Translations under genes and position numbers: made by a program | NCBI RefSeq assembly: GCF_003666015.1 | Contig: NZ_QPLT01000001.1 | Coordinates: 62,001-126,000, forward strand | Reading direction: 5' to 3' | DNA length: 64,000 nucleotides | Origin: Halorubrum sp. Atlit-26R | Lineage (GTDB): Archaea; Halobacteriota; Halobacteria; Halobacteriales; Haloferacaceae | The notes under the pieces: model-generated | What the model saw: the letters and a program-made list of their open reading frames with translations, nothing else | Databases searched by the model: none | Told to the model about the DNA's origin: nothing | Shown: positions 1-64,000 of the stretch, piece after piece | Layout: each line of letters opens with the position of its first letter | Numbering within the stretch: the stretch's first letter is position 1

Positions 1-577
1 CTTCCTCGTCCGTCCGGCCCCCGACGCCGACGCGGAGAGCTCGGGGGAGACGACGGACCCGCGAGCGGGGGTCCCGCCCCGGTACCACGGGAAGCCGGCG
101 TTCGACCGGCTCCGGGTCGAGGTGCTGCCGTCGGACATCTCGGCCGTTGAGTCGGTCGTCGAGGGGCTCGCGGACGCGACCGTCTCGAACCTCGGCCCCC
201 AGTCGGTCCCGCGGATCGGCGGCTCGGACGACGCGCGGCTCGTGAACGGCCGGTCGGCGGCGTTCTACCACGTCGGCTACAACGTGCGGCGGAGCCCGCT
301 GTCGAACCCGCGATTCCGGGCGGTCATCGCGCGGCTGATCGACAAGTCCGCGGTCGTCGACGAGGCGTTCGACGGGTACGCGCGGGCGGCGGCCTCCCCG
401 CTCGCGGCGTCGCCGGACGCGGTCCCCGACTCGCTGGCGTGGACCGACGGGACCGATCCCGTTCACCCCTTCTTCGACGACGAGGGGTCGCTGGACGTCG
501 AGGCCGCTCGGACGGCGCTGCGGGACATCGGGTATCGCTTCGACAGCGAAGGGCGGCTGCTCTCGCGGGCGCAATGA
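1..577 (+). CDS. C-terminal part of a family 5 extracellular solute-binding protein (peptide/oligopeptide ABC transporter)
   Basis: Only the 3' part is inside the window. The frame is open from base 2 and ends with TGA at 575-577, giving about 191 residues. The stretch around residues 75-140 (a Tyr-His-Val-Gly-Tyr-Asn segment, then NPRFRAVIARLIDK and a later AASPLA) resembles the C-terminal lobe of SBP_bac_5 proteins, which bind peptides outside the cell and hand them to an ABC permease. The downstream PAP2 gene overlaps its stop codon (ATGA), so the two are probably co-translated. The N-terminus, including any lipobox, is not visible. Family assignment is good; the substrate cannot be told. 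Confidence 0.7.
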   Translation, partial: FLVRPAPDADAESSGETTDPRAGVPPRYHGKPAFDRLRVEVLPSDISAVESVVEGLADATVSNLGPQSVPRIGGSDDARLVNGRSAAFYHVGYNVRRSPLSNPRFRAVIARLIDKSAVVDEAFDGYARAAASPLAASPDAVPDSLAWTDGTDPVHPFFDDEGSLDVEAARTALRDIGYRFDSEGRLLSRAQ

Positions 578-1434
578 GTCCGTTCCTCTCCGTCCTCACG
601 TCGGTCGTGGCGTGGGTCGGAGCGATGCTCGTCGTCGCGAGCGTCGCGGTGATCGGTCCCGCCCGGCTCCGTGAGACGTGGACCGACCTCCGCGACCGGA
701 TCTGGGACGCGCGCCGGGTCGTCGCGCTCGTCTGCGTGGTGCTCCTCGCCAGCGCGGTCGGCCGCCCGGCGCTGCTGAACGTCTCCAGGCTCTTCGGGAT
801 CCAGGTGACGGCGTTCATCTACGGGCTGGAGGGCGGCTTCGTCGCGTGGATCCAGGCGACGTTCGCGTCCCCCGCGTTGACCGCCTACTTCTCGCGGGTG
901 TACGTGTACGGGTACGCGTTCCTCGTCGCGTTCCCGGCGATCGCGTACCTCGCGTTGCCTCGAACCGCGGATCTCAGGCGGCTGCTCGTCGCGTACGCGC
1001 TCAACTACGGGATCGGACTGGTCCTCTACACGCTGGTGTTCGCGCACGGCCCGCGGAACGTGATGCCCGACATGGTGACGCCGCTGCTGTTCACCAACCA
1101 GCCGGACGTGATACTGCTCGCGAGCGAGGTGAACGAGAACTCGAACGTCTTCCCGTCGCTCCACACCTCGCTTTCCGTCACCGTCGGGACGTTCGCGGTC
1201 CTGACCCGCGACGAGTACCCGCGGTGGACGGCGGTCGCGGTGCCGCTCTCGTTGTCGGTCGTCGTCGCGACGATGTACCTCGGCATCCACTGGCTCACCG
1301 ATGTCGTCGCCGGCTTCGCGCTCGCGTTCGGCTGCGTCGCGCTCGCGTACCGGTTCGTCGACCCGCGGGACGACGCCGTCGCGTCGAGGAGCGACGCCGG
1401 AGGGGGGCGCCCCGAGCCCGGCGCGGACGACTGA
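574..1434 (+). CDS. PAP2-superfamily membrane phosphatase / phosphotransferase
   Basis: A 286-residue multi-pass membrane protein. The PAP2 active-site motifs are visible: FPSLHTSLS near residue 193 (the Ser-x-His motif) and GIHWLTDVVAG near residue 237 (the second catalytic His and Asp). At least five hydrophobic segments fit the family fold. PAP2 enzymes hydrolyse or transfer phosphate from lipid phosphates, and the SLHTS variant is common in inositol-phosphorylceramide-synthase-like members. The ATG at 574 overlaps the upstream TGA (ATGA), which fixes the start; a longer in-frame ORF from 439 would run inside the upstream gene. The C-terminal 30 residues are acidic and probably cytoplasmic. 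The substrate is unknown. Confidence 0.85.
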   Translation: MSPFLSVLTSVVAWVGAMLVVASVAVIGPARLRETWTDLRDRIWDARRVVALVCVVLLASAVGRPALLNVSRLFGIQVTAFIYGLEGGFVAWIQATFASPALTAYFSRVYVYGYAFLVAFPAIAYLALPRTADLRRLLVAYALNYGIGLVLYTLVFAHGPRNVMPDMVTPLLFTNQPDVILLASEVNENSNVFPSLHTSLSVTVGTFAVLTRDEYPRWTAVAVPLSLSVVVATMYLGIHWLTDVVAGFALAFGCVALAYRFVDPRDDAVASRSDAGGGRPEPGADD

Positions 1435-1458
1435 TAGGCGCTCTCGACCGTGTCGCGA

Positions 1459-2118
1459 TCAGACCCCTTCGACGAGCCGTTCGAGCTGCTCCGGCGGGAC
1501 CGCGCCCCGGGCGGCGTGGCCCTCGTACGCGAACGTCGGCACGCCGGTGACGCCCTGTCGCCGCGCGGCGTCGAACATGTCGGTCACGCGCTCGCGGAGG
1601 TCGTCGTCGCCGAGCGCCTCGTCGACGACGGCGGGGTCGAGCCCGTCGACGTCCGCCGCGATGTCGGCGAGCACGTCGCGGTCCCCGATGTCGCGCCCCT
1701 CAAGCCAGAGCGCGTCGAAGACGGCCTCGTCGAACGCGAGCCACGCGTCCGGCGCGGTCTCGCGCACGCGGACCGAGACGACCTGCGCGGGCAGCGAGTC
1801 GACGTCGGTCGCGAGCTCGAGCTGCATCTCGTCTGCGCCGTACTCCTCCTGAAGCCGGCGGACGTTCTCGCGCGCCTGCTCGTAGTACTCCTCGTCTTTG
1901 CCGGTGTCGGCGTCCCCGTCGATCTCGCCGTCCGGCCCGCGCTGGCCGGCGCGGAGGTCGAACGGGTGCCAGTCGATGTCGAGCGGCTCCTCGCGCGTCT
2001 CCTGATAGTTCGCGAGCGACCGCCGCCCGAGGAAGCAGAACGGACAGACGTAGTCGGAGTAGACGGTGATCGCCTCGGGCTTGTCGGCGCCGGACGCGGC
2101 GTCGGAGTCGGTTGCCAT
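1459..2118 (-). CDS. DsbA/FrnE-family thiol oxidoreductase
   Basis: A 219-residue cytoplasmic protein of the thioredoxin-fold DsbA family (FrnE / 2-hydroxychromene-2-carboxylate isomerase branch). A redox motif Cys-Pro-Phe-Cys sits at residues 25-28 after a short beta strand (ITVYSDYV). An all-helical insert follows, and the protein ends with a cis-Pro strand (GVTGVPTFAYEG). There is no signal peptide, so it probably acts inside the cell as a dithiol oxidoreductase. The ORF can be extended upstream to 2436, but that stretch is antisense to thiD; the ATG at 2118 gives the family's usual length. It converges with the PAP2 gene and diverges from thiD. Confidence 0.85.
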   Translation of the reverse strand: MATDSDAASGADKPEAITVYSDYVCPFCFLGRRSLANYQETREEPLDIDWHPFDLRAGQRGPDGEIDGDADTGKDEEYYEQARENVRRLQEEYGADEMQLELATDVDSLPAQVVSVRVRETAPDAWLAFDEAVFDALWLEGRDIGDRDVLADIAADVDGLDPAVVDEALGDDDLRERVTDMFDAARRQGVTGVPTFAYEGHAARGAVPPEQLERLVEGV

Positions 2119-2211
2119 GCCGCCCGCTACGCCGCGGAGCCGAAAAGGTCGTTCGGCGACGGCAGGCGGTTGGCGGGACGATCTGCGCGGCCGAAGCGCC
2201 GGACCACCACC

Positions 2212-2227
2212 AATTAATATTATAAGG
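2212..2227 (+). promoter_or_regulatory. TATA element of thiD
   Basis: An A/T-only run (attaatattataa) stands out in 70 % GC DNA and ends about 15 bases before the ATG at 2242. Its spacing fits a haloarchaeal TATA box feeding a leaderless or very short-leader transcript. Confidence 0.6.
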
Positions 2228-2241
2228 TTGTACCACCGCGT

Positions 2242-3093
2242 ATGCCCGAGTACGACCCGGTCGACCCGCCGGTCGCGCTGACGGTCGCCGGCAGCGACAG
2301 CGGCGGCGGGGCGGGGATTCAGGCGGACCTGACGGCGATGCGCGCCCACGGCGTCTTCGGCGCGTCGGTCGTGACGGGGACGACCGCACAGCACACGCGC
2401 GGCGTCGAGGACGTTCACCCGCTCCCCGCCGACCACGTCGCGAGCCAGTACGCGGCGGTCGCCGACGACTTCGACGTCGGCGCGGTCAAGACGGGGATGC
2501 TGGCGACCGCGGAGATCGTCGCGCGCGTGACGGAACTGGCGGGGGACGCCGACGCGCCCCTCGTCGTCGACCCCGTGATGGTCGCGGCCACGGGCGACCG
2601 CCTGCTCTCGCCCGCCGCCGAGGACGCCTACGGGGACCTAGTCGCGGCCGCGACGCTCGTCACGCCGAACGCCGACGAGGCCGCGGTGCTGACCGGCGAC
2701 CCGGTCGAGACCCCGGCCGACGCCGAGGCGGCCGGGCGAGAGCTCGTCGCGCTCGGCGCCGACGCGGCGCTGGTGAAGGGCGGGCACCTCGACGGCGAGT
2801 CGGTCGAGGAGGGCGTCGTCGTCGACACGCTCGTTCGCGCGGAGGGGGACGCGGGAGGGGGTGAGAGCGAGCCGACCGTCGACCGCTTCGAGACCCCCCG
2901 GATCGACACCGAGGCGACGCACGGCTCCGGCTGCGCGTTGTCGAGCGCGATCGCGGCGCGGTTGGCGCGCGGGGAGTCGATCCCCAAGGCGGTCGGCGCC
3001 GCGGTCGAGGAGATGACCGAGGCGGTCCGGCACGGCTACGACGTGGGCGAGGGTCCGGGCGCGGTCAACCCGACCGTGTTGGGTGGCGAGTGA
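2242..3093 (+). CDS. thiD: Hydroxymethylpyrimidine / phosphomethylpyrimidine kinase
   Basis: A 283-residue ribokinase-fold kinase that phosphorylates HMP and HMP-phosphate in thiamine biosynthesis. The N-terminus AGSDSGGGAGIQADL is the family substrate-binding loop, and the C-terminal HGSGCALSSAI holds the anion hole and conserved Cys. The C-terminal ThiN domain found on some archaeal ThiD proteins is absent. The insert around residues 190-215 (rich in Gly, Asp and Glu) is typical of halophile loops. The transcript is probably leaderless, since a strong TATA element lies 15-30 bases upstream of the ATG. It is followed by a long repeat element rather than another thiamine gene. Confidence 0.95.
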   Translation: MPEYDPVDPPVALTVAGSDSGGGAGIQADLTAMRAHGVFGASVVTGTTAQHTRGVEDVHPLPADHVASQYAAVADDFDVGAVKTGMLATAEIVARVTELAGDADAPLVVDPVMVAATGDRLLSPAAEDAYGDLVAAATLVTPNADEAAVLTGDPVETPADAEAAGRELVALGADAALVKGGHLDGESVEEGVVVDTLVRAEGDAGGGESEPTVDRFETPRIDTEATHGSGCALSSAIAARLARGESIPKAVGAAVEEMTEAVRHGYDVGEGPGAVNPTVLGGE

Positions 3094-3110
3094 GCCGTCG
3101 AATCGGGTGG

Positions 3111-3530
3111 TTGTTTATAAATGGATGACGGCAGGGTGAACGCCTCCAAAGCCCCGGCCGTTTATTTATAAACGGTTTTGGGAAGATCGGTGACGAACGC
3201 TTCCAAAGCCCCAGCCGCTTATTTATAAACAGTTTCGTGAAGATCCGTGATGAACGCTTCCAAAGCCCCAGTCGCGAGGACGCCGTACGCTCGCTGTGCT
3301 CCTCAGTCGCTCGTTTCACTCGCTCCCTGCGGTGCTTACGTCGCCTACGGCGTCCTCGCGACTGCCCCTTTGAGTCCCACCCCGCACCGCACAGCACCGC
3401 ACCTCACGCCTCCCCAGCCTCGTCGGTGGTCCTCCGCTTCGCTCCGGACCACCGACTCCCTCGCGCGTGCTGTCTCGCGGCCTGTCGGCCGCTCGCAGGC
3501 ACGCGCCACCGCGCCGTTCATTTATAAAAG
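3111..3530 (-). repeat. Dispersed structured repeat, copy A (core 3252-3512, plus tandem end modules)
   Basis: This fills the 490-base gap between convergent thiD and the ZIP gene; no real gene is seen in it. The core shares blocks with three other copies (near 24.1, 40.5 and 49.1 kb). In minus-strand reading these are gcggtggcgcgtgcc, gaggctggggaggcgtgagg, gggactcaaaggggcag and ctggggctttgga. It folds well: a 19-bp outer stem pairs 3269-3287 with 3346-3364, and an 11-bp stem pairs 3422-3432 with 3446-3456. On one side the ctggggctttgg module with a TTTATAAA box is repeated about 2.5 times (boxes at 3114, 3165 and 3222), and another box lies at 3521 on the other side. ORFs across it are arginine-rich and not conserved between copies. 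Confidence 0.8.
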
Positions 3531-3583
3531 ATCGTCGCAGCCGGTCTCGGTCGTTTAAATACCTCGTCGCTGCCGTCGATCGC

Positions 3584-4381
3584 TTATAAATACGCGAGCG
3601 GGATCATCAGCGCGACGCCGAGCGTGACGCCGCCGACGAGGACCGGCTTGCCGCCGCGCGGGAGGTCCTCGCCCGTTTCGAGCGCCTCGGGGACGAACTC
3701 CGAGAGGACGAGGTAGATCATCGCGCCCGCGGCGAAGCCGAAGCCGTACGGGAGGAACTCGCGGGCGTACCGCACGAACGCGAAGGCGATCACGGCGCCG
3801 ATCGGCTGCGGGAGGCTGGAGAAGATCGACCACCACACCATCTTCCACTTCGAGACGCCCATCGCCCGCAGCGGGATCGAGATGGCCGTCCCCTCGGGGA
3901 CGTTGTGGATCGAGATGGCGACCGTCATGAACACGGCGAGCAGCGGGACCGTGAAGCCGAACAGCGCGGTGCCGCCCGACAGCCCGAGGTCCGCAAAGGA
4001 GACGCCGACCGCGATCCCCTCCGGGAAGCTGTGGACCGTCAGCACGCCGAGGATCAGAATTAGCTTCTTGAAGTCGGCCTCCTCGTACTCCCTGGGATCG
4101 ATCTCGGCGTCCATCAGCACCTCGTGCGCGACGACGACGAGCGCGACGCCCGCGAGCATTCCGACCCCGATCTCGACGGGCGTCCCCTCCGCGAGCCCCT
4201 CTTGGACCAGTCCGAACAGCGATGCGGAGAGCATGATACCCGACGCGAACCCCCACAGCGCCACGTTCCCGCGGTCGCTGATGGTCTCGAAGAAGAAGAA
4301 CGGGAGCGCGCCGATCCCGGTCGCCAGCGCCGTGATCAGCCCGGCGACGAAGACGAACGCGTAGGCGTCGAGGGCAATCAT
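3584..4381 (-). CDS. ZIP-family divalent metal transporter
   Basis: A 265-residue membrane protein with about eight hydrophobic helices. The two ZIP metal-site motifs are clear: HSFPEG in helix 4 and HNVPEG in helix 5, both within the strongest hydrophobic stretch (about residues 115-170). ZIP proteins move Zn or related divalent metals into the cytoplasm; GufA/ZupT-like members are usual in haloarchaea. The His-rich loop between helices 3 and 4 is replaced by an acidic one (DAEIDPREYEEADF). The last codons read Tyr-Leu-stop as TATTTATAA, so the stop lies in a TTTATAA box of the neighbouring repeat. Metal specificity is not known. Confidence 0.9.
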   Translation of the reverse strand: MIALDAYAFVFVAGLITALATGIGALPFFFFETISDRGNVALWGFASGIMLSASLFGLVQEGLAEGTPVEIGVGMLAGVALVVVAHEVLMDAEIDPREYEEADFKKLILILGVLTVHSFPEGIAVGVSFADLGLSGGTALFGFTVPLLAVFMTVAISIHNVPEGTAISIPLRAMGVSKWKMVWWSIFSSLPQPIGAVIAFAFVRYAREFLPYGFGFAAGAMIYLVLSEFVPEALETGEDLPRGGKPVLVGGVTLGVALMIPLAYL

Positions 4382-4472
4382 TCGTCGGCTGATCGTACGC
4401 CGGTACCGCTCATAACTCCGGCGGGCGCGGCCACCGGCTGAGAACCGCCTCCCGGCCGCGCCGTTTACGAGT

Positions 4473-4631
4473 TCACCCGAGCATCCGAACGACGCTGCCG
4501 AGGAACACGAGGAGAAGCAACGCGACGAGCAGCAACAGCGCGGTGAGTTTCGCCCCGGGGCCGGAGCAGCGCCCGTCGGACCGTGCGTCGCCCTTCCCGA
4601 GACGCTCCCGCTGCCGGCTCGGTACGGTCAC
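4473..4631 (-). CDS. Small single-pass membrane protein at the tail of the surface-protein operon
   Basis: A 52-residue ORF: a GTG start overlaps the upstream stop as GTGA (4628-4631), then a polar Arg/Gly-rich segment of about 24 residues, one strongly hydrophobic helix (AKLTALLLLVALLLLVFLG) and a short VVRMLG tail. The coupling overlap matches the three other overlaps in this operon, which is the main reason to believe it. It has no recognised family. By position it may be an accessory factor for the signal peptidase or the fibre proteins, but that is inference. Confidence 0.6.
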   Translation of the reverse strand: MTVPSRQRERLGKGDARSDGRCSGPGAKLTALLLLVALLLLVFLGSVVRMLG

Positions 4632-5224
4632 GTTCGCGCTCCCTGGCCGGACCGCGACGGATCCGGGGAGTGACGAACCGCGACCGCGTCGACGTCGTTC
4701 GCGTCGGGCGCGGTCGACCCCTCGGCGGTCGCGTTCCCCGCCGGAGCCGACTCGTTCGTCACCGTCCCCTCACTCGGCCGGCTCGACTGGTCTCCCGTCG
4801 GATCGGTCGGTGTCGAATCGTTTTCGTCCGTCTCGGTTTCGTTCGTCACCAGCGCCGAGTCGTTTTCGTCCGTCTCGGTTTCGTTCGTCACCAGCGCCGA
4901 GTCGTTTTCGTCCGTCTGTGGGACCGTGGTGTTCTGTTCAGTGGTCGGGACCGTGGCGTTCCCGGCGGTCTCCGTGCCGTTCGCCGCCGCCGACGTCCCG
5001 TTCCCTCCCACAGCGGTCGTCCCGTTCTCGACCGGCACGGTCGCCACGGTGAACCCGCTCCCGCTCGACTCGTTGACCTCGCCCAGTTCCTCCGGCGTCT
5101 CGAACGTCGTCGTCACGTCGACGCTCGCCGAGAGGACCGCGACCGTGGCCCCGCCGGCGAACGCGACGCTCCACACCAACACGGCCAGCGCGACGAGCGC
5201 GACGAGCCCGCGGTTCGCGGGCAT
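4628..5224 (-). CDS. Sequon-rich secreted or membrane-anchored protein with tandem repeats
   Basis: A 198-residue protein with one N-terminal hydrophobic segment (LVALVALAVLVWSVAFAGG) and then an extracellular, Asn/Thr/Glu-rich region. It holds about a dozen N-glycosylation sequons (NGT, NAT, NTT, NDS, NET) and a 14-residue repeat, TDENDSALVTNETE, present twice and partly a third time. The ATG overlaps the signal-peptidase stop (TGATG), so the start at 5224 is preferred over the in-frame ATG at 5518. The next small gene overlaps its stop. It has no known family. It looks like a heavily glycosylated stalk or cell-surface component of the fibre locus. Confidence 0.7.
   Translation of the reverse strand: MPANRGLVALVALAVLVWSVAFAGGATVAVLSASVDVTTTFETPEELGEVNESSGSGFTVATVPVENGTTAVGGNGTSAAANGTETAGNATVPTTEQNTTVPQTDENDSALVTNETETDENDSALVTNETETDENDSTPTDPTGDQSSRPSEGTVTNESAPAGNATAEGSTAPDANDVDAVAVRHSPDPSRSGQGART
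4818..4920 (-). repeat. 42-bp tandem repeat inside the sequon-rich protein gene
   Basis: Two identical 42-bp units (4818-4859 and 4860-4901) and the start of a third encode TDENDSALVTNETE. The units keep the reading frame and each adds two sequons, so copy number could change length and glycan load without breaking the gene. Confidence 0.8.
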
Positions 5225-6327
5225 CAGTCCACCTCTCCGGCGGCGTCGGGGCGTGCTGTCGGCGTCCGTACCGGTGCCGACTCGTCCGGTTCCACGCGCT
5301 CTTCGCCCGTCGCGACCGCCGCCGAGTCCGTCTCGCCGGAATCCGCGTCGCTCTCGCCGGAATCCGCGTCTCTCTCGCCGGAATCCTCGTCGCTCTCGTC
5401 GGCTTCTGCGTTGCTCTCGGAGACCCCGCCGTCGGCGGCCGTTTCCGACGCGTCGCCCTCCGACTCCGACGCGGCGCTCTGAACGCTCCGGTCGAGTACG
5501 CCGCTCGCCGGCACCCACATCGCGAGCGCGCCGAACAGGAGCGTCGCGGTCGCCACAGCGACCGCGATCGCGGCGGCGCTCCGGAGCTCGAACGCGACGT
5601 ACGCCGCGTACGGAGCGAAGACGGCGAGTACCGCCGCCGCGCCGCCGACCGCGTCGACCGAGACGCCACCGGAACCGCTCGCGGCGGTCGCTGCGGCCGT
5701 CGGGGCGAGCTCGGGCTCGGCTGCGAACTCGAACGCCGCCGTCTCGGCGTCCCCTCCGCCGACCGGCTCGCCGTCCGGATCGGCGGTCGCGGTGGCCGGC
5801 GACTCCGCGCCGTCGCGGCCACGGACGATCGACCAGACCTCGGTGACCGCGAGCAGGCCGAACGGGAGCAGCACCAGCGCCACGAACCCGACCCGGGTGC
5901 CCGCGAACTGGATCACGTACCCGATGTACGGGATCGTCAGCGTCACGACGCCGACGAGGCTCCCGGCCGGGACGAGCCCCGGATCCGGTCCCTCGTTGGC
6001 GTCGCCCATCGTCTCGAACGCGAGCGCCCCGCCCTCGTCGACCACGTCGATCACGCGGTGCGTCACCGGGACGTCGCTCGTGCCCCGAATGAACGTGATC
6101 ACGTCGCCCTCGGCGATCGCGGCCGGGTCGCGGTCGGCGACGATCACCACGTCACCCGGCGCGATGGCGGGCGTCATACTCGCCGTGAGCACGACGAAGC
6201 TCTCGTCGGCGCCGACGACCTCGGGGGCCGCGTACGCGGCGAACGGCGCGACGAGCGCGATCAGCAGGACGATCCCGAGTACGTTCGCCGCGCGCTTCGT
6301 CCGTGGTGCTGTGAGTAGGTTTGTCAT
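5224..6327 (-). CDS. Signal peptidase I, ER/SipW type (Ser-His)
   Basis: A 367-residue membrane-bound type I signal peptidase. An N-terminal membrane helix (residues 13-35) is followed by LTASMTPAIAPGD with nucleophile Ser50, then DVPVTHRV with His90 in place of the bacterial Lys, then GDANEGPD with the conserved Asp. Ser-His is the Sec11/SipW dyad. More membrane helices follow (about 125-165 and 215-260), and the protein ends in a long acidic Ser/Glu tail with SGESDAD repeats. It overlaps both neighbours (TGATG), inside an operon of secreted proteins with SipW-style leaders. It is therefore probably the dedicated processing enzyme for them, as SipW is for TasA in Bacillus. The soluble tail is unusual. 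Confidence 0.88.
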   Translation of the reverse strand: MTNLLTAPRTKRAANVLGIVLLIALVAPFAAYAAPEVVGADESFVVLTASMTPAIAPGDVVIVADRDPAAIAEGDVITFIRGTSDVPVTHRVIDVVDEGGALAFETMGDANEGPDPGLVPAGSLVGVVTLTIPYIGYVIQFAGTRVGFVALVLLPFGLLAVTEVWSIVRGRDGAESPATATADPDGEPVGGGDAETAAFEFAAEPELAPTAAATAASGSGGVSVDAVGGAAAVLAVFAPYAAYVAFELRSAAAIAVAVATATLLFGALAMWVPASGVLDRSVQSAASESEGDASETAADGGVSESNAEADESDEDSGERDADSGESDADSGETDSAAVATGEERVEPDESAPVRTPTARPDAAGEVD

Positions 6328-7583
6328 CAGTTCGCCTCCGTGTCGTCGTTTCCGCCCCCCTCGCCTCGGCCGACGCCGGCGTTCGCGGATTTGCCGTCGG
6401 GTTTCCCGGGCGTTCCGTTCCCCTTCCGGCCGTTTCCGCCGCTGTTGCCGGTCCCACCGCCGTTGCCGTTTCCGCCGCCGTTGCCGGTCCCGCTACCGTC
6501 GCCGTCACCGGTGCGGTCGTCGCCGTGCTCCTCTCCGCCGCCGCTGTCGTCGGCTCCGCCCCCGGCGCCGTCGCCGGCGCAGACGCTGACGGTGACGTTG
6601 CTGACCCCGTACCGCTTGCCGTTGTCGGAGTTCAGCGGCGCGAACACGATCTCACCCGTCTCCGGAGACGCCGGATCGATATCGACGGGATCGGGGTTCC
6701 GGTCCGGTCCGCCCTTGACAGCCACGGAGCACATGTCCGGCCCCGGGTTTCCGTCGGCGTCCCGAAGCCGGAACGCGACGCCGACGACCTCGCCGCCGTC
6801 TTTCGTCTCGACCTCGGTGATCTCGATCTCGTACGATCCCCCCTCATCAAACTGGAGCACGTCGCCGACCGCGGTCGACCCGCCGAAGTTCGCCGTGCCC
6901 AACTCGACGCACTCGGGGCACTCCGTCTCCGTCTCCCCGCAGACGACATCCGCGAAGGGGTTCGCCCCCGGGGCGTTCGCCTGCTCCTCCGTGACGTGGC
7001 GACACTGCTCGGCGTACAGCCGGAACGTCAGCTCGGTCGTCTCTCCGCCCACGTCGGGCGAGTCCGCCGGGAGATAGGGGGCGACCTCGACGACGATCGG
7101 GTCGCCGTCGGGGGCGGCCGCGAGGCAGCCGTCGTCGATCCGCACCCCGGTCGCGAGGAGGCGCTCGACCTCGACGAGCGGCCGGTAGCCGCCCGTCACC
7201 GACTCGCCGTCGACGACGACCTTGACTTCGAGCGCGTTCCCGAGCCGGTCGCCGTCCGGGCACTCCGTCGCGAGCCAGACCCGAACGGGGTTCGCCGACG
7301 CCCCGATCTCGAACCCCTCGGGCTCGGGGCGCCGGTCGAACGTCGTCCGATCGACCCCGAACGGATCGACGGTGACGGTCCCGTCCGTGGGTTCGCCGTT
7401 CACCGTCAGCCCGACCTCGCCGGCGCCGAAGACGTTGTTCGCGAACGTCTCCCGGTCCGAGAGGTACGCGCCCGTGCCCATCCCGCTCGCCATCCCGACG
7501 GCGCCGACGCCGCCGATCCCGGCGAGCAGCCGGCGGCGGCTCAGCCCGCTCGGGCGCCGTCCCGAATCGTCTCCGGGGGTCAT
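6327..7583 (-). CDS. Secreted SipW-type signal protein with Gly/Asn-rich tail
   Basis: A 418-residue protein. The leader is Tat-like (LSRRRLLAGIGGVGAVGMAS, residues 14-33) and ends in TGAYLSDRETFANN, close to the TAYFNDTE...NN signature of its neighbours, where SipW-type processing is expected. The middle (about 50-205) is a beta-rich domain with paired Cys, and its YAEQCRH matches the end of the TasA-like fold. A second beta domain (about 215-325) follows, then a low-complexity tail of Gly, Asn, Asp and Lys. Its start overlaps the upstream stop (ATGA) and its stop overlaps the signal peptidase gene. It is probably an extracellular structural component; no enzyme motif is seen. Confidence 0.72.
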   Translation of the reverse strand: MTPGDDSGRRPSGLSRRRLLAGIGGVGAVGMASGMGTGAYLSDRETFANNVFGAGEVGLTVNGEPTDGTVTVDPFGVDRTTFDRRPEPEGFEIGASANPVRVWLATECPDGDRLGNALEVKVVVDGESVTGGYRPLVEVERLLATGVRIDDGCLAAAPDGDPIVVEVAPYLPADSPDVGGETTELTFRLYAEQCRHVTEEQANAPGANPFADVVCGETETECPECVELGTANFGGSTAVGDVLQFDEGGSYEIEITEVETKDGGEVVGVAFRLRDADGNPGPDMCSVAVKGGPDRNPDPVDIDPASPETGEIVFAPLNSDNGKRYGVSNVTVSVCAGDGAGGGADDSGGGEEHGDDRTGDGDGSGTGNGGGNGNGGGTGNSGGNGRKGNGTPGKPDGKSANAGVGRGEGGGNDDTEAN

Positions 7584-8368
7584 TGTCCCACCTCGGTGGC
7601 GTCGCCGCCGGTCGCGTCGCTCATCGCGAAGGGGTTCCCCTCGGCCGAGCAGTCGTCGGCGGCGAACCGCACGTCGAAGTCGACGGCGCCGCCCTGTCCG
7701 GCGTTACCGCCCTCCCCGTCGAACTCCCAGGTGAAGGTCAGACAGCGGCGCTCCTCGGTCGTGAGACAGCCGTTCCCGAGCAGCGTGGGATCGAGTTCGA
7801 TCCCCGTCGCCACCGGGTCGGCGTTGAGTTCCGCGAGCGTGCCGGCGGCGATCAGCTCGCCGTAGCCGGCGAAGTCGCTCTCGGCGCCCGCGCACGCGCC
7901 GACCCCGAGGAGGCCGGTGTCGTACCGGACCTCCAGCCGGATGCGGTCGGCGAGCGCGCGGTCGACCGCGCTCACGTCGGGGCCGTCGAGGGCCGGGCCG
8001 ATCTTCAGCCACACCCGGACGCCGTCGGGCGCTACGCCCGCGGGGTCCTCCAAGCGGAGGCCCACGCTCGCGGTCCCGGTGTCGTGGGGCAGGGCGTTGT
8101 CGACGTCGACGAGACGGATTCCGGCCGCCTCGACGTCGTCTTCGGCGTCCGTCGGGCTCGAATCGACGACCGTCCCGTTCTCCCTCCGCCGCCAGCCGAC
8201 GAGCAGGTCCCACGGCCGGTCGGTCTGCGCGTAGGTGTAGTCCGTGTACTCACCCCAGCTGTCCGTTCCCGTCGGCCGTCCGGAGGCGGCTCCGAGGGTC
8301 GCGAAGCCGACGGCTCCGGCGCCCGCGAGTGCCTCCCGCCGCGTAAGTCCTGATTCCTTCTGTGTCAT
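7580..8368 (-). CDS. Tat-secreted TasA/camelysin-like beta-sandwich protein
   Basis: A 262-residue protein with a twin-arginine leader (LTRREALAGAGAVGFATLG). It shares the order of elements seen in the other four proteins of the locus. These are WDLLVGWRR after the leader, an ASVGLRLEDPAG/WLKIG strand pair, a DRIRLEVRYD strand, TLAELNADP, and the closing LTFTWEFDGE...VDFDVRFAADDC. It lacks the TAYFNDTE segment, so its leader may be cut at a different place. It is first in a four- or five-gene coupled operon leading to the signal peptidase. It is proposed to be a minor or capping subunit of the same assembly; this is inference from shared pattern, not a database hit. Confidence 0.68.
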   Translation of the reverse strand: MTQKESGLTRREALAGAGAVGFATLGAASGRPTGTDSWGEYTDYTYAQTDRPWDLLVGWRRRENGTVVDSSPTDAEDDVEAAGIRLVDVDNALPHDTGTASVGLRLEDPAGVAPDGVRVWLKIGPALDGPDVSAVDRALADRIRLEVRYDTGLLGVGACAGAESDFAGYGELIAAGTLAELNADPVATGIELDPTLLGNGCLTTEERRCLTFTWEFDGEGGNAGQGGAVDFDVRFAADDCSAEGNPFAMSDATGGDATEVGQ

Positions 8369-8481
8369 TGTGTGTCGTCGCGGCTCCGAACGGCCGTGTC
8401 GTCGATGTGATCCCTCGTCTCTGCCCTCTCTACCGTCGCCGTAGTCGTATGTATACGCGTCATACCCGACCGGTCCGGTGA

Positions 8482-8509
8482 CCGTACCCGGCGGTACGGG
8501 CGCCGTACC
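8482..8509 (-). promoter_or_regulatory. CCGTACC palindrome upstream of the signal-peptidase operon
   Basis: CCGTACC-CGGC-GGTACGG is a perfect inverted repeat (8482-8499), followed by another CCGTACC at 8503. It lies 115 bases upstream of the ATG at 8368. The same half-site recurs in the divergent promoter region at 13558-13627, so it may be the operator of the neighbouring winged-helix regulator. Confidence 0.45.
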
Positions 8510-8584
8510 CCACCGCGCTCGCCCGATCGGTCCCGCCGTCGATCGGCTTCGACCGTCACGTCGCGATGGGTCCGAAACCCCCGA

Positions 8585-10294
8585 TCAGGCCGGCAGCGAC
8601 GGCCCGGAGCCGTCGTTGTGGCGCGCCTGTTCGGTGTAGAAGCCCAGATCGAAGGCGAGCGTGTCGCCCTGGATCTCGTTGCCCACGCCGATCGGGAGCT
8701 CCCACTCGAGTGCGACGCAGTGCATCACGCCGTCGCCGCGGAACGCGTCGCGGTCCGGGTCGTCCGCCGGGTCCGCGAGCTCGTCGTACAGCGTCGCGCG
8801 GTTGCCGTCGAGCGGGATCCCGTCCCCGTCGGCGAGCTCGGCGAGGACGTTCGCGAGCGTGTCCTCCATGATGACCTTCTCCTGCGTGGCCTGCGCCGCG
8901 AGGTTGCCGAACACCGTCGGGATGTTCAGCGGGTCGTCGAGGTCGTTGAAGAACAGCGGATCGCCGCCCGTCCCGCCGGCGGGGCCGGCCATCGATTGGA
9001 GCGTGCTCGCGCTGCCGTCGACGTTGATCGTGAACAGGTCGGTCGCGGGGCTCGGCGACGCCGCGCGGGCGTCGTCGGCCGCCGCGGTGGGCGAGGAGAA
9101 CGTCGTCGAGCCCGTCCCGTTGAACGACTCGCCGTCCGAGAGGACGATGTTCTGCTTCGCGACGCCGGTCCGGCCGTTCGCGTCGAGTTCGGCCTGCGCG
9201 TCGTCGACGCCCTCGCCGATGTACGTGCCGGTTGCGATACCGCCGCCGCCCACGAACGGGTCGGGATTCCCGTCGCCGTCGAACGGAGTCGAGCCCGCGC
9301 CGCCGCTCACGACGTTCGCGAGCTTCTGCCGCAGGTTCGTCAGCGCGCCGTCGACCACGGACAGGTCGTCGGTCAGGGGCTGTAAGATCCCGGTCCGGGG
9401 TTCGTTGTCGCCGTTCTTCTCGCCGTCGAAGTACGCGACGCCGACCTCAACGTCCGCGTTCGAGCTCTGGAGGAAGTCGATGAACTGCCGGGTGCCGAGT
9501 TCGACGAGGTCGATCTTCGTCGTCTCGTCGTAGGTGCTCCCGTTGATCGTGATGTCGTCTTCGCTCACCACGCCGCCGAACCCGTCGTACAGCATCGAGC
9601 CCGAGAAGTCGAGCGTCAGCATGATGTCGACCGGCTCGGCCGGATCGTAGACGTTGTCGCAGTCCTCGTCGTACCAGAGCCGCGCCTCGATGGCGTCGCC
9701 GAGGTCGCCGAGGTTGTCCGGATCGACGAGCAGCTCGGGCTCGGTTTCGGTGCCGCCGTCGTCGTCGACGTTGGCCGCCTGCATCCAGATGTAGCCGGGG
9801 TTGTCACAGAGGTGGAGCGAGAAGGTGATCTCGCCGGAGTCGCCGGGCTTCACGTCGGTGAGCTGAACGAGCGTCTCCATCTCCTCGCCCGTGACCGGAT
9901 CCGTCCCGAAGTCCGCCTCCGAGAGCGGCGGGATGTTGTCGCAGGTCAGCACCGGGAGGTTCGCGCCGTTGCTGTCCGCGTCGGTCTCGTCCGGGAAGTC
10001 GCTGTACTTGGACACCTCGCCGTCGATCTCGACGGACTGCTCGCCGTCGCCGTCGTGGTCCGGGTGCGCGCTGACGAACTGGCGGCCCTCGCCGAAGTCG
10101 TAGGTCTGTTGCCAGTCGACGAGCAGGTCGAGCTGGCCCGCGGTGAGGGTGTTCCCGTCGAACGACTCGGTGTCGTTGAAGTACGCCGTGGTGCCGAGGC
10201 CCGCGCCCGCCGAGGCCACGCCGACCGCGCCGAGGCCGGCCAGCACGGTCCGCCGCGAGAGTCCGATCGTGTCTATTTTTTCGTTGTCTGTCAT
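8585..10294 (-). CDS. SipW-signal surface protein: von Willebrand A domain inserted in a TasA-like fold
   Basis: A 569-residue secreted protein. The leader (SRRTVLAGLGAVGVASAG) runs into LGTTAYFNDTESFDGNTLTA, the SipW/TasA-type processing region. The N-terminal half of the beta-sandwich has VKPGDSGEITFSLHLCDNP and an EARLWYDEDCDNVY strand. A vWA domain then begins, with MIDAS residues DFSGSM (Asp229), and runs to about residue 455. After it the sandwich resumes with ADGDGIPLDGNR and the closing HCVALEWELP/GNEIQGDTLAFDLGF/YTEQARHND strands. vWA domains bind protein ligands through a metal ion, so this may be an adhesive subunit. Its leader RNA carries a UUCG hairpin. Paralogues lie immediately upstream at 10434 and 11881. 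Confidence 0.85.
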   Translation of the reverse strand: MTDNEKIDTIGLSRRTVLAGLGAVGVASAGAGLGTTAYFNDTESFDGNTLTAGQLDLLVDWQQTYDFGEGRQFVSAHPDHDGDGEQSVEIDGEVSKYSDFPDETDADSNGANLPVLTCDNIPPLSEADFGTDPVTGEEMETLVQLTDVKPGDSGEITFSLHLCDNPGYIWMQAANVDDDGGTETEPELLVDPDNLGDLGDAIEARLWYDEDCDNVYDPAEPVDIMLTLDFSGSMLYDGFGGVVSEDDITINGSTYDETTKIDLVELGTRQFIDFLQSSNADVEVGVAYFDGEKNGDNEPRTGILQPLTDDLSVVDGALTNLRQKLANVVSGGAGSTPFDGDGNPDPFVGGGGIATGTYIGEGVDDAQAELDANGRTGVAKQNIVLSDGESFNGTGSTTFSSPTAAADDARAASPSPATDLFTINVDGSASTLQSMAGPAGGTGGDPLFFNDLDDPLNIPTVFGNLAAQATQEKVIMEDTLANVLAELADGDGIPLDGNRATLYDELADPADDPDRDAFRGDGVMHCVALEWELPIGVGNEIQGDTLAFDLGFYTEQARHNDGSGPSLPA

Positions 10295-10304
10295 GAGTGT
10301 AATG

Positions 10305-10316
10305 TCCCCGAAGGGA
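10305..10316 (-). promoter_or_regulatory. UUCG-tetraloop hairpin 10 nt before the start codon
   Basis: In the mRNA sense this reads TCCC-TTCG-GGGA: a four-pair stem closed by C-G around a UUCG tetraloop. It ends 10 nt before the ATG at 10294, where a ribosome-binding site would normally lie. The same 12-mer stands at nearly the same distance (9 nt) before the next gene upstream. Confidence 0.55.
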
Positions 10317-10389
10317 GTCCCACCGACGGAGTCGAACCGTCGTACGCCACGTGGGGGACCGCAGTCGCCGCGGTCGGGTGCGCCACGGA

Positions 10390-10410
10390 CTGCCCGGAAG
10401 TCCCGGGCAG
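10390..10410 (-). terminator. Hairpin after the 10434-11759 gene
   Basis: CTGCCCGG and CCGGGCAG form a perfect 8-bp stem with a 5-nt loop, 24 bases past the stop codon of the upstream gene. A second, 6-bp hairpin (10357-10375) follows. No strong T-run is present, so this could be an mRNA end or processing stem. Confidence 0.45.
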
Positions 10411-10433
10411 GTGCCGTGCGTACGGTTCCGGGC

Positions 10434-11759
10434 TTATTCGACGCTGATGTCGAACGCGACGCCCTCGTCGCTGCCGGAGTAGTCGCCCTGTACGTCCACG
10501 GTCACGTCTCCGGTGATCGTGAACGTGTTCGCGACGTCCGCGGCGTCGGTGTCGAACACGAGGTAGGTGACCTCGCGGTCGGGCCCGTCGTTCGACGCCG
10601 AGACCGCGTCGGGACCGCTGAGGGCGACAGCTGTGCCGTCGAGGTCGAGCGCGAGATTCGCGACCGAGACCGACGCCTCGTCGGCCTTCGTCGTGATTGC
10701 GAGCTTCCCGCTGGGTGCGGGGATCCCGCTCGCGACGTTCACGCCGTCGAGGGTGAACGAGGCGCTGCCGCTACCGTCGTACGAGAAGCTGAACGGAACG
10801 GTGTTCGTGGGCGTCCAGACGTAGTTCGCCGTGGTCGCGCTGCCGACGTCGGGGCCGACCGCGACCTCCCACGAACCCGAGGGACCGTTGTTCCCGAAGC
10901 GGCCGCGGGCGAAGGAGGTCTCCTGCTGGGTGGCGAACTCCTGCTGCTTGGCGAAGCCCTCGCCGGTGCGGGTCGTGATAGAGGGAACGCACGGGTTCGC
11001 CGTGCCGTCGTTGTGGCGCGACTGGACCGCGTGGAACTCGAAGTTCATCGTCAGCGAGTCCGACTGGATCTCGTTGCCGACCGTCGTCGGGATCTCCCAC
11101 GAGAGGCACACACACGGGCCGGTGATGTACGACTCGCCTTCCTCGGGGTCGACGACCTCGGAGTACTCCGCCTGGTCGCCGGGCGCCATCCCCGGCATGC
11201 CGGTGCCGTCAAGCGGCGCGCCGCCGGTGATCGCCGCGATGACGTCGACGAGCGAGCCGGAGACGATCTCCCCGTCCGCGAGGGGTTCGCCGTCCTCGTC
11301 ACAGTAAGCGAGACTCGCCACGATCGAGTCGCCGAGTTCGCCGAGATCGGGCGTGTCGTCGACGGCCGATTCGGGTTCGTTAATGCCGTTCTCCGCCTGC
11401 GAGAGGTCACCGCACGCCCACATGTACGAGGGGTTGTCGACGATCTCGAAGCAGAACTTCACCTCGCCGGAGTCGCCGGGCTTCACGTCTTCAAGGTCGT
11501 AGAACATTCCCGCGGGGGTGCCGTCCTGCTCACCGGCCGCCGTCTCGGCCTGATTCACTACCGTTCCGTCGCTGTCGTACGAGGCCTCGTAGTTGACGAA
11601 CAAGTCGAGCGAGCCCGCGGTCAGGGTGTTGTTCTCGAACGTCTCCGTGTCGTTGAAGTACGCCGTGGTGCCGAGGCCCGCGCCAGCGGAGGCCACGCCG
11701 ACCGCACCGAGTCCGACCAGCATCTTGCGCCGCGATAGTCCGATTTTGTCGTCGTTCAT
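10434..11759 (-). CDS. SipW-signal TasA-like surface protein with extra C-terminal beta domain
   Basis: A 441-residue secreted protein. The leader (SRRKMLVGLGAVGVASAG, then LGTTAYFNDTETFENNTLTA) is nearly identical to those of the two vWA proteins. The TasA-like sandwich is uninterrupted here: VKPGDSGEVKFCFEIVDNP, then SLAYCDEDGE, then directly PLDGTG and CVCLSWEIPTT/GNEIQSDSLTMNF/AVQSRHND (to about residue 262). A second beta-rich domain of about 170 residues follows, with many Thr, Ser, Asp and Trp. It resembles the Trp-containing choice-of-anchor type domains of secreted archaeal proteins, though this is not certain. It is the best candidate for a bulk fibre subunit. A UUCG hairpin precedes the start. 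Confidence 0.82.
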   Translation of the reverse strand: MNDDKIGLSRRKMLVGLGAVGVASAGAGLGTTAYFNDTETFENNTLTAGSLDLFVNYEASYDSDGTVVNQAETAAGEQDGTPAGMFYDLEDVKPGDSGEVKFCFEIVDNPSYMWACGDLSQAENGINEPESAVDDTPDLGELGDSIVASLAYCDEDGEPLADGEIVSGSLVDVIAAITGGAPLDGTGMPGMAPGDQAEYSEVVDPEEGESYITGPCVCLSWEIPTTVGNEIQSDSLTMNFEFHAVQSRHNDGTANPCVPSITTRTGEGFAKQQEFATQQETSFARGRFGNNGPSGSWEVAVGPDVGSATTANYVWTPTNTVPFSFSYDGSGSASFTLDGVNVASGIPAPSGKLAITTKADEASVSVANLALDLDGTAVALSGPDAVSASNDGPDREVTYLVFDTDAADVANTFTITGDVTVDVQGDYSGSDEGVAFDISVE

Positions 11760-11768
11760 TGTGTATCA

Positions 11769-11780
11769 TCCCCGAAGGGA
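11769..11780 (-). promoter_or_regulatory. UUCG-tetraloop hairpin 9 nt before the start codon
   Basis: This is the same TCCC-TTCG-GGGA 12-mer as at 10305-10316, here 9 nt before the ATG at 11759. Further upstream in the leader, an 8-bp stem (11788-11795 with 11801-11808) can also form. Confidence 0.55.
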
Positions 11781-11838
11781 ACTCCCGGCGGCGGTCGCGA
11801 ACCGCCGCGTCGGCCGCCCGAAGGCGCCGAGCCGGGAA

Positions 11839-11860
11839 CCGGACGTGTCTCGTCGTCCGG
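11839..11860 (-). terminator. Hairpin after the 11881-13380 gene
   Basis: CCGGACG pairs with CGTCCGG around an 8-nt loop, 20 bases past the stop codon of the upstream vWA gene. It may end or stabilise that mRNA before the next gene's leader begins. Confidence 0.4.
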
Positions 11861-11880
11861 GGCCGCGTTGCTCCGTGAAG

Positions 11881-13380
11881 CTAGTTCGAATTGCTCACGT
11901 TGCCGGTGCCGTTGGGTGCGGGACCGGGGCTGTTGCTCTCGACATCTGTCCCGTTGAACGAGACGTCCGGGTTGTCGTTGTGCCGCGACTGCTCGGCGTA
12001 GACGGCCAGATCGAAGCTCACGGAGTCGGTCTGGATCTCGTTGCCGACCTCCGCCGGGAGCGTCCACTCGAAGCCGATGCACTGGGTGGTCGCGCCGGGG
12101 TACGGCTGCCGACCCTCCTCCTGGCGGTTGCCGTCGAGCGCCTCGCCGTCGGCCAGCTCCGCGAAGACCTCGCTCATCGTGCCGGAGAGGATCTTCTGTT
12201 CGCCCTCCAAGACGATCTGCGCGATCTCGGCGTAGACGGTGTCGAGATCGGCCGGGTCGGGCGCGAGGAACGCGTCGTCCGGTGACGACGAGATGTCCTG
12301 AACGAGGCTGGCGTCGACGTTGTTGCCGAGCCCGATCCCGAAGATACGCGTGCCGGCGTTCTTGGCCGCGGTGGCGGCCGTCCGAGCGTCGCCGATGTTC
12401 TCGAAGCCGTCGGTCAAGACGATCATGACCTTCGAGGCGCCGGGCGTCGCGTTCGTTCCGCTGGTGAGTTCCGTCTGCGCGACGTTGATCCCGCCCGCGA
12501 CGTTCGTGCTGCCGGACGCGGTGTAGTTGTTGATCGCGTTGATGACGTCCTGGTAGGTCGTCGTCAGCTCTTGGTCCAGCGACGCGCCGTTCGCGAACGA
12601 GATCGCGGCCGCCTCGTCCGGCGAGGAGAGGTTTCCGACGAAGCTCGTCGCGGCCGCCTTCAGCGCCGAGAGGTTCGCGCCGCTCATCGAGCCGGAGGTG
12701 TCACTGACCAAGGCGACTTCCAGCTCCTGCTGTTGGCCCGTTCCCGTGGGCTCGTACACGTTGTCGCAGTCCTCGTCGTACCAGACGCAGACCTCGATGG
12801 CGTCGGCGAGCTCGCCGATCCCGTCGGCGTCTTCACCCTCGTCTTCCAGTTCGGGCTCGGACTGGCCGTTCTCTAAGTTCTCGGTCAGCTCGCCCGCGAG
12901 GTAGAGGAACGCGGGGTTGTCACAGATGTGGATGCTGATGGTGACTTCGCCGGAGTCGCCGGGCTTCACGTCGTCGAGGGTGAACACCGGGATTCCGTCG
13001 CCGTTGACGAGGAACTCGTCCGCATCGGGCGAACAGAAGTCGAACTCCTCTCCCGTAACAAGGTCCTCCCACGCCTGCATGTCCGCAGGGCTGGGCGCCT
13101 GATCGAGCAGGTACCGCCCGTCACCGAGGTCCTCGGCGTCCGGGTAGCCCATGTCGACGACGTCGTCCAGGCGGCCGGGGCCGCCGAGGTACGTCGACTT
13201 GTAGTCGAGCTTGAGGTCCAGCTCGCCTGCGGTGAGCGTGTTGTTAGTGAACGACTCGGTGTCGTTGAAGTACGCCGTGGTACCGAGTCCCGCGCCCGCG
13301 GACGCGACGCCGACGGCGCCGAGGCCGGCGAGCACCTTGCGCCGCGAGAGTCCGATTGTGTCGTTTGTGTCTTGGCTCAT
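11881..13380 (-). CDS. SipW-signal surface protein: von Willebrand A domain inserted in a TasA-like fold (second paralogue)
   Basis: A 499-residue secreted protein with leader SRRKVLAGLGAVGVASAG followed by LGTTAYFNDTESFTNNTLTA. The sandwich opens with VKPGDSGEVTISIHICDNP and EVCVWYDEDCDNVY. A vWA domain is then inserted, with MIDAS DTSGSMSG (Asp227) and a later VLTDG, to about residue 430. The fold closes with ADGEALDGNR and CIGFEWTLPA/GNEIQTDSVSFDLAVYAEQ. The insertion point is the same as in the 8585 paralogue although the vWA sequences differ greatly. The C-terminus is a short Asn/Ser/Pro tail with sequons. The ATG at 13380 is chosen because the leader starts there; the longer frame to 13479 adds 33 unrelated residues. 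It is first of the three-paralogue array. Confidence 0.85.
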   Translation of the reverse strand: MSQDTNDTIGLSRRKVLAGLGAVGVASAGAGLGTTAYFNDTESFTNNTLTAGELDLKLDYKSTYLGGPGRLDDVVDMGYPDAEDLGDGRYLLDQAPSPADMQAWEDLVTGEEFDFCSPDADEFLVNGDGIPVFTLDDVKPGDSGEVTISIHICDNPAFLYLAGELTENLENGQSEPELEDEGEDADGIGELADAIEVCVWYDEDCDNVYEPTGTGQQQELEVALVSDTSGSMSGANLSALKAAATSFVGNLSSPDEAAAISFANGASLDQELTTTYQDVINAINNYTASGSTNVAGGINVAQTELTSGTNATPGASKVMIVLTDGFENIGDARTAATAAKNAGTRIFGIGLGNNVDASLVQDISSSPDDAFLAPDPADLDTVYAEIAQIVLEGEQKILSGTMSEVFAELADGEALDGNRQEEGRQPYPGATTQCIGFEWTLPAEVGNEIQTDSVSFDLAVYAEQSRHNDNPDVSFNGTDVESNSPGPAPNGTGNVSNSN

Positions 13381-13772
13381 GGTTTCTCCCCCGACCCGCC
13401 CCCCGTCCGCGCTGGGCTGACCGAATCGGTTACTCTCCCCTCCGAGGGATACCGACGTAGTTACGCGCTCCCACGCCACCGTCGAACGGCCGATTCCAAA
13501 CGGTAAAAGGTCTCATGCCGCAGGTCAAAGATCGCGTTCGACCGGCGGTCCGACGCTCCTACCCCGGTAGGTTTTGGCGGTAGGACGCCCGTACCGCGGT
13601 CCCCGAACGCGGCACGAGGGCCGTACCCGTCGCGTCGAATCCGACAGGAAGCGCGTACTTTCTCTGCTCGATCGGCGGTCGTCGCGGCCGGCGGCCCATA
13701 CATATACCCTCGTCCGACGCAGTGGGCGACAGAACTCGGGCGCCGCGAGCGCGGCCGCCCGGAGGCCACTTC
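13381..13772 (+). promoter_or_regulatory. Divergent control region between the surface-protein array and its winged-helix neighbour
   Basis: There is no gene in this 392-base gap. It holds several half-sites of one motif: CCTACC-CC-GGTAGG (13558-13571, perfect palindrome), GGTAGG and CCGTACC at 13579-13595, and CCGTACC at 13621. A TATA-like catacatatacc lies about 70-80 bases upstream of the plus-strand ATG at 13773. GGAGG (13761-13765) is a Shine-Dalgarno site for that ATG. The minus-strand leader can form TCCC-TCGGA-GGGGA. Confidence 0.5.
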
Positions 13773-14303
13773 ATGAAACTCCGAAACGACGTGTTACCGG
13801 CCGAACAAGTGTATTCCATCCTCGCGAACGAGCGCCGACGGCGCGCGATCGAACAGCTCGGCGCCGTCGGCGGGACGGTCTCGGTCAACGAGCTGTCGAC
13901 GCTCGTCGCGGGCCGCGAGACGGGCGAGAGCCCGCCGCCGAAGCGCTGCCGCGAGAGCGTGTACACGTCGCTGGTCCAGACGCACTTGCCGAAGCTGGCG
14001 GACGCGGGCGTGATAACGTACGACCGCGAGACGCAGACCATCGATCTCTCGCGACGCGCGCGCGACGTGCGGCTCTACACGGAGATTCTCGCGCCCGGCG
14101 GCGCGACGTGGTCGGAACTCTACCGCGCGCTCGCCGTGGGCTCGCTGCTCGTCGTGCTCGCGGCGCTCCTCGACGTCCCGCTCGTGTCGGCCGTCGACCC
14201 GATCCTCTGGACCAGCCTCGGACTCGGCGCCTTCGCCGCCGCCAGCGCGGTCCAGCTGTGGGTCAACCGCTTCTCGGTGCTCCGGCAGCTTCGGCTCCGG
14301 TGA
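13773..14303 (+). CDS. Winged-helix regulator with two C-terminal membrane helices (DUF7344-like)
   Basis: A 176-residue protein. The N-terminal half is a winged helix: VYSILANERRRRAIEQL, then SVNELSTLVAG, then the recognition-helix region SVYTSLVQTHLPKLADAGVITYD. The C-terminal half has two hydrophobic segments (about 118-136 and 142-160), so the DNA-binding domain is tethered to the membrane. This matches the haloarchaeal DUF7344 type. The ATG at 13773 has a GGAGG site 7 nt upstream and is preferred to the ATG at 13722. It is divergent from the fibre array and is probably its regulator, sensing something at the membrane; the link is inferred from position and the shared palindromes. Confidence 0.7.
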   Translation: MKLRNDVLPAEQVYSILANERRRRAIEQLGAVGGTVSVNELSTLVAGRETGESPPPKRCRESVYTSLVQTHLPKLADAGVITYDRETQTIDLSRRARDVRLYTEILAPGGATWSELYRALAVGSLLVVLAALLDVPLVSAVDPILWTSLGLGAFAAASAVQLWVNRFSVLRQLRLR

Positions 14304-14367
14304 CCGGGCTCGAAAAAGGCTCCTTCTCCGTCGTACTCCGCTCTCGTATCCGAACCGTCGGTCTCCC

Positions 14368-15264
14368 CTACTCGGCGGCGGCCGCGACCGACTCCGGGAG
14401 GCGCAGTTCGAACAGCCGCGCGTCGCAGCCGGCGCATCGTCCGGCGACCACGTCGTAGCTCGAACAGCAGGACTCGACGACGCGCTCTTCGAGCCCGACT
14501 TCGCCGGCGCAGCTCGGACACTCGTCGACGAACAGCCTGAGCGCGCCGAGCACCGCGCTGCGGTCCGCGAGCGCCAGCGTCGTCCAGTCGCCGCGGGTCG
14601 CCGTCAGCACTCGGTCGGCCGCGACGTCCGCCCGGAACGCCGCGCGCGACTCCCAGTGGCCGATCTTCTCGTCGCCCGCGTACGCGAACCCGACGCCCTC
14701 GTACCAGTCGATCGCCAGCTCGTCGGCGTCGATCCCGGTGAGCGTCGCGAGCGCCGCCACGTCATCGCGGTCGCTTCGGTCCCCGCCGACGCCAGTGTCC
14801 CTCGGCTCGCCCGTCGCTGCCGCCCGCCATGCCGACGCGAACTCGGGCGCGAACGCGAAGTCGTCGCCGGCGGGCGTCTCGACGAGGACGCCGGCGTCGA
14901 GCAGGTACGTCTCCGGATCGACCTCTCCCGACGGACGGGGGGATATCCCCCTCGAACCGGGCGTTTTCCCGAACAGCGCGAGGACGCGCTCGGGGAGATA
15001 CCGCTTCGTGAGCTCGGGCGTGCCCGGCACCAGGTAGCCGCGAAGCCAGACCGCCGCGAGCGCGGCGCCGAACCCGGCCGCGCCGAGGAGCGGCGCGCCG
15101 ACCGCGGCCACCGCGGCCGCCCCGCCCGCCGCGATCCCGACGTTAACGATCGTACAGGGGAGACAGCGGTTCTCTCCGGTGTATTCGGGCTGTCGGAGTC
15201 GGTCGACGGCGACGCGCGCGGGTCGTCGGAGGCGATCGGCGGCCGCGTCTCGTAACGCGTTCAT
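14368..15264 (-). CDS. Haloarchaeal membrane protein with CxxC motifs, function unknown
   Basis: A 298-residue protein. An N-terminal Arg-rich amphipathic stretch is followed by CLPC (residues 34-37), two hydrophobic helices (about 40-80), and a soluble middle region. The C-terminus has CPSC, a CC pair and CAGC, which together look like a zinc-ribbon or a redox-active cluster. I recognise no enzyme family. It is common for haloarchaeal proteins of this kind to be annotated only as membrane proteins. It sits on the minus strand between the two winged-helix paralogues, so a role linked to disulfide chemistry of the Cys-containing surface proteins is possible but unproven. Confidence 0.6.
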   Translation of the reverse strand: MNALRDAAADRLRRPARVAVDRLRQPEYTGENRCLPCTIVNVGIAAGGAAAVAAVGAPLLGAAGFGAALAAVWLRGYLVPGTPELTKRYLPERVLALFGKTPGSRGISPRPSGEVDPETYLLDAGVLVETPAGDDFAFAPEFASAWRAAATGEPRDTGVGGDRSDRDDVAALATLTGIDADELAIDWYEGVGFAYAGDEKIGHWESRAAFRADVAADRVLTATRGDWTTLALADRSAVLGALRLFVDECPSCAGEVGLEERVVESCCSSYDVVAGRCAGCDARLFELRLPESVAAAAE

Positions 15265-15571
15265 ATCGGTTCGGACGGCGCGTACCGACCTATGTATGCG
15301 CCGCCTACCGCCGCGTTCGCACTCTACCGACGCCGCGGGTTAGCCACCGCCGCCGCGGGCCTCTCTCCCTCCAATCGTTACAGAAAAATTATGGTATCGA
15401 ACAAAATCAGCTCATTAATCGAGCCCTCATTTCAAAAATGCCACAAAACCGGATTTCAAACTTTTTGTGTGTGTTTTATCGATCGAACTTTATTGCGATC
15501 CCAGTCGGCGAATTAATAGAAAGTGATATGTAATGTCGGCTTAATATATTCACAGTTCAAACGGGTGAGCC
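15265..15571 (+). promoter_or_regulatory. AT-rich intergenic region with promoter of the 15572 gene
   Basis: The 307-base gap is far more AT-rich than its surroundings from about 15375 on. No credible gene is seen; the plus-strand ORF at 15292-15516 has non-halophile composition. A TATA element (cttaatatatt, 15540-15550) lies about 25-30 bases before the ATG at 15572, and gggtga (15561-15566) can act as a Shine-Dalgarno site. Confidence 0.55.
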
Positions 15572-16126
15572 ATGACACCACAACTTATCGGGTCGGACGA
15601 GCCCTCGCCCGCTGACGCGGACGGTCCGTCGCGCGACGAGGTGTTCACGGCCCTGAGCAACCGACGGCGCCGGAACGTGATCAAGTATCTGAAGGCTAAC
15701 GGCACCGAGGCGCGCGTCCGCGACATCGCCGAGCAGCTGGCGGCGTGGGAGAACGACCTCGAGATCCCCGAGGTGACGTACAAGCAGCGCAAGCGAGTGT
15801 ACACGGCGCTTCACCAGTCGCACCTCCCGAAGCTGGCCGCCAGCGGCTTCATCGACTACGAGTCCGACCGGGGGTTGGTGTCGCTCACCGAGGAGAGCCG
15901 CCAGCTGGAGGTGTACCTGGAGATCGTCTCGGACAACGAGATCCTCTGGAGCGAGTACTACGTCGGGCTCGCGGTCGTGTGCGGGCTGCTGGCGACGGCG
16001 GCGTGGGGGGGCACCGTCCCGTTCGCCGGAGTCCCGGGGTACGCGTACGCGGTCCTGTTCGCGCTCGTGTTCGGCGTCTCCGGGATCGTCCACCGTTCGT
16101 CGACGAGGCGGAACCGGCTGAGGTAA
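15572..16126 (+). CDS. Winged-helix regulator with C-terminal membrane helices (DUF7344-like), second paralogue
   Basis: A 184-residue paralogue of the 13773 protein: DEVFTALSNRRRRNVIKYL, then VRDIAEQLAAWEN, then RVYTALHQSHLPKLAASGFIDYE, followed by two hydrophobic segments (about 125-145 and 150-170) and a basic tail. The helix-turn-helix region is more conserved than the ends. It has its own strong promoter in the AT-rich gap. It may act in the same surface-protein switch or in an independent one; no operator copy is seen directly in front of it. Confidence 0.7.
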   Translation: MTPQLIGSDEPSPADADGPSRDEVFTALSNRRRRNVIKYLKANGTEARVRDIAEQLAAWENDLEIPEVTYKQRKRVYTALHQSHLPKLAASGFIDYESDRGLVSLTEESRQLEVYLEIVSDNEILWSEYYVGLAVVCGLLATAAWGGTVPFAGVPGYAYAVLFALVFGVSGIVHRSSTRRNRLR

Positions 16127-16206
16127 CTCCGCGCGGACGCGCTGGACGTCCGAAACCGCGCGGACACCCGCAGGGTTTTAGCCGCGCACGGCGGGAGTAC
16201 GGACAT

Positions 16207-18984
16207 ATGGCAACGGGGATCGTCGGGGAGTTCCTCGATCTCAAGGCGGAGACGGACGCGGACGTCCTCGCGATGCAGTGCGGCGACTTCTACGAGTTCT
16301 TCGCGGACGACGCCGAGTTAGTCGCGGACGAGCTCGACCTGAGCATCTCGCAGAAGTCCTCCCACGGCTCGTCGTACCCGATGGCGGGCGTGCCGCTGTC
16401 GGAGCTGACGCCGTACGTGAACGCCCTCGTCGAGCGCGGCTACCGGGTCGCGGTCGCCGACCAGTACGAGACCGACGGCGGCGACCACGCCCGCGAGATC
16501 GTCCGGGTCGTCACGCCCGGTACTGTCCTCGAGACGAGCGACGACGACGCGCGCTACCTCGCGGCCGTGGTCCGCGAAGCGGACGCGGCCGGGGGCGCCG
16601 GCGCGACCGCGGACGCCGACGCCGACGGCCCCTACGGGCTCGCGTTCGCGGACGTGACCACCGGCCGCTTCCTCGCCACGACGGTCGACGACGGCGGCGA
16701 CCTGCGCGCCGAGCTGTACCGGTTCGACCCGGCGGAGGTGCTGCCGGGGCCCCGTGTCCGTAACGACGACGGGATGCTGGAAGCGGTCCGCGAGGACCTC
16801 TCTGGGCGCGTGACCGCCTTCGACGCGGAGGCGTTCGCGACCGGCCGCGCGCAGCACGCGGTGCGCGAGCAGTTCGGCCGCGAGACGACCGACAGCGTCG
16901 GGCTCGACTCGGAGCTCGCGGTCCGGGCCGCGGGCGCGGTCCTCTCGTACGTCGAGGAGACGGGCGCGGGCGTGCTGGCCTCGATGACCCGCCTCACCGC
17001 CTACGGCGCCGACGACCGGGTCGACGTGGACGCGACCACCCAGCGCAACCTGGAGATCACGGAGACGATGCGGGGCGACGCCGACGGCTCGCTGTTCGAC
17101 ACGGTCGACCACACCGTCACCGCCGCGGGCGGCCGGCTGCTCCGGGAGTGGCTCACTCGCCCGCGCCGGGACCGCGAGACGCTCTCCGCCCGCCTCGACG
17201 CGGTCGAGGCGCTGGCGTCCGCGGCGCTCGCCCGCGACCGGATCCGCGAGGTGCTCGGCGACGCCTACGACCTCGAACGGCTCGCGGCGCGCACGACGAG
17301 CGGGAGTGCGGGCGCGCGGGAACTGCTCTCCGTCCGCGACACGCTCGCGCTGCTGCCCGACCTCGCGGACGCGGTCGACGACACCGCCCTCGCCGACTCG
17401 CCCGCGGCCGCCGTCCTCGATCGCGTCGACCGCGACGCCGCGGCCGCCCTGCGGGCCGAACTCGCGGACGCCCTCGCCGAGGACCCGCCGAAGGCGAAGA
17501 CGGGCGGCGGGCTCCTCAAACCCGGCTACGACGACGAGCTCGACGAGCTGATCGAGCGCCACGAGGCGGCGAAGTCGTGGCTCGACGGGCTCGCGGAGCG
17601 CGAGAAGCGCGAGCACGGGCTCAGCCACGTCACGGTCGACCGCAACAAGACGGACGGCTACTACATCCAGGTCGGGAAGTCGGTGGCGGACCAGGTCCCG
17701 GAAGGCTACCGAGAGATCAAGACGCTGAAGAACTCCAAGCGGTTCGTCACCGACGAGCTCGACGAGAAGGAGCGGGAGGTCCTCCGCTTGGAGGAGGCCC
17801 GCGGCGACTTAGAGTACGAGCTGTTCGAGGAGCTCCGCGAGCGGGTCGCCGAGCGCGCCGAGCTGCTTCAGGACGCCGGACGGGCGGTCGCCGAGCTCGA
17901 CGCGCTCGCCTCGCTCGCGACCCACGCGGCCCGCCGGAACTGGACGCGCCCGGAGCTGACCGCGGAGCGCCGCCTCGACGTCGAGGCCGGCCGGCACCCC
18001 GTCGTCGAGGGGACGACCGACTTCGTCCCGAACGACCTGCGGCTCGACGCCGAGCGCGGCTTCCTCATCGTCACCGGCCCGAACATGAGCGGGAAGTCGA
18101 CGTACATGCGGCAGGCCGCGCTGATCCAGCTGCTCGCGCAGGCGGGCTCGTTCGTCCCCGCCCGCGCGGCCGAGGTGGGGCTCGTCGACGGCATCTACAC
18201 CCGCGTCGGCGCGCTCGACGAGCTGGCGCAGGGCCGGTCGACGTTCATGGTCGAGATGCAGGAGCTGTCGAACATCCTCCACTCGGCGACCGAGGACTCG
18301 CTCGTCATCCTCGACGAGGTCGGCCGCGGCACCGCGACCTACGACGGCATCTCCATCGCGTGGGCCGCGACCGAGTACCTCCACAACGAGGTGCGCGCGC
18401 GGACCCTCTTCGCCACCCACTACCACGAGCTGACGACGCTCGCGGACCACCTCCCCCGCGTCGCGAACGTCCACGTCGCCGTCGACGAGCGCGACGGCGA
18501 GGTGACGTTCCTCAGGACCGTCCGCGACGGGCCGACGAACCGCTCGTACGGGGTCCACGTCGCCGACCTCGCGGGGGTCCCGGGCCCAGTCGTCTCCCGC
18601 GCGGACGAGGTCCTCGACCGGCTCCGCGAAGAGAAGGCGATCGAGGCCCGCGGCTCGCGGAGCGGGGGGACCGGCGACGGAGCCGGCTCCGGGGGGGACG
18701 GCGGGGGCGGCACGCAGCAGGTCGTCTTCGACCTCTCGTCCGGGTCGTTCTCGGGCGACGGGGCGTCCGCCCCCGACGAGGGGGCGAGCGCGCCCTCCCG
18801 GAACGGGGGCGGCGCGGCCGAGTCGGCGTCGACGCCGGGGGCGACGGGCCCCGACGCCGAGCCGGCGCGGCTCGACCCCGAGACCCGCGCCGTGATCGAG
18901 GAGCTGCGCGACGTCGACGTCGCGGCGACCCCTCCGGTGGAGCTGCTCTCGCGGGTCCAGGAGTGGCAAGAGCAGCTGGAGTGA
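16207..18984 (+). CDS. mutS: DNA mismatch repair protein MutS
   Basis: A 925-residue MutS. Domain I has the mismatch-reading GDFYEFF motif (Phe-Tyr-Glu). Connector, core lever and clamp domains follow. The ATPase has Walker A GPNMSGKST, Walker B LVILDEVGRG, and the LFATHYHEL segment. It then ends in a Gly/Ser/Asp-rich linker (about 815-890) and a short helical C-terminus (VIEELRDVDVAATPPVELL), as in MutS proteins with a dimer or tetramer module. The ATG at 16207 is chosen over an upstream in-frame start inside the previous gene; a gttttag TATA-like element lies about 30 bases upstream. No mutL is adjacent, although haloarchaea usually keep them apart or paired elsewhere. Confidence 0.95.
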   Translation: MATGIVGEFLDLKAETDADVLAMQCGDFYEFFADDAELVADELDLSISQKSSHGSSYPMAGVPLSELTPYVNALVERGYRVAVADQYETDGGDHAREIVRVVTPGTVLETSDDDARYLAAVVREADAAGGAGATADADADGPYGLAFADVTTGRFLATTVDDGGDLRAELYRFDPAEVLPGPRVRNDDGMLEAVREDLSGRVTAFDAEAFATGRAQHAVREQFGRETTDSVGLDSELAVRAAGAVLSYVEETGAGVLASMTRLTAYGADDRVDVDATTQRNLEITETMRGDADGSLFDTVDHTVTAAGGRLLREWLTRPRRDRETLSARLDAVEALASAALARDRIREVLGDAYDLERLAARTTSGSAGARELLSVRDTLALLPDLADAVDDTALADSPAAAVLDRVDRDAAAALRAELADALAEDPPKAKTGGGLLKPGYDDELDELIERHEAAKSWLDGLAEREKREHGLSHVTVDRNKTDGYYIQVGKSVADQVPEGYREIKTLKNSKRFVTDELDEKEREVLRLEEARGDLEYELFEELRERVAERAELLQDAGRAVAELDALASLATHAARRNWTRPELTAERRLDVEAGRHPVVEGTTDFVPNDLRLDAERGFLIVTGPNMSGKSTYMRQAALIQLLAQAGSFVPARAAEVGLVDGIYTRVGALDELAQGRSTFMVEMQELSNILHSATEDSLVILDEVGRGTATYDGISIAWAATEYLHNEVRARTLFATHYHELTTLADHLPRVANVHVAVDERDGEVTFLRTVRDGPTNRSYGVHVADLAGVPGPVVSRADEVLDRLREEKAIEARGSRSGGTGDGAGSGGDGGGGTQQVVFDLSSGSFSGDGASAPDEGASAPSRNGGGAAESASTPGATGPDAEPARLDPETRAVIEELRDVDVAATPPVELLSRVQEWQEQLE

Positions 18985-19054
18985 GCCGAGCGCGGCCGGG
19001 CCGCCCGGTGTGTCTGACGTAAGAACTAATGTCTAACCTCGTCGTGTGGTGTGT

Positions 19055-19405
19055 ATGGGCATCATGAGCAAGATCCTCGGCGGGGGTGGGAGCCGCTCCG
19101 TCGACGATTACGTCGAGCTCGACGCGGACGACTTCGCCGACGCGCACGCGGAGACGGGCACGCAGGTACACTTCGCCGAGATCGGCGACCAGAGCGACGT
19201 CATCCCGATCAAGGACGCGGTGTACGACGGCGACTTCGTCATCGCGGACATCACCCGCCACTCCACGTCGGACCGGACGATAGAACACGTCTACGACGAG
19301 CTCCGTCAGGTGGTCCAGGAGGTCGACGGCGACATCGTCCAGAAGGGCGACGACCAGATCATCGTCGCCCCCACCGGCGTCAAGGTCTCGCGGAAGAAAC
19401 TTTGA
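19055..19405 (+). CDS. sepF: Cell division protein SepF
   Basis: A 116-residue protein that starts MGIMSKILGGG, the N-terminal amphipathic membrane-targeting helix of archaeal SepF. An acidic linker follows (VDDYVELDADDF), then the alpha-beta SepF core (QVHFAEIGDQSDVIPIKDAVYDGD...DIVQKGDDQIIVAPTGVKVSRK). In haloarchaea SepF anchors FtsZ1/FtsZ2 filaments to the membrane at mid-cell. A GTG nine bases earlier is in frame, but the ATG at 19055 gives the conserved N-terminus. The stop codon is directly joined to an IS-end-like sequence. Confidence 0.92.
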   Translation: MGIMSKILGGGGSRSVDDYVELDADDFADAHAETGTQVHFAEIGDQSDVIPIKDAVYDGDFVIADITRHSTSDRTIEHVYDELRQVVQEVDGDIVQKGDDQIIVAPTGVKVSRKKL

Positions 19406-19440
19406 CATCCTCCCCGCGCTGAAGCGCGAGGCTTTCTCCT
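19404..19440 (+). mobile_element. Solo IS200/IS605-like end (PATE-like remnant)
   Basis: Immediately at the sepF stop, the sequence tgacatcctccccgcgc followed by a CGCGC-TGAA-GCGCG hairpin and gaggctttctcctc looks like the subterminal hairpin end of haloarchaeal IS200/IS605 elements and their non-autonomous palindrome-associated derivatives. No tnpA or tnpB is nearby. The likeness is from memory of such ends, so confidence is modest. Confidence 0.4.
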
Positions 19441-19574
19441 CGATTCTCCGTAAGCGCCGCATTCCGGCGGTCTCGCACCGCCTCTCCGTCTGCCGTCCCG
19501 CTTTTCCGAACTCGATTCGGTCCCACCGGTCGAACCGTGTCATATATGCCGTTCTCCCGCCCACGTAGAGTCGA

Positions 19575-20477
19575 ATGGACGAGCCGGTCCTCCTGACGGG
19601 CGCCGGCGGACGGGTGGGACAGGCCATCCTCCGCGGTCTCGGCGACGAGTACGACTGGCGGCTCCTCGACCGCGAGCCGCTCCCGGCCGCGAAGGTGCCC
19701 GACGGGGTCACCGACGCCGACCGGTACGTCGCCGACATCACCGACGAGCGCGCCGTCCGCGAGGCGGTCGCCGACGTCGGCGCGGTGATCCACCTCGCCG
19801 GCGACCCCCGGAAGACGGCGCCGTGGGACTCCGTCCTCCGGAACAACATCGACGGGACGCAGGTCGTGATGCGCGCCGCGGCCGAGGCCGGCGTCGAGCG
19901 GTTCGCGTTCGCCTCCTCGAACCACGCCGTCGGCGGCTACGAGACCGAGGACCGGACCCCGGACCTGTACCGCCCCGAGGACGACTACCGGCTCGACGGC
20001 AGCGAGCTCCCCCGCCCCGGCAACCTCTACGGCGTCTCGAAGGCGGCCGGCGAGTCGCTCGGGCGCTTCTACCACGACGAGTACGACATGAGCGTCGTCT
20101 GCGTCCGCATCGGGAACCTCACCAAGGACCACCCGCCCCGAGAGTACGAGCGGGGGCAGGCGATGTGGCTCTCGCACCGCGACTGCGCGCACCTGTTCGA
20201 CCGCTGTCTCCGAGCCGAGTACGGCTACGAGATCGTGTACGGCATCTCGAACAACGACCGTCGCTACTACTCCATCGAGCGCGCCCGCGAGGCGCTCGGC
20301 TACGACCCCGCCGACAACTCCGCCGACTACACCTTCGAGGGCAAACCCAAGTCCGACCGCGACACCGAGGCGGACGGCGATCGCTACGACGACGACTCGT
20401 TCGCGTCGGACGCCGATCGGCCCGCACCCGAGTCGCCCGCCGAACCCAACTTCCCCGCCGACCCGGACGACGCCTGA
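19575..20477 (+). CDS. azf: NAD-dependent glucose-6-phosphate dehydrogenase (Azf-like)
   Basis: A 300-residue extended short-chain dehydrogenase. The nucleotide-binding loop is LLTGAGGRVGQA, an Asp (LLDRE) favours NAD, and the catalytic YGVSK supplies Tyr-x-x-x-Lys. The stretches HLAGDPR, ASSNHAVGGYE and YYSIERAREALGYDP match the haloarchaeal Azf protein, which oxidises glucose-6-phosphate at the head of the oxidative pentose phosphate pathway. The last 40 residues (Asp/Glu/Pro-rich) extend beyond the usual end and are probably disordered. A catatatg TATA element lies about 30 bases before the ATG. Confidence 0.82.
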   Translation: MDEPVLLTGAGGRVGQAILRGLGDEYDWRLLDREPLPAAKVPDGVTDADRYVADITDERAVREAVADVGAVIHLAGDPRKTAPWDSVLRNNIDGTQVVMRAAAEAGVERFAFASSNHAVGGYETEDRTPDLYRPEDDYRLDGSELPRPGNLYGVSKAAGESLGRFYHDEYDMSVVCVRIGNLTKDHPPREYERGQAMWLSHRDCAHLFDRCLRAEYGYEIVYGISNNDRRYYSIERAREALGYDPADNSADYTFEGKPKSDRDTEADGDRYDDDSFASDADRPAPESPAEPNFPADPDDA

Positions 20478-20519
20478 CCGGCTCGACGGGCCGTTGCCCG
20501 TCTTTCCGCGCCGAATCGG

Positions 20520-21206
20520 CTAAAACAGGCCGTCGACGTCGCGCCGCTTCCGCGCCTCGCGATCGACGTGATCGCCCAGCCGCGCGGCCACCTGCGGCCG
20601 CGCGTCCGGCGTTCGGAGGTACGCGAACAGCAGTTCGGCGAACTCGGTCCGTCCCGTCCCCCGCTCCTCGCGAGCGAACTCCGCCGCGGCCACGAGGGCC
20701 TCCGGATCGCCCGGTTCGCCCACTCTCGCGAGCGCCGTTGCCGCGACGCCGGCCGCGGCGAGCGACAGGCCGTCGAAGTCAGGCGTCTCGTCGTCGATCC
20801 GGATCCGCGGCGCGGTCGCCGAATCCGCCTTTTCGGGGGCCGAAGCGAGCCGCTCAGCCCACTCCCGGACGGGACCTAGCTCGACTCCGCGCGGATCGGA
20901 GACATTCGCCAGCGCCGCGACGGCCTCGTCCGCGCGCTCCGCCGCTCCGGATCGGTCGCCGTCGCTCGCGCGGTGCGTCGCCGCCGCGGTCGCGGCCAGC
21001 CCCCGACGCAGTCGCTCGCCGTCGTCGGGCGCGTCACCGTCGGCGCCGCTGCCGCCGTCGTCGGTCGGTCGCCGTTCACCCTCCCAGACGTCGCGCGCCG
21101 CGAGGAATTGGCCATCGTTGAACAGCGCGGCCCCGGCGGTGATCGCGACTGACGCGGAGGGCGCGTCGCGTGGGTTTCCGTTCTGCCCGGCGTCGCGGTC
21201 GGTCAC
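20520..21206 (-). CDS. DUF309-domain protein
   Basis: A 228-residue protein. The segment AALFNDGQFLAARDVWEGERR (about residues 27-47) matches the DUF309 signature (Phe-x-x-Gly-x-Phe-x-x-Ala-x-x-Val-Trp-Glu). An acidic loop and Ala-rich helices follow. The second half is also helical. DUF309 proteins have no established function in archaea. The gene is convergent with azf. The N-terminal 20 residues are polar and probably flexible. Confidence 0.72.
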   Translation of the reverse strand: MTDRDAGQNGNPRDAPSASVAITAGAALFNDGQFLAARDVWEGERRPTDDGGSGADGDAPDDGERLRRGLAATAAATHRASDGDRSGAAERADEAVAALANVSDPRGVELGPVREWAERLASAPEKADSATAPRIRIDDETPDFDGLSLAAAGVAATALARVGEPGDPEALVAAAEFAREERGTGRTEFAELLFAYLRTPDARPQVAARLGDHVDREARKRRDVDGLF

Positions 21207-21261
21207 GCCTCGCGGTCGGCGGCGGCGACTGATAAATGCCGAGTTCCGCGACCGGAGAAGC

Positions 21262-21339
21262 GGAGGCTGAAACGGCAGCGGGGAGGTGGAGGCTGAAACG
21301 GCAGCGGGGAGGTGGAGGCTGAAACGTCAGCGGGGAGGT
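21262..21339. repeat. Three 26-bp tandem repeats
   Basis: The unit ggaggctgaaacggcagcgg plus ggaggt is repeated exactly at 21262-21287 and 21288-21313, and once more with one change at 21314-21339; a truncated fourth copy follows. The array lies between two minus-strand genes (stop at 21376, next start at 21206). It could be a spacer array or a target of replication slippage. Confidence 0.75.
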
Positions 21340-21375
21340 GGAGCGGCGCAGCGGTACTCGCCCGCGCCGGATACG

Positions 21376-21654
21376 TCAGGCCTCTCTGATGGCGCCGTCG
21401 TCGTCCGGCAGGCGGAACGTCCGGTCGACCGCGTTCGGGTGCCGTCGGTGAATCACCGCGCCGGCGACGGCGCCGCAGAGGGTCGCCAGCGCGACCGCAG
21501 CGGCGGTCGGGAACGAGAGGACCGCGACCGTCGCCACCGGCAGCGCCGCGAAGGCGATCATCGCGCCGCGCGACGGGAGCGGTTCGGACGGGTGCGGGCC
21601 CGCGTACGGGTCGGGGTGGTCGGTGCGTCTGGAGGGGGATCGGTCTGGGTTCAT
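21376..21654 (-). CDS. Small haloarchaeal membrane protein, function unknown
   Basis: A 92-residue ORF. A polar, Pro/Arg/His-rich N-terminus (about 30 residues) is followed by two closely spaced hydrophobic helices (AMIAFAALPVATVAVLSFP and AAAVALATLCGAVAGAVI), then a polar tail. The composition suits a real membrane hairpin protein. No family is recognised. The transcript may continue across the 26-bp repeats into the DUF309 gene. Confidence 0.5.
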   Translation of the reverse strand: MNPDRSPSRRTDHPDPYAGPHPSEPLPSRGAMIAFAALPVATVAVLSFPTAAAVALATLCGAVAGAVIHRRHPNAVDRTFRLPDDDGAIREA

Positions 21655-22095
21655 CGTCGGATGTGGATCGGGACGCGAGGCGGGCGCCTCGCGGTCTGCG
21701 TCGGTTCGGCCGCCGGCGACCGCACCGCGCGGTCTCCGGGCGGCGAAGCGGAGTCTGGGAGCGTCCGGGAGACGACTCGCTCGTCACGGTGGACGAGCCG
21801 GCCGTCCCCGCGTCGGGGTCACGCGGCGACGGCGCCGAGGAGAGCGGCGACCGGTCCGCGGGCCCGTTTCCGGACGCTCCGGCGGGGGGCGAACGTGGGG
21901 ATGGGGTCGCGGACGGTCATGGGTTCGACCCGGCGGTGGGGGACCGGCCGGGCGTGGTACCACCGAGTGACGGAACCGAGTTAATAGTTGTTTGTGTGTG
22001 AGATACAATAGCGTGCTTTCCCTGTCGTCCCGGTCCGGCCGACCGGCGCGCCCACCAGTACACTAAGGGATACGGGGCGCGTATCCCCGATAGAC
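21655..22095 (+). other. 441-base region without a confident gene
   Basis: The plus-strand frame 21663-22001 is acidic and halophile-like in its second half only (DDSLVTVDEPAVPASG...), while its first half is Arg-rich. It may be a decayed gene or a chance ORF. The last 100 bases carry gagttaatagttg, a likely promoter for the antiporter gene that starts with GTG at 22096. Confidence 0.35.
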
Positions 22096-23952
22096 GTGTC
22101 CAGTAGCCTGCTGCCGGTGATCGCGGTGATACTCGTGTCGGGGCTCGCGGTCCAGCTGCTCGCTCACCGGCTCCGGGTACCGAGCGTCATCTTCTACCTC
22201 GCGATCGGGGTGGTGTTGGGGCCCGAGCTGCTGGGGCTGGTCACGCTGGAGACCTTCGGCGACGGACTGGAGATCATCGTCGGGCTCAGCGTCGCGATCA
22301 TCGTCTTCGAGGGGGCGTTCGCCCTTCAGTTCGACCGGATCCGGCGCGCGTCGACGGTGTCGCTCCGGCTGGTGACGGTCAGCGCGGTCGTGATGTTCCT
22401 CGGCACCGCGGCGGCGGTCCGCGCGTTCACCGACGGTACGTGGGAGATCGCGCTGCTGATCGGCGCGCTGCTGGTGGCGACCGGCCCGACCGTCATCACG
22501 CCGATCCTCAACGTGGTCCGGGTTCGGGACCACGTCGCGACCGCGCTGGAGACGGAAGGGATCGTCAACGACGTGACGGCCGCGATCGTCGCGGTCGTCA
22601 TCTTCGAGACGCTGCTGCTCGACGACCTCGGCGTCCCCGCGACGGTGCTGTCCTTCCTCCAGCGGTTCGGCGTCGGCGTCGCCGCGGGGCTGCTCGCCAC
22701 CGTCATCATCTACGTGTTGCTGGACAGCGACCTCGTCCCCGAACGCGACGTCCAGGCGTCGCAGTTCCTCGTGCTGGCGGCCGCGATCGGGTCGTTCGCG
22801 GCCGCCGAGGCGGTCGCAGCGGAGGCCGGCATCGCGGCGGCGGCGACGAGCGGGATCCTCCTCGGCAACCTCGGTATCGACAACCGCGAGGAGATAGAGA
22901 AGTTCGCGGAGAACACCACTTCGATCGTCCTCTCGTTCGTGTTCATCTCGCTCGCGGCGCTGATCGACGTCGAGGCGATCGCGGGGCTCGGCCTCGGCGT
23001 GGTCGCGCTCGTCGCCGTCATCATGCTCGTCCTCCGGCCGCTGGGGGCGTTCCTCGCGACCGTCGGCGTCGAGCGGTTCACCCGGCCGGAGCGGCTGTTC
23101 ATCGCGGGCGTCGGGCCGCGGGGGATCATCCCGGCGAGCGTGGCGACGCTGTTCGCCATCGAGTTAGAGCTCGCGGGCAGCGTCGCCGCCGGCGAGCTGC
23201 TCGTCGGCACGGTGTTCGCGGTCATCTTCGCGACGGTCCTCGTCGAGGCGGGGCTCGCGCGGCAGATCGGAGAGTTCCTCGGAGTGTCACCTATGCGCAC
23301 GATAATCATCGGCGGGGGTCGGGTCGGCCAGGCGCTCGCCACGCGACTGGAGAACAGGAGCGAGTACGTCGTTATCGTCGAGTCGGACCCGGACGTCGTT
23401 GAGCGCGCGCGCTCGGAGGGGTACACCGTCTACGAGGGGGACGGCAGCGACACGGAGACGCTGCGCGGCGCCCACATCGAGGACGCCAAGCGGTTCATCA
23501 CGACGACGAGCGACGACGACATCAACCTCCTCGCGTGCCAGCTCGCGATCACCAAGTTCGACGTCGCCTCGGTGTACTCGCGGGTGAACGACCCGGACAA
23601 CGTCGACGCCTTCGACAGCATCGGCGTCACCGGCATCGACGCGACGACGGCGACCGCGGTCGCCATCGACGACGAGATCGAGCGGCCGGCGCTCACCCAC
23701 TGGATGAACGAGCTCGGCGACAGCCACGACGTTCAGGAGGTGGAGGTGACCTCCGCGGAGCTCGCGGGCAAGAGCATCCGCGACCTCAACGCGCAGATCC
23801 CCGACGGCACCTTCGTCGCCGTCGTCAGCCGCGACGGCGAGAATCACGTCCCCTCGGCGGACACCGTCCTCGAAATCGGCGACCACGTGACGTTCATCGG
23901 CGACACCGACGCGGTCCGCCGCGCGATGGACCGCTTCCACCCGCACGATTAA
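22096..23952 (+). CDS. CPA1-type cation:proton antiporter fused to TrkA-N/TrkA-C
   Basis: A 618-residue protein. The first about 385 residues form a 12-13 helix Na+/H+ exchanger domain with GPTVITPIL in the unwound helix and EGIVND carrying the Asn-Asp pair typical of electroneutral CPA1 exchangers. From Met400 a Rossmann TrkA-N domain follows (IIIGGGRVGQA, then VIVESDPDVV and GDGSDTETL), then a TrkA-C domain (about 535-612). The regulatory module should bind a nucleotide and gate the exchanger. The GTG at 22096 is the start that gives a complete first helix. The role in halophile ion homeostasis is inferred from the family. Confidence 0.9.
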   Translation: MSSSLLPVIAVILVSGLAVQLLAHRLRVPSVIFYLAIGVVLGPELLGLVTLETFGDGLEIIVGLSVAIIVFEGAFALQFDRIRRASTVSLRLVTVSAVVMFLGTAAAVRAFTDGTWEIALLIGALLVATGPTVITPILNVVRVRDHVATALETEGIVNDVTAAIVAVVIFETLLLDDLGVPATVLSFLQRFGVGVAAGLLATVIIYVLLDSDLVPERDVQASQFLVLAAAIGSFAAAEAVAAEAGIAAAATSGILLGNLGIDNREEIEKFAENTTSIVLSFVFISLAALIDVEAIAGLGLGVVALVAVIMLVLRPLGAFLATVGVERFTRPERLFIAGVGPRGIIPASVATLFAIELELAGSVAAGELLVGTVFAVIFATVLVEAGLARQIGEFLGVSPMRTIIIGGGRVGQALATRLENRSEYVVIVESDPDVVERARSEGYTVYEGDGSDTETLRGAHIEDAKRFITTTSDDDINLLACQLAITKFDVASVYSRVNDPDNVDAFDSIGVTGIDATTATAVAIDDEIERPALTHWMNELGDSHDVQEVEVTSAELAGKSIRDLNAQIPDGTFVAVVSRDGENHVPSADTVLEIGDHVTFIGDTDAVRRAMDRFHPHD

Positions 23953-24020
23953 GACGTGAACTATATCGTTCGGACCGTCCGGGGAGGAACGAATGAGGCA
24001 GATGACCTGATGCTGGACTG

Positions 24021-24313
24021 TTTATAAACTCCCGACGACGGCGCGGCGAACACCGCCAAAGCCCCAGTCGCGAGGACTCGGTGCGCTCGCTGCGGTCCTC
24101 AGTCGGTCGCTAACGCTCCCTCCTTGCGGTCCTTGCTTCGCGCGCCTTCGTCCTCGCGACTGCCCCTTTGAGTCCCGCCCGGCACAGCGACCGCACCTCA
24201 CGCCTCCCCAGCCTCGCGGCTCGCTCGGGGCTCCCTTCGGTCGCCCTCGCTCGCCGCGTCCCTCGCGCGTGCGACTCGCAGCCTGACGGCTGCTCGTCGG
24301 CACGCGCCACCGC
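24021..24313 (-). repeat. Dispersed structured repeat, copy B (core 24048-24313)
   Basis: This lies between the antiporter gene and the convergent tRNA-Arg. Read on the minus strand it has the common blocks gcggtggcgcgtgcc, gaggctggggaggcgtgagg, gggactcaaaggggcag and gactggggctttggcgg. The outer stem pairs 24065-24077 with 24150-24162 (13 bp). The inner stems differ in sequence from copy A but still pair (CAGCC with GGCTG; CGCGGC with GCCGCG). A TTTATAAA box stands at 24021-24028 on the same side as in copies A and D; the box on the other side is missing. Confidence 0.78.
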
Positions 24314-24389
24314 AGAACCAAGTATCACCGAACGTGTCGCGTAGGACCCACACACTGCTCGCAACCGTCGTAACGTCGTAATTAAAGAA

Positions 24390-24480
24390 CGTCCTGACGG
24401 AGTCCCACGCGAGCGAAGCGAGCGTGGGGCAAGTCAGGACGCGAACGCCGAAGCAGGCGCTCCGCGATGCGGAGCGCCTG
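24390..24480. repeat. Double hairpin flanked by a partial duplicate of the tRNA-Arg 3' end
   Basis: CGTCCTGAC (24390-24398) pairs with GTCAGGACG (24433-24441), and inside it CCCACGC (24404-24410) pairs with GCGTGGG (24422-24428). Next comes a perfect 12-bp stem with a 3-nt loop (24454-24465 with 24469-24480). The 13-mer cgtcctgacggag at 24390-24402 is repeated at 24492-24504, which is the 3' end of the tRNA gene. It may be a tRNA terminator or processing structure, or a scar of tRNA-targeted integration. Confidence 0.65.
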
Positions 24481-24491
24481 CGAGAAGTGAG

Positions 24492-24564
24492 CGTCCTGAC
24501 GGAGATTTGAACTCCGGTCCCTGGCTCCGCAAGCCAAGAGGATAGTCCACTACCCTACCAGGAC
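24492..24564 (-). tRNA. tRNA-Arg (anticodon GCG)
   Basis: The minus strand folds as a cloverleaf. The acceptor GTCCTGG pairs with TCAGGAC (last pair G-U). The anticodon stem TTGGC/GCCAG has a seven-base loop TTGCGGA giving anticodon GCG. The T-arm is CGGAG-TTCAAAT-CTCCG, and the discriminator base is G. It reads CGC/CGU arginine codons. The CCA end is not encoded and there is no intron. Confidence 0.93.
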
Positions 24565-24812
24565 TCATCTCATCGTACCGCGGTGGAACATAAGACGGTT
24601 ACGGTCCGGCGGCCGCGTGCCTGCGGGTCGCACGCACTCCCCGCGCGGGATGAACACCTTTTGTACCGACGGGCCCCATGCGCCTCTATGAGACGCCTTC
24701 GAGCCGCGAGCGCGACCCGAATCGGTCGCTCCGGCGACCGGTCGGCTTCCGGCGCGAACCCCGGGCAACGGCAACGTGTATCCGCGAACTCGCCGTCCAC
24801 GGAGGGACGAGT

Positions 24813-26315
24813 ATGGGAGCCATAGAGGAGGTGTACGAGGACCTCGACACGGACGTCGAGTTCGAGGAGTTCGAGGCCGCCGTCGAGGACAAGGTCGAGC
24901 AGATGGGCGGGCTCGCCGACGAGGAGACCGCCGCGATGCTCATCGCGCACGAGCTGCGAGACGAGGAGGCCGACACCATCGCCGACATCGAGCCGGGGAT
25001 GAACGACGTGAAGTTCCTCGGGAAGGTGACCGCCATCGGCGAGGTCCGGACCTTCGAGCGCGACGACGAGGAGGCCGAGGAGGGCCGCGTGTGTAACGTC
25101 GACGTCGCCGACACCTCCGGCTCCGTCCGGGTCGCGCTGTGGGACGACATGGCCGCGGCGGCCGAGGAGGAGCTGGAGGTCGGCCAGGTCCTCCGCGTGA
25201 TGGGCCGTCCCAAGGAGGGGTACAGCGGCCTCGAAGTGAGCGCCGACAAGGTCGAGCCCGACGAGGACGCCGAGGTCGACGTTCAGGTGCTCGACACGTA
25301 CCGCGTCGAGGACCTGACGCTCGGCGCGTCCGACGTCGACCTCGTGGGGCAGGTGCTCGACACCGACTCGATCCGCACGTTCGACCGCGACGACGGCAGC
25401 GAGGGGCGCGTGGCGAACCTCACGGTCGGCGACGAGACGGGACGCGTGCGCATCACGCTGTGGGACGGCAAGGCCGACCTCGCCGAGGAGTTCGACGCCG
25501 GCGAGGTCGTCGAGGTCGGCGACGGCTACGTCCGCGAGCGCGACGGCGACTTAGAGCTCCACGTCGGCGACCGCGGCACCGTCGAGCGCGTCGACGAGGA
25601 CGTCGAGTACGTCCCGGAGACGACCGACATCGCGGACTTGGAGATCGGCGAAACCGTCGACGTCGGCGGCGGCGTCATCGAGACCGACCCCAAGCGCACC
25701 TTCGACCGCGACGACGGCAGCGAGGGGCAGGTCCGCAACGTCCGGATCAAAGACGAGACGGGCGAGATCCGCGTCGCGCTGTGGGGCGACAAGGCCGACC
25801 GCGAGATCGAGCTGGCCGACCGCGTCGTCTTCACCGACGTCGAGATCCAGGACGGTTGGCAGGACGACCTGGAGGCGTCCGCGAACTGGCGCTCGACCGT
25901 CACCGTCCTCGACGAGGGGAGCGACGCGGCGGCCGGCGTCGCGGACGGCGCGGCCGGATCCGGCGCCGCGGGGGGCGACCGGGCCGCCGGAGACGACGAC
26001 CGCGACGCGAGCGAGACCGGTCTGGGCGCCTTCGCCGAGGACGGACAGAAGGCGGCCGCGGAGGCCGTCGCGGGCGAGAGCGGCGACGACGAGGGAGCCG
26101 GCGCGGGCGGCGGCGCCGCGGCCGCGACGGCGGAGCGCTCGAGCGAGGACGTCGAGTTCACCGGGACGGTCGTCCAGACCGGCGACCCGGTCGTCCTCGA
26201 CGACGGGCAGCGGACGAAGACGGTCGAAACCGACGCGAGCCTCCGGCTCGGCGAGGAGGTAACCGTCCGCGGGCCGGAGCGCGACGGCACCATCGACGCC
26301 GACGACGTGTTCTGA
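24813..26315 (+). CDS. Replication protein A-type single-stranded DNA-binding protein
   Basis: A 500-residue protein with three clear OB folds in tandem. Each ends in a phrase like SGSVRVALWDDMA, TGRVRITLWDGKA or TGEIRVALWGDKAD (about residues 62-150, 165-260 and 275-365). The second and third share RTFDRDDGSEG loops. A long Ala/Gly/Asp linker follows, and a fourth short OB-like stretch ends the protein. An N-terminal helical domain of about 60 residues precedes the first fold. It coats ssDNA in replication and repair. The ATG at 24813 has ggaggga a few bases upstream; the in-frame ATG at 24678 would add an unconserved basic stretch. It lacks the zinc finger of some archaeal RPAs. Confidence 0.88.
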   Translation: MGAIEEVYEDLDTDVEFEEFEAAVEDKVEQMGGLADEETAAMLIAHELRDEEADTIADIEPGMNDVKFLGKVTAIGEVRTFERDDEEAEEGRVCNVDVADTSGSVRVALWDDMAAAAEEELEVGQVLRVMGRPKEGYSGLEVSADKVEPDEDAEVDVQVLDTYRVEDLTLGASDVDLVGQVLDTDSIRTFDRDDGSEGRVANLTVGDETGRVRITLWDGKADLAEEFDAGEVVEVGDGYVRERDGDLELHVGDRGTVERVDEDVEYVPETTDIADLEIGETVDVGGGVIETDPKRTFDRDDGSEGQVRNVRIKDETGEIRVALWGDKADREIELADRVVFTDVEIQDGWQDDLEASANWRSTVTVLDEGSDAAAGVADGAAGSGAAGGDRAAGDDDRDASETGLGAFAEDGQKAAAEAVAGESGDDEGAGAGGGAAAATAERSSEDVEFTGTVVQTGDPVVLDDGQRTKTVETDASLRLGEEVTVRGPERDGTIDADDVF

Positions 26316-26412
26316 GGCGGACGCGTCTTCTGCCCCCGACGGTCGCCGTCCGGATCCGGCGGCGATGCGGCTAACGGAAAGCGTTATACGATACACGGAC
26401 GCGACTGTGTGT

Positions 26413-26844
26413 ATGAGTGTCGAGTTGCCGTTCGCGCCGGTCGACGGGATCATCCGGCGGAACGCGGGGGAACTCCGGGTCAGCGCGGACGCCGCCGAGG
26501 AGCTCGCGCGACGGATCCAGTCGCACGGCGCGGACCTGGCCGTCGACGCGGCCGAGAAGGCGACCGCGGACGGCCGGAAGACGCTGATGGCCGCGGACTT
26601 CGGCGTCGAGCAGGTCGTCAGCCGGGAGGACCTCACGCTGCCGGTCGCGCCGATCGACCGGATCGCTCGGCTCCGGATCGACGACCGCTATCGCGTCGGC
26701 GTCGACGCGCGCGTCGCGCTGGCCGACATCTTAGAAGACTACGCCGACAACGTCGCGAGCGCGGCCGCGACGCTGGCCCGCCACGCGGACCGACGAACGG
26801 TACAGGCCGAGGACATCGAGACGTACTTCGCCCTCTTCGAGTAG
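26413..26844 (+). CDS. Archaeal histone, fused doublet
   Basis: A 143-residue protein with two histone folds in one chain, the halophile form. The first fold is LPFAPVDGIIRRNAGELRVS...DLAVDAAEKATADGRKTLMAADF. The second is LPVAPIDRIARLRIDDRYRVG...LARHADRRTVQAEDIETYF. The two therefore form an intramolecular heterodimer. Acidic surface residues are abundant, so DNA binding in high salt may be weak. The ATG at 26413 lies about 30 bases below a gcgttatacgat TATA element. The next gene begins on the base after its stop codon. Confidence 0.92.
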   Translation: MSVELPFAPVDGIIRRNAGELRVSADAAEELARRIQSHGADLAVDAAEKATADGRKTLMAADFGVEQVVSREDLTLPVAPIDRIARLRIDDRYRVGVDARVALADILEDYADNVASAAATLARHADRRTVQAEDIETYFALFE

Positions 26845-27849
26845 ATGCGGTTCGGCTACAGCGAGCGGTGTCTCGACCACGACACCGGCGAGCGACACCC
26901 GGAGAACCCGGACCGGCTCCGCGCGATCCGCCGCGGGCTCACGAAGCGCCACGGCGTCGAGTACGTCGAGGCGGACCCCGCGGAGAAGTCGGCGGTCACG
27001 GCGGTCCACGACGCCGACTACGTCGACGAGCTGGAGTCGTTCGTGGCGGACGGCGGCGGGAGCTGGGACCCCGACACCGTCGCCAGCGACGGGACGTGGG
27101 ACGCCGCGCTCACCTCCGCCGGACTCGCACAGTGGGCCGCCCGCGAGGCGCTCGACGGCTCGACCGGCCGACGGACGCCGTTCGCGATCGGCCGCCCGCC
27201 GGGCCACCACGCCGTCACCGACGACGCGATGGGGTTCTGCTTTTTCAACAACGCCGCCGTCGCGGCCCAGACCGCGCTCGACGAGGACCTCGCCGACCGC
27301 GTCGCGATCTTCGACTGGGACGTTCACCACGGCAACGGCACGCAGGACATCTTCTACGACCGCGGCGACGTTCTCTACGCGTCGATCCACGAGGACGGAC
27401 TGTACCCGGACACGGGCGACCTCGACGAGACCGGCGAGGGGGACGGCGAGGGGACCACCGCGAACCTCCCGCTGGCGGCCGGCGCCGGCGACGCCGACTA
27501 CCTGTACGCGGTCGACGAGGGGATCGCCCCCGCGGTCGACCGGTTCGACCCCGACCTGCTGATCGTCTCGGCGGGGTTCGACGCGCACCGCCACGACCCC
27601 ATCTCGCGGATGCGCGTCTCCTCCGAGGGGTACGCGCTGCTGACCGACCGGATCCGGACGCTCGCCGACGACGTCGGCGCCGCCGACGCGTACGTGCTGG
27701 AGGGCGGCTACGGCCTCGACACGCTCGCCGAGGGGGTCTCGATGGTTCACGAGACGTACGACGGCCGGACGCCCGTCGACACCGACGAGGACCCGGACGA
27801 TAAGACCGAGGCGCTCGTCGACGACCTGCGGGCGGAACTGGATCTGTAG
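26845..27849 (+). CDS. Histone deacetylase-superfamily protein (AcuC-like)
   Basis: A 334-residue arginase/deacetylase-fold enzyme. The active-site elements are in order: RPPGHHAV (His pair), FFNNAAVAA, FDWDVHHGNGTQ (metal-binding Asp and His), SAGFDAH (second Asp) and EGGYGLDT (Gly-Gly-Tyr). All zinc ligands and charge-relay residues are present, so it should be active. It removes acyl groups from lysine side chains or from small amides. It starts directly after the histone stop codon (TAGATG) and is almost certainly in the same transcript. Confidence 0.9.
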   Translation: MRFGYSERCLDHDTGERHPENPDRLRAIRRGLTKRHGVEYVEADPAEKSAVTAVHDADYVDELESFVADGGGSWDPDTVASDGTWDAALTSAGLAQWAAREALDGSTGRRTPFAIGRPPGHHAVTDDAMGFCFFNNAAVAAQTALDEDLADRVAIFDWDVHHGNGTQDIFYDRGDVLYASIHEDGLYPDTGDLDETGEGDGEGTTANLPLAAGAGDADYLYAVDEGIAPAVDRFDPDLLIVSAGFDAHRHDPISRMRVSSEGYALLTDRIRTLADDVGAADAYVLEGGYGLDTLAEGVSMVHETYDGRTPVDTDEDPDDKTEALVDDLRAELDL

Positions 27850-27902
27850 GCTGCGGTCTCGCTCGTCGCTGTCGCTCCTCGTTCGTTTTGCGGCAGTGAA
27901 AG

Positions 27903-27995
27903 ACGGTCGGAGCGGGATTTGAACCGAAATCAGACGTGCTCGCTCACTCCGTTCGCTGCGCGCGACTGATAGGGTTCAAATCCCTGTGCGACCGT
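27903..27995. repeat. Inverted pair of tRNA 3'-end remnants
   Basis: The left arm (27903-27925) is acggtcgg followed by agcgggatttgaacc; the last 18 bases equal the T-arm/3' part of the tRNA-Asp genes 120 bases away, on the minus strand. The right arm (27973-27995) is its near-exact inverse, ending gcgaccgt on the plus strand. Twelve bases (27914-27925 with 27973-27984) and seven bases at the ends pair perfectly. No complete cloverleaf can be built, so both are fragments. Confidence 0.65.
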
Positions 27996-28040
27996 TTTCG
28001 ACGAACGGCTCGCTCCGCTCACCGTGTTGTTCGTCGAAAA
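27995..28040 (-). terminator. Inverted repeat after the tRNA-Asp genes
   Basis: TTTTCGACGAAC (27995-28006) and GTTCGTCGAAAA (28029-28040) pair perfectly over 12 bp with a 22-nt loop, starting one base past the 3' end of the first tRNA-Asp. It is a plausible end of the tRNA transcript. Confidence 0.5.
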
Positions 28041-28113
28041 CGCCCGGAGCGGGATTTGAACCCGCGTCACGACCGTGACAGGGTCGTATGATGGGCCACT
28101 ACACCATCCGGGC
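28041..28113 (-). tRNA. tRNA-Asp (anticodon GTC), copy 1
   Basis: The minus strand gives the acceptor GCCCGGA/TCCGGGC, an anticodon stem CGACC/GGTCG with loop CTGTCAC (anticodon GTC), and a T-arm GCGGG-TTCAAAT-CCCGC. The discriminator is G. It is identical in sequence to copy 2. Confidence 0.95.
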
Positions 28114-28142
28114 AAACAGCGACAGCGCCCCGAAAGAGGGGA

Positions 28143-28215
28143 CGCCCGGAGCGGGATTTGAACCCGCGTCACGACCGTGACAGGGTCGTATGATGGGCCA
28201 CTACACCATCCGGGC
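28143..28215 (-). tRNA. tRNA-Asp (anticodon GTC), copy 2
   Basis: It has the same 73-base cloverleaf as copy 1, 29 bases away. Duplicate tRNA-Asp genes fit the very high Asp content of the proteome. The two are probably transcribed together from upstream of 28215. Confidence 0.95.
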
Positions 28216-28491
28216 TTGTCGCATCAGTTCGTACCCCTGTCTGGCAAATAAGGCTTGTCATCCCTGACGGGAGTGCGGGTCGGTGACAGGGAATCGGGAC
28301 GTCCGAGCCGGGACGCCGAGGGGGCAATCGGGGTCGCGGCCGGTATGCTTTTGTGTCGACCTCGCGTGTGTGGGAGTGTCGAACGCCCCGGCCCGTGAGC
28401 CGCGCGCGGCAGCGCTTGGTAACTCTTATGCCGCTGGCGTATATACGTATCTGTAGTATCTCGTGATAGCTTCTCCCCACCACCAGCACCC

Positions 28492-28722
28492 ATGGTAGAC
28501 GTAAGCCAACACGAACTCGTCCCGGACCACGTCCTCCTCGACGACCCCGAGGAGGTCGAGGAGGTCCTGGCGGAGTACGACGTGAAGAAAACGAACTTAC
28601 CGAAGATCAAACGCACGGATCCCGCGCTCCCCGACGAGGCCGAGGTCGGCGACGTGGTGAAGATCGTCCGCGACTCCCGAACGACCGACGAGGCGGTCGT
28701 GTACCGATTAGTCGTCTCATGA
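28492..28722 (+). CDS. rpoH: RNA polymerase subunit H (Rpb5-like)
   Basis: A 76-residue protein equivalent to the C-terminal assembly domain of eukaryotic Rpb5: [20 protein letters not shown], then [26 protein letters not shown] and a final VYRLVVS strand. It opens the polymerase gene block. The stop overlaps the next start (ATGA at 28719), so H and B'' are translationally coupled. The 276 bases upstream, beyond tRNA-Asp, hold a likely promoter around tatatacgtat (near 28440). Confidence 0.95.
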
Positions 28723-30284
28723 ACAGGCAAGACCGACGCGTGGTTTCACGCGAGTACTTCTCGGACGAACGGCTCGCCGAACACCACTTCCGCTCGTTCA
28801 ACAACTTCCTGGACCGCGGCATGCAGGAAGTGGTCGACGAGAAGGAGACCATCGAGACGGACATCGGCGACAAGGAGGGACAGGAGCCGGTGTACGTCGA
28901 GCTCGGCGACGTGCGGATGGTCACCCCGCGCGTCCGCGAGGCCGACGGCTCCGAGGAGCTGCTCTACCCGCAGGAGGCGCGGCTCCGCAACATCACCTAC
29001 TCGGCGCCCGTGTTCATGGAGATGTCCATCGTGCGCGGCGGCGAGGACGAGCCCGAACAGGTCGTCGACACGACCGAGACCAAGGTCGGCCGGATGCCGA
29101 TCATGGTCGGCTCGAACAAGTGTAACATGGCGGGATTCTCCGACGAGGAGCTCATCGACATCGGCGAGGACCCCGTCGACCCCGGCGGCTACTTCATCGT
29201 CAACGGCTCCGAGCGCGTGCTGATGACCTCGGAGGACCTGGCGCCGAACAAGATCCTCGCGGAGTACGACTCGAAGTACGGCGACGAGATTCAGGTCGCC
29301 AAGACGTTCTCCCAGCGCCGCGGGTACCGCGCCTTGGTGCTCTGCGAGCGCAACCGCGAGGGGCTGCTCGAAGTGTCGTTCCCGTCCGTCTCGGGTTCCA
29401 TCGACTTCGTGACCCTCGTCCGGGCGCTCGGGCTCGAATCCGACGAGGAGATCGTCCACCGCGTCTCGGACGACCCCGAGATCGTGAAGTTCATGCTGGA
29501 GAACTTAGAGGAGGCGGACGTCCAGACGACCGAGGGCGCCATCGAGACCCTCGGCGAGCGCGTCGCGAGCGGCCAGGGGAAGAACTACCAGCTCAAGCGG
29601 GCGAACTACGTCATCGACCGCTACCTGCTCCCGCACCTCCACGAGGAGGGCGTCGACGAGGAGGACGTGCGGATCAACAAGGCGTACTACCTCTGCCGGA
29701 TGGCCGAGGCGTGCTTCGAGCTCGCACTCGACCGCCGGGAGGCCGACGACAAGGACCACTACGCGAACAAGCGCCTGAAGGTCTCCGGCGACCTGATGCG
29801 CGACCTGTTCCGCACCGCGCTGAACAAGTTAGCGCGCGACGTGAAGTACCAGCTCGAACGCGCCAACATGCGGAACCGGCAGCTCACGGTGAACACCGTG
29901 GTCCGCTCCGACGTGCTGACCGAGCGGCTCGAACACCCGATCGCGACGGGGAACTGGGTGGGCGGCCGCTCGGGCGTCTCCCAGCTCGTCGACCGGACGG
30001 ACTACATGGGCGTGCTCTCGCACCTCCGGCGCCTGCGCTCGCCGCTGTCGCGGTCGCAGCCGCACTTCGAGGCGCGGGACCTCCACGCGACCCAGTGGGG
30101 TCGCATCTGTCCCTCCGAGACGCCGGAGGGACCGAACTGCGGGCTCGTGAAGAACTTCGCGCAGGCGATGGAGCTGTCGCAGACGGTCGAGGACGAACAG
30201 GGGCTGAAACGAGAACTGGCGTCGATGGGTGTCGAGGGGATCCCCGGCATTGAGGGCGTCGAACGACAGACGGCGGACGACTGA
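28719..30284 (+). CDS. rpoB2: RNA polymerase subunit B'' (N-terminal half of Rpb2)
   Basis: A 521-residue subunit covering the lobe, protrusion and fork of the second-largest subunit, which is split in haloarchaea. Visible family motifs include [36 protein letters not shown] and the closing [21 protein letters not shown]. Coupled to rpoH by a 4-bp overlap; B' follows after two bases. No intein or large insertion is seen, and the length is normal. Confidence 0.96.
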
Positions 30285-30286
30285 TC

Positions 30287-32116
30287 ATGGCACAAGCAGA
30301 ACGCGAAGCGAAGGTGTACGTCAACGGGAGCCTCGTGGGCACCCACGAGAACCCGGACGAGCTCGCCGAACAGATACGCGAGGCGCGCCGCCGCGGCGAC
30401 GTCTCGGAGATGGTGAACGTCTCGGTGAAAGACCGGACCCGCGAGGTCATCGTCAACGCCGACGCGGGGCGGGCGCGGCGCCCGCTCATCGTCGTCGAGA
30501 ACGGCGAGCCGCTCCTCGGCGACGAGGAGATCGAGGCCCTCGAACGCGGCGACGTGGAGTTCGAGGACCTCGTCGAGCGCGGCTACGTCGAGTTCATCGA
30601 CGCCGAGGAGGAGGAGGACATCCTCGTCGCCGTCGACGAGGAGGACGTGACCGAGGACCACACGCACCTCGAGATCGACCCCCAGCTCGTCTTCGGCATC
30701 GGCGCGGGGATGATCCCGTACCCCGAGCACAACGCCTCGCCCCGGATTACGATGGGCGCGGGGATGATGAAGCAGTCGCTCGGGCTCCCCTCCGCGAACT
30801 ACCGGATCCGGCCGGACACGCGTCAGCACCTCCTCCACTACCCGCAGCTGGCGATGGTGAAGACGCAGACGTCCGACCAGATCAGCTTCGACGAGCGGCC
30901 GGCGGCGCAGAACTTCGTCGTCGCCGTGATGTCCTACGAGGGGTTCAACATCGAGGACGCCTTGGTGATGAACCAGGGCTCCGTCGACCGCGCGCTCACC
31001 CGCTCGCACTTCTTCCGGACCTACGAGGGCGAGGAGCGCCGCTACCCCGGCGGCCAGGAGGACCGCTTCGAGATCCCCGAACAGGACGTGCGCGGCGCCC
31101 GCGGCGAGGACGCGTACACCCACCTCGACGAGGACGGCCTCGTCAACCCCGAGACGAAGGTGGACGAGTCCTCGGTGCTGCTCGGCAAGACCAGCCCGCC
31201 GCGCTTCCTCGAAGAGCCCGACGACATGGGCGGGCTCTCCCCGCAGAAGCGCCGCGAGACCTCGGTGACGATGCGCTCGGGCGAGTCGGGCGTCGTCGAC
31301 ACCGTGACGCTGATGGAGGGCGAGGACGGCTCCAAGCTCTCGAAGGTGAAGGTGCGCGACCAGCGCGTCCCCGAGCTGGGCGACAAGTTCGCGTCCCGAC
31401 ACGGCCAGAAGGGCGTCGTGGGCCACCTCGCGCCCCAGGAGGACATGCCGTTCACCGAGGAGGGGGTCGTCCCCGACCTCGTGATGAACCCGCACGCGCT
31501 GCCGTCGCGGATGACGGTCGGCCACGTGCTGGAGATGCTCGGCGGTAAGGTCGGCTCGCTCCGCGGCTCGCGCGTCGACGGCACGCCGTTCCAGGGCGAA
31601 GACGAGGAGGAGCTCCGCGACCAGCTCGAGGAGCACGGCTTCGAGTCCTCCGGCAAGGAGGTCATGTACTCCGGCGTCACCGGCGAGAAGATCGACGCCG
31701 AGATCTTCGTCGGGACGATCTTCTACCACAAGCTGTACCACATGGTGTCGAACAAGCTCCACGCCCGCTCGCGCGGGCCGGTCCAGGTGCTCACGCGCCA
31801 GCCGACCGAGGGGCGGGCCCGCGAGGGCGGGCTGCGCGTCGGGGAGATGGAGCGCGACACGATCATCGGTCACGGCGCGTCGATGGTGCTCAACGAGCGG
31901 CTGCTGGAGTCTTCCGACGCCGAGACGGTCCACGTCTCCGCGGAGACCGGGCTCGTCGCCGTCGAGGACCGCGAGCAGCGCCGCGTGTACGACCCGGTGA
32001 CGGGCGACGAGGACGACATCCACGAGCTTGAGGTCAGCTACGCGTTCAAGCTGCTGCTCGACGAGATGATCGCCCTCGGCATCCGACCGAAACTCGAACT
32101 GGAGGACGCGATTTAG
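30287..32116 (+). CDS. rpoB1: RNA polymerase subunit B' (C-terminal half of Rpb2)
   Basis: A 609-residue subunit with the hybrid-binding and wall domains: [17 protein letters not shown], then [19 protein letters not shown], then [13 protein letters not shown] and [12 protein letters not shown]. The first 90 residues complete the external domain. It lies two bases after B'' and directly abuts A' (TAGATG). The usual C-terminal zinc site of Rpb2 is degenerate in this protein, as commonly seen in haloarchaea; no CxxC pair is present. Confidence 0.96.
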
Positions 32117-35050
32117 ATGTCAATGCAAACACCGAAAGTGCTCGGCGGGATCGACTTCGGCCTCATGGACCCGGAGACGTACCGGGACATGTCCGCGACG
32201 AAGGTGATCACGGCCGACACGTACGACGACGACGGCTATCCGATCGACATGGGGCTGATGGACCCGCGGCTGGGCGTCATCGACCCCGGCCTGGAGTGCC
32301 GCACCTGCGGCTCCCACTCCGGCTCCTGTAACGGCCACTTCGGCCACATCGAGCTGGCGGCGCCCGTCATCCACGTGGGCTTCACGAAGCTCATCCGGCG
32401 GCTGCTCCGCTCGACGTGCCGCGAGTGCGGGCGGCTCGCCTTGGACGACGCGCAGCGCGACGAGTTCCGCGACCGCTACGAGCGGGCGAAGGAGCTCGGC
32501 GACGACGAACACGACGTGCTGAAGGCCGCCGTCCGGCAGGCCCGGAAGGCGTCCACCTGTCCGTTCTGCGGCGAGCCGCAGGCGGACATCAAACACGAGA
32601 AGCCGACCACCTACTACGAGGTCCAGGACGTGCTCTCGGGCGACTACTCCGAGCGCATCGCGGCCGCGATGCAGCCCGACGAGGAGGAGGACGACCCCGG
32701 CACCTCGCCGCAGGAGCTCGCCGACGAGACCGACATCGCCGTCGACCGGATCAACGAGATCATGGCCGGCGAGTTCCGCCCGCGCAAGGAGGACCGCCGC
32801 GCCATCGAGAAGGCGCTCGACGTCGACCTCACCGAGGAGGACATGAACAAGCTGATGCCCTCGGACATCCGCGACTGGTTCGAGGACATCCCGGACGAGG
32901 ACCTCGAGGTCCTCGGCATCGACTCCGAGCACTCCCGCCCGGAGTGGATGATCCTGACGGTGCTGCCGGTGCCGCCGGTGACCACCCGTCCCTCTATCAC
33001 GCTCGACAACGGCCAGCGCTCCGAGGACGACCTCACGCACAAGCTGGTCGACATCATCCGGATCAACCAGCGGTTCATGGAGAACCGCGAGGCGGGCGCC
33101 CCGCAGCTGATCATCGAGGACCTCTGGGAGCTCTTGCAGTACCACGTCACCACGTTCGTCGACAACGAGATCAGCGGGACGCCGCCCGCCCGCCACCGCT
33201 CCGGCCGTCCCCTCAAGACGCTCAGCCAGCGGCTGAAGGGGAAGGAGGGCCGCTTCCGCGGCTCGCTTTCGGGGAAGCGCGTCAACTTCTCCGCCCGGAC
33301 CGTCATCTCGCCGGACCCGACCCTCTCGCTCAACGAGGTCGGCGTGCCCGACCGCGTGGCGAAGGAGATGACCCAGACGCTCAACGTCACCGAGCGCAAC
33401 GTCGAGGAGGCGCGGCAGTACGTCCGGAACGGGCCCGAGGCCCACCCCGGCGCGAACTACGTGCGCCGCCCCGACGGCCGCCGCCTGAAGGTGACCGAGA
33501 AGAACTGCGAGGAGCTCGCCGAGAAGGTCGAGGCCGACTGGGAGGTGAACCGCCACCTCGTGGACGGCGACATCGTGATCTTCAACCGGCAGCCCTCGCT
33601 GCACCGGATGTCCATCATGGCCCACGAGGTCGTGGTGATGCCGTACAAGACGTTCCGGCTCAACACCGTCGTCTGTCCGCCGTACAACGCCGACTTCGAC
33701 GGCGACGAGATGAACATGCACGCGCTGCAAAACGAGGAGGCCCGCGCCGAGGCGCGCGTCCTCATGCGCGTCCAAGAGCAGATCCTCTCGCCCCGCTTCG
33801 GCGGGAACATCATCGGCGCCATTCAGGACCACATCTCCGGCACCTACCTGCTCACCCACTCGAACCCCGAGTTCACGGAGACGCAGGCGCTGGACCTGCT
33901 CCGCGCCACGCGCGTGGACGAGCTGCCCGAGGCCGACGGCGTCGGCGACGACGGCCGCGAGTTCTGGACCGGTCGCACGCTGTTCTCGGAGCTGCTCCCG
34001 GACGACCTCGACCTCTCGTTCACTTCTTCGGCCGGCGACAGCGTCGTCATCGAGGACGGCCAGCTGATCGAGGGGACCATCGACGAGGACGCGGTCGGCG
34101 CGTTCGGCGGCGAGGTCGTCGACACGCTCACGAAGGAGTACGGCGAGACCCGCGCCCGCGTGTTCATCAACGAGATCGCGTCGCTGGCGATGCGCGCGAT
34201 CATGAACTTCGGGTTCTCGATCGGGATCGACGACGAGTCGATCCCGCCGGAGGCCGAAGAGCAGGTCGACGACGCCATCGAGAGCGCCTACGACCGCGTC
34301 CAGGAGCTGATCTCGACGTACGAGGCCGGCGAGCTGGAGTCGCTGCCGGGCCGCGGCGTCGACGAGACCTTGGAGATGAAGATCATGCAGACGCTCGGGA
34401 AGGCCCGCGACTCGGCCGGTGAGATCGCCGACCAGCACTTCGGCGACGACAACCCGGCGGTCGTGATGGCCCGTTCCGGCGCGCGTGGCTCGATGCTGAA
34501 CCTGACGCAGATGGCCGGCTCGGTCGGCCAGCAGGCGGTCCGCGGCGAGCGGATCAACCGCGGCTACGAGGACCGGACGCTCTCGCACTACCGGCCGAAC
34601 GACCTCTCCTCGGAGGCGCACGGCTTCGTGGAGAACTCCTACCGCGGCGGGCTCACCCCGCAGGAGTTCTTCTTCCACGCGATGGGCGGCCGCGAGGGGC
34701 TGGTCGACACGGCGGTCCGGACCTCCAAGTCCGGCTACCTCCAGCGCCGGCTCATCAACGCGCTCTCCGAGTTAGAGGCGCAGTACGACGGCACGGTCCG
34801 GGACACCTCGGGCCGCATCGTCCAGTTCGAGTTCGGCGAGGACGGCACCTCGCCGGTGAAGGTCTCCTCGGGCGAGGAGGACGGCATCGACGTCGACGGT
34901 ATCGTCGACCGCGTGGTCGACGCCGAGTTCGCCTCCGACGAGGAGAAGGAGCGGTTCCTCGGCGAGCGCGAGCCGCCGACGAACCTCTCGGAGCACGCCG
35001 GACCGGGGCTTAACAAGGCCGGCGGGCCGGGGGTGGAGTCCGATGACTGA
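32117..35050 (+). CDS. rpoA1: RNA polymerase subunit A' (N-terminal two-thirds of Rpb1)
   Basis: A 977-residue catalytic subunit. The clamp zinc site is [17 protein letters not shown] (residues 61-77), with CRECGR and CPFCGEPQ after it. The magnesium-binding loop [13 protein letters not shown] is intact. Residues 195-240 form an insertion that looks like a Cro/C1-type helix-turn-helix ([35 protein letters not shown]). The trigger-loop and bridge-helix stretch ([23 protein letters not shown]) follows near the end. It overlaps A'' by eight bases. Otherwise the length is normal for haloarchaea. Confidence 0.96.
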
Positions 35051-37727
35051 GTACGACAACGTCACCGACGACATGGAGGCGGTCGTGGAGGCGACCGAGC
35101 TCCCCCGCCGGCTCAAGACGAAGGTGTACGAGGCCATCGACCGCAAGGCCGAGGAGGCCGGCGAGGTCACCATCGAGCAGGCGACCGATATCGTCGAGGG
35201 CGTCGTGAACCGCTACGAGCAGACGCGCGTCGACCCCCTCGATCCGGTCGGAACGGTCTCGGCGCAGTCGATCGGCGAGCCCGGGACGCAGATGAGCGTC
35301 CCGCACGACGAGCGCGTCGTGGTTCGGCGGAACGGAACGACCGACATCGTCGAGATCGGCCCGCTCGTCGACGAGATACTGACCTCCCGCGAGTCCCGGT
35401 CAGTAGACGACCACGAGGTCGGGCTCGCGCCCGACGGGCTGGAGACGCTCAGCCTCGACGGCGACGAGGGTGTGCGCTGGAAGCCCGTCGAAGAGGTCAG
35501 TCGCCACGACGCGCCGGACGAGCTGCTTCGGTTCGAACTCGAGTCCGGTCGGACGATTCGGGCGACGAAGGCCCACTCGTTCGTCACTCGACGCGACAAC
35601 GAGGTCGTCCCGGTCACCGGCGACGACCTCGAAGCGGGCGACTGGCTCCCGGTCGTCGGATCGTACGAAAGTGACGGCGATGACGAGGTCGACCTCCGGA
35701 AGTACCTCCCAGCAACCGATTACTGGTACACCTCGACGCTCGCCGACGGCGGTGTCGACACCGCTCCGGTCGGGGCGGATCAGCTCCGCAACAAGCGCGA
35801 CGCGCTCGACGCGGGAGACCTCGACGAAGAGACCGTCTATCCGACCGGCGGGACGGTCGGTCTCCCGGAACGCTTCCCGCTCGACGCGGATACCGGGTTC
35901 TTCGTCGGCGCGTGGCTCGCGGAAGGGTCGCTGACAGACCACTACGTCTCCGTCTCGAACGTCGACGAGACGTTCCAAGACGGGATTCGAGCGTTCGCCG
36001 ACCGGTTCGACCTCTCGGTGAACGAGTACGAGAACGACAGCGGGTTCGCCCGCGGTTACGACGTTCGCGTGAACGGGACGATCCTCGCCGACTTCCTGCG
36101 CGCTGCGTGTACGGAAGACGAGCGGAAGATCGTTCCGGGCTTCGCGTTCGGCGCGAACGACGAGTTCGTCCGGGGGCTGCTCCGTGGGTACTTCAGCGGC
36201 GACGGCAACGTCGCGGAAAGCGCGGTCCGTTCCAGTTCGACGAGCGACCGGCTCACCGCGGGAATCGCACTGCTGCTCGCTCGCTTCGACGTGTACGCGA
36301 CGCTCGGCGAACAGGACGCGTCGCGGACGCTCCGCGTGCCGAAGAAACACGTCCAGTGCTTCGCCGACCGGATCGGGATGGTCGGCGAGCGGGGGGACGA
36401 ACTCGACGCCGCGGCCGCCGAAATCGATGAGACGGGACCGGACGCCACCGATCAGGTTCCGAACTTCGGCGACGCGCTCCGCGAGGTCGCGTCCGACGCC
36501 GGCATTCCGAGCCGACAGGTAAACGCGGCGTCGAACCGCCAGCGGATCGGCCGCTCTCGGCTCCGACGGCTCGTTGACGAGGCGGAGGAGGCCGGCGTCG
36601 ACTCGGAGGCGCTCGACGAACTCCGTCAGGCGGTCGCCGGCGACGTTGTGTGGGACCGGATCGAGTCGATCGAAGCCGTACCGACGGAACACGACCACGT
36701 GTACGACTTCTCCGTCGAGGGACTGGAGACGTTCACCACGGCAGAAGGCGTCGTGACGCACAACACGATGAACACGTTCCACTACGCGGGCGTCGCGGAG
36801 ATCGACGTCACGCAGGGGCTCCCCCGGCTCATCGAGCTGGTGGACGCCCGGAAGACGCCGGACACGCCGATGATGACGGTCCACCTCGACGGGGAGTACG
36901 CGACCGACCGCGAGAAGGCCCACGAGGTCGTCTGGTCGATCGAGGCGACGCGCATCCTCGCGCTCGGGGACGTGTCGACCAACGTCGCGGACATGCTGGT
37001 CCGGATCGACCTGAACGACGACACGCTCTTGGAGCGGTGGCCCACCCACTCCGACGCGACGGAGGTCGCGGAGATCATCGCCGAGACGATCGAGGACTCG
37101 CTGGGCGTCGACGCCCGGCAGGCCGGCACGGTCATCGAGTTCGGCCCCAACGAGCCGAGCTACCGCGAGCTGCTCCAGCTCGTCGAGCGGCTCCGCGAGA
37201 TCGTGTTCAAGGGGATCGAGGAGATCGAGCGCGTCGTCATCCGCAAAGAGGAGATCGACGGCGACGAGGAGTTCGTCCTCTACACCGAGGGGTCGGCGTT
37301 CGGCGACACCCTCGACATCGAGGGCGTCGACGCCTCGCGGACGACGTGTAACAACATCCACGAGATCTACCGCAACCTCGGGGTCGAGGCGGCCCGCGAG
37401 ACGATCATCGACGAGACGAAGAACACGCTCGAAGAGCAGGGGCTCGACGACGTGAACGTCCGGCACCTCATGCTCGTCGCCGACATCATGACGAACAACG
37501 GCGAGATCGAGTCGATCGGCCGGCACGGCATCTCCGGCAACAAGGACTCGGTGCTCGCGCGCGCGGCGTTCGAGGTGACGGTCAACCACCTGCTCGACGC
37601 CGCGATCCACGGCGAGTACGACGACCTCGACGGCGTCATCGAGAACGTCATCGCCGGCAAGCCCATCTCGATGGGGACCGGCGACGTCGACCTCCGGATG
37701 GGGTCGCGCGTCGTGAGCGACGACTAA
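35043..37727 (+). CDS. rpoA2: RNA polymerase subunit A'' (C-terminal third of Rpb1) interrupted by an intein
   Basis: The precursor has 894 residues. Residues 1-84 (to SIGEPGTQM) and 575-894 (from [18 protein letters not shown]) are the exteins; they join into a normal 404-residue A'' subunit with the jaw and cleft domains. The 490 residues between them are an intein. Splicing must occur for a working polymerase, because the site lies in the highly conserved [13 protein letters not shown] stretch of the catalytic centre. The gene overlaps A' by eight bases and its stop overlaps the nusA start (TAATG). Confidence 0.95.
35295..36764 (+). mobile_element. Intein with LAGLIDADG homing endonuclease in RpoA''
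   Basis: Starts with Ser1 ([10 protein letters not shown], block A) and ends with VVTHN, followed by Thr+1. Block B is seen as RATKAHSF (Thr-x-x-His). Blocks F and G are [12 protein letters not shown] and GVVTHN. Between them lie two dodecapeptide motifs, [12 protein letters not shown] and [12 protein letters not shown]; both acidic residues (Glu and Asp) are kept, so the endonuclease may still cut. It should invade empty rpoA2 alleles and splice itself out of the protein. GC content at third positions is lower than in the exteins, a sign of a separate origin. Confidence 0.95.
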
Positions 37728-38146
37728 TGTACGTCGAGCTCTCCGACGAGGCGCGGCAATACATCGGTCGGTTCGACGAGCTGACCGGCGTCACGCCGAC
37801 CGACTGCCTCGTGGAGGGCGACCGCCTCGTGTTCGTGGTGCCCGCCGGCGAGATGGCGGCCGCGATCGGCCAGGGCGGCGAGACCGTCGCGGAGGCGGAG
37901 CGGCGGCTCGACAAGTCGATCGAGCTGGTCGAGGACGCCGACACCGCCGAGGCGTTCGTCGCGAGCGCGCTCGCGCCGGCGGCCGTCAACGCCGTCACCA
38001 TCTCCGAGCAGAACGACCGCGTGGCGTACGTCGAGGTCGAGGAGGCGGACCGCGGCGTCGCCATCGGCGCGGAGGGCGCGAACATCGAGACCGCCCGCCG
38101 GCTCGCGGCGCGGCACTACGACGTCGACGACGTCCAGCTGACCTGA
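37727..38146 (+). CDS. nusA: NusA-like transcription factor with two KH domains
   Basis: A 139-residue archaeal NusA, which lacks the bacterial N-terminal and S1 domains. Two KH folds are visible, with GEMAAAIGQGGETV (about residues 43-56) and RGVAIGAEGANIETARRLA (about 105-123) as the RNA-binding GxxG-type loops. It is coupled to rpoA2 by TAATG and belongs to the polymerase operon in most archaea. It is thought to act in transcription elongation or termination. Confidence 0.93.
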   Translation: MYVELSDEARQYIGRFDELTGVTPTDCLVEGDRLVFVVPAGEMAAAIGQGGETVAEAERRLDKSIELVEDADTAEAFVASALAPAAVNAVTISEQNDRVAYVEVEEADRGVAIGAEGANIETARRLAARHYDVDDVQLT

Positions 38147-38190
38147 GGCCGACCCCACGCCTTTTTGCCGACGCACCCGTTCCTCGCCGC

Positions 38191-39003
38191 ATGGACCGCA
38201 GACGCTTCCTCGCCGGGATCGGCGCCGGAGCCGCGGTCGGCGCCGCCGGCTGTCTCGGCGGCGACTCGGCGGACCGACCGTTCCCCGAGGCCGACTGGCG
38301 GGCGGAGGATGCCCTCGACGTCGCGACCCTCGCGGAGCGGCACGCCGACGCGCTCGTCGACGCCGGGAGCGCCACGCTGTTCTCGACGGCGGCGACGAGC
38401 CACGACGGCGACGAAGAGCCCACGCCGTGGCTCCCCTCGCAGGAGTACGAGTCGCGGTACGACCTCGAAAACCAGCGGTTGTACGTCAGGCTGTCGGTGA
38501 CCGAGACCGACGCGCCGGACGTCTCCGAACTGTACGCGGCCGACGGCGAGGCGCTGTTTCGCGTCGAGCGGGAGTCGGGCGTCGAGTACGACCGCCAGTC
38601 GATCGACCGGTCGTCGGGCGAGCTCGAGTCGGCGATGCGCACGGAGGTGGCGACCGGGATCCGCGTCGAGGGCGGGGCCTCGGACGTCGAGACGGAGTAC
38701 GAGGGACTGAACCTGTGGAACCCGACGAGCGACGGGGCGGGCGAGGTGCGCGGCGAGGAGACCGCGCGGTTCACGGCCGACGCCTTCGAGGGCGACCGAG
38801 ACGTGCCCGAAACGGTCGAGACGGCGTCCGCGACCGTCCACGTGTACGAGTCCGGCGTCGTGCCGCGGCTCGAACAGTCGTGGGCGGGTCCACACGACGG
38901 CGGGGAGGCGTCCGTCGACGTCGACATCGACTACCGCGACCTCGGCGCGACGGTGTCGGAGCCGGCGTGGGCCGAGACGGCGCGCGAGGAGACGAGCGGC
39001 TGA
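38191..39003 (+). CDS. Tat-exported lipoprotein (DUF7537-like), function unknown
   Basis: A 270-residue protein. MDRRRFLAGIGAG is a twin-arginine leader and AAGCLGG a lipobox, so it should be exported folded and lipid-anchored at Cys22. The mature part is beta-rich and acidic, with a repeated pattern of short strands (NQRLYVRLSVTE, EALFRVERES, ETASATVHVYE). It resembles the haloarchaeal DUF7537 lipoproteins, whose role is unknown. It stands alone between nusA and rps12, 44 bases after nusA, and a strong hairpin follows it. Confidence 0.75.
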   Translation: MDRRRFLAGIGAGAAVGAAGCLGGDSADRPFPEADWRAEDALDVATLAERHADALVDAGSATLFSTAATSHDGDEEPTPWLPSQEYESRYDLENQRLYVRLSVTETDAPDVSELYAADGEALFRVERESGVEYDRQSIDRSSGELESAMRTEVATGIRVEGGASDVETEYEGLNLWNPTSDGAGEVRGEETARFTADAFEGDRDVPETVETASATVHVYESGVVPRLEQSWAGPHDGGEASVDVDIDYRDLGATVSEPAWAETAREETSG

Positions 39004-39106
39004 CGCCCCACGGCGTCGCGGTGCGTCTCCACACGAAACGACGGGCGCTCTCGTCGGCTTACCGGCTCAGCGGGAGCGAACGCCCGTCGTTTTCGGTCGA
39101 GCCGAT

Positions 39107-39168
39107 CCGTGAAACACCCTCAGATCCGTCGAGAGGGACCGCTCGGGGGATCTGAGGGCGTTTCGCGG
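39107..39168. promoter_or_regulatory. Long hairpin between the lipoprotein gene and rps12
   Basis: Two 21-base arms (39107-39127 and 39148-39168) pair at 19 positions with a 20-nt loop. The second arm ends 15 bases before the rps12 TATA box (cttaag, 39184-39189). It may terminate the lipoprotein transcript or be an operator for the ribosomal promoter. Confidence 0.6.
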
Positions 39169-39215
39169 CGGAGAAAGACGACGCTTAAGTAGCTCCGTTC
39201 GGAAGTAGGCGTACG

Positions 39216-39644
39216 ATGGCGAACGGCAAGTACGCGGCCCGTAAGCTCAAAAAGGACCGGCAGAAGCGCCGCTGGTCCGACTCCGAGTACGCTCGGCGAG
39301 AGCGCGGGCTCAAGAAGAAGTCCGACCCGCTGGAGGGTGCCCCGCAGGCGCGCGGCATCGTCCTCGAAAAGGTCGGCATCGAGGCAAAGCAGCCGAACTC
39401 GGCGATCCGGAAGTGCGTCCGGGTTCAGCTCATCAAAAACGGGAAGCAGGTCACCGCGTTCTGTCCCGGTGACGGCGCGATCTCCTTCATCGACGAGCAC
39501 GACGAGGTCACCATCGCCGGGATCGGCGGTGCGAAGGGCCGCGCGATGGGCGACCTCTCCGGCGTCAACTACAAAGTCGAGAAGGTCAACGGCGTGTCGA
39601 TGATCGAACTGGTTCGCGGCAACGCGGAGAAGCCGGTCAGATGA
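39216..39644 (+). CDS. rps12: 30S ribosomal protein S12
   Basis: A 142-residue uS12. The signature region [17 protein letters not shown] and the basic decoding-site loop ([13 protein letters not shown]) are present. The start is leaderless: TATA (cttaag) at 39184-39189 is 27-32 bases upstream. Its stop overlaps the S7 start (ATGA at 39641), the usual str operon pairing. S12 shapes the decoding centre in the small subunit. Confidence 0.97.
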
Positions 39645-40294
39645 GCGGCGAGGAGACCGAGGCGCCGTCCGAGGAGGACGTCGCCGCCGACGAGCCGGAT
39701 CCGGACGCGCCCGCGTCGAGCGAGGCCGCCAACGAGAACGCCCAGCTGTTCGGCGTCTGGGACGTCACCGAGATCGCCTACGAGGACCCCTCGACGAAGC
39801 GCTACATGACCGTGACGCCCATCGCGCACACCATGGGTCGCCACGCGTCCAAGCAGTTCAAGAAGTCCGAAATCTCGCTGGTCGAGCGGCTTATCAACCG
39901 CCTGATGCAGACCGACGAGAACACGGGGAAGAAACAGCAGGCGACGCGGATCGTCCGCGACGCCTTCGACATCGTCCACGAGCGGACCGAGGAGAACCCG
40001 GTTCAGGTGCTCGTGACGGCCGTCGAGAACGCGGCGCCCCGCGAGGAGACCGTCCGCCTGAAGTACGGCGGCATCTCCGTCCCGAAGGCGGTCGACGTCG
40101 CGCCCCAGCGCCGCGTCGACCAGGCGCTGCTGTTCATCTCCGACGCCGTCGCCAGCGCGACGTACAAGTCGACGACCGCCGCCGCCGAGGCGCTCGCGAA
40201 CGAGCTCGTCGCCGCCGCCGACTACGACGTCGAGGGCTCCTACTCCATCTCGCAGAAGGAGGAGCGCGAACGCGTCGCGGCCGCGGCCCGCTAA
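39641..40294 (+). CDS. rps7: 30S ribosomal protein S7
   Basis: A 217-residue uS7. Halophile-specific acidic N-terminal extension (about 40 residues), then the family core: [52 protein letters not shown] and [14 protein letters not shown]7 nucleates assembly of the 3' domain of 16S rRNA and contacts the E site. Coupled to rps12. No elongation factor gene follows; instead a long repeat-containing gap separates it from aconitase. Confidence 0.97.
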
Positions 40295-40440
40295 CGCCGG
40301 TTCGGCGTTCGGACCGACGGGACGCGTTCGCGGTTTTTCGTTTTGATCCCACCCGCGGAGCGGTGGTGCTGTTCGGCGTTGCGGTGTGTGGATCGAGCGA
40401 GGGTGGCGAGCTATTAGGGGAGTGGGTAAATCAGACTGGT

Positions 40441-40800
40441 TGCTGTGAAACGCTATTTAAATAGCCGTGAGCGGTAGCGACGTTCGCTTATAAAAGATAG
40501 GCGGTGGCGCGTGCCTGCGAGCGGGCCGTAGGCCGCGAGTAGCACGCGCGAGGGAGTCGGTGGTCCGGAGCGAAGCGGAGGACCACCGACGAGGCTGGGG
40601 AGGCGTGAGGCTGCGGTGCTGTGCGGGGTGGGACTCAAAGGGGCAGCCGCGAGGACGAAGCACGGCGACGCAAGCACCACAGGAACGAGCGCAGCGAGTG
40701 ACGAGGAGCGCAGCGAGCCGCGCGAGTCCTCGCGGGTGGGGCTTTGGAGGTGTTCACCGTAGAATCACTAATCACTTATAAATAGACGACAGCAACACCA
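40441..40800 (+). repeat. Dispersed structured repeat, copy C (core 40501-40755)
   Basis: It sits in the 671-base gap between convergent rps7 and acn; no gene is seen there. The plus strand starts with TTATAAAAG (40489) and gcggtggcgcgtgcc (40501). A GTCGGTGGTCC/GGACCACCGAC stem follows, then gaggctggggaggcgtgagg, gggactcaaaggggcag, and a stem pairing 40644-40656 with 40726-40738. Compared with copy A, a T-A pair in that stem has become C-G. It ends with ggtggggctttggaggtgttc and two A/T-rich boxes (near 40780 and 40813). A perfect 14-bp palindrome, gctatttaaatagc (40452-40465), lies upstream. Confidence 0.8.
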
Positions 40801-40965
40801 CGATTCAATTTATAAACAACCGCTTAGCCGATCGACTCATCCACTCCCGCTCTCGCTCTCATCGGAATTGACGACACTCCGCCGATCCACACAGCCGCCG
40901 CTGAAAGAGCGAACACGTCGAAAAATGCGGGAAATCGAGTTGCTGAGTCTCGCGGGACAGCGCGC

Positions 40966-42951
40966 TCAGTCGTCGGCCGGCGCCGCGCCGGAGCCGCCGT
41001 CGGCGTGCTGCTGTTTGACCCACGAGAGCTTGCCGCCGGCCGCGAGGATGTCGCGCTCGCGCTCGGAGGCGTCGAGGTCGGCGGTGAACTCCCACTCGCC
41101 GTTGACGCTCACGGTGAACTCCTCCTGCCCGGAGCGGACGCCCGCGGGCACGTCGTCGACGATCTCGAGGTCGTCGCCCTGGTCGATCTTCTCGTACGTC
41201 TCCTCGTCGATCGCCAGCGGGACGATCCCGAAGTTGAAGAGGTTCGCCTTGTGGATGCGGGCGAAGCTCTGCGCGAAGACGGCCTCGATGCCGAGGTACA
41301 TCGGACAGAGCGCGGCGTGTTCGCGCGAGGAGCCCTGCCCGTAGTTCTCGCCGGCCACGAGGACGCCGCCGTCGGCGTTGAGCGCGCGCTCGGCGAACGT
41401 GTCGTCGACGCGCGAGAGCGTGAACTCGGAGAGCTTCTCGATGTTCGAGCGGAACTTGAGGATGTCCGCCGTCGCCGGGATGATGTGGTCGGTGGTGATG
41501 TTGTCCTCCATCTTGAGGAGGGCCTCACCGCCGTCCACGTCGATGTCGTCTTTCAGCGGCACGTCGCCGATGTTCGGGCCCTTGACGAGCCCGTCGTCGA
41601 TCGCCTCGTCGGGCGAGATGATGTCGGAGTCGTCCTGTCCCATGCCGGGGCCGTACTTCGTCCCCATCTCGAGGCCGGGGGCCTCGAGGTCGCCGAGCTC
41701 GTCCGCGAGGTCGCGCGGGTCGACGATCTCGCCGGTGATGGCCGCCGCGGTGGCGACCTCGGGCGAGCAGAGGAAGACGGAGTCGTCCTCGATGCCGGAG
41801 CGACCCTCGAAGTTGCGGTTGAAGGTGCGCAGCGAGACGGAGTCGGAGGCGGGCACGTGGCCGATGCCGATACACGCGCCGCAGGTCGCCTCGGAGAAGT
41901 TGACGCCGGCCGCCATCATCTCCGCGGTCCAGCCCTCGCGGGCCAGCATCTCGGAGGCCTGCTTCGAGCCGGGCGCGACGATCATCTCGGTCCCCTTGGA
42001 GACCTCGCGGTCCTCCAGCATCTTCGCGCTGGGGAGGATGTCCTCGTAGGCGCCGTTGGTACAGGAGCCGACGATGACCTGCTCGACGTCGGTGCCCTCG
42101 TACTCGCTGACGGGGGCGACGTTGTCGGGCATCGAGGGCGCGGCCACGAGCGGCTCGAGCTCGTTCAGGTCGACCTCGATCGTCTCCGCGTACTCCGCGT
42201 CGTCGTCGGGCTGGAGGTCGACGTACTCCTCCTCGCGGTCCTGACGCGCGAGCCAGTCCTTCGTCTTCTCGTCGGTCGCGAAGATCGAGGAGGTGGCGCC
42301 GAGTTCGGTGCCGAGGTTCGTGATCGTGGTGCGCTCGGGGATCGTGAGCTTCTCGGCGCCGGGGCCGGTGTACTCGAAGATCTTGCCGACGCCGCCCTTG
42401 ACGGTCAGCTCGCCGAGCAGGTGGAGCGCGATGTCCTTCGCGGTCGCCCACTCGGGGAGCTCCCCTTCGAGGTGGACGTTGACGACCTCCGGCATCTCGA
42501 CGTAGTAGGGGCCGCCGCCCATCGCGACGGCGATGTCGAGCCCGCCGGCGCCGATCGCGAGCTGGCCGAGCCCGCCGGGGGTCGGCGTGTGCGAGTCGGA
42601 GCCGAGCAGGGTCTTGCCGGGCGCCGCGAAGTTCTCCTTGTGAACCTGATGGCAGATGCCGTTCCCGGGCCGGGAGAAGTACGCGCCGTACGTGCCGGCC
42701 GCCGAGCGGAGGAAGCGGTGGTCGTCGGTGTTCTTGAAGTCGAACTGATACGTCTGGTGGTCGCAGTACTGCGCGGCCAGCTCCGTCTGGACCTCGTCCA
42801 AGTCGAGCGCCTCGAACTGCAGCCACACCATCGTCCCCGTCGTGTCCTGCGTCAGCACCTGATCGATCTCGATGCCGATCTCCTCGCCGGGCGTCAGCTC
42901 GCCCTCGACGAGATGCTCATCGAGGATCTTCTCCGTAATCGTTTGTCCCAT
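40966..42951 (-). CDS. acn: Aconitate hydratase
   Basis: A 661-residue aconitase of the archaeal/mitochondrial type. Iron-sulfur ligands are in VGSCTNGAYED and ATCGACIGIGH, plus an earlier Cys. Substrate-binding stretches LLGSDSHTPTPGGLG and NYGQGSSREHAAL (swivel domain) are intact. It interconverts citrate and isocitrate in the TCA cycle. The promoter is on the minus strand, where gttttatatcc lies about 30-40 bases before the ATG. The gene is monocistronic and convergent with rps7 across repeat copy C. Confidence 0.95.
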   Translation of the reverse strand: MGQTITEKILDEHLVEGELTPGEEIGIEIDQVLTQDTTGTMVWLQFEALDLDEVQTELAAQYCDHQTYQFDFKNTDDHRFLRSAAGTYGAYFSRPGNGICHQVHKENFAAPGKTLLGSDSHTPTPGGLGQLAIGAGGLDIAVAMGGGPYYVEMPEVVNVHLEGELPEWATAKDIALHLLGELTVKGGVGKIFEYTGPGAEKLTIPERTTITNLGTELGATSSIFATDEKTKDWLARQDREEEYVDLQPDDDAEYAETIEVDLNELEPLVAAPSMPDNVAPVSEYEGTDVEQVIVGSCTNGAYEDILPSAKMLEDREVSKGTEMIVAPGSKQASEMLAREGWTAEMMAAGVNFSEATCGACIGIGHVPASDSVSLRTFNRNFEGRSGIEDDSVFLCSPEVATAAAITGEIVDPRDLADELGDLEAPGLEMGTKYGPGMGQDDSDIISPDEAIDDGLVKGPNIGDVPLKDDIDVDGGEALLKMEDNITTDHIIPATADILKFRSNIEKLSEFTLSRVDDTFAERALNADGGVLVAGENYGQGSSREHAALCPMYLGIEAVFAQSFARIHKANLFNFGIVPLAIDEETYEKIDQGDDLEIVDDVPAGVRSGQEEFTVSVNGEWEFTADLDASERERDILAAGGKLSWVKQQHADGGSGAAPADD

Positions 42952-43226
42952 ATCACGCCAAGATGGCCGTCCCGTGGATATAAAACCCGCGAGTTTCCCG
43001 AAGATCGACCGTGTTAGATCCCGCGATGCGGCAACGCTCGCTGTGATCTCCGCGTGATACCACGCACCGTGAAATACGTAGCCGTCCGGAGTGTTTTAGG
43101 TCATTAATCGCCTGAAACGGGCGAAATAGCGGGTTTCAACGGTCGCGGCAAAAACGGCTGATTCGCCCCTCCTCGTCGCGCGCCGCGGGCGACACCGTTT
43201 TGCCTCGCCCGCGGTTCCGGACGCGC

Positions 43227-43700
43227 ATGTTCGACTCGGGAGCCGCGGTCGCGGCGGCGCTGGAGGCGGCCGGCGCCGACCTCGACGACGCGCAGCGACA
43301 GCCGAACGGCGTCGACCTCACCCTCGACGCGGTGTTCGCACAGACCGAACCCGGCCGGCTCGGGCGCGACGGGAAGCGCGTGGGCGAGCGGCGGGAACTG
43401 GAGCCTCGGGGCGACTGCTACCGGCTCGAACGCGGGAGCTACGTCGTCCGCTACGGCGAGCCGGTGCGGATCCCGGAGGAGCGGATCGGGTTCGTCCTCC
43501 CGCGCTCGACGCTGCTGCGCAACGCCTGTACCCTCGACACGGCGGTGTGGGACGCCGGCTACGAGGGGGTCGGCGAGGGCCGTCTCGACGTCGGCCACCC
43601 GATCGAGATCGAACCGGGCGCGCGGATCGCGCAGCTCGTCCTCGCCGAGGCCGATCACGAGGGGACGTACGACGGCGCGTACCAGGAGGAAAACCTCTGA
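43227..43700 (+). CDS. dut: dUTPase/dCTP deaminase-family nucleotide hydrolase
   Basis: A 157-residue trimeric dUTPase-fold enzyme. The active-site stretch IGFVLPRSTLLRNAC and the following TLDTAVWDAGYEGVG match the Dcd/Dut superfamily motifs (PRSS-like Ser and Asp-x-Gly-Tyr). The C-terminus (IAQLVLAEADHEGTYDGAYQ) is short. The haloarchaeal form is usually described as deoxyuridine triphosphate nucleotidohydrolase; without activity data, dCTP deaminase is possible. The ATG at 43227 gives the family length; an upstream ATG at 43200 is possible but less likely. Confidence 0.75.
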   Translation: MFDSGAAVAAALEAAGADLDDAQRQPNGVDLTLDAVFAQTEPGRLGRDGKRVGERRELEPRGDCYRLERGSYVVRYGEPVRIPEERIGFVLPRSTLLRNACTLDTAVWDAGYEGVGEGRLDVGHPIEIEPGARIAQLVLAEADHEGTYDGAYQEENL

Positions 43701-43739
43701 AGAACGGCGTCTTCTGCGGGCCGGCTACGCACAGTCCCC

Positions 43740-43788
43740 GTCGGCGCGGAACGGTCGTTGAGTCCCGGTCGGCGCGGAACGGTCGTTG
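43740..43788. repeat. Two direct 21-bp repeats
   Basis: gtcggcgcggaacggtcgtt (plus a final g) occurs at 43740-43760 and again at 43768-43788, spaced by 28 bases. It lies between the dut stop and the candidate small RNA. The repeats shift frame relative to each other, so they are not coding. Confidence 0.7.
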
Positions 43789-43814
43789 CCCGCGGCTGTG
43801 CGAGCGGATCGCTC

Positions 43815-43920
43815 GGTGAGTAAAGGAACGAACGGCACGCCCGTGCCGGGAAAAGGTGGCATGGGCGTGTCGTTCTGTAGGTCCCCGCTGACGCTTCGGC
43901 CCTCCAAGCGAAGCGTCACC
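43815..43920 (-). ncRNA. Candidate small structured RNA
   Basis: The 372-base gap between convergent dut and the flavin oxidoreductase has no convincing gene, but it has the layout of an RNA gene on the minus strand. A TATA box (cttaagt, 43941-43947) lies about 25 bases before ggtgacgc. A perfect 10-bp hairpin follows (43889-43898 with 43909-43918), then a 13-base linker and a second hairpin with one mismatch (43830-43842 with 43863-43875), then a pyrimidine-rich stretch with ccttta. A short ORF overlaps the second hairpin but is frameshifted by the 21-bp repeats. The near-palindromic box could also drive the plus strand. Confidence 0.45.
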
Positions 43921-43971
43921 TGAGACAAGCGGTGGTAGACACTTAAGCGTGCCGGGGGCGGCAGCGTTGTC

Positions 43972-44015
43972 GTATTAGTTAGCGGCAATTCGTTCACAAC
44001 AGCTCGCTAATACGA
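43972..44015. other. Hairpin beside the candidate small RNA
   Basis: CGTATTAG and CTAATACG (inside cgctaatacg) pair over eight bases across a 28-nt loop, about 25 bases on the other side of the shared TATA box. It may be the start of a divergent plus-strand transcript, or the terminator of the oxidoreductase gene that ends at 44073. Confidence 0.4.
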
Positions 44016-44072
44016 GCCGCGAAACCACGCGAAGGCGTCCGGCCGAGTCGGTGTCCGAGCGGTCTCCGCGCG

Positions 44073-45437
44073 CTACTGCCGGGCGGGGTGGTCCGCGCGG
44101 AGCCCCGTCTGCCCCTCGCCGAGGAGCCGCTCGCGGAGCGTCTCGCCCGGCGGCTCCGCGTCGGCCGGGGGAACGAGGCCGCGCTCGCGCAGCTCCGGGA
44201 CGACGAGGTCGACGAAGTCGACGAGCGAGTCGGGGCGGACGACCTCCTTGACGTTGAACCCGTGGATGCCGACCTCCTCGTGCCAGCGCTGGAGCTCGTC
44301 CGCGATCACCTCCGGGGTCCCGACGATCGTCGGCGAGGTGGTGCCGAGCCCGCAGAACTCCGCGACCTCGCGGACCGTCCACTCCCGGTCGGGCTGGGCC
44401 TTCGTGAACGCGTTCATCGTCCCCTGGATCGCGTCCGTCTCGATGTGCTCGACCTTCTGGTCGGGGTCGAGCTCCGAGAGGTCCATATCGAGGAAGCCGG
44501 AGAGGAGCGCGAGCGTCGCCTCGACGTCGACGTGGCGCTTGTACTCCGCGTGCTTCGCCTCCGCGAGCGCCTGCGTCTCGCCGACGACCGGCACCACGCC
44601 GATGAAGAAGCGGAGGCTCTCGGGGTCGCGGCCGGCGTCGGCCGCGCGCGACTTCACGTCGTCCATGTACTCGACGACGCCCTCCTCGGTCGGCTGGCTG
44701 GCGAAGACGGCCTCGGCGTTGCGCGCGGCGAACGACCGGCCGTGATCGGAGGAGCCGGCCTGGTAAATGACCGGAGTGCGCTGGGGGGACGGCTCGCAGC
44801 CGTGCGGGCCCGGCACGGAGAAGTGGTCGCCCTCGTGGTCGATCGCTGAGACCTTGTCGGGGTCCGAGTACCGCCCGGCCTCGCGGTCGACCTCGACGGC
44901 GTCGTCGTCCCACGACTCCTCCCACAGCTGATAACAGACGTCGAGGAACTCGTCGGCGCGGTCGTAGCGCGTCTCCTTGTCCATCCGCTCGTCGAGCCCG
45001 AGGTTCTCGGCGGCCGACTCCAGGTAGGAGGTGACGACGTTGATCGCGACCCGCCCGTCGGTGAGGTGATCGAGCGTCGAGAACTCCCGCGCGAGCTGGT
45101 AGGGGTGGGTGTACGTCGTCGAGCGCGTCACCGCGAAGCCGAGGTCGTCCGTGACCTCCGCCATCGCCGGCACGACGAGCTGCGGGTCGTTCGCGGGCGT
45201 CTGGACCGCCTTCTCGACGGCGACCTCTCGATCGTCGCCGTACACGTCGTAGATCCCGCGCACGTCCGCGAAGAACACCGCGTCGAAGCCGCCGCGCTCG
45301 GCGGTCCGCGCGACCTCGGTCCAGTACTCGCGGTCGGCGTAGTCCGCCGACCGGTCGCCGGGGTACCGCCACGACCCGGGCGAGACGTGCTCGACCGAGG
45401 ACATGGTGAAGAGGTTGAGGTGTAGGTGATCGGACAC
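44073..45437 (-). CDS. LLM-class flavin-dependent monooxygenase (NtaA/SnaA/DszA group)
   Basis: A 454-residue TIM-barrel flavoenzyme of the luciferase-like family. N-terminal strands (LHLNLFTMSSVEH), SPGSWRYPGD, and the long insert typical of the NtaA/SnaA/SoxA/DszA subgroup are present. So are RSTTYTHPYQLAREFSTLDHLTDGR and VIYQAGSSDHGRSFAA, which surround the FMN phosphate. Such enzymes use FMNH2 supplied by a separate reductase to oxidise amines, chelates or sulfur compounds. No reductase gene is adjacent, and the substrate cannot be deduced. The ATG at 45437 gives the family N-terminus. Confidence 0.85.
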   Translation of the reverse strand: MSDHLHLNLFTMSSVEHVSPGSWRYPGDRSADYADREYWTEVARTAERGGFDAVFFADVRGIYDVYGDDREVAVEKAVQTPANDPQLVVPAMAEVTDDLGFAVTRSTTYTHPYQLAREFSTLDHLTDGRVAINVVTSYLESAAENLGLDERMDKETRYDRADEFLDVCYQLWEESWDDDAVEVDREAGRYSDPDKVSAIDHEGDHFSVPGPHGCEPSPQRTPVIYQAGSSDHGRSFAARNAEAVFASQPTEEGVVEYMDDVKSRAADAGRDPESLRFFIGVVPVVGETQALAEAKHAEYKRHVDVEATLALLSGFLDMDLSELDPDQKVEHIETDAIQGTMNAFTKAQPDREWTVREVAEFCGLGTTSPTIVGTPEVIADELQRWHEEVGIHGFNVKEVVRPDSLVDFVDLVVPELRERGLVPPADAEPPGETLRERLLGEGQTGLRADHPARQ

Positions 45438-45558
45438 GGACTTCGGTACGCGCTCCGGGGTAATACGGACACAGGAAGTGGCGGGACTTGTCGCTGTCGC
45501 GGACGGAGGGACGCCGCGGCAGCGTCGACCACCGCCGCGACCGCGCCGACGCTGAGCG

Positions 45559-45966
45559 CTACGCCGAGACGGACTCCGGCGAGGAGACGTACGCGGCGAA
45601 GTCGGAGGTGGTGATGATCCCGATGGGCGTCTCCCCGTCGACGACCGGGACGTGGTGGAACCCGCGTTCGAGCATCGTCGCGGCGACAGCCGCGACGTCG
45701 TCCTGCGCGCCCGCCGTCACCGGGTCTCGCGTCATGTACCGCTCGACGGTCGTCTCGGCCTTCGGCCGGCTCTTCGCGACGATGTCGACGAAGTCCGTCG
45801 AGGTCAAGATCCCGACGAGGTCGCCGTCGTCGTCGACGACCAGCACCGAGCTGATGTCCTCTTCGAGCAGCACCGCGGCCGCGTCCTCGACCAGCGTGTC
45901 CGGCGTCACCGTGTGGAGGTCCGTCGACATCAGCCGCGCGACGAAGACGTCTTCGATCTCGTCCAT
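45559..45966 (-). CDS. Protein with two CBS domains
   Basis: A 135-residue stand-alone CBS pair: ARLMSTDLHTVTPDTLVEDAAAVLLEEDISSVLVVDDDGDLVGILTSTDF and ERYMTRDPVTAGAQDDVAAVAATMLERGFHHVPVVDGETPIGIITTSDF. CBS pairs (Bateman modules) bind adenosine nucleotides and act as energy sensors. The partner is unknown. The ORF is open much further upstream on this strand but codes nonsense there; the ATG at 45966 is right. Confidence 0.9.
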   Translation of the reverse strand: MDEIEDVFVARLMSTDLHTVTPDTLVEDAAAVLLEEDISSVLVVDDDGDLVGILTSTDFVDIVAKSRPKAETTVERYMTRDPVTAGAQDDVAAVAATMLERGFHHVPVVDGETPIGIITTSDFAAYVSSPESVSA

Positions 45967-46000
45967 ACCCGAAACACCCGCCCTCGCCGTATAAGCGTTC

Positions 46001-46957
46001 TCACAGGTACCCCGAGAGCCCGGACTGCCGGCGCGGGCCGCCCCCGTCGGGGTCCGCGACCCACGCCGTCCGCTCGTCCCGAAGCCCCTCTCGGTCCGCC
46101 GCCGGCGGGTCGGCGGGCTCGAAGGCGGGACACCCGCTCCCGCACTCGCGGCCGGGGTCGACCACGCGGTCGAACTGCGCGCAGCGCGGCCGGCCGTCGG
46201 CGGTCGCCTCGCCGTGCGCGCAGGCCGGCGGCTCCGGGCGCCACCCCTTCCCGTACGCGCGCTCGGCGATCCGCCGCCGCTTGCGGGCCTTCGCCTCGGG
46301 GTCGACGAGGGCGACGTCCGTGCGGGAGGGGCGCTCCGCGCGGATCTCGACGCCGGGCGCGTCCGGGTCGAGCGGCGTCGGCTCGCGGACGACCTCGCGC
46401 TCCCCCGTCTCCGGATCGAACCGCCAGACGCCGACCGCGTCCGGGATCCGGTTGAGGTGCGCCCGGGTGACGTAGGAGGCGGTCGCGAGGACGACCTCGT
46501 CGAACAGGCCGAGCGCGGCGTCGTACCGCAGCTGCGCCTCGAGGTCGCCCGGCGTCCCGAGGTCGGGCTTGTTCTCGACGGCGACGAGCGAGCCGACCCA
46601 GTCCTCGGGGTAGCGCGCGGTCGCGCGCACGACCGGCCGCCCGTTCCGCCGCTCGCGTTCGAGGTAGCCGACCTCGACCGCACGCTCGACGACGGCGGCT
46701 GCCCGGTCCGGCGGGAGGTCGAACGCGTCGCGGACGGGGACGGCCTCGCCGGGGCCGACCGCGGCCTCGATGGCGGGGTCCGGGATCCGCTCGGCGCTGA
46801 TCGCGGCGCGGTCGTCGAAGTCCGGGCCCGGCGACAGCAGGCAGACGTCGACGATGCGGGTCCCCGGCGTCTCGACGCCCGCGCCGAGCTGCCGGGCGAC
46901 GACGCGGTCCGGGGATTCGAGCGCGGCGCAAAGCGCCAGCTCGAACCGGTACTCCAT
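46001..46957 (-). CDS. DUF5787 protein, PD-(D/E)xK nuclease-like
   Basis: A 318-residue haloarchaeal protein. A central stretch, DWVGSLVAVENKPDLGTPGDLEAQLRYDAALGLFDEVVLAT (about residues 120-160), has the Asp...Glu-x-Lys pattern and the following helix-strand layout of PD-(D/E)xK nucleases. The C-terminus has four Cys in CAHG, CAQF and CGSGCPAF context, spaced as in iron-sulfur or zinc sites of Cas4/AddB-type nucleases. It also has a basic ARKRRRIAERAYGK stretch. The family name DUF5787 is my reading of the haloarchaeal annotation. The nuclease idea is inference from the motif only. Confidence 0.6.
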   Translation of the reverse strand: MEYRFELALCAALESPDRVVARQLGAGVETPGTRIVDVCLLSPGPDFDDRAAISAERIPDPAIEAAVGPGEAVPVRDAFDLPPDRAAAVVERAVEVGYLERERRNGRPVVRATARYPEDWVGSLVAVENKPDLGTPGDLEAQLRYDAALGLFDEVVLATASYVTRAHLNRIPDAVGVWRFDPETGEREVVREPTPLDPDAPGVEIRAERPSRTDVALVDPEAKARKRRRIAERAYGKGWRPEPPACAHGEATADGRPRCAQFDRVVDPGRECGSGCPAFEPADPPAADREGLRDERTAWVADPDGGGPRRQSGLSGYL

Positions 46958-47080
46958 ACCGTCGGCAGGGGCGCCGCGGTATAAAACGCGTCGCCGCCTT
47001 GCGCTGTGTCCGACCGCCGTTTCGCCGACCGCGCTCCCGCCGGCCGAAACCGGTATTCCCCGCCGGCTCCAATTTCGACT

Positions 47081-47464
47081 ATGCGCCGGGTCACCCGGAA
47101 CGTCTTCATCGCCATCGCCCTGGTCGTCGTCGCGCTGCTCGCGCTCGGCGCCCTCCCAAGCTACCTCGGCAGCGGCGACCCGTACTACCTCACGGTCGAG
47201 CCGATCGAGACGAACGGCACCGCCGCCGACGTGAACAACGTCTCCGACCGGCGGTACCCGTTCCTTATCGGCGCGATAGAGAGCGAGGACGGGCGCTCCG
47301 CGGGGTACCAGACCGGCCCGTACGGGATGAAGGAGTGGTTCACGCACACCCCGTTCGACGAGGTGGACGCGCTCACCCGGCAGGTGCCGAACGCCTCGAC
47401 GGAGACCGGCGTGCGGGTGCGCCGCGACGGTCAGGTGTACCACGCGGAGGTGGTCCGCCCGTGA
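47081..47464 (+). CDS. Small membrane-anchored protein, function unknown
   Basis: A 127-residue protein with one N-terminal hydrophobic helix (NVFIAIALVVVALLALGALPSYL) and an extracellular or cytoplasmic beta-rich domain of about 95 residues. No family is recognised. Its stop overlaps the GTG of the NUDIX gene (GTGA at 47461), so the two are coupled. The ATG at 47081 is preferred to the ORF start at 47006, which would precede the membrane helix with an Arg-rich stretch. Confidence 0.7.
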   Translation: MRRVTRNVFIAIALVVVALLALGALPSYLGSGDPYYLTVEPIETNGTAADVNNVSDRRYPFLIGAIESEDGRSAGYQTGPYGMKEWFTHTPFDEVDALTRQVPNASTETGVRVRRDGQVYHAEVVRP

Positions 47465-48108
47465 CGCGCGAGAACGCTGACTCCGACGCGCGCGACGCCC
47501 CCGACGACCCCGGTGGCCCCGCCGCCGACCTCCGCGACCTGCCGGCGTTCTCGGACGGCCGCAACCACTCGCTGCCGGGCGAGCCGGAGTGGCCGGTGAA
47601 GGAGGTCGTCGTCGAGTACGACGAGGGGTGGTTCGTCGGCGGCTACGACCGCGTCGAGCAGCCCGACGGGACGGAGAAGAAGTACTACTGGGCCGAGCTG
47701 TCGCCCGCGACGGTGATCGTCGCGGTCGCGGACGACCGGGTGCTGTTCGTCGAGCAGTACCGGCCCACCGTCCGGAACACCCAGCTGGAGCTCCCGGCCG
47801 GGATCGTCGAGTCCGGGGAGTCCTACACCGAGGCGGGCGTGCGCGAACTCGCCGAGGAGACCGGCTTCGAGCCGTCGTCGACGTCGCTGCTCCAGGAGGT
47901 GTGGTGTTCGACCGGCGTGTTGCGTCACACGCGCGGCTACGTGTTCGCGGAGGGGCTGGAACCGGTCGACGTCGACCACGACAGCAACGAGTTCCTCGCC
48001 CCGCGGTCGGTCCCGGTCGACGAGGCGCTGGAAATCGCCCGCGAGCCGCCGACGAACGACGCGACGCTGGAAGGGCTGCTGTTGGCCGAAGAGGAAGGAC
48101 TGCTGTAG
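47461..48108 (+). CDS. NUDIX hydrolase (ADP-ribose pyrophosphatase-like)
   Basis: A 215-residue enzyme. The Nudix box is clear: GIVESGESYTEAGVRELAEE then TGF, with the catalytic Arg-Glu-Leu-x-Glu-Glu. Flanking RPTVRNTQLELPAG and a final EFLAPRSVPVDEALEIA match the ADP-ribose pyrophosphatase branch, which cleaves nucleoside diphosphates linked to other groups. The N-terminal 40 residues are acidic and disordered. A GTG start overlaps the upstream stop; a GTG is also consistent with coupled translation. Which nucleotide it cuts is not known. Confidence 0.85.
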   Translation: MTRENADSDARDAPDDPGGPAADLRDLPAFSDGRNHSLPGEPEWPVKEVVVEYDEGWFVGGYDRVEQPDGTEKKYYWAELSPATVIVAVADDRVLFVEQYRPTVRNTQLELPAGIVESGESYTEAGVRELAEETGFEPSSTSLLQEVWCSTGVLRHTRGYVFAEGLEPVDVDHDSNEFLAPRSVPVDEALEIAREPPTNDATLEGLLLAEEEGLL

Positions 48109-48177
48109 AACCCGACGCGCGTCCAGTTCCCGGCGCCGACGGGGAGGTATTAGTCGCCTCGGCACCTGTATCCGCCC

Positions 48178-49017
48178 ATGAGCCAGAGCTCGGAGCAGTC
48201 GGTGTTGCTGTCGGACGACCCCCCGCTCGACCTCCGCCTCTCGGACGAGGAGCTGGCGGCGACCCGCGAGCGCGTCGTCTCGTTCGTCCGCGACGTCGTC
48301 GACGACGCGGGCGCGGAGGGCGCGGTCCTCGGCCTCTCGGGCGGGATCGACTCGACGCTCACCGCCCACCTCGCGGTCGAGGCGCTCGGCGAGGACGGCC
48401 TCCACGGGCTCACGATGCCCTCGTCGGTGAACGACCCGGACGTGATGAGCGACGCGGAGCGCGTCGCCGAGGACCTCGGGATCGAGTACGACGTGGTCGA
48501 GATCCAGCCGATCGCGGAGGCCTTCTTCGACGCCGTCCCGGGGGCGGCCGACGACCGCACGGCCGCGGGAAACGTCTACGTCCGGACCCGCGCCGTGTTG
48601 AACTACTTCGTCGCCAACGCGGAGAACCGGGTCGTCCTCGGCACCGGCAACCGCGCGGAGGCGATGACCGGCTACTACACGAAGTACGGCGACCAGGCGG
48701 TCGACTGCAACCCCATCGGGAACCTCTACAAACAGCAGGTCCGCCAGCTGGCCGCGCACGTCGGCGTCGACCGCGATCTGGTGATGCAGGAGCCGACCGC
48801 GGGCATGTGGGAGGGACAGACCGACGCCGAGGAGATGGGGCTCGACTACGACACCGTCGACGCCATCCTCGCGGTCCACGTCGACGGCGGGCTCTCGCGG
48901 GCGGCGACGGTCCGCGAACTCGACGTCCCGGCAGAAGCCGTCGACCGCGTGGTCGACCTCTACGAGCGCAGCGCCCACAAGCGGGCGATGCCGCCGGCGC
49001 CCGACCGCGACTTATAA
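48178..49017 (+). CDS. nadE: NAD+ synthetase
   Basis: A 279-residue ATP-pyrophosphatase-fold enzyme that amidates nicotinic acid adenine dinucleotide. GLSGGIDSTLTAHLA is the ATP-binding loop. TGNRAEAMTGYYTKYGDQAVDCNPIGNLYK and the closing SAHKRAMPP are family signatures. There is no glutaminase domain, so it uses ammonia. The final codons are Asp-Leu-stop read as GACTTATAA, so the stop lies in a TTATAA box of the repeat that follows. Confidence 0.95.
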   Translation: MSQSSEQSVLLSDDPPLDLRLSDEELAATRERVVSFVRDVVDDAGAEGAVLGLSGGIDSTLTAHLAVEALGEDGLHGLTMPSSVNDPDVMSDAERVAEDLGIEYDVVEIQPIAEAFFDAVPGAADDRTAAGNVYVRTRAVLNYFVANAENRVVLGTGNRAEAMTGYYTKYGDQAVDCNPIGNLYKQQVRQLAAHVGVDRDLVMQEPTAGMWEGQTDAEEMGLDYDTVDAILAVHVDGGLSRAATVRELDVPAEAVDRVVDLYERSAHKRAMPPAPDRDL

Positions 49018-49560
49018 AGAATCGACTGCGTCTCGACGAATACTTATAAAGAACTGATGCGGTGGCGCGTGCCTGCGAGGCCGCCCCGCGGCCGAGCCGC
49101 GAGGGACCGAAGGTCCCTCTGGAAGCCGGCGCGGAGCGCCGGCGACAGCACGCGCGAGGGAGTCGCGAACGCAGTGAGCGACGAGGCTGGGGAGGCGTGA
49201 GGCGCGGGGCGGTGCTGTGCGGGGCGGGACTCAAAGGGGCAGCCGCGAGGCGGACGCAGGCGACGTAAGTAGCGTGGCGCTACGCGCCACGGAAAGCCGG
49301 CGGCTTCGCCGCCGGCGACACCGCAGGAACGAGCGAAGCGAGTGACGAGGAGCGTGGTTCGAGAGAGCTTTGCTCTCTCGTCATCCCGAAAATCTCCGAT
49401 TTTCGGGCGACAGCGAGCGTGCGCCCGCCTCGCGACTGGGGCTTTGGAGGAGTTCGTCACGGAGCCACCGGCAGCGATTTATAAACGAGCGGCTGGGGCT
49501 TTGGCGGTGTTCGCCGCCGATCCGCTATCACTCCTTTATAAATGAGCGGCTGGGATTCGT
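49018..49560 (+). repeat. Dispersed structured repeat, copy D (core 49059-49455), the longest copy
   Basis: It fills most of the 650-base gap between nadE and the winged-helix gene; no gene is seen. It has the same blocks as the other copies (gcggtggcgcgtgcc, gaggctggggaggcgtgagg, gggactcaaaggggcag, actggggctttgga). Extra hairpins are inserted at the variable places: 49273-49291 (7 bp), 49296-49316 (9 bp), 49360-49380 (8 bp) and 49385-49407 (10 bp), plus two near 49110-49150. The core stem pairs 49245-49253 with 49425-49433. TTTATAAA boxes stand at 49478 and 49535, with a second partial ctggggctttgg module between them. TTATAAA also occurs at the nadE stop and at 49043. Confidence 0.8.
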
Positions 49561-49640
49561 CTACATTTCCCCTGTTGATTCGCACTACCCGCTTCTCACC
49601 TATCGGCTGGTTCGATCACAATTGGCCGATGAGATTTAAT

Positions 49641-49670
49641 ACAATCAGATACAATCCGATACACACGATG
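49641..49670 (+). promoter_or_regulatory. Three 10-bp direct repeats over the start of the winged-helix/MazF pair
   Basis: acaatcagat, acaatccgat and acacacgatg follow one another at exactly 10-bp spacing, the last one containing the ATG at 49668. A TATA-like atttaata lies just upstream (49633-49640), so the repeats cover the expected transcription start. This is the usual place for an autoregulatory operator of a toxin-antitoxin pair. Confidence 0.5.
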
Positions 49671-50054
49671 CCGATCTCGGCAGACGACTTCCAAACGATC
49701 GACGAGCAGGAGGAGACAGTGGACCTCGAACCGGATACGACGCAGGGGAAGATACACCGATTCCTCCTCGAAAACGCCGATCAGGCGTTCCGCCAGCGAG
49801 AGATCGTCGATGGCGTCGACGTCCCGAAGGGCAGCGTCGGACCCACCCTCAAGCGCCTCGAACGGCACGGACTCGTCACTCACCGCGGTCGATACTGGAA
49901 GATCGCAGACGCCGAACACGCGACCGCATCCGCGGCTCGCCTCGGCGCCGCCGCGGCCGACGCGCGAGACGGCGGCTTCTCCGACGAGGAGGTCGACGCG
50001 TGGATGGAGGCCGCGGTCGACCCCATCGAAGAGCGTGACGACGGGGACGCGTAG
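49668..50054 (+). CDS. Winged-helix protein, probable antitoxin/regulator
   Basis: A 128-residue protein with a MarR/ArsR-like winged helix: KIHRFLLENADQAFRQREIVDGVDVPKGSVGPTLKRLERHGLVTHRGRYWKI (about 27-80). An Ala-rich helix and an acidic C-terminus (EEVDAWMEAAVDPIEERDD) follow, which could wrap the toxin. The ATG at 49668 is supported by the TATA-like site 28-35 bases upstream. The stop is directly followed by the MazF-like ATG (TAGATG). Confidence 0.7.
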   Translation: MPISADDFQTIDEQEETVDLEPDTTQGKIHRFLLENADQAFRQREIVDGVDVPKGSVGPTLKRLERHGLVTHRGRYWKIADAEHATASAARLGAAAADARDGGFSDEEVDAWMEAAVDPIEERDDGDA

Positions 50055-50408
50055 ATGGCGTCGCGAGGCGATGTCGTGTGGGCCCCTGACCCGTTCAAGC
50101 AAGGCGATGGGAACCCCAGACCGTGGCTGGTCGTGTCGGCCGAGCGCCTGCCGTATCGAAACGAGGAATCGATCGCGGTCGCGTTCACCACGCAATCACA
50201 CCACCGCGATAGTTTCTCGGTCCCGAGCAAGGCGTGGGTCCGGGGCGAGCCGAACGCGCAGAGCCACGTCCTGCCGTGGTCGGTGGCGACGCTGAAAGAC
50301 GATATTCACGTCGCCGGTGTACAAGGAACGGTCACGGACGAGTTCACGAAGCGCGTCGCGAGCGCCCTGATCGCTTACCTCGACCCGTCACCAGAGAGCG
50401 ACGATTAA
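50055..50408 (+). CDS. PemK/MazF-like protein, probable toxin
   Basis: A 117-residue protein with the MazF/PemK fold: RGDVVWAPDPFKQGDGNPRPWLVVSAERL at the start (catalytic Arg in the conserved RxxPxLVVS-like stretch), then a strand VAFTTQSHHRDSFSVP, a Trp/Pro segment, and a C-terminal helix TDEFTKRVASALIAYL. MazF toxins cut mRNA at short sites. It starts on the base after the winged-helix gene, and the pair has its own promoter. The key toxin residues differ from the bacterial forms, so activity is likely but not certain. Confidence 0.7.
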   Translation: MASRGDVVWAPDPFKQGDGNPRPWLVVSAERLPYRNEESIAVAFTTQSHHRDSFSVPSKAWVRGEPNAQSHVLPWSVATLKDDIHVAGVQGTVTDEFTKRVASALIAYLDPSPESDD

Positions 50409-50436
50409 AAACAGATATCCGCAGACGCGACGGTTC

Positions 50437-51558
50437 TCAGAACTCCCGCAGTTCCTCTAGAACCTCGTACGCGGAGCCGTCGTCGATGGCTTCGCGAGCC
50501 GCGTCGAGACCCTCCTCGATGGAGTCCGCGTCCTCGCCCGCGTAGATCCGGAGCGCGGCGTTGACCGCGACCGCGTCCGCGAAGGCGCCGTCGCGCTCGC
50601 CGGCCAACACCGCCTCGGTGATCTCGGCCGACTCGGCCGCCACGTCGTCGACCGCGAGGTCCGCCTCTTCGAGGTCCATCCCGTACTCCGCGGTCTCGAT
50701 CTCGAAGTCGGTGAAGGAGGCGCCCTCGCTGCCGGCCGCCTCGGCATCGCCCTCGCTCGCGCCGCCATCAGCCCCGCCCGCCGCGTCCCACTCGGCGACC
50801 TTCGTGTAGCCGGGGCGCACGTCGTCGTACCCCTCCATGCCCTGGAACATCAGGACGCGGTCGAGGTCGTGGAACTCGCTCTCCACGAACGTGTCGACCA
50901 CCTTCTTCGCGAACGCGAGGTGGTAGAAGGAGCCGAGGTGCGTCGAGGCGCCCGCGGGGTTCGCCAGCGTCTCGACCGTGTTGACGAAGGTCCGGACGCC
51001 CATCTGGTCGCGGCGGTCGAACAGGTCGTCGATGGCGGGGTTAAAGGCGGGCTGGTAGTAGAAGCCGAAGCCGGTCTCGTCGACCATGTCGGCGGAGTCC
51101 GACGGCGTCAGCTCGGTGTGGACGCCCAACTCGTCGAGGACGTGCTTGTACGAGTCCTGCTTCTGCGTGGGGACGCGGTCGCCCGAGTGGACGACGACGG
51201 GCGTGCCCGCGGCGGCCGCGACCGCTCCGGCCGCGACGCCGAGGATGGCGGTCCGGCCCTTCCCGTCGTAGTTGGCGCCGCAGTCGACGGGGTCGACGTC
51301 CGGTTCGGCGTACTCGACGCGCTCGCACATCACGTCGACGTACGCGCCGAGCTCCTCGGGCGTGTTCCGCTTCCAGCGGTTGGAGAGCCAGAACGCCCCG
51401 AGCGTGGTCGGGTCCGGCTCGCCCGCCAGGATCCGCTCGAACGCCTCGGTCGCCTGCGCGCGCGTGAGGTCGTCGGCCGACTTGTGGCCGGAGCCGCAGA
51501 CCTCGGTCATCAGCCGCTTGAGGGGCCAGTCGCCGAACTCCTGGGTCGCCTGAGCCAT
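50437..51558 (-). CDS. Anthranilate phosphoribosyltransferase-family protein (TrpD paralogue)
   Basis: A 373-residue glycosyltransferase family 3 protein. The substrate stretches DCGANYDGKGRTAILG, VVHSGDRVPTQKQDSY and GFYYQPAFNPAIDDLFDRRDQMGVRTFVNTVETLANP match TrpD. In true anthranilate enzymes the phosphoribosyl-binding loop is GTGGDG; here it is GANYDGKG. So this is a paralogue whose substrate may not be anthranilate. A glycine-alanine insertion (about 255-285) is halophile-style. The ATG at 51558 is chosen; the frame runs on upstream without coding character. Confidence 0.78.
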   Translation of the reverse strand: MAQATQEFGDWPLKRLMTEVCGSGHKSADDLTRAQATEAFERILAGEPDPTTLGAFWLSNRWKRNTPEELGAYVDVMCERVEYAEPDVDPVDCGANYDGKGRTAILGVAAGAVAAAAGTPVVVHSGDRVPTQKQDSYKHVLDELGVHTELTPSDSADMVDETGFGFYYQPAFNPAIDDLFDRRDQMGVRTFVNTVETLANPAGASTHLGSFYHLAFAKKVVDTFVESEFHDLDRVLMFQGMEGYDDVRPGYTKVAEWDAAGGADGGASEGDAEAAGSEGASFTDFEIETAEYGMDLEEADLAVDDVAAESAEITEAVLAGERDGAFADAVAVNAALRIYAGEDADSIEEGLDAAREAIDDGSAYEVLEELREF

Positions 51559-51685
51559 ACGTTTCGTTCGGGCTTCCGAACGAAAAGTCCCCCGTTCGGC
51601 TCCCGGGCGCTGGGAAGGGGACGGACCGGATCGGACTGAGTACGGGCGCAGAAGATATTTATTTCGCCCCGCCGCGGGACGGATC

Positions 51686-52177
51686 GTGACCGATCGAGCC
51701 CCGAACGGCTCGGGTCGAAGCCCCGCGGTCGAACGCCGATACCGAGCGACGAGGCGAGCGGTCCTCGCCGGCTCCGCGCTCGCGCTCGGCGGCGCCTCCG
51801 GCTGTCTCGGGCGAGCGTTCCGCGACGACCTCCCGGCAGCGACCGTGTCAGTCCAGTCGACCGAGCGGGTCGACGACCCCGAACACGACGCGACCGTCGA
51901 GGTGGCCGACCGGACCGCGCGGATCGAGGGGCGGTTCGCCGCGCCGGTCGACTGCGTCGCCCTCGACGCGAGCGTGTTCACCTCGTCGCCCGACGAGGGA
52001 CTCGCGGTCGTGGAGATCGCGGCCGCGGAGACCGAAGCGGGCTGTGACGGTCCCGCGGCCGTCGCGTACGAGGGCGAGATCGAGTTCGGGTTCGCGGTCC
52101 GCGATCTCACCCTGACACACCATCTCCGCGACGACGAGGACCACGTTCCCGTGGCGCACTACGAGCGAGGCGACTGA
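51686..52177 (+). CDS. Tat-exported lipoprotein, function unknown
   Basis: A 163-residue protein. TRRAVLAGSALALGGASGCLG is a twin-arginine leader with a lipobox at Cys40. The mature part (about 123 residues) is beta-rich with two Cys (VDCVALD and AGCDG). It has the appearance of a small haloarchaeal lipoprotein, and I cannot assign a family. The start is a GTG at 51686; a TATA-like gatatttattt lies about 25-35 bases upstream. Confidence 0.65.
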   Translation: MTDRAPNGSGRSPAVERRYRATRRAVLAGSALALGGASGCLGRAFRDDLPAATVSVQSTERVDDPEHDATVEVADRTARIEGRFAAPVDCVALDASVFTSSPDEGLAVVEIAAAETEAGCDGPAAVAYEGEIEFGFAVRDLTLTHHLRDDEDHVPVAHYERGD

Positions 52178-52397
52178 CCTCCGTCCCCGTTCGCGGCGCG
52201 CGCGAGCGACGAACACCGGTTAGCCGGCGGCTCGCGCCGGTTGCGTGACACACGATCACACACCTTAACAAGACGAACGTCTCTTTTTGACACAGAATAA
52301 GATACGAACGTACAAAACCGAGCTGTTCATATTCTGTAACACCCTCTAAATAGCGTCAGAGTTATATGTTCGTCCATCTACTGACTGGTTGTACCCG

Positions 52398-52556
52398 ATG
52401 ACGTCCAAATCCGTCGCCACCGCGCTCACGCTGTACCGCTCCCGCACGCTGACGCTCGAACAGGCCGCGACCGTCGGCGGCTGCTCGACGGCGCAGCTGG
52501 AAGAGAGCGCCCGGGCGTTCGCCCCGACGCCGGGCGACGCTCCCGCGGACAACTGA
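52398..52556 (+). CDS. Small helix-turn-helix-like protein (DUF7317-like)
   Basis: A 52-residue ORF, TSKSVATALTLYRSRTLTLEQ followed by AATVGGCSTAQLEESARA and a Pro/Asp-rich tail. Its first 40 residues resemble a haloarchaeal small protein family (DUF7317) with a short helix-turn-helix unit. The ATG at 52398 lies downstream of a ctctaaatag TATA-like element; the gap before it is notably AT-rich. It precedes the siroheme decarboxylase gene by 87 bases and may regulate it. Confidence 0.65.
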   Translation: MTSKSVATALTLYRSRTLTLEQAATVGGCSTAQLEESARAFAPTPGDAPADN

Positions 52557-52643
52557 CCCCACGGCCTACCGAACGACACGCGTCCCGCTGACGCTCGACG
52601 ACCCTCCGAAACCCGTACGTACGCGGGTCCCCTAACCCGCGTA

Positions 52644-53723
52644 ATGAGTCTGGACGCCGACTGGCGGGCCGACGTCGACGCGGTCGACGCGGCCCTCATC
52701 GACGAGTACCAGAGCGGCTTCCCCGTCGAGGAGCGCCCGTTCGAGCGGGTCGCCCGCGAGATCAGCGCCGAGACGGGGATCGACGTCGACGCCGACGAGC
52801 TCCTCGACCGCGTCCGCGACCTGCGCGATCGCGGCGTGTTCCGCCGGTTCGGAGCGGTTCTCAACCCGCCCGTCATCGGCTCCTCGACGCTGGCGGCCGT
52901 GCGCGCCCCTGACGACCGCTTCGACGAGGTCGCCGAGGTCATCAACGGCTACCGACAGGTGAACCACAACTACCGCCGCGACCACGAGTGGAACCAGTGG
53001 TTCGTCGTCACCGCGGGCTCCCGCGAGAAGCGCGACGAGATCCTCGACGAGATCGAGGAGCGAACCGGCTGCGAGGTGCTGGCGCTCCCCATGCTGACGG
53101 ACTACTACATCGACTTAGAGTTTCCCGTGGTCAACGCGGACCGGTTCGCGCGCGAGTCGCTCGACGAGACCGACGTCTCCGCCACCCGCATCTCCGAGGA
53201 CGCCCGGGGCGACCTCACGCCCCTCGAAGCCGACCTCCTCTTAGCGATTCAGGACGGCTTCCCGCTCTCGGCGACCCCCTACGCCGACGTGGCGAGCGAG
53301 ATCGGCGCGAGCGGATCCGGCGTCGACCCGACCGTCGACGAGGTGCTCGCGGCGGTCGAGCGCCTGCTCGCGGACGGCTGTATCAAGCGGGTCGGCTGTA
53401 TCGTCAACCACGTCGTCACCGGGTTCACGAACAACTGTATGGTGGTCTGGAACGTCCCGGACGACCGGCTCGACGAGCGCGGCGAGGCGGTCGGGAGCCT
53501 CCCGTACGTCACCCTCTGTTACCACCGCCCCCGCCGGCCCGACCAGGACTGGGAGTACAACATGTTCACCATGATCCACGGCCGCGAGGCCGAGGCCGTC
53601 GACGCGAAGATCGACGAGCTGGCGGCCGACCACCTCCCCTTCGCCCACGAGCGCCTCTACTCGACCGAGACGCTGAAACAGACCGGCGCGCGCTACGAGG
53701 ACCTGGTCGCGGACGGAGAGTGA
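52644..53723 (+). CDS. ahbAB: Siroheme decarboxylase, AhbA-AhbB fusion
   Basis: A 359-residue protein of two tandem Lrp/AsnC-like units that together make siroheme decarboxylase (AhbA plus AhbB). Each unit has a DNA-binding-like winged helix (FERVAREISAETGIDVDADELLDRVRDL and PYADVASEIGASGSGVD) and a RAM-like sensor domain. The first unit holds NHNYRRDHEWNQWFVVT (Arg, His and Trp for siroheme), and the second CYHRPRRPDQDWEYNMFTM then IHGR. It removes the acetate carboxylates of siroheme to give didecarboxysiroheme in the alternative heme pathway of archaea. Generic annotation would call it an Lrp/AsnC regulator; the His/Arg/Trp signature argues otherwise. Confidence 0.82.
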   Translation: MSLDADWRADVDAVDAALIDEYQSGFPVEERPFERVAREISAETGIDVDADELLDRVRDLRDRGVFRRFGAVLNPPVIGSSTLAAVRAPDDRFDEVAEVINGYRQVNHNYRRDHEWNQWFVVTAGSREKRDEILDEIEERTGCEVLALPMLTDYYIDLEFPVVNADRFARESLDETDVSATRISEDARGDLTPLEADLLLAIQDGFPLSATPYADVASEIGASGSGVDPTVDEVLAAVERLLADGCIKRVGCIVNHVVTGFTNNCMVVWNVPDDRLDERGEAVGSLPYVTLCYHRPRRPDQDWEYNMFTMIHGREAEAVDAKIDELAADHLPFAHERLYSTETLKQTGARYEDLVADGE

Positions 53724-53755
53724 AGAAGTAGCGGGGAACGGGACCGCCCCGCGGC

Positions 53756-54526
53756 TCAGTCGTCGCCGAGGACGGTCGTCTGCTCTTCGGTCCCGGAGTC
53801 GGCGGCGACGAACGCGTCTCCGTCACCCAGCCCGCTGTCGGCGCCGAGGCGGTCGAGCGCGTCGGCGCCCGCGACCGCGACGACGACGAAGCCGACCTTC
53901 GAGACGACGTCGAGGTAGACGAACACGAGCATCTCCGTCGCGGGCGTCAGCAGGCCGAAGCCGGTCGGCGCGAGCAGCCACACGACCGGGTACAGCGTCC
54001 ACAGCACCACCGTGATGTTCCGGAGGGTGCCGAAGACCGCGCGGACCCGGTCGCCCTCCGCCGAGGCCGACCGCGGGAGCGAGACGAGGAGCCCGTAGAC
54101 GAGCGCGACGTACGCGGCCCCGGCGACGCCGAAGGCGACCCACGAGACCGTCCCGGTCGTCGCGGCGGCCGCGATACCCCCGGCGATGATCACCACGTCG
54201 ACGCCGATCAGCCCGGCGAGCACGCGCCGCGACGGCCGCGCGAGCAGGCCGAGGTATAAGAGCAGCAGCGGCGTCGTCAGGAGCCAGTCGACGTACCGGG
54301 CGACGTCGAGCTCCCCGGCCGACAGCGAGACGGCGCCGAACCCGAGCGCCATCAGGAGGTACGCGATCGCCGCGATACCGGTGACCCCGGCGAGGGTGCC
54401 GTAGTAGACCGCGTGCGACTCGTCGGCCTCCGAAGACCGGGAGACCCACGCCCACAGCGGGGGTATCGTGCCCGCGCCCATCGCGAGGGCGCCGATCCAC
54501 GCCCAAATGGCGGTGTCGACGAGCAT
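53756..54526 (-). CDS. sopII: Sensory rhodopsin II
   Basis: A 256-residue seven-helix opsin. The counterion segment RYVDWLLTTPLLLLYLGLL has Asp in the BR85 place and Tyr where proton pumps have Asp96, which marks a sensor, not a pump. The retinal lysine is in VYLDVVSKVGFV; the residue before Lys, Thr204 in the Natronomonas protein, is Ser here. The gene follows htrII with one base between them, so the two are co-transcribed. It should sense blue-green light and signal repellent through HtrII. The acidic C-terminal tail is typical of halophiles. Confidence 0.88.
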   Translation of the reverse strand: MLVDTAIWAWIGALAMGAGTIPPLWAWVSRSSEADESHAVYYGTLAGVTGIAAIAYLLMALGFGAVSLSAGELDVARYVDWLLTTPLLLLYLGLLARPSRRVLAGLIGVDVVIIAGGIAAAATTGTVSWVAFGVAGAAYVALVYGLLVSLPRSASAEGDRVRAVFGTLRNITVVLWTLYPVVWLLAPTGFGLLTPATEMLVFVYLDVVSKVGFVVVAVAGADALDRLGADSGLGDGDAFVAADSGTEEQTTVLGDD

Positions 54527-54527
54527 C

Positions 54528-56213
54528 TCAGTTCACCCCCTCCTCGGCGGCCGCGTCGTCGCCCCTCCCGTCGGCGCGTGAGAAGTCGAACTCGGTCTCG
54601 TCGCCGCCCGCGGTCCCCCCGTCGGAGACCGCGGCCGTACCGTCGCCCGCGGTCCCCCGGCCAGTTCCGCCGCTCGCGGCGCCGAGGCCGTCCTCGGCCG
54701 CGAACTCGAAGTCGTCGACCGCGTCGCGCAGCGCGAGCGCGCGGTCGGAGAGCGACCCGGCCGCGTTTTCGACCGCCCCGAGGGTCTGCTCCTGTTCGTC
54801 GACCGCGCCGGTGACGTCGCCGGCCGCGCTGGCCGTCTGCGCGCTGATCGCGGAGACGTCCTCGACGTGGCCGACGACCGCGTCGACGGAGTCCGCCTGC
54901 GTCTCGGTCGCGCGGGTGATCTCGGTCATGCTCGTGTCGGTGCGCTCGGAGGCCTCCGCGAGGCGTTCGAGGGCGTCGATCGACGTCTCGACCGTGTCGA
55001 CGCCGGCGGAGATCCGCTGTTCGGTGCGCGCCATCGCGTCCGCGCCCGTCTCCGCCCGCTCCTGGACGGAGCGGATCCGGGCTTCGATCTCGCTGGCCGA
55101 CTCCTGGGTCTCTTCGGCCAGCGCCTTGACCTCCTCGGCGACGACCGCGAAGCCGGCGCCGTCGGCGCCGGAGCGGGCCGCCTCGATGGAGGCGTTCAGC
55201 GCGAGCAGGTTCGTCTGCTCGGCGATCTCCGAGATGGTGTCGACCACCTCGCCGATCTCCTCGACCTCCTCGGCGAGCGCCTCGACCTCCGCGGTCGTCT
55301 CCGCGGTCGTCTCCTCGACCGCGTCCATCTCCGCCAGCGCCTCCTCGGCCGCCTCGCGGCCCTCCTCGCCCACCTCGGCGGCGTGCTCTGCGGTCTCCGC
55401 CACGTCGGTGACGGTGGAGGCGACCTCCTCGGCCGACGACGCGAGGTTCTCGGCCTCGTCGGTCGCCGCCTGGAGGTCGTCGCGCTGGGTGCGCGCGCCC
55501 TCGGCGATCTCCGAGACCGCCTCGCTCACGGTCCCGGTCGTCGCTCGCAGGTCCTCCGTGCGGTCGTCGACGGTCCCGGCCACGTCGGCGGTGTCCTCGG
55601 CGACGGTCGCGACGGACGCGACGGTCCCCTCTAACTCGTCGGCCATCTCGTTGAACGCGACGCCGACGCGCGCCATCGCCTCGTTGTCGACGTCGGAGTC
55701 GACCCGCTGGGTCAGGTCGCCGTCGGCGAGCGCCCGCATCGCCGACTCGTACTCGGTCGCCTTCCGCTCGACCGTCTCGGCGCGCGCGTCGGCCTCCCGT
55801 CGCGCCCGCTCCGCCTCCTCGCGAGCCGCTTCCGCGTCGGATATCTCCGAGCGCAGCGAGCCGCGCATCTCGTCGAACGCCCGGAACAGCCGCCCGATCT
55901 CGTCTGTTCGGCCCGTCTCCAGTCGCACGTCGAGGTCCCCCTCGGCCATCCGCTCGGCCTTGGCCGTGAGCTGCCGCAGGGAGATGACCGTGTTCGATCC
56001 GACCGTGACGCCGATGAGCGCGAGCCCGATCACCGTCAACAGCGTCATCCCGACGAGCCCCGAGCGCACCGTTGCGCCCGCGGCGCCGGCCTCCTCCGCG
56101 CGGAGGTAGACGATGACACCGTATGAAACTGAAACCCCCATAACCCCGATCAGCGACAGCGCGAGCTTCGCGCCGTAACTCGACCGGATGCCGGAGGACG
56201 ATCCCGCTTGCAT
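54528..56213 (-). CDS. htrII: Sensory rhodopsin II transducer
   Basis: A 561-residue methyl-accepting transducer with two membrane helices ([21 protein letters not shown] and [21 protein letters not shown]) joined by a very short outer loop, so it has no external ligand domain. A HAMP domain, long coiled coil and signalling tip ([22 protein letters not shown]) follow, then an acidic tail. The ATG at 56213 is preferred to 56279 because the TATA element at 56242-56249 lies about 30 bases upstream. Light signals reach CheA/CheW through the tip. It precedes sopII, the usual order. Confidence 0.88.
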
Positions 56214-56238
56214 GTGTACCGATCGACAGGGATCGTAT

Positions 56239-56252
56239 CGGGATAATAACTG
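56239..56252 (-). promoter_or_regulatory. TATA element of htrII-sopII
   Basis: On the minus strand cagttattatccc is the only A/T-rich run near the start, about 30 bases before the ATG at 56213, consistent with a leaderless transcript. Confidence 0.5.
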
Positions 56253-56343
56253 CTCCCCGAATATTACGTCTGATAACACGATGCGCGGCGGAACCGGCCG
56301 TCAGCGCGGGAGGGGACGGCCCCTCACCTGAGGAGCTGGTCCC

Positions 56344-56898
56344 TTACCCGAGGAGGTACCGCGTCCACGGGTACCGCTCGACGAGGGGCCGGCCGCCGAC
56401 GTCGTACTCCTCGACGAAGGAGTCGAGCCCGAGGATCCGCCCGGCGCCGAAGGCGGCGACCGAGAGGAACACGAGCATGTACGCGAAGTCGCCGTTGATG
56501 TAGCCGTGCGAGATGTCCCAGTTGCCGAGGTAGAAGAGGAGCATCATGAACGCGCCCCAGAACGCGGCGAGCCGCGTGAGGAGGCCGACGATCACGCCGA
56601 GCCCGATGAGCACCTCGCCCCACGGCACCGCGACGTTCACGAAGTCGACGAACAGCGCGTTCTCCCCCATCGCGGCGAACAGGCCGGCGGCCGGGCTCCC
56701 GTTCGCGGCGGGCGCGTTCTGGAGGTACCCCGCGGCGCTGAACTCGCCGCTGAGGACCTTGCTAAGCCCGCTCTGGAAGAACGCGAGGCCGATCATCAGC
56801 CGCAGCGCGAGGATGAACCAGACGCTGAGCGTGTGTAGCTTCCCCTCGACCGAGACGCCGCCGATCGTGCTCCGCAGCGAGACTTCTTTCGTTGACAT
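56344..56898 (-). CDS. DoxX-family membrane protein
   Basis: A 184-residue protein with about four hydrophobic helices. Family features are LALRLMIGLAFFQSGLSKV in the first helix, PWGEVLIGLGVIVGLLTRLAAFWGAFMMLLF, and DFAYMLVFLSVAAFGAGRILGLD. DoxX proteins are related to the small subunit of thiosulfate:quinone oxidoreductase, though most have no proven role. A minus-strand tttttaag lies about 25-30 bases before the ATG at 56898, suggesting a leaderless transcript. It diverges from the reductase gene. Confidence 0.85.
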   Translation of the reverse strand: MSTKEVSLRSTIGGVSVEGKLHTLSVWFILALRLMIGLAFFQSGLSKVLSGEFSAAGYLQNAPAANGSPAAGLFAAMGENALFVDFVNVAVPWGEVLIGLGVIVGLLTRLAAFWGAFMMLLFYLGNWDISHGYINGDFAYMLVFLSVAAFGAGRILGLDSFVEEYDVGGRPLVERYPWTRYLLG

Positions 56899-57029
56899 AC
56901 GTCTCCCGACTCTCGGAGGGTTCTTAAAAACGACGCAGGATTCTCGGGCGGAGCGACCCGTTCGAAGTCGGTCTCGCGGTTCGCTCGGCGACCGGTACGT
57001 TGAGGGCGTCGCCGTCCGCACGCGACAAC

Positions 57030-57341
57030 ATGGCGAGCACCTTCGACCGACTCGGGTACGGGACGTACAAACTGGCGGACGGCGAGGAGTGTACGGCCGG
57101 CGTCGCGCACGCGATCGAGACCGGCTATCGCCACGTCGACACCGCACAGGGGTACGACAACGAGGCCTCGGTCGGCGAGGGGATCGACCGCGGCGACGTC
57201 GACCGCGAGGACCTGTTCGTCGCGACGAAGCTCTCGACGGACAACCTCTCGTACGACGACGCGGTCGAGACCGCGCGCGCCAGCCGCGACCGGCTCGGCG
57301 TCGACTCGATCGACCTGCTGTACGTCCACTGGCCGATCAAC
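57030..57341 (+). pseudogene. Aldo/keto reductase, N-terminal part, interrupted by an insertion element
   Basis: The first 104 codons of an aldo/keto reductase: FDRLGYGTYKLADGEE, GYRHVDTAQGYDNE (Asp and Tyr of the catalytic tetrad), FVATKLS (Lys) and LLYVHWPIN (His). The frame then runs into the IS and stops at TGA 57342-57344. The C-terminal part with the cofactor site is at 58747. Removal of 57342-58746 joins the two in frame (codon aac followed by acc), so the gene was intact before the insertion. It should now be inactive. Confidence 0.85.
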
Positions 57342-57435
57342 TGAAGCGGTAGCGCGGAGTCCCCTTCCGCAAGGAGCGACCGAAGGGAGCGAGTAGGGAG
57401 AGGAGGAGCGCGTTCGTATCTGTCACAACCACCAG

Positions 57436-57443
57436 ATTATAAA
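57436..57443 (+). promoter_or_regulatory. TATA element of tnpB
   Basis: attataaa stands 25-32 bases before the GTG at 57468, inside the left end of the insertion. Confidence 0.55.
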
Positions 57444-57467
57444 TAGCCACTAATACACATTGAATAC

Positions 57468-58724
57468 GTGGCAGACGACTACGTGCGTCGGACGGCAATC
57501 ACTCGCCTCTCGGTAGACGATGAGCAACGCGAGTTGCTTGAGGAAACCATCTCCGAGTGGAAGCGTGGGTGCCAACTCGCCACGGACATGGCGTGGGGGA
57601 AGTGTAACGCCAAGAGCGACGTCCAACCCCTCGCTTACGACGACGTGCGCGAAGAAACCGACCTCGGTAGTCAGCACGCGATTCTCGCCACCCACCAAGC
57701 CGCACAAGCCATCACCGGCTGTCTCGAACGCCACTCGAACGGCAAGCAGGCCAGTAAACCCACGTTCACCGCACCCACGGTAACGTACGACACTCGAACG
57801 ATGACGCTGTTCGATGACGATACAGTGTCACTCTCCACGACGGAGAGCCGCGTCCGATGTGAACTTGCGCTCCCTGAAGCCGAGGATGGCTACCAACGGC
57901 AGTACCTCGACGCCGATGAGTGGAGCGTCACGGAAAGCACACTCACCGCTCGTGACGGCGACTACTTTTTACACATCGGCTTCCGCCGACCCAAGACCGA
58001 CACTGAGCAAGATATCGCCGAGGACGGAACGGTTCTCGGGGTCGACCTCGGTATTGAAAACCTCGCCGTCACCAGCACAGCACGATTCATCAGTGGGCGC
58101 GAACTCTCACACAACCTCCGCGAGTTCGAGAAAGTCCGTGCGGGACTCCAACAGACAGGCACGCGAAGCGCCCACAGAACGCTCGAACAATCAAGTGGAC
58201 GCGAACGACGATACGTTCGTGACGTGGTTCACCAAGCGTCGAACGCGATTGTGGATGAAGCACTTCGATACGAGTGCGACGTGATCGCGTTCGAGGACTT
58301 GACTGACATCCGCGAGCGAACGGGTGCGTCGTGGGGGCACAAGTGGGCGTTCCGAACGCTGTACGAGCAAGTGGCGTACAAAGCCGGAGCAGTCGGCATC
58401 TCCGTGAAGCAAGTTGGTTCGGCGTACACATCGCAACGGTGCGCCGAGTGTGGATTCACGGCAGACGAGAACCGCCGAACTCGCACGGAGTTCCGGTGCG
58501 TGAAGTGTGAGTCGGAAGCGAACGCGGATTACAACGCGGCGAAGAACATCGGGATGCGGTATGTCCGTCGAGGCCAACAGTCGTCTCGGCGGACGGGCGA
58601 CAGTCAACTCGCCCTGAAGTCTGGAACGGTGACGCCAAGTGGCGGGTTCACCGCCCACCCGGACGGGTTCGAGGCTGAGTTCACGGACAAGCCCCTCCCT
58701 CAACGAGCGAACCCGTCAGGGTGA
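57468..58724 (+). CDS. tnpB: RNA-guided nuclease TnpB
   Basis: A 418-residue TnpB. RuvC residues are all kept: Asp in LGVDLGIENLAVTS (near 191), Glu in VIAFEDLTDI and Asp in EANADYNAAKNIG. The zinc ribbon between them has CAEC and CVKC. The N-terminal helical and OB-like regions have normal length. So the nuclease should be active. The start is GTG at 57468, placed by the TATA element. The last about 45 residues (after the AAKNIG stretch) overlap the probable guide RNA. It has fewer acidic residues than its neighbours, fitting an acquired gene. Confidence 0.92.
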   Translation: MADDYVRRTAITRLSVDDEQRELLEETISEWKRGCQLATDMAWGKCNAKSDVQPLAYDDVREETDLGSQHAILATHQAAQAITGCLERHSNGKQASKPTFTAPTVTYDTRTMTLFDDDTVSLSTTESRVRCELALPEAEDGYQRQYLDADEWSVTESTLTARDGDYFLHIGFRRPKTDTEQDIAEDGTVLGVDLGIENLAVTSTARFISGRELSHNLREFEKVRAGLQQTGTRSAHRTLEQSSGRERRYVRDVVHQASNAIVDEALRYECDVIAFEDLTDIRERTGASWGHKWAFRTLYEQVAYKAGAVGISVKQVGSAYTSQRCAECGFTADENRRTRTEFRCVKCESEANADYNAAKNIGMRYVRRGQQSSRRTGDSQLALKSGTVTPSGGFTAHPDGFEAEFTDKPLPQRANPSG

Positions 58725-58746
58725 GCGAAGTAGGGTGGGGTTGTTG
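58600..58746 (+). ncRNA. Predicted omega (reRNA) guide RNA region of the tnpB element
   Basis: In this family the guide RNA overlaps the end of tnpB and the right end of the element, and takes its guide from the flanking DNA. Here the flank is 58747 onward (accagctacgaccccgcgga), that is, the reductase gene itself. The RNA boundaries are not visible; the interval is a guess from family layout. Confidence 0.35.
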
Positions 58747-59244
58747 ACCAGCTACGACCCCGCGGAGACGCTGCCCGCGCTCGACGACCTCGTCGACGAC
58801 GGCGTGATAGACCGGATCGGCCTCTCGAACTTCGAACCGGACCAGCTCGACGAGGCGATCGACCGACTGGACCACGACGTGTTCGCTCACCAGGTGGAGT
58901 GTCACCCCCTGCTCCAACAGGAGCGGCTCTGCGAGTATGCGGTCGACGACGGCCACTGGCTCGTCGCCTACTCGCCGATCGCGCGCAACCGCGTCGCCGA
59001 CGTCGACGTCCTCCGAGAGATCGCGGCGAGCCACGACGCGACCCCGGCGCAGGTGAGCCTCGCGTGGCTGCTCTCGAAGGAGCGCGTCGCGCCGATCCCG
59101 AAGGCGGCCGACTCCGGCCACGTCGAGGAGAACTGGGCCGCCCGCGAGCTCGACCTGACCGACGATCAGATCGCCCGGATCGACGCGCTCGACCGCGACG
59201 AGCGGATCGTCGACTTCGAGGAGGCGTCGTGGAACCGGGGATGA
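58747..59244 (+). pseudogene. Aldo/keto reductase, C-terminal part
   Basis: 165 codons in frame with the N-terminal part: TSYDPAETLPALDDLVDD, IGLSNFEPDQLDEAI, VECHPLLQQ, VAYSPIARN, SLAWLLSKERVAPIPKAADSGHVEENW. These include the NADPH-binding PKA segment. No start codon or promoter of its own is seen, so it is the separated tail of the gene at 57030. Sequence is well kept, which suggests a recent insertion. Confidence 0.85.
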
Positions 59245-59317
59245 CCTCCGGAGCGCTCAATAGCGGTACTTCCCCCTCATAGTCGGTTTAACGGCCCTCG
59301 CGGACCGAGATCGCTCC

Positions 59318-59497
59318 GTGTCGAACCCCGACCCCCACACCGACGGCGACGCCGACACCCGCGACCGCCCGGCCCTCCTCGCGGCGACGCCCGACGCCGA
59401 CGCGGTGGCCGAACGGCTTCGGACGCTCGCCGTCCTCGCGGGCGTTCTCGGCCTCCTCGTGACGCTGATCGCGGTGGAACTGCTCGTCCGGATCTGA
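59318..59497 (+). CDS. Small single-pass membrane protein, function unknown
   Basis: A 59-residue ORF with a polar acidic first half and a C-terminal hydrophobic helix (LRTLAVLAGVLGLLVTLIAVELLV). A GTG start lies 27-31 bases below tttaa in cggtttaac (59285-59292), so a leaderless transcript is likely. The halophile-like amino acids and clean frame support it as a gene. No family is recognised. Confidence 0.55.
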   Translation: MSNPDPHTDGDADTRDRPALLAATPDADAVAERLRTLAVLAGVLGLLVTLIAVELLVRI

Positions 59498-59655
59498 GCC
59501 GCCGAGTGACCGCGGGTCCCCGGTCCGCCGGCCGCCCCGGCGGACCGAAACTGAACGTGAGAGCCAACCGATCCGGCGACGGACTCCGTCTCACCGCCGA
59601 TTTCACTTCCGCTTTCGGGCACGTTTTTAAAAGGTGCGGGCACGACGGTCCGAGT

Positions 59656-60072
59656 ATGGGCCAGTCCACGTTCGACGACGACGACCTGTTCGGCGAGGCG
59701 GCCGAGGAGACCCGCGCGGAGGTCGAAGAGCACCTCGCGGCGGCGCGCGACCAGCTCCCCGACCCCGACGCGGTGTGGGAGACGGACGCGGACAACGTCC
59801 TCGGCGCGCTCAACGGGCTGAAGTCCGCCCTCGACGCCGGCGACGCGGTCGACAGCGTGCGCTCGGCGAAGAAGGCGTACGTCCTCGGCGAGCGCGCGGA
59901 CGCCTTCGAGGACGCCGACGATTTAAAAGAAGAGATCGAGGAACTGGAGTCGCTCGTCGGCGACATCGAGGACGCCGCCGAGGAGGTGGCCTCGCTCACC
60001 GGCACCGTCCCCGCGATCCGCGGGGCGCTTCAGGACGCGGCGGACGACGCGGACGACGAGGACGAGGAGTAG
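59656..60072 (+). CDS. DUF5790 protein, function unknown
   Basis: A 138-residue, strongly acidic helical protein: STFDDDDLFGEAAEETRAEVEEHL, then DNVLGALNGLKSALDAGDAVDSVRSAKKAYVLGERADAFED, then two more heptad-rich helices. It fits the haloarchaeal DUF5790 family, which has no known role. A gtttttaaaag TATA-like element lies about 25-30 bases before the ATG at 59656. Confidence 0.7.
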   Translation: MGQSTFDDDDLFGEAAEETRAEVEEHLAAARDQLPDPDAVWETDADNVLGALNGLKSALDAGDAVDSVRSAKKAYVLGERADAFEDADDLKEEIEELESLVGDIEDAAEEVASLTGTVPAIRGALQDAADDADDEDEE

Positions 60073-60092
60073 CTCCCGCGCCGCGCTTCTTT

Positions 60093-60857
60093 TTAAGCGG
60101 CGTCGCGGTCGACGACGGCCGCCGCCAGCTCCGCGAGCGACGCGCTCGCGCGGTCGAGCAGTTCCGCGCCGCGCTCTGCGTCCCCCTCACGCGGGTCGCC
60201 GACCACGCCGTTGTCGGTAAACTCGTCGGAGTCGTGCGCGAGGTTCACCCCGGACACCCACTCGCCCCACCGGTCGGCGGCGCCCGCGCTCGCCGCCTCG
60301 ACCCGCTCTTCCCGGACCAGCTCGGGGTTCGTCGCGCGAAGCAGCGCCGTCTCCAGCGGGCCGGCGTGACCCATGTCGCCCGCGTGCTCGCCGACCGCCT
60401 CGAACCAGGTGAACGCGACGCCGTACCCCGCGTGGGCGTCGTCGCGCGAGAACCGCCGGGCGACCTCCGCGAGCGCCTCGACGTTCCCGCCGTGGCCGTT
60501 GACGAACACGACGCGATCGACATCGTGCGTGACCAGCGACTCGGCGGCCTCCCGGACGTACGCCCGGAACGTCTCCGGCGAGACCCACATCGTCCCGTCG
60601 AACGCGCGGTGTTCCTCGGCGACGCCGACCGGGACCGGCGGCGCGACCGCAACCTCGCCGCGCTCCGCGTCGGCGGCCCCGAGCGAGGCCGCCGACTCGT
60701 AGGCGTCGGCCCCCGCCTCCGCGACCGCGACGGCGTTCAGCGCGTCGGTGCCGAGCGGGGCGTGCGGCCCGTGCTGTTCCGTGCTGCCGACCGGGAGGAA
60801 CGCGACGTCGACGTCGGCGTCGCGGACGTCGGTCCACGTGACCTCGCTGAGGCGCAT
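60093..60857 (-). CDS. Creatininase-family amidohydrolase (possibly FAPy deformylase ArfB)
   Basis: A 254-residue protein of the creatininase superfamily. The metal-binding stretch is FLPVGSTEQHGPHAPLGTDAL (Glu, His, Asp) and the second part is VFVNGHGGNVEAL. The final metal ligand region LRATNPELVREERV is present. Archaeal ArfB of this family opens the formamide of FAPy in the riboflavin and F420 pathway, and that is the best guess; creatininase itself is less likely in a haloarchaeon. The ATG at 60857 gives the family N-terminus. Confidence 0.75.
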   Translation of the reverse strand: MRLSEVTWTDVRDADVDVAFLPVGSTEQHGPHAPLGTDALNAVAVAEAGADAYESAASLGAADAERGEVAVAPPVPVGVAEEHRAFDGTMWVSPETFRAYVREAAESLVTHDVDRVVFVNGHGGNVEALAEVARRFSRDDAHAGYGVAFTWFEAVGEHAGDMGHAGPLETALLRATNPELVREERVEAASAGAADRWGEWVSGVNLAHDSDEFTDNGVVGDPREGDAERGAELLDRASASLAELAAAVVDRDAA

Positions 60858-60991
60858 ACCGAGGCCTCGGCGGCCGGCGTCGTATAGGCGGCGGTCACCG
60901 TCGACGCCGCGGCCGATCGACCCCGAATGGGGGTAGCCGGGCACGCGGGCGCTCCCGAGGTATTATGCCCCTCCCCGCGGATCGCGACCGC

Positions 60992-61303
60992 ATGAGCGGT
61001 GACAACGCGGAACACGACCCGGAGGCGCACGGTTCGGCTCCCGCCGTGACGTTCGGCCCGCTGAAGCGGGCGCTCCGCGAACACCGCTACCCGGTGACGG
61101 CGGCGGAGCTGATAGAGCAGTACGGCGCCGCGACACTGGAGACTCCGACGGGGACGGCGCGGCTCGACAGCCTGCTCGAAGGGAGCGAGGAGAGGCAGTT
61201 CCGGGACCCGTCGGAGGTCCGCGAGGCGGTCCTCGACGCGCTCGGCCACGCCGACGCGTCTCCGGAGGCGCCCGCGGACGAGTGGACCGAACTTCCACGG
61301 TGA
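60992..61303 (+). CDS. DUF5789-like small protein, function unknown
   Basis: A 103-residue acidic protein. FGPLKRALREHRYPVTAAELIEQYGAATLETPTGTARLDSLLEG resembles the haloarchaeal DUF5789 family (related to DUF2795 helical proteins). An earlier ATG at 60965 would add nine residues, but a TATA-like gtattatg (60959-60966) lies about 25-30 bases before 60992, so the second ATG is preferred. Confidence 0.65.
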   Translation: MSGDNAEHDPEAHGSAPAVTFGPLKRALREHRYPVTAAELIEQYGAATLETPTGTARLDSLLEGSEERQFRDPSEVREAVLDALGHADASPEAPADEWTELPR

Positions 61304-61350
61304 CGCTCGGGCGCTCCTGAATCGTCCCGCCCGGTCGACCGCGGTCGCGG

Positions 61351-63294
61351 TCAGTCGTCGTCGCTCTCCGCGTCCTCGACGATCCGGGCGGTGCGCTCCT
61401 GCGCCCGGTCGATGAACTCCTGCGGGAGCTCGTCGATCTCGCCGGCCTGAACGCCCCAGAGGTGCGCGTACAGCCCGTCGTTGTCGAGCAGCTCGTCGTG
61501 GGTGCCGCGCTCGGCGATCTTCCCGCCCTCCAACACGAGGATCGTGTCCGCGTCCTTGATCGTCGAGAGCCGGTGGGCGATCGCGAACGTCGTCCGATCC
61601 TCCGTGAGCCGGTCGAGCGAGCGCTGGATCAGCATCTCCGTCTCGGTGTCGACGTCGGAGGTCGCCTCGTCGAGGATGAGGATGTCCGGGTCGGTCAACA
61701 CGGCGCGCGCGATGGTGATCCGCTGGCGCTGGCCGCCGGAGAGCTTCACGCCGCGCTCGCCGACCATCGTGTCGTAGCCGTCCGGGAGGTTCTGGATGAA
61801 GTCGTGGGCCTCGGCGGCCTCGGCGGCCTCGCGGACCTCCTCGTCGGTCGCGTCGAACGTGCCGTAGGTGATGTTCTCGCGGACGGTGCCGTAGAACAGG
61901 TACGACGACTGCCCGACGTAGCCGATCGACCGGCGCAGCGACTGTAGCGTCACGTCGCCGACGTTCTGGTCGTCGATCCGGATCTCCCCCTCGTCGACGT
62001 CGTACATCCGGAGGAGGAGCTTGAGCACGGTCGACTTGCCGGCCCCGGTGGGGCCGACCAAGGCCAGCGTCTCGCCGCCCTCGACCTCGAAGTCGATGTC
62101 CTCGACGATGGTCTCGTCGTCGTAGCCGAAGGAGACGTCGTCGTAGGCCACGTGCCCCTCGTCGACGACGAGCTCCTCGGCGTCGCGGTCCTCCTCCAGC
62201 TTCGAGGGCTCGTCCATCAGCCCGAAGATCCGCGCCGAGGAGGCGCGGGCGCGCTGGTACATGTTGATGATCTGCCCGAACTGCGCCATCGGCCAGATGA
62301 ACCGCTGCGTGTAGAGGATGAACACGACGAACATCCCCTCGGAGAGCTCGCCGGTGAACGGGCCGGGCGGCCCCTGGAACACCCAGAGCCCGCCGACGAT
62401 GAACGTGAGGACGAAGCCGATGCCCGCGAGCACGCGGAGCGCGGGGAAGAACTTGATCCGCGTCTCGATGGCGTCCCAGTTGGCGTCGAAGTAGTCGAAG
62501 GAGACGTCGTCGACGCGGTCGGACTCGTAGGACTCGGTGTTGGCCGCCTTGATCACCTGGATGCCGCCGAGGTTGTTCTCAAGCCGGGAGTTCATCTTGC
62601 CGACCGTCGACCGCACCTCGGCGTACTTCGGCTGAATGATCTTGATGAACAGGTAGGTGAACCCGGCGATGACGGGAACGGGAAGCAGCGCGACCAAGGC
62701 GAGCTGCCAGTTGATCCAGAAGAGGAGGACGCCGATCCCGATTACCATCACCGACAGGCGGAACACGGAGTTCATCCCGTCGTTGAGGAACCGCTCCAAG
62801 CGGTTCACGTCGTTCGAGAGGATGGACATCATCTCACCGGTCTGCTTGTCCGAGAAGAAGTCCATGTTGAGCCGCTGCATCTGGTCGTACGTGTCGGTTC
62901 GGACGTCGTGCTGGATGTTCTGCGCGAAGGCGTTGAATCCCCAGTTCCGGACCCAGTGGAAGCCGGCGCCGAAGGCGAACGCACCGGCCAGCACCGCGAT
63001 CGTGAACCAGAACTGCGCCGCCTGCTCCGTCGGGAGCCACGCGTCGGGCAGCAGCACGAGCGGGATCTGTTCGGCGAACTGGGCCTCGCCGCGGAAGATC
63101 GCGTCGAGGGCGATCCCGAGCATCAGCGGGGGAAGCAGATCGAGCAGGCGGGCGAAGACGCTGGCGAGGACGCCCACCGTCACCTGCGGGACGTAGTCGC
63201 GGCCGTACTCGAAGAACAGCCGCTTCATCGGATTCTCGATCTTGTCCCGCTGCTCCTCGAAGGGATCGTCTTCCTCCCATTCGACGCCACTCAT
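61351..63294 (-). CDS. ABC exporter, membrane and ATPase domains fused
   Basis: A 647-residue half-transporter. Six membrane helices lie in residues about 30-340 (including LLDLLPPLMLGIALDAIF and LSVMVIGIGVLLFW). The ATPase follows with Walker A GPTGAGKST, signature LSGGQRQR, Walker B ILILDEATSDVD and switch His in AIAHRLST. It forms a homodimer to export a lipid, drug or peptide; no substrate is suggested by context. The ATG at 63294 is used; a GTG one codon earlier (63297) is also possible. Confidence 0.9.
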   Translation of the reverse strand: MSGVEWEEDDPFEEQRDKIENPMKRLFFEYGRDYVPQVTVGVLASVFARLLDLLPPLMLGIALDAIFRGEAQFAEQIPLVLLPDAWLPTEQAAQFWFTIAVLAGAFAFGAGFHWVRNWGFNAFAQNIQHDVRTDTYDQMQRLNMDFFSDKQTGEMMSILSNDVNRLERFLNDGMNSVFRLSVMVIGIGVLLFWINWQLALVALLPVPVIAGFTYLFIKIIQPKYAEVRSTVGKMNSRLENNLGGIQVIKAANTESYESDRVDDVSFDYFDANWDAIETRIKFFPALRVLAGIGFVLTFIVGGLWVFQGPPGPFTGELSEGMFVVFILYTQRFIWPMAQFGQIINMYQRARASSARIFGLMDEPSKLEEDRDAEELVVDEGHVAYDDVSFGYDDETIVEDIDFEVEGGETLALVGPTGAGKSTVLKLLLRMYDVDEGEIRIDDQNVGDVTLQSLRRSIGYVGQSSYLFYGTVRENITYGTFDATDEEVREAAEAAEAHDFIQNLPDGYDTMVGERGVKLSGGQRQRITIARAVLTDPDILILDEATSDVDTETEMLIQRSLDRLTEDRTTFAIAHRLSTIKDADTILVLEGGKIAERGTHDELLDNDGLYAHLWGVQAGEIDELPQEFIDRAQERTARIVEDAESDDD

Positions 63295-63492
63295 CACAAA
63301 GTGGTATCAGGTAAGGCGGCAAATAGGTTTCCTTCGAACCGAAATACATCGGCAGAAAACGCCGCTAACGGGCGGTCGATCGGGTGATATCGCCTTCCGG
63401 AGCGCGGTCGACGGCATAAACGTCTCCGGTCGGGTCGGGGTAGGATCGGCGCGCGCACCGGAACCGGACCGGCTCCTCCGCGCCGGACGGCC

Positions 63493-63771
63493 TCAGAGGT
63501 CGCGCCGTTCCACGTCGGGATCGATCTCGGCCTCGTCGAGGTCCTCCCGGACGCGCCGCCGGAGCGGATCCGGGACGCCGTCGCGCGGGACCGGCGCGGC
63601 CGTTCCGCCCTCGTCGTCGTCGGTCGGGACGGCCCAGTAGAGGACGTGGCCCGTCTCGGCGTAGAACTCCACCGCGTAGCGGTCGGTACCCCCCTCGTAG
63701 TGGACGCGGGCGGCCGCGCCCTCCGCGCGCCACCCCTCCTGTCTGACCAAGGCGGCGATCGGATCTCGCAT
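63493..63771 (-). CDS. Small haloarchaeal protein, function unknown
   Basis: A 92-residue acidic protein: MRDPIAALVRQEGWRAEGAAA, a beta strand stretch (RYAVEFYAETGHVLYWAVP), then an acidic Pro-rich linker and an amphipathic helix. The clear start, halophile composition and conserved-looking central strands support it as a gene. I cannot assign a family. Confidence 0.6.
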   Translation of the reverse strand: MRDPIAALVRQEGWRAEGAAARVHYEGGTDRYAVEFYAETGHVLYWAVPTDDDEGGTAAPVPRDGVPDPLRRRVREDLDEAEIDPDVERRDL

Positions 63772-63887
63772 GGTCGCCCTCGGGCGGCCGGACTCATGTG
63801 GGTGTCGACCGACTCTCCGCGAGGCCGAGACGACCGCCGCTCTCCCGCATCGACACCGGTTTACAAACGGCGCTCCGACGAGCGGGC

Positions 63888-64000
63888 ATGTCTCTTCGCG
63901 TCACCTTCCTCGGGACGGGCGGCGCCGTCCCGACCGTCGAGCGCGCGGCGAGCGCCGTCTTCGTCAACCGCGAGGGCGACCGCTTCCTCTTCGACTGCGG
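63888..64000 (+). CDS. rnz: Ribonuclease Z, N-terminal part
   Basis: The first 37 residues of a metallo-beta-lactamase-fold nuclease: LRVTFLGTGGAVPTVERAASAVFVN and RFLFDCG. FLGTGGAVPT is the RNase Z N-terminal signature; it trims tRNA 3' ends. The ATG at 63888 lies about 25-30 bases below a gtttacaaa TATA-like site. The rest is beyond the window. Confidence 0.85.
   Translation, partial: MSLRVTFLGTGGAVPTVERAASAVFVNREGDRFLFDC

Follow-up and report, generated by a model that had tools for sequence, protein, structure and literature searches.

Eight genes, A to H, lie on the minus strand between positions 4473 and 13380 of the window, the 64,000-nucleotide stretch of Halorubrum sp. Atlit-26R DNA that was analyzed, and every element that a sequence-only reading had described was found in its place. 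A, B, and C form a paralogue array, while D, E, F (SipW), G, and H form an overlapping block, whose junctions (ATGA, TGATG, TGATG, and GTGA) and whose three-paralogue array upstream are as that reading had them. A (11881 to 13380) encodes a TasA-like subunit with a Tat-type SipW leader (TIGR04088, 32 bits) and a von Willebrand (vWA) domain at ~12232 to 12717. B (10434 to 11759), assigned from TIGR04088, NF041928, and the AlphaFold and Foldseek comparisons described below, is a TasA-like subunit with the same type of leader and a C-terminal choice-of-anchor W domain (~10446 to 10958). C (8585 to 10294; TIGR04088) is another, with a divergent vWA insert at ~8945 to 9631. The small TasA-fold protein D (7580 to 8368) has a Tat leader and is devoid of the TAYFSD donor segment, and E (6327 to 7583) is a TasA-like subunit with a Tat-type SipW leader (TIGR04088, 22.7 bits) and a Gly/Asn-rich tail. 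DUF7467 repeats are found in the E tail of some relatives.

Three further genes lie beyond A. R1 (13773 to 14303, plus strand) encodes a divergently oriented DUF7344 winged-helix regulator with membrane helices (Pfam DUF7344, 7e-26), and R2 (15572 to 16126, plus strand), which adjoins mutS, encodes a second DUF7344 regulator (4e-29). Between them lies X (14368 to 15264, minus strand), a membrane protein with CxxC motifs that has no Pfam match and could be placed in no family; it is included on the basis of gene order and its absence at the empty site. In relatives without the operon, the ZIP-transporter and mutS genes adjoin directly, and one operon-less relative keeps a SipW relic between them; thus, the inherited unit spans ~4382 to 16206 and is wider than first noted. 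R1, X, and R2 are all missing at the empty site and are co-inherited with the operon.

The same gene order recurs among haloarchaea: a divergent DUF7344 regulator, then two to five TasA-like subunits followed by D, E, SipW, G, and H. D-type genes are present in 65 of 194 genomes. Among 47 SipW-bearing loci, E and SipW are neighbors in 46, D-E-SipW is kept in 40, a divergent DUF7344 gene is found in 43, and X is found in 31. G follows SipW in nearly all of these loci, a count that is approximate (two loci have no called G, and two “G” neighbors belong to another peptidase). In a survey of the genus, the 10 genomes with SipW-type leaders are the same 10 that possess a strong SipW, and the other 5 have neither.

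The SipW-type peptidase, the leaders, and G

F (5224 to 6327) had been proposed to be a Ser-His signal peptidase of the SipW type, which is borne out by a TIGR02228 score of 99 bits (cut-off, 51.9) and by the invariance of Ser50, His90, and Asp109 in 10 relatives. The protein also has a C-terminal membrane/acidic extension. With the Bacillus SipW equivalog model NF046067 it scores 95.5 bits, below the cut-off of 190, and is therefore a SipW relative rather than a member of the equivalog. Its family and gene order indicate a dedicated ER-type signal peptidase, operon-linked to predicted TasA-type substrates in 46 of the 47 loci.

A, B, C, and E score above the curated cut-off of TIGR04088, the model of SipW-dependent leaders, and D scores below it. 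Of the five secreted proteins with related leaders that had been noted, all (A to E) do carry Tat leaders, but the proteins with a SipW-type leader number six, since G is also one. A twin-arginine motif with an uncharged stretch is present in 238 of 243 leaders of the A-to-E type versus 3 of 48 genes that follow a peptidase. The position of the arginine pair is fixed in almost every haloarchaeal leader of the A-to-E type, and the pair is not found in the G of the same operon. A to E are therefore predicted Tat substrates, as inferred from these conserved motifs, and TatC is present in the genome.

The sequon-rich protein of the sequence-only reading is G (4628 to 5224), which combines a Sec-type SipW leader and a donor-strand-like segment with a disordered tail containing 13 sequons. 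It was identified by its position after SipW, and the G proteins of relatives pass TIGR04088. No family match was found for G or for one relative's G, and the composition is disordered. A SipW leader together with a TasA-like donor segment is encoded by at least 41 of the 48 genes that follow a peptidase, among which a few are not G. G may thus be a minimal TapA-like initiator or anchor; in Bacillus subtilis, the Ig domain of TapA is dispensable, and 14 TapA residues are enough (PMC10151520). The 52-residue membrane peptide H (4473 to 4631), with its C-terminal membrane helix, is likewise present, and its conservation extends to at least seven relatives, where it lies downstream of G, and to one SipW-less array, which it also follows. 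The possibility that H is the frame-shifted end of G was ruled out because H is a separate conserved open reading frame in relatives.

The TasA-like fold and its variations

The mature parts of D and E are homologous to that of B (hhalign, 99.5% for both; E values of 3e-22 and 2e-23, respectively), so the shared beta-sandwich pattern noted for A to E reflects true homology and not chance, in agreement with a single TasA-like beta-sandwich common to all five. B and D were modeled separately with AlphaFold, and the models were compared by Foldseek with 350,542 PDB chains. The best match of both was the TasA fiber 8aur (E values of 4.3e-5 for B and 1.2e-4 for D, probability of 1.00 for each), followed in the case of D by chaperone-usher pilins; the structural comparison with TasA that the sequence-only reading had suggested thus came out positive. 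The TM-scores to TasA are modest (0.27 to 0.45), indicating a distant relationship, and concanavalin jelly-rolls are close runners-up for B with the same E values. The 50 listed matches of either protein do not include AbpA. A PDB profile search with a broad subunit alignment retrieved TasA weakly (E value of 0.02), behind an unrelated Ig domain, while TasA was not found in PDB sequence searches with a larger subunit alignment, the D alignment, or the E alignment. The link to TasA therefore rests on the structure comparison and on the weak match of the broad alignment.

In the B model, the conserved donor-like N terminus (residues 1 to 18) is unstructured. The confidence of the model is low there, and this appearance could be plain disorder. 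D has no family match, yet 8aur tops its fold matches. None of 41 D-type proteins contains the TAYFSD donor motif, and a conserved YTxYTYA stands in its place. Lacking the donor segment, D shows that the members cannot all behave alike; it is possibly a cap or base subunit of the fiber.

Both von Willebrand members hold up. Pfam gives a clear match to the vWA domain of A (6e-24), and that of C, weak there (0.067), was recognized through the homology of its insert to the A insert (88.6%, E value of 2.6e-6); the C insert does not align to the TasA profile. Both domains contain the MIDAS motif DxSxS (DFSGS in C). In both proteins, the domain sits inside the TasA fold, as an insertion. Many members carry additional binding-type domains.

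A predicted donor-strand fiber and its known counterparts

We consider it likely that the locus is a haloarchaeal TasA/camelysin-type surface-fiber operon composed of a regulator, a subunit array, a D-E pair, SipW, and an initiator, G. The claim of a TasA/camelysin-like surface-fiber locus with its own SipW-type peptidase is supported by the 8aur matches, the peptidase and leaders, and the vWA members; filament formation, adhesion, and a function in biofilms would follow from this assignment. R1 probably controls the subunit array, D-E, SipW, and G. The conserved twin-arginine motifs and the presence of TatC suggest that A to E would be exported folded by Tat. SipW, and not the general signal peptidase, would then cleave near TAYF(S/N)D and free an N-terminal donor strand, as leader type, operon linkage, and co-occurrence imply. 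Given the fold and the conserved unstructured N terminus, the freed strand may insert into the sandwich of the following subunit and so build up a fiber, as in TasA. G might be exported by Sec and, with its donor strand carried by a disordered and glycosylated tether, start or anchor the fiber as a minimal TapA-like protein, and H might help keep the assembly in the membrane. A and C could show their vWA domains from within the fiber body, and B could likewise show its second domain, in order to adhere to surfaces or to partner cells. We tentatively propose the whole of this scheme, namely, a donor-strand fiber in which Tat-exported, pre-folded subunits polymerize only after leader removal by SipW, with G as the starter, donor-less D as cap or base, and vWA domains inserted in the fiber body.

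The TasA-fold proteins could instead remain monomers, be they adhesins at the surface or associated with the S-layer, lectin-like proteins, or vWA receptors, with the SipW-type leader serving maturation only. The distance of the TasA similarity, the resemblance of B to concanavalin-type jelly-rolls, and the extra binding-type domains of many members speak for this reading, which we nevertheless regard as unlikely: the donor-like segment that immediately follows the leader shows strong conservation though unstructured in the model, and G has kept this segment while apparently containing little other folded sequence, an arrangement for which a coat of monomers would have no use. Haloarchaea are known for heavy use of Tat, and this, together with an arginine pair fixed in the subunit leaders and not in G, makes it rather improbable that the subunits are exported by Sec as in Bacillus, with incidental arginines and an unchanged TasA/TapA scheme. 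In favor of Sec, the leaders of TasA and of Patescibacteria relatives are without the pair, and known donor-strand fibers are exported by Sec (PMC9715654, PMC10151520). The name of the matching Pfam family, Peptidase_M73 (camelysin metallo-endopeptidase), would suggest a secreted-protease locus of camelysin-like metalloproteases with a maturation peptidase. This reading is very improbable and was set aside because the match is limited, in each of A, B, C, and E, to the leader and the following segment (~40 residues) and includes no catalytic domain; the vWA and choice-of-anchor domains, moreover, point to surface display.

The predicted donor-strand fiber shares with the B. subtilis tapA-sipW-tasA operon a TasA-type fold, SipW-type leaders, a dedicated ER-type signal peptidase, the single operon, and a separate leader protein (here G, there TapA) with an N terminus resembling the subunit donor segment. 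It differs in its Tat-type rather than Sec subunit leaders, several paralogues per locus, vWA domains within the fold, a G that probably lacks a folded Ig domain and is placed after sipW, the donor-less D, and the DUF7344 regulators. The vWA tip pilins of Gram-positive sortase pili also carry vWA within a beta-sandwich subunit as an adhesive module, but their assembly is sortase-linked and no sortase logic is seen here, so the likeness is one of analogy only. For AbpA-type pili, we know of no multi-paralogue vWA array. The AbpA bundling pili of Pyrobaculum calidifontis are, like the fiber proposed here, of the archaeal TasA-related donor-strand kind and are implicated in biofilms (PMC9674648, PMC9715654). 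Bacillus cereus sipW-calY also has more than one camelysin-type subunit per SipW; its two camelysins are of the Sec type, however, and the text reports no vWA insert, D, or disordered G (PMC10151520). The Sulfolobus thread (Saci_0406, PDB 7pnb), among the weaker fold matches of D, is an archaeal donor-strand filament too, but it relies on Sec export, general signal peptidase I, and isopeptide bonds, with no SipW (PMC9715654). Neither a signal peptidase nor a vWA protein is named in the text of the biofilm proteome paper on Halorubrum lacusprofundi (PMC5118699).

No description of this operon was found in the searchable literature. Archaeal TasA relatives and haloarchaeal SipW-type leaders are already known or annotated; the points that go beyond the first reading are the Tat leaders, the nature of G, the placement of vWA inside the TasA fold, and the co-inherited regulators. 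In our judgment, the main departure from the TasA/camelysin-SipW kind is that the subunits are predicted to leave already folded through Tat and the initiator through Sec; export of folded subunits would be unusual among fibers of the TasA class. If the proposal is true, a TasA-type fiber of several subunits, with vWA members among them, is encoded in about one-third of haloarchaeal genomes, and the operon would allow genetic tests of how donor-strand polymerization is restrained when folding precedes export. Close relatives differ in having gained or lost the unit as a whole, a natural experiment in which attachment and biofilms in brine could be compared.

Five subunits of one family

All eight minus-strand genes described by the sequence-only reading are present at their positions and with the overlaps it gave: five TasA-like subunit genes, A to E (13380 down to 6327), the SipW-type signal peptidase (6327-5224), and two small genes, G (5224-4628) and H (4631-4473). 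The peptidase, noted earlier as a Ser-His enzyme, passes TIGR02228. Four subunits, A, B, C, and E, score above the cut-off of the curated model for SipW-dependent leaders; D is without any family match. When mature parts alone were compared as profiles, D and E both matched B (99.5% each; E 3e-22 and 2e-23, respectively), in line with the shared pattern proposed for the five secreted proteins. Because mature D and E link to B, one domain is common to the five subunits; computation establishes homology among A to E, their leader types, and the gene content.

The two von Willebrand members recognized earlier are A and C, in which vWA interrupts the TasA domain; the insert of C is homologous to that of A (88.6%, E 2.6e-6, with a negative control). 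In most long subunits the MIDAS falls around residues 200-305, with the terminal TasA motif, QxRHN, at about 450-600, and 42 of 47 SipW loci encode at least one subunit with a MIDAS motif. Adhesion would proceed through the vWA domains. B ends in a choice-of-anchor W domain in place of vWA, as found in 14 of 57 scanned B-type proteins. B-type C-terminal domains vary between close species, with the TasA part conserved (broad subunit alignment A1, columns 400-680; L010:10651-11976, L018:7553-8884), as if the tail domains had been exchanged.

Fold, leaders, and export

AlphaFold2 models of mature B (57 sequences) and D (37 sequences), with a mean pLDDT of about 81 each, were searched against 350,542 PDB chains. 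The cryo-EM TasA fibre (8aur) ranked first by E-value for both (B, 4.3e-5; D, 1.2e-4; probability 1.00 each), so that the comparison with TasA proposed by the earlier reading gives a computed fold similarity for these models. TM-scores to TasA are low (B, 0.27/0.45; D, 0.39/0.39), and the relation is therefore distant. Among the later, weaker matches of D (E 0.04-0.6) are two kinds of donor-strand fibre, chaperone-usher pilins and the Sulfolobus thread. Residues 1-18 of B (LGTTAYFNDTETFENNTL) have no structure in the model, yet several are invariant; they lie in the place of the TasA donor strand, which enters the next subunit (PMC9674648). The subunits may polymerise by donor-strand exchange, with D as a putative cap or base.

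Of 243 A-E type proteins from the window and 58 fetched loci, 238 have a twin-arginine motif with an uncharged stretch of 13 or more residues behind it, compared with only 3 of 48 genes after a peptidase; the window's genome has TatC genes. Published accounts have TasA and thread subunits leaving by the Sec route (PMC10151520, PMC9715654), whereas the haloarchaeal subunits A to E would leave the cell folded, via Tat. SipW would cut these leaders and thereby release the donor strand.

In relatives, the gene following SipW encodes a protein whose Sec-type leader ends in a motif of the kind GGGAGTLAVFSDEVTVQGNF; this is a SipW leader plus a donor-like segment, and the rest of the protein is an acidic or sequon-rich tail. 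To the earlier reading, G was a sequon-rich protein. G exceeds the TIGR04088 cut-off in some relatives. A Bacillus subtilis TapA that comprises, once cleaved, just residues 44-57 still allows biofilms to form (PMC10151520), and G may accordingly be an initiator or anchor in minimal form. The peptide H is conserved and tail-anchored.

Conservation, gain, and loss

Nearly all 58 loci come from haloarchaea of many genera, the exceptions being one Patescibacteria MAG and one other bacterial MAG. The Patescibacteria locus (L075:10025-13495) has two TasA-like genes with Sec-type leaders and no RR, followed by a SipW-type peptidase. Gene order is conserved: among the 47 SipW loci, E adjoins SipW in 46, the order D-E-SipW occurs in 40, and a divergent DUF7344 gene in 43, with 2-5 array subunits per locus. 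D-type genes were found in 65 of 194 haloarchaeal genomes (34 of 65 genera), although the weakest matches may be B-type proteins. SipW and its leaders also co-occur: within the genus, ten genomes encode SipW-type leaders, exactly the same ten have a SipW scoring above 95 bits, and the other five lack both. As the genomes are related, these are not ten independent events.

Gain and loss are evident at the window's site, where ZIP transporter and mutS genes flank the operon. In two relatives (G006, G012) these lie about 100 bases apart, with no operon and none of the DUF7344 regulators R1 (13773-14303) and R2 (15572-16126) or the membrane protein X (14368-15264); in G002 the operon is likewise absent and the gap longer. 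Because they are absent together, R1, X, and R2 were gained or lost with the operon, and the inherited unit spans about 4382-16206. Between ZIP and mutS, G005 (L080:4500-5244, G005:C19) retains a relic of the operon: part of the peptidase, covering residues 76-172 at 86% identity and lacking the catalytic Ser, together with an H-like C-terminus, the other genes being gone. X, a membrane protein of haloarchaea, has a CLPC motif and a cysteine-rich C-terminal end and matches no Pfam family; it lies beside most of these loci and, in some genomes, also elsewhere.

Other loci and relation to known systems

The same genome contains a second, simpler locus (L001:10063-13499; G000:C2, about 276-279 kb) with a divergent DUF7344 gene, a TasA-like gene, a short SipW of 180 aa, and a 193-aa protein scoring above the Pfam cut-off for camelysin. 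L013:6755-11681 and L017:6182-11338 have three TasA-like subunits and a DUF7344 regulator, with no SipW; since a SipW operon is present elsewhere in each genome (L014, L018), processing may occur in trans. In Natronocalculus amylovorans (L046), two sets of SipW/TasA-type genes lie less than 12 kb apart in all, one on each strand.

NCBIfam models already annotate SipW-dependent leaders, and archaeal homologues of TasA have been reported (PMC10151520). Our literature search, which covered few subscription papers, returned no account of the operon in haloarchaea. The haloarchaeal operon would represent a variant of the TasA-SipW kind, apparently undescribed.
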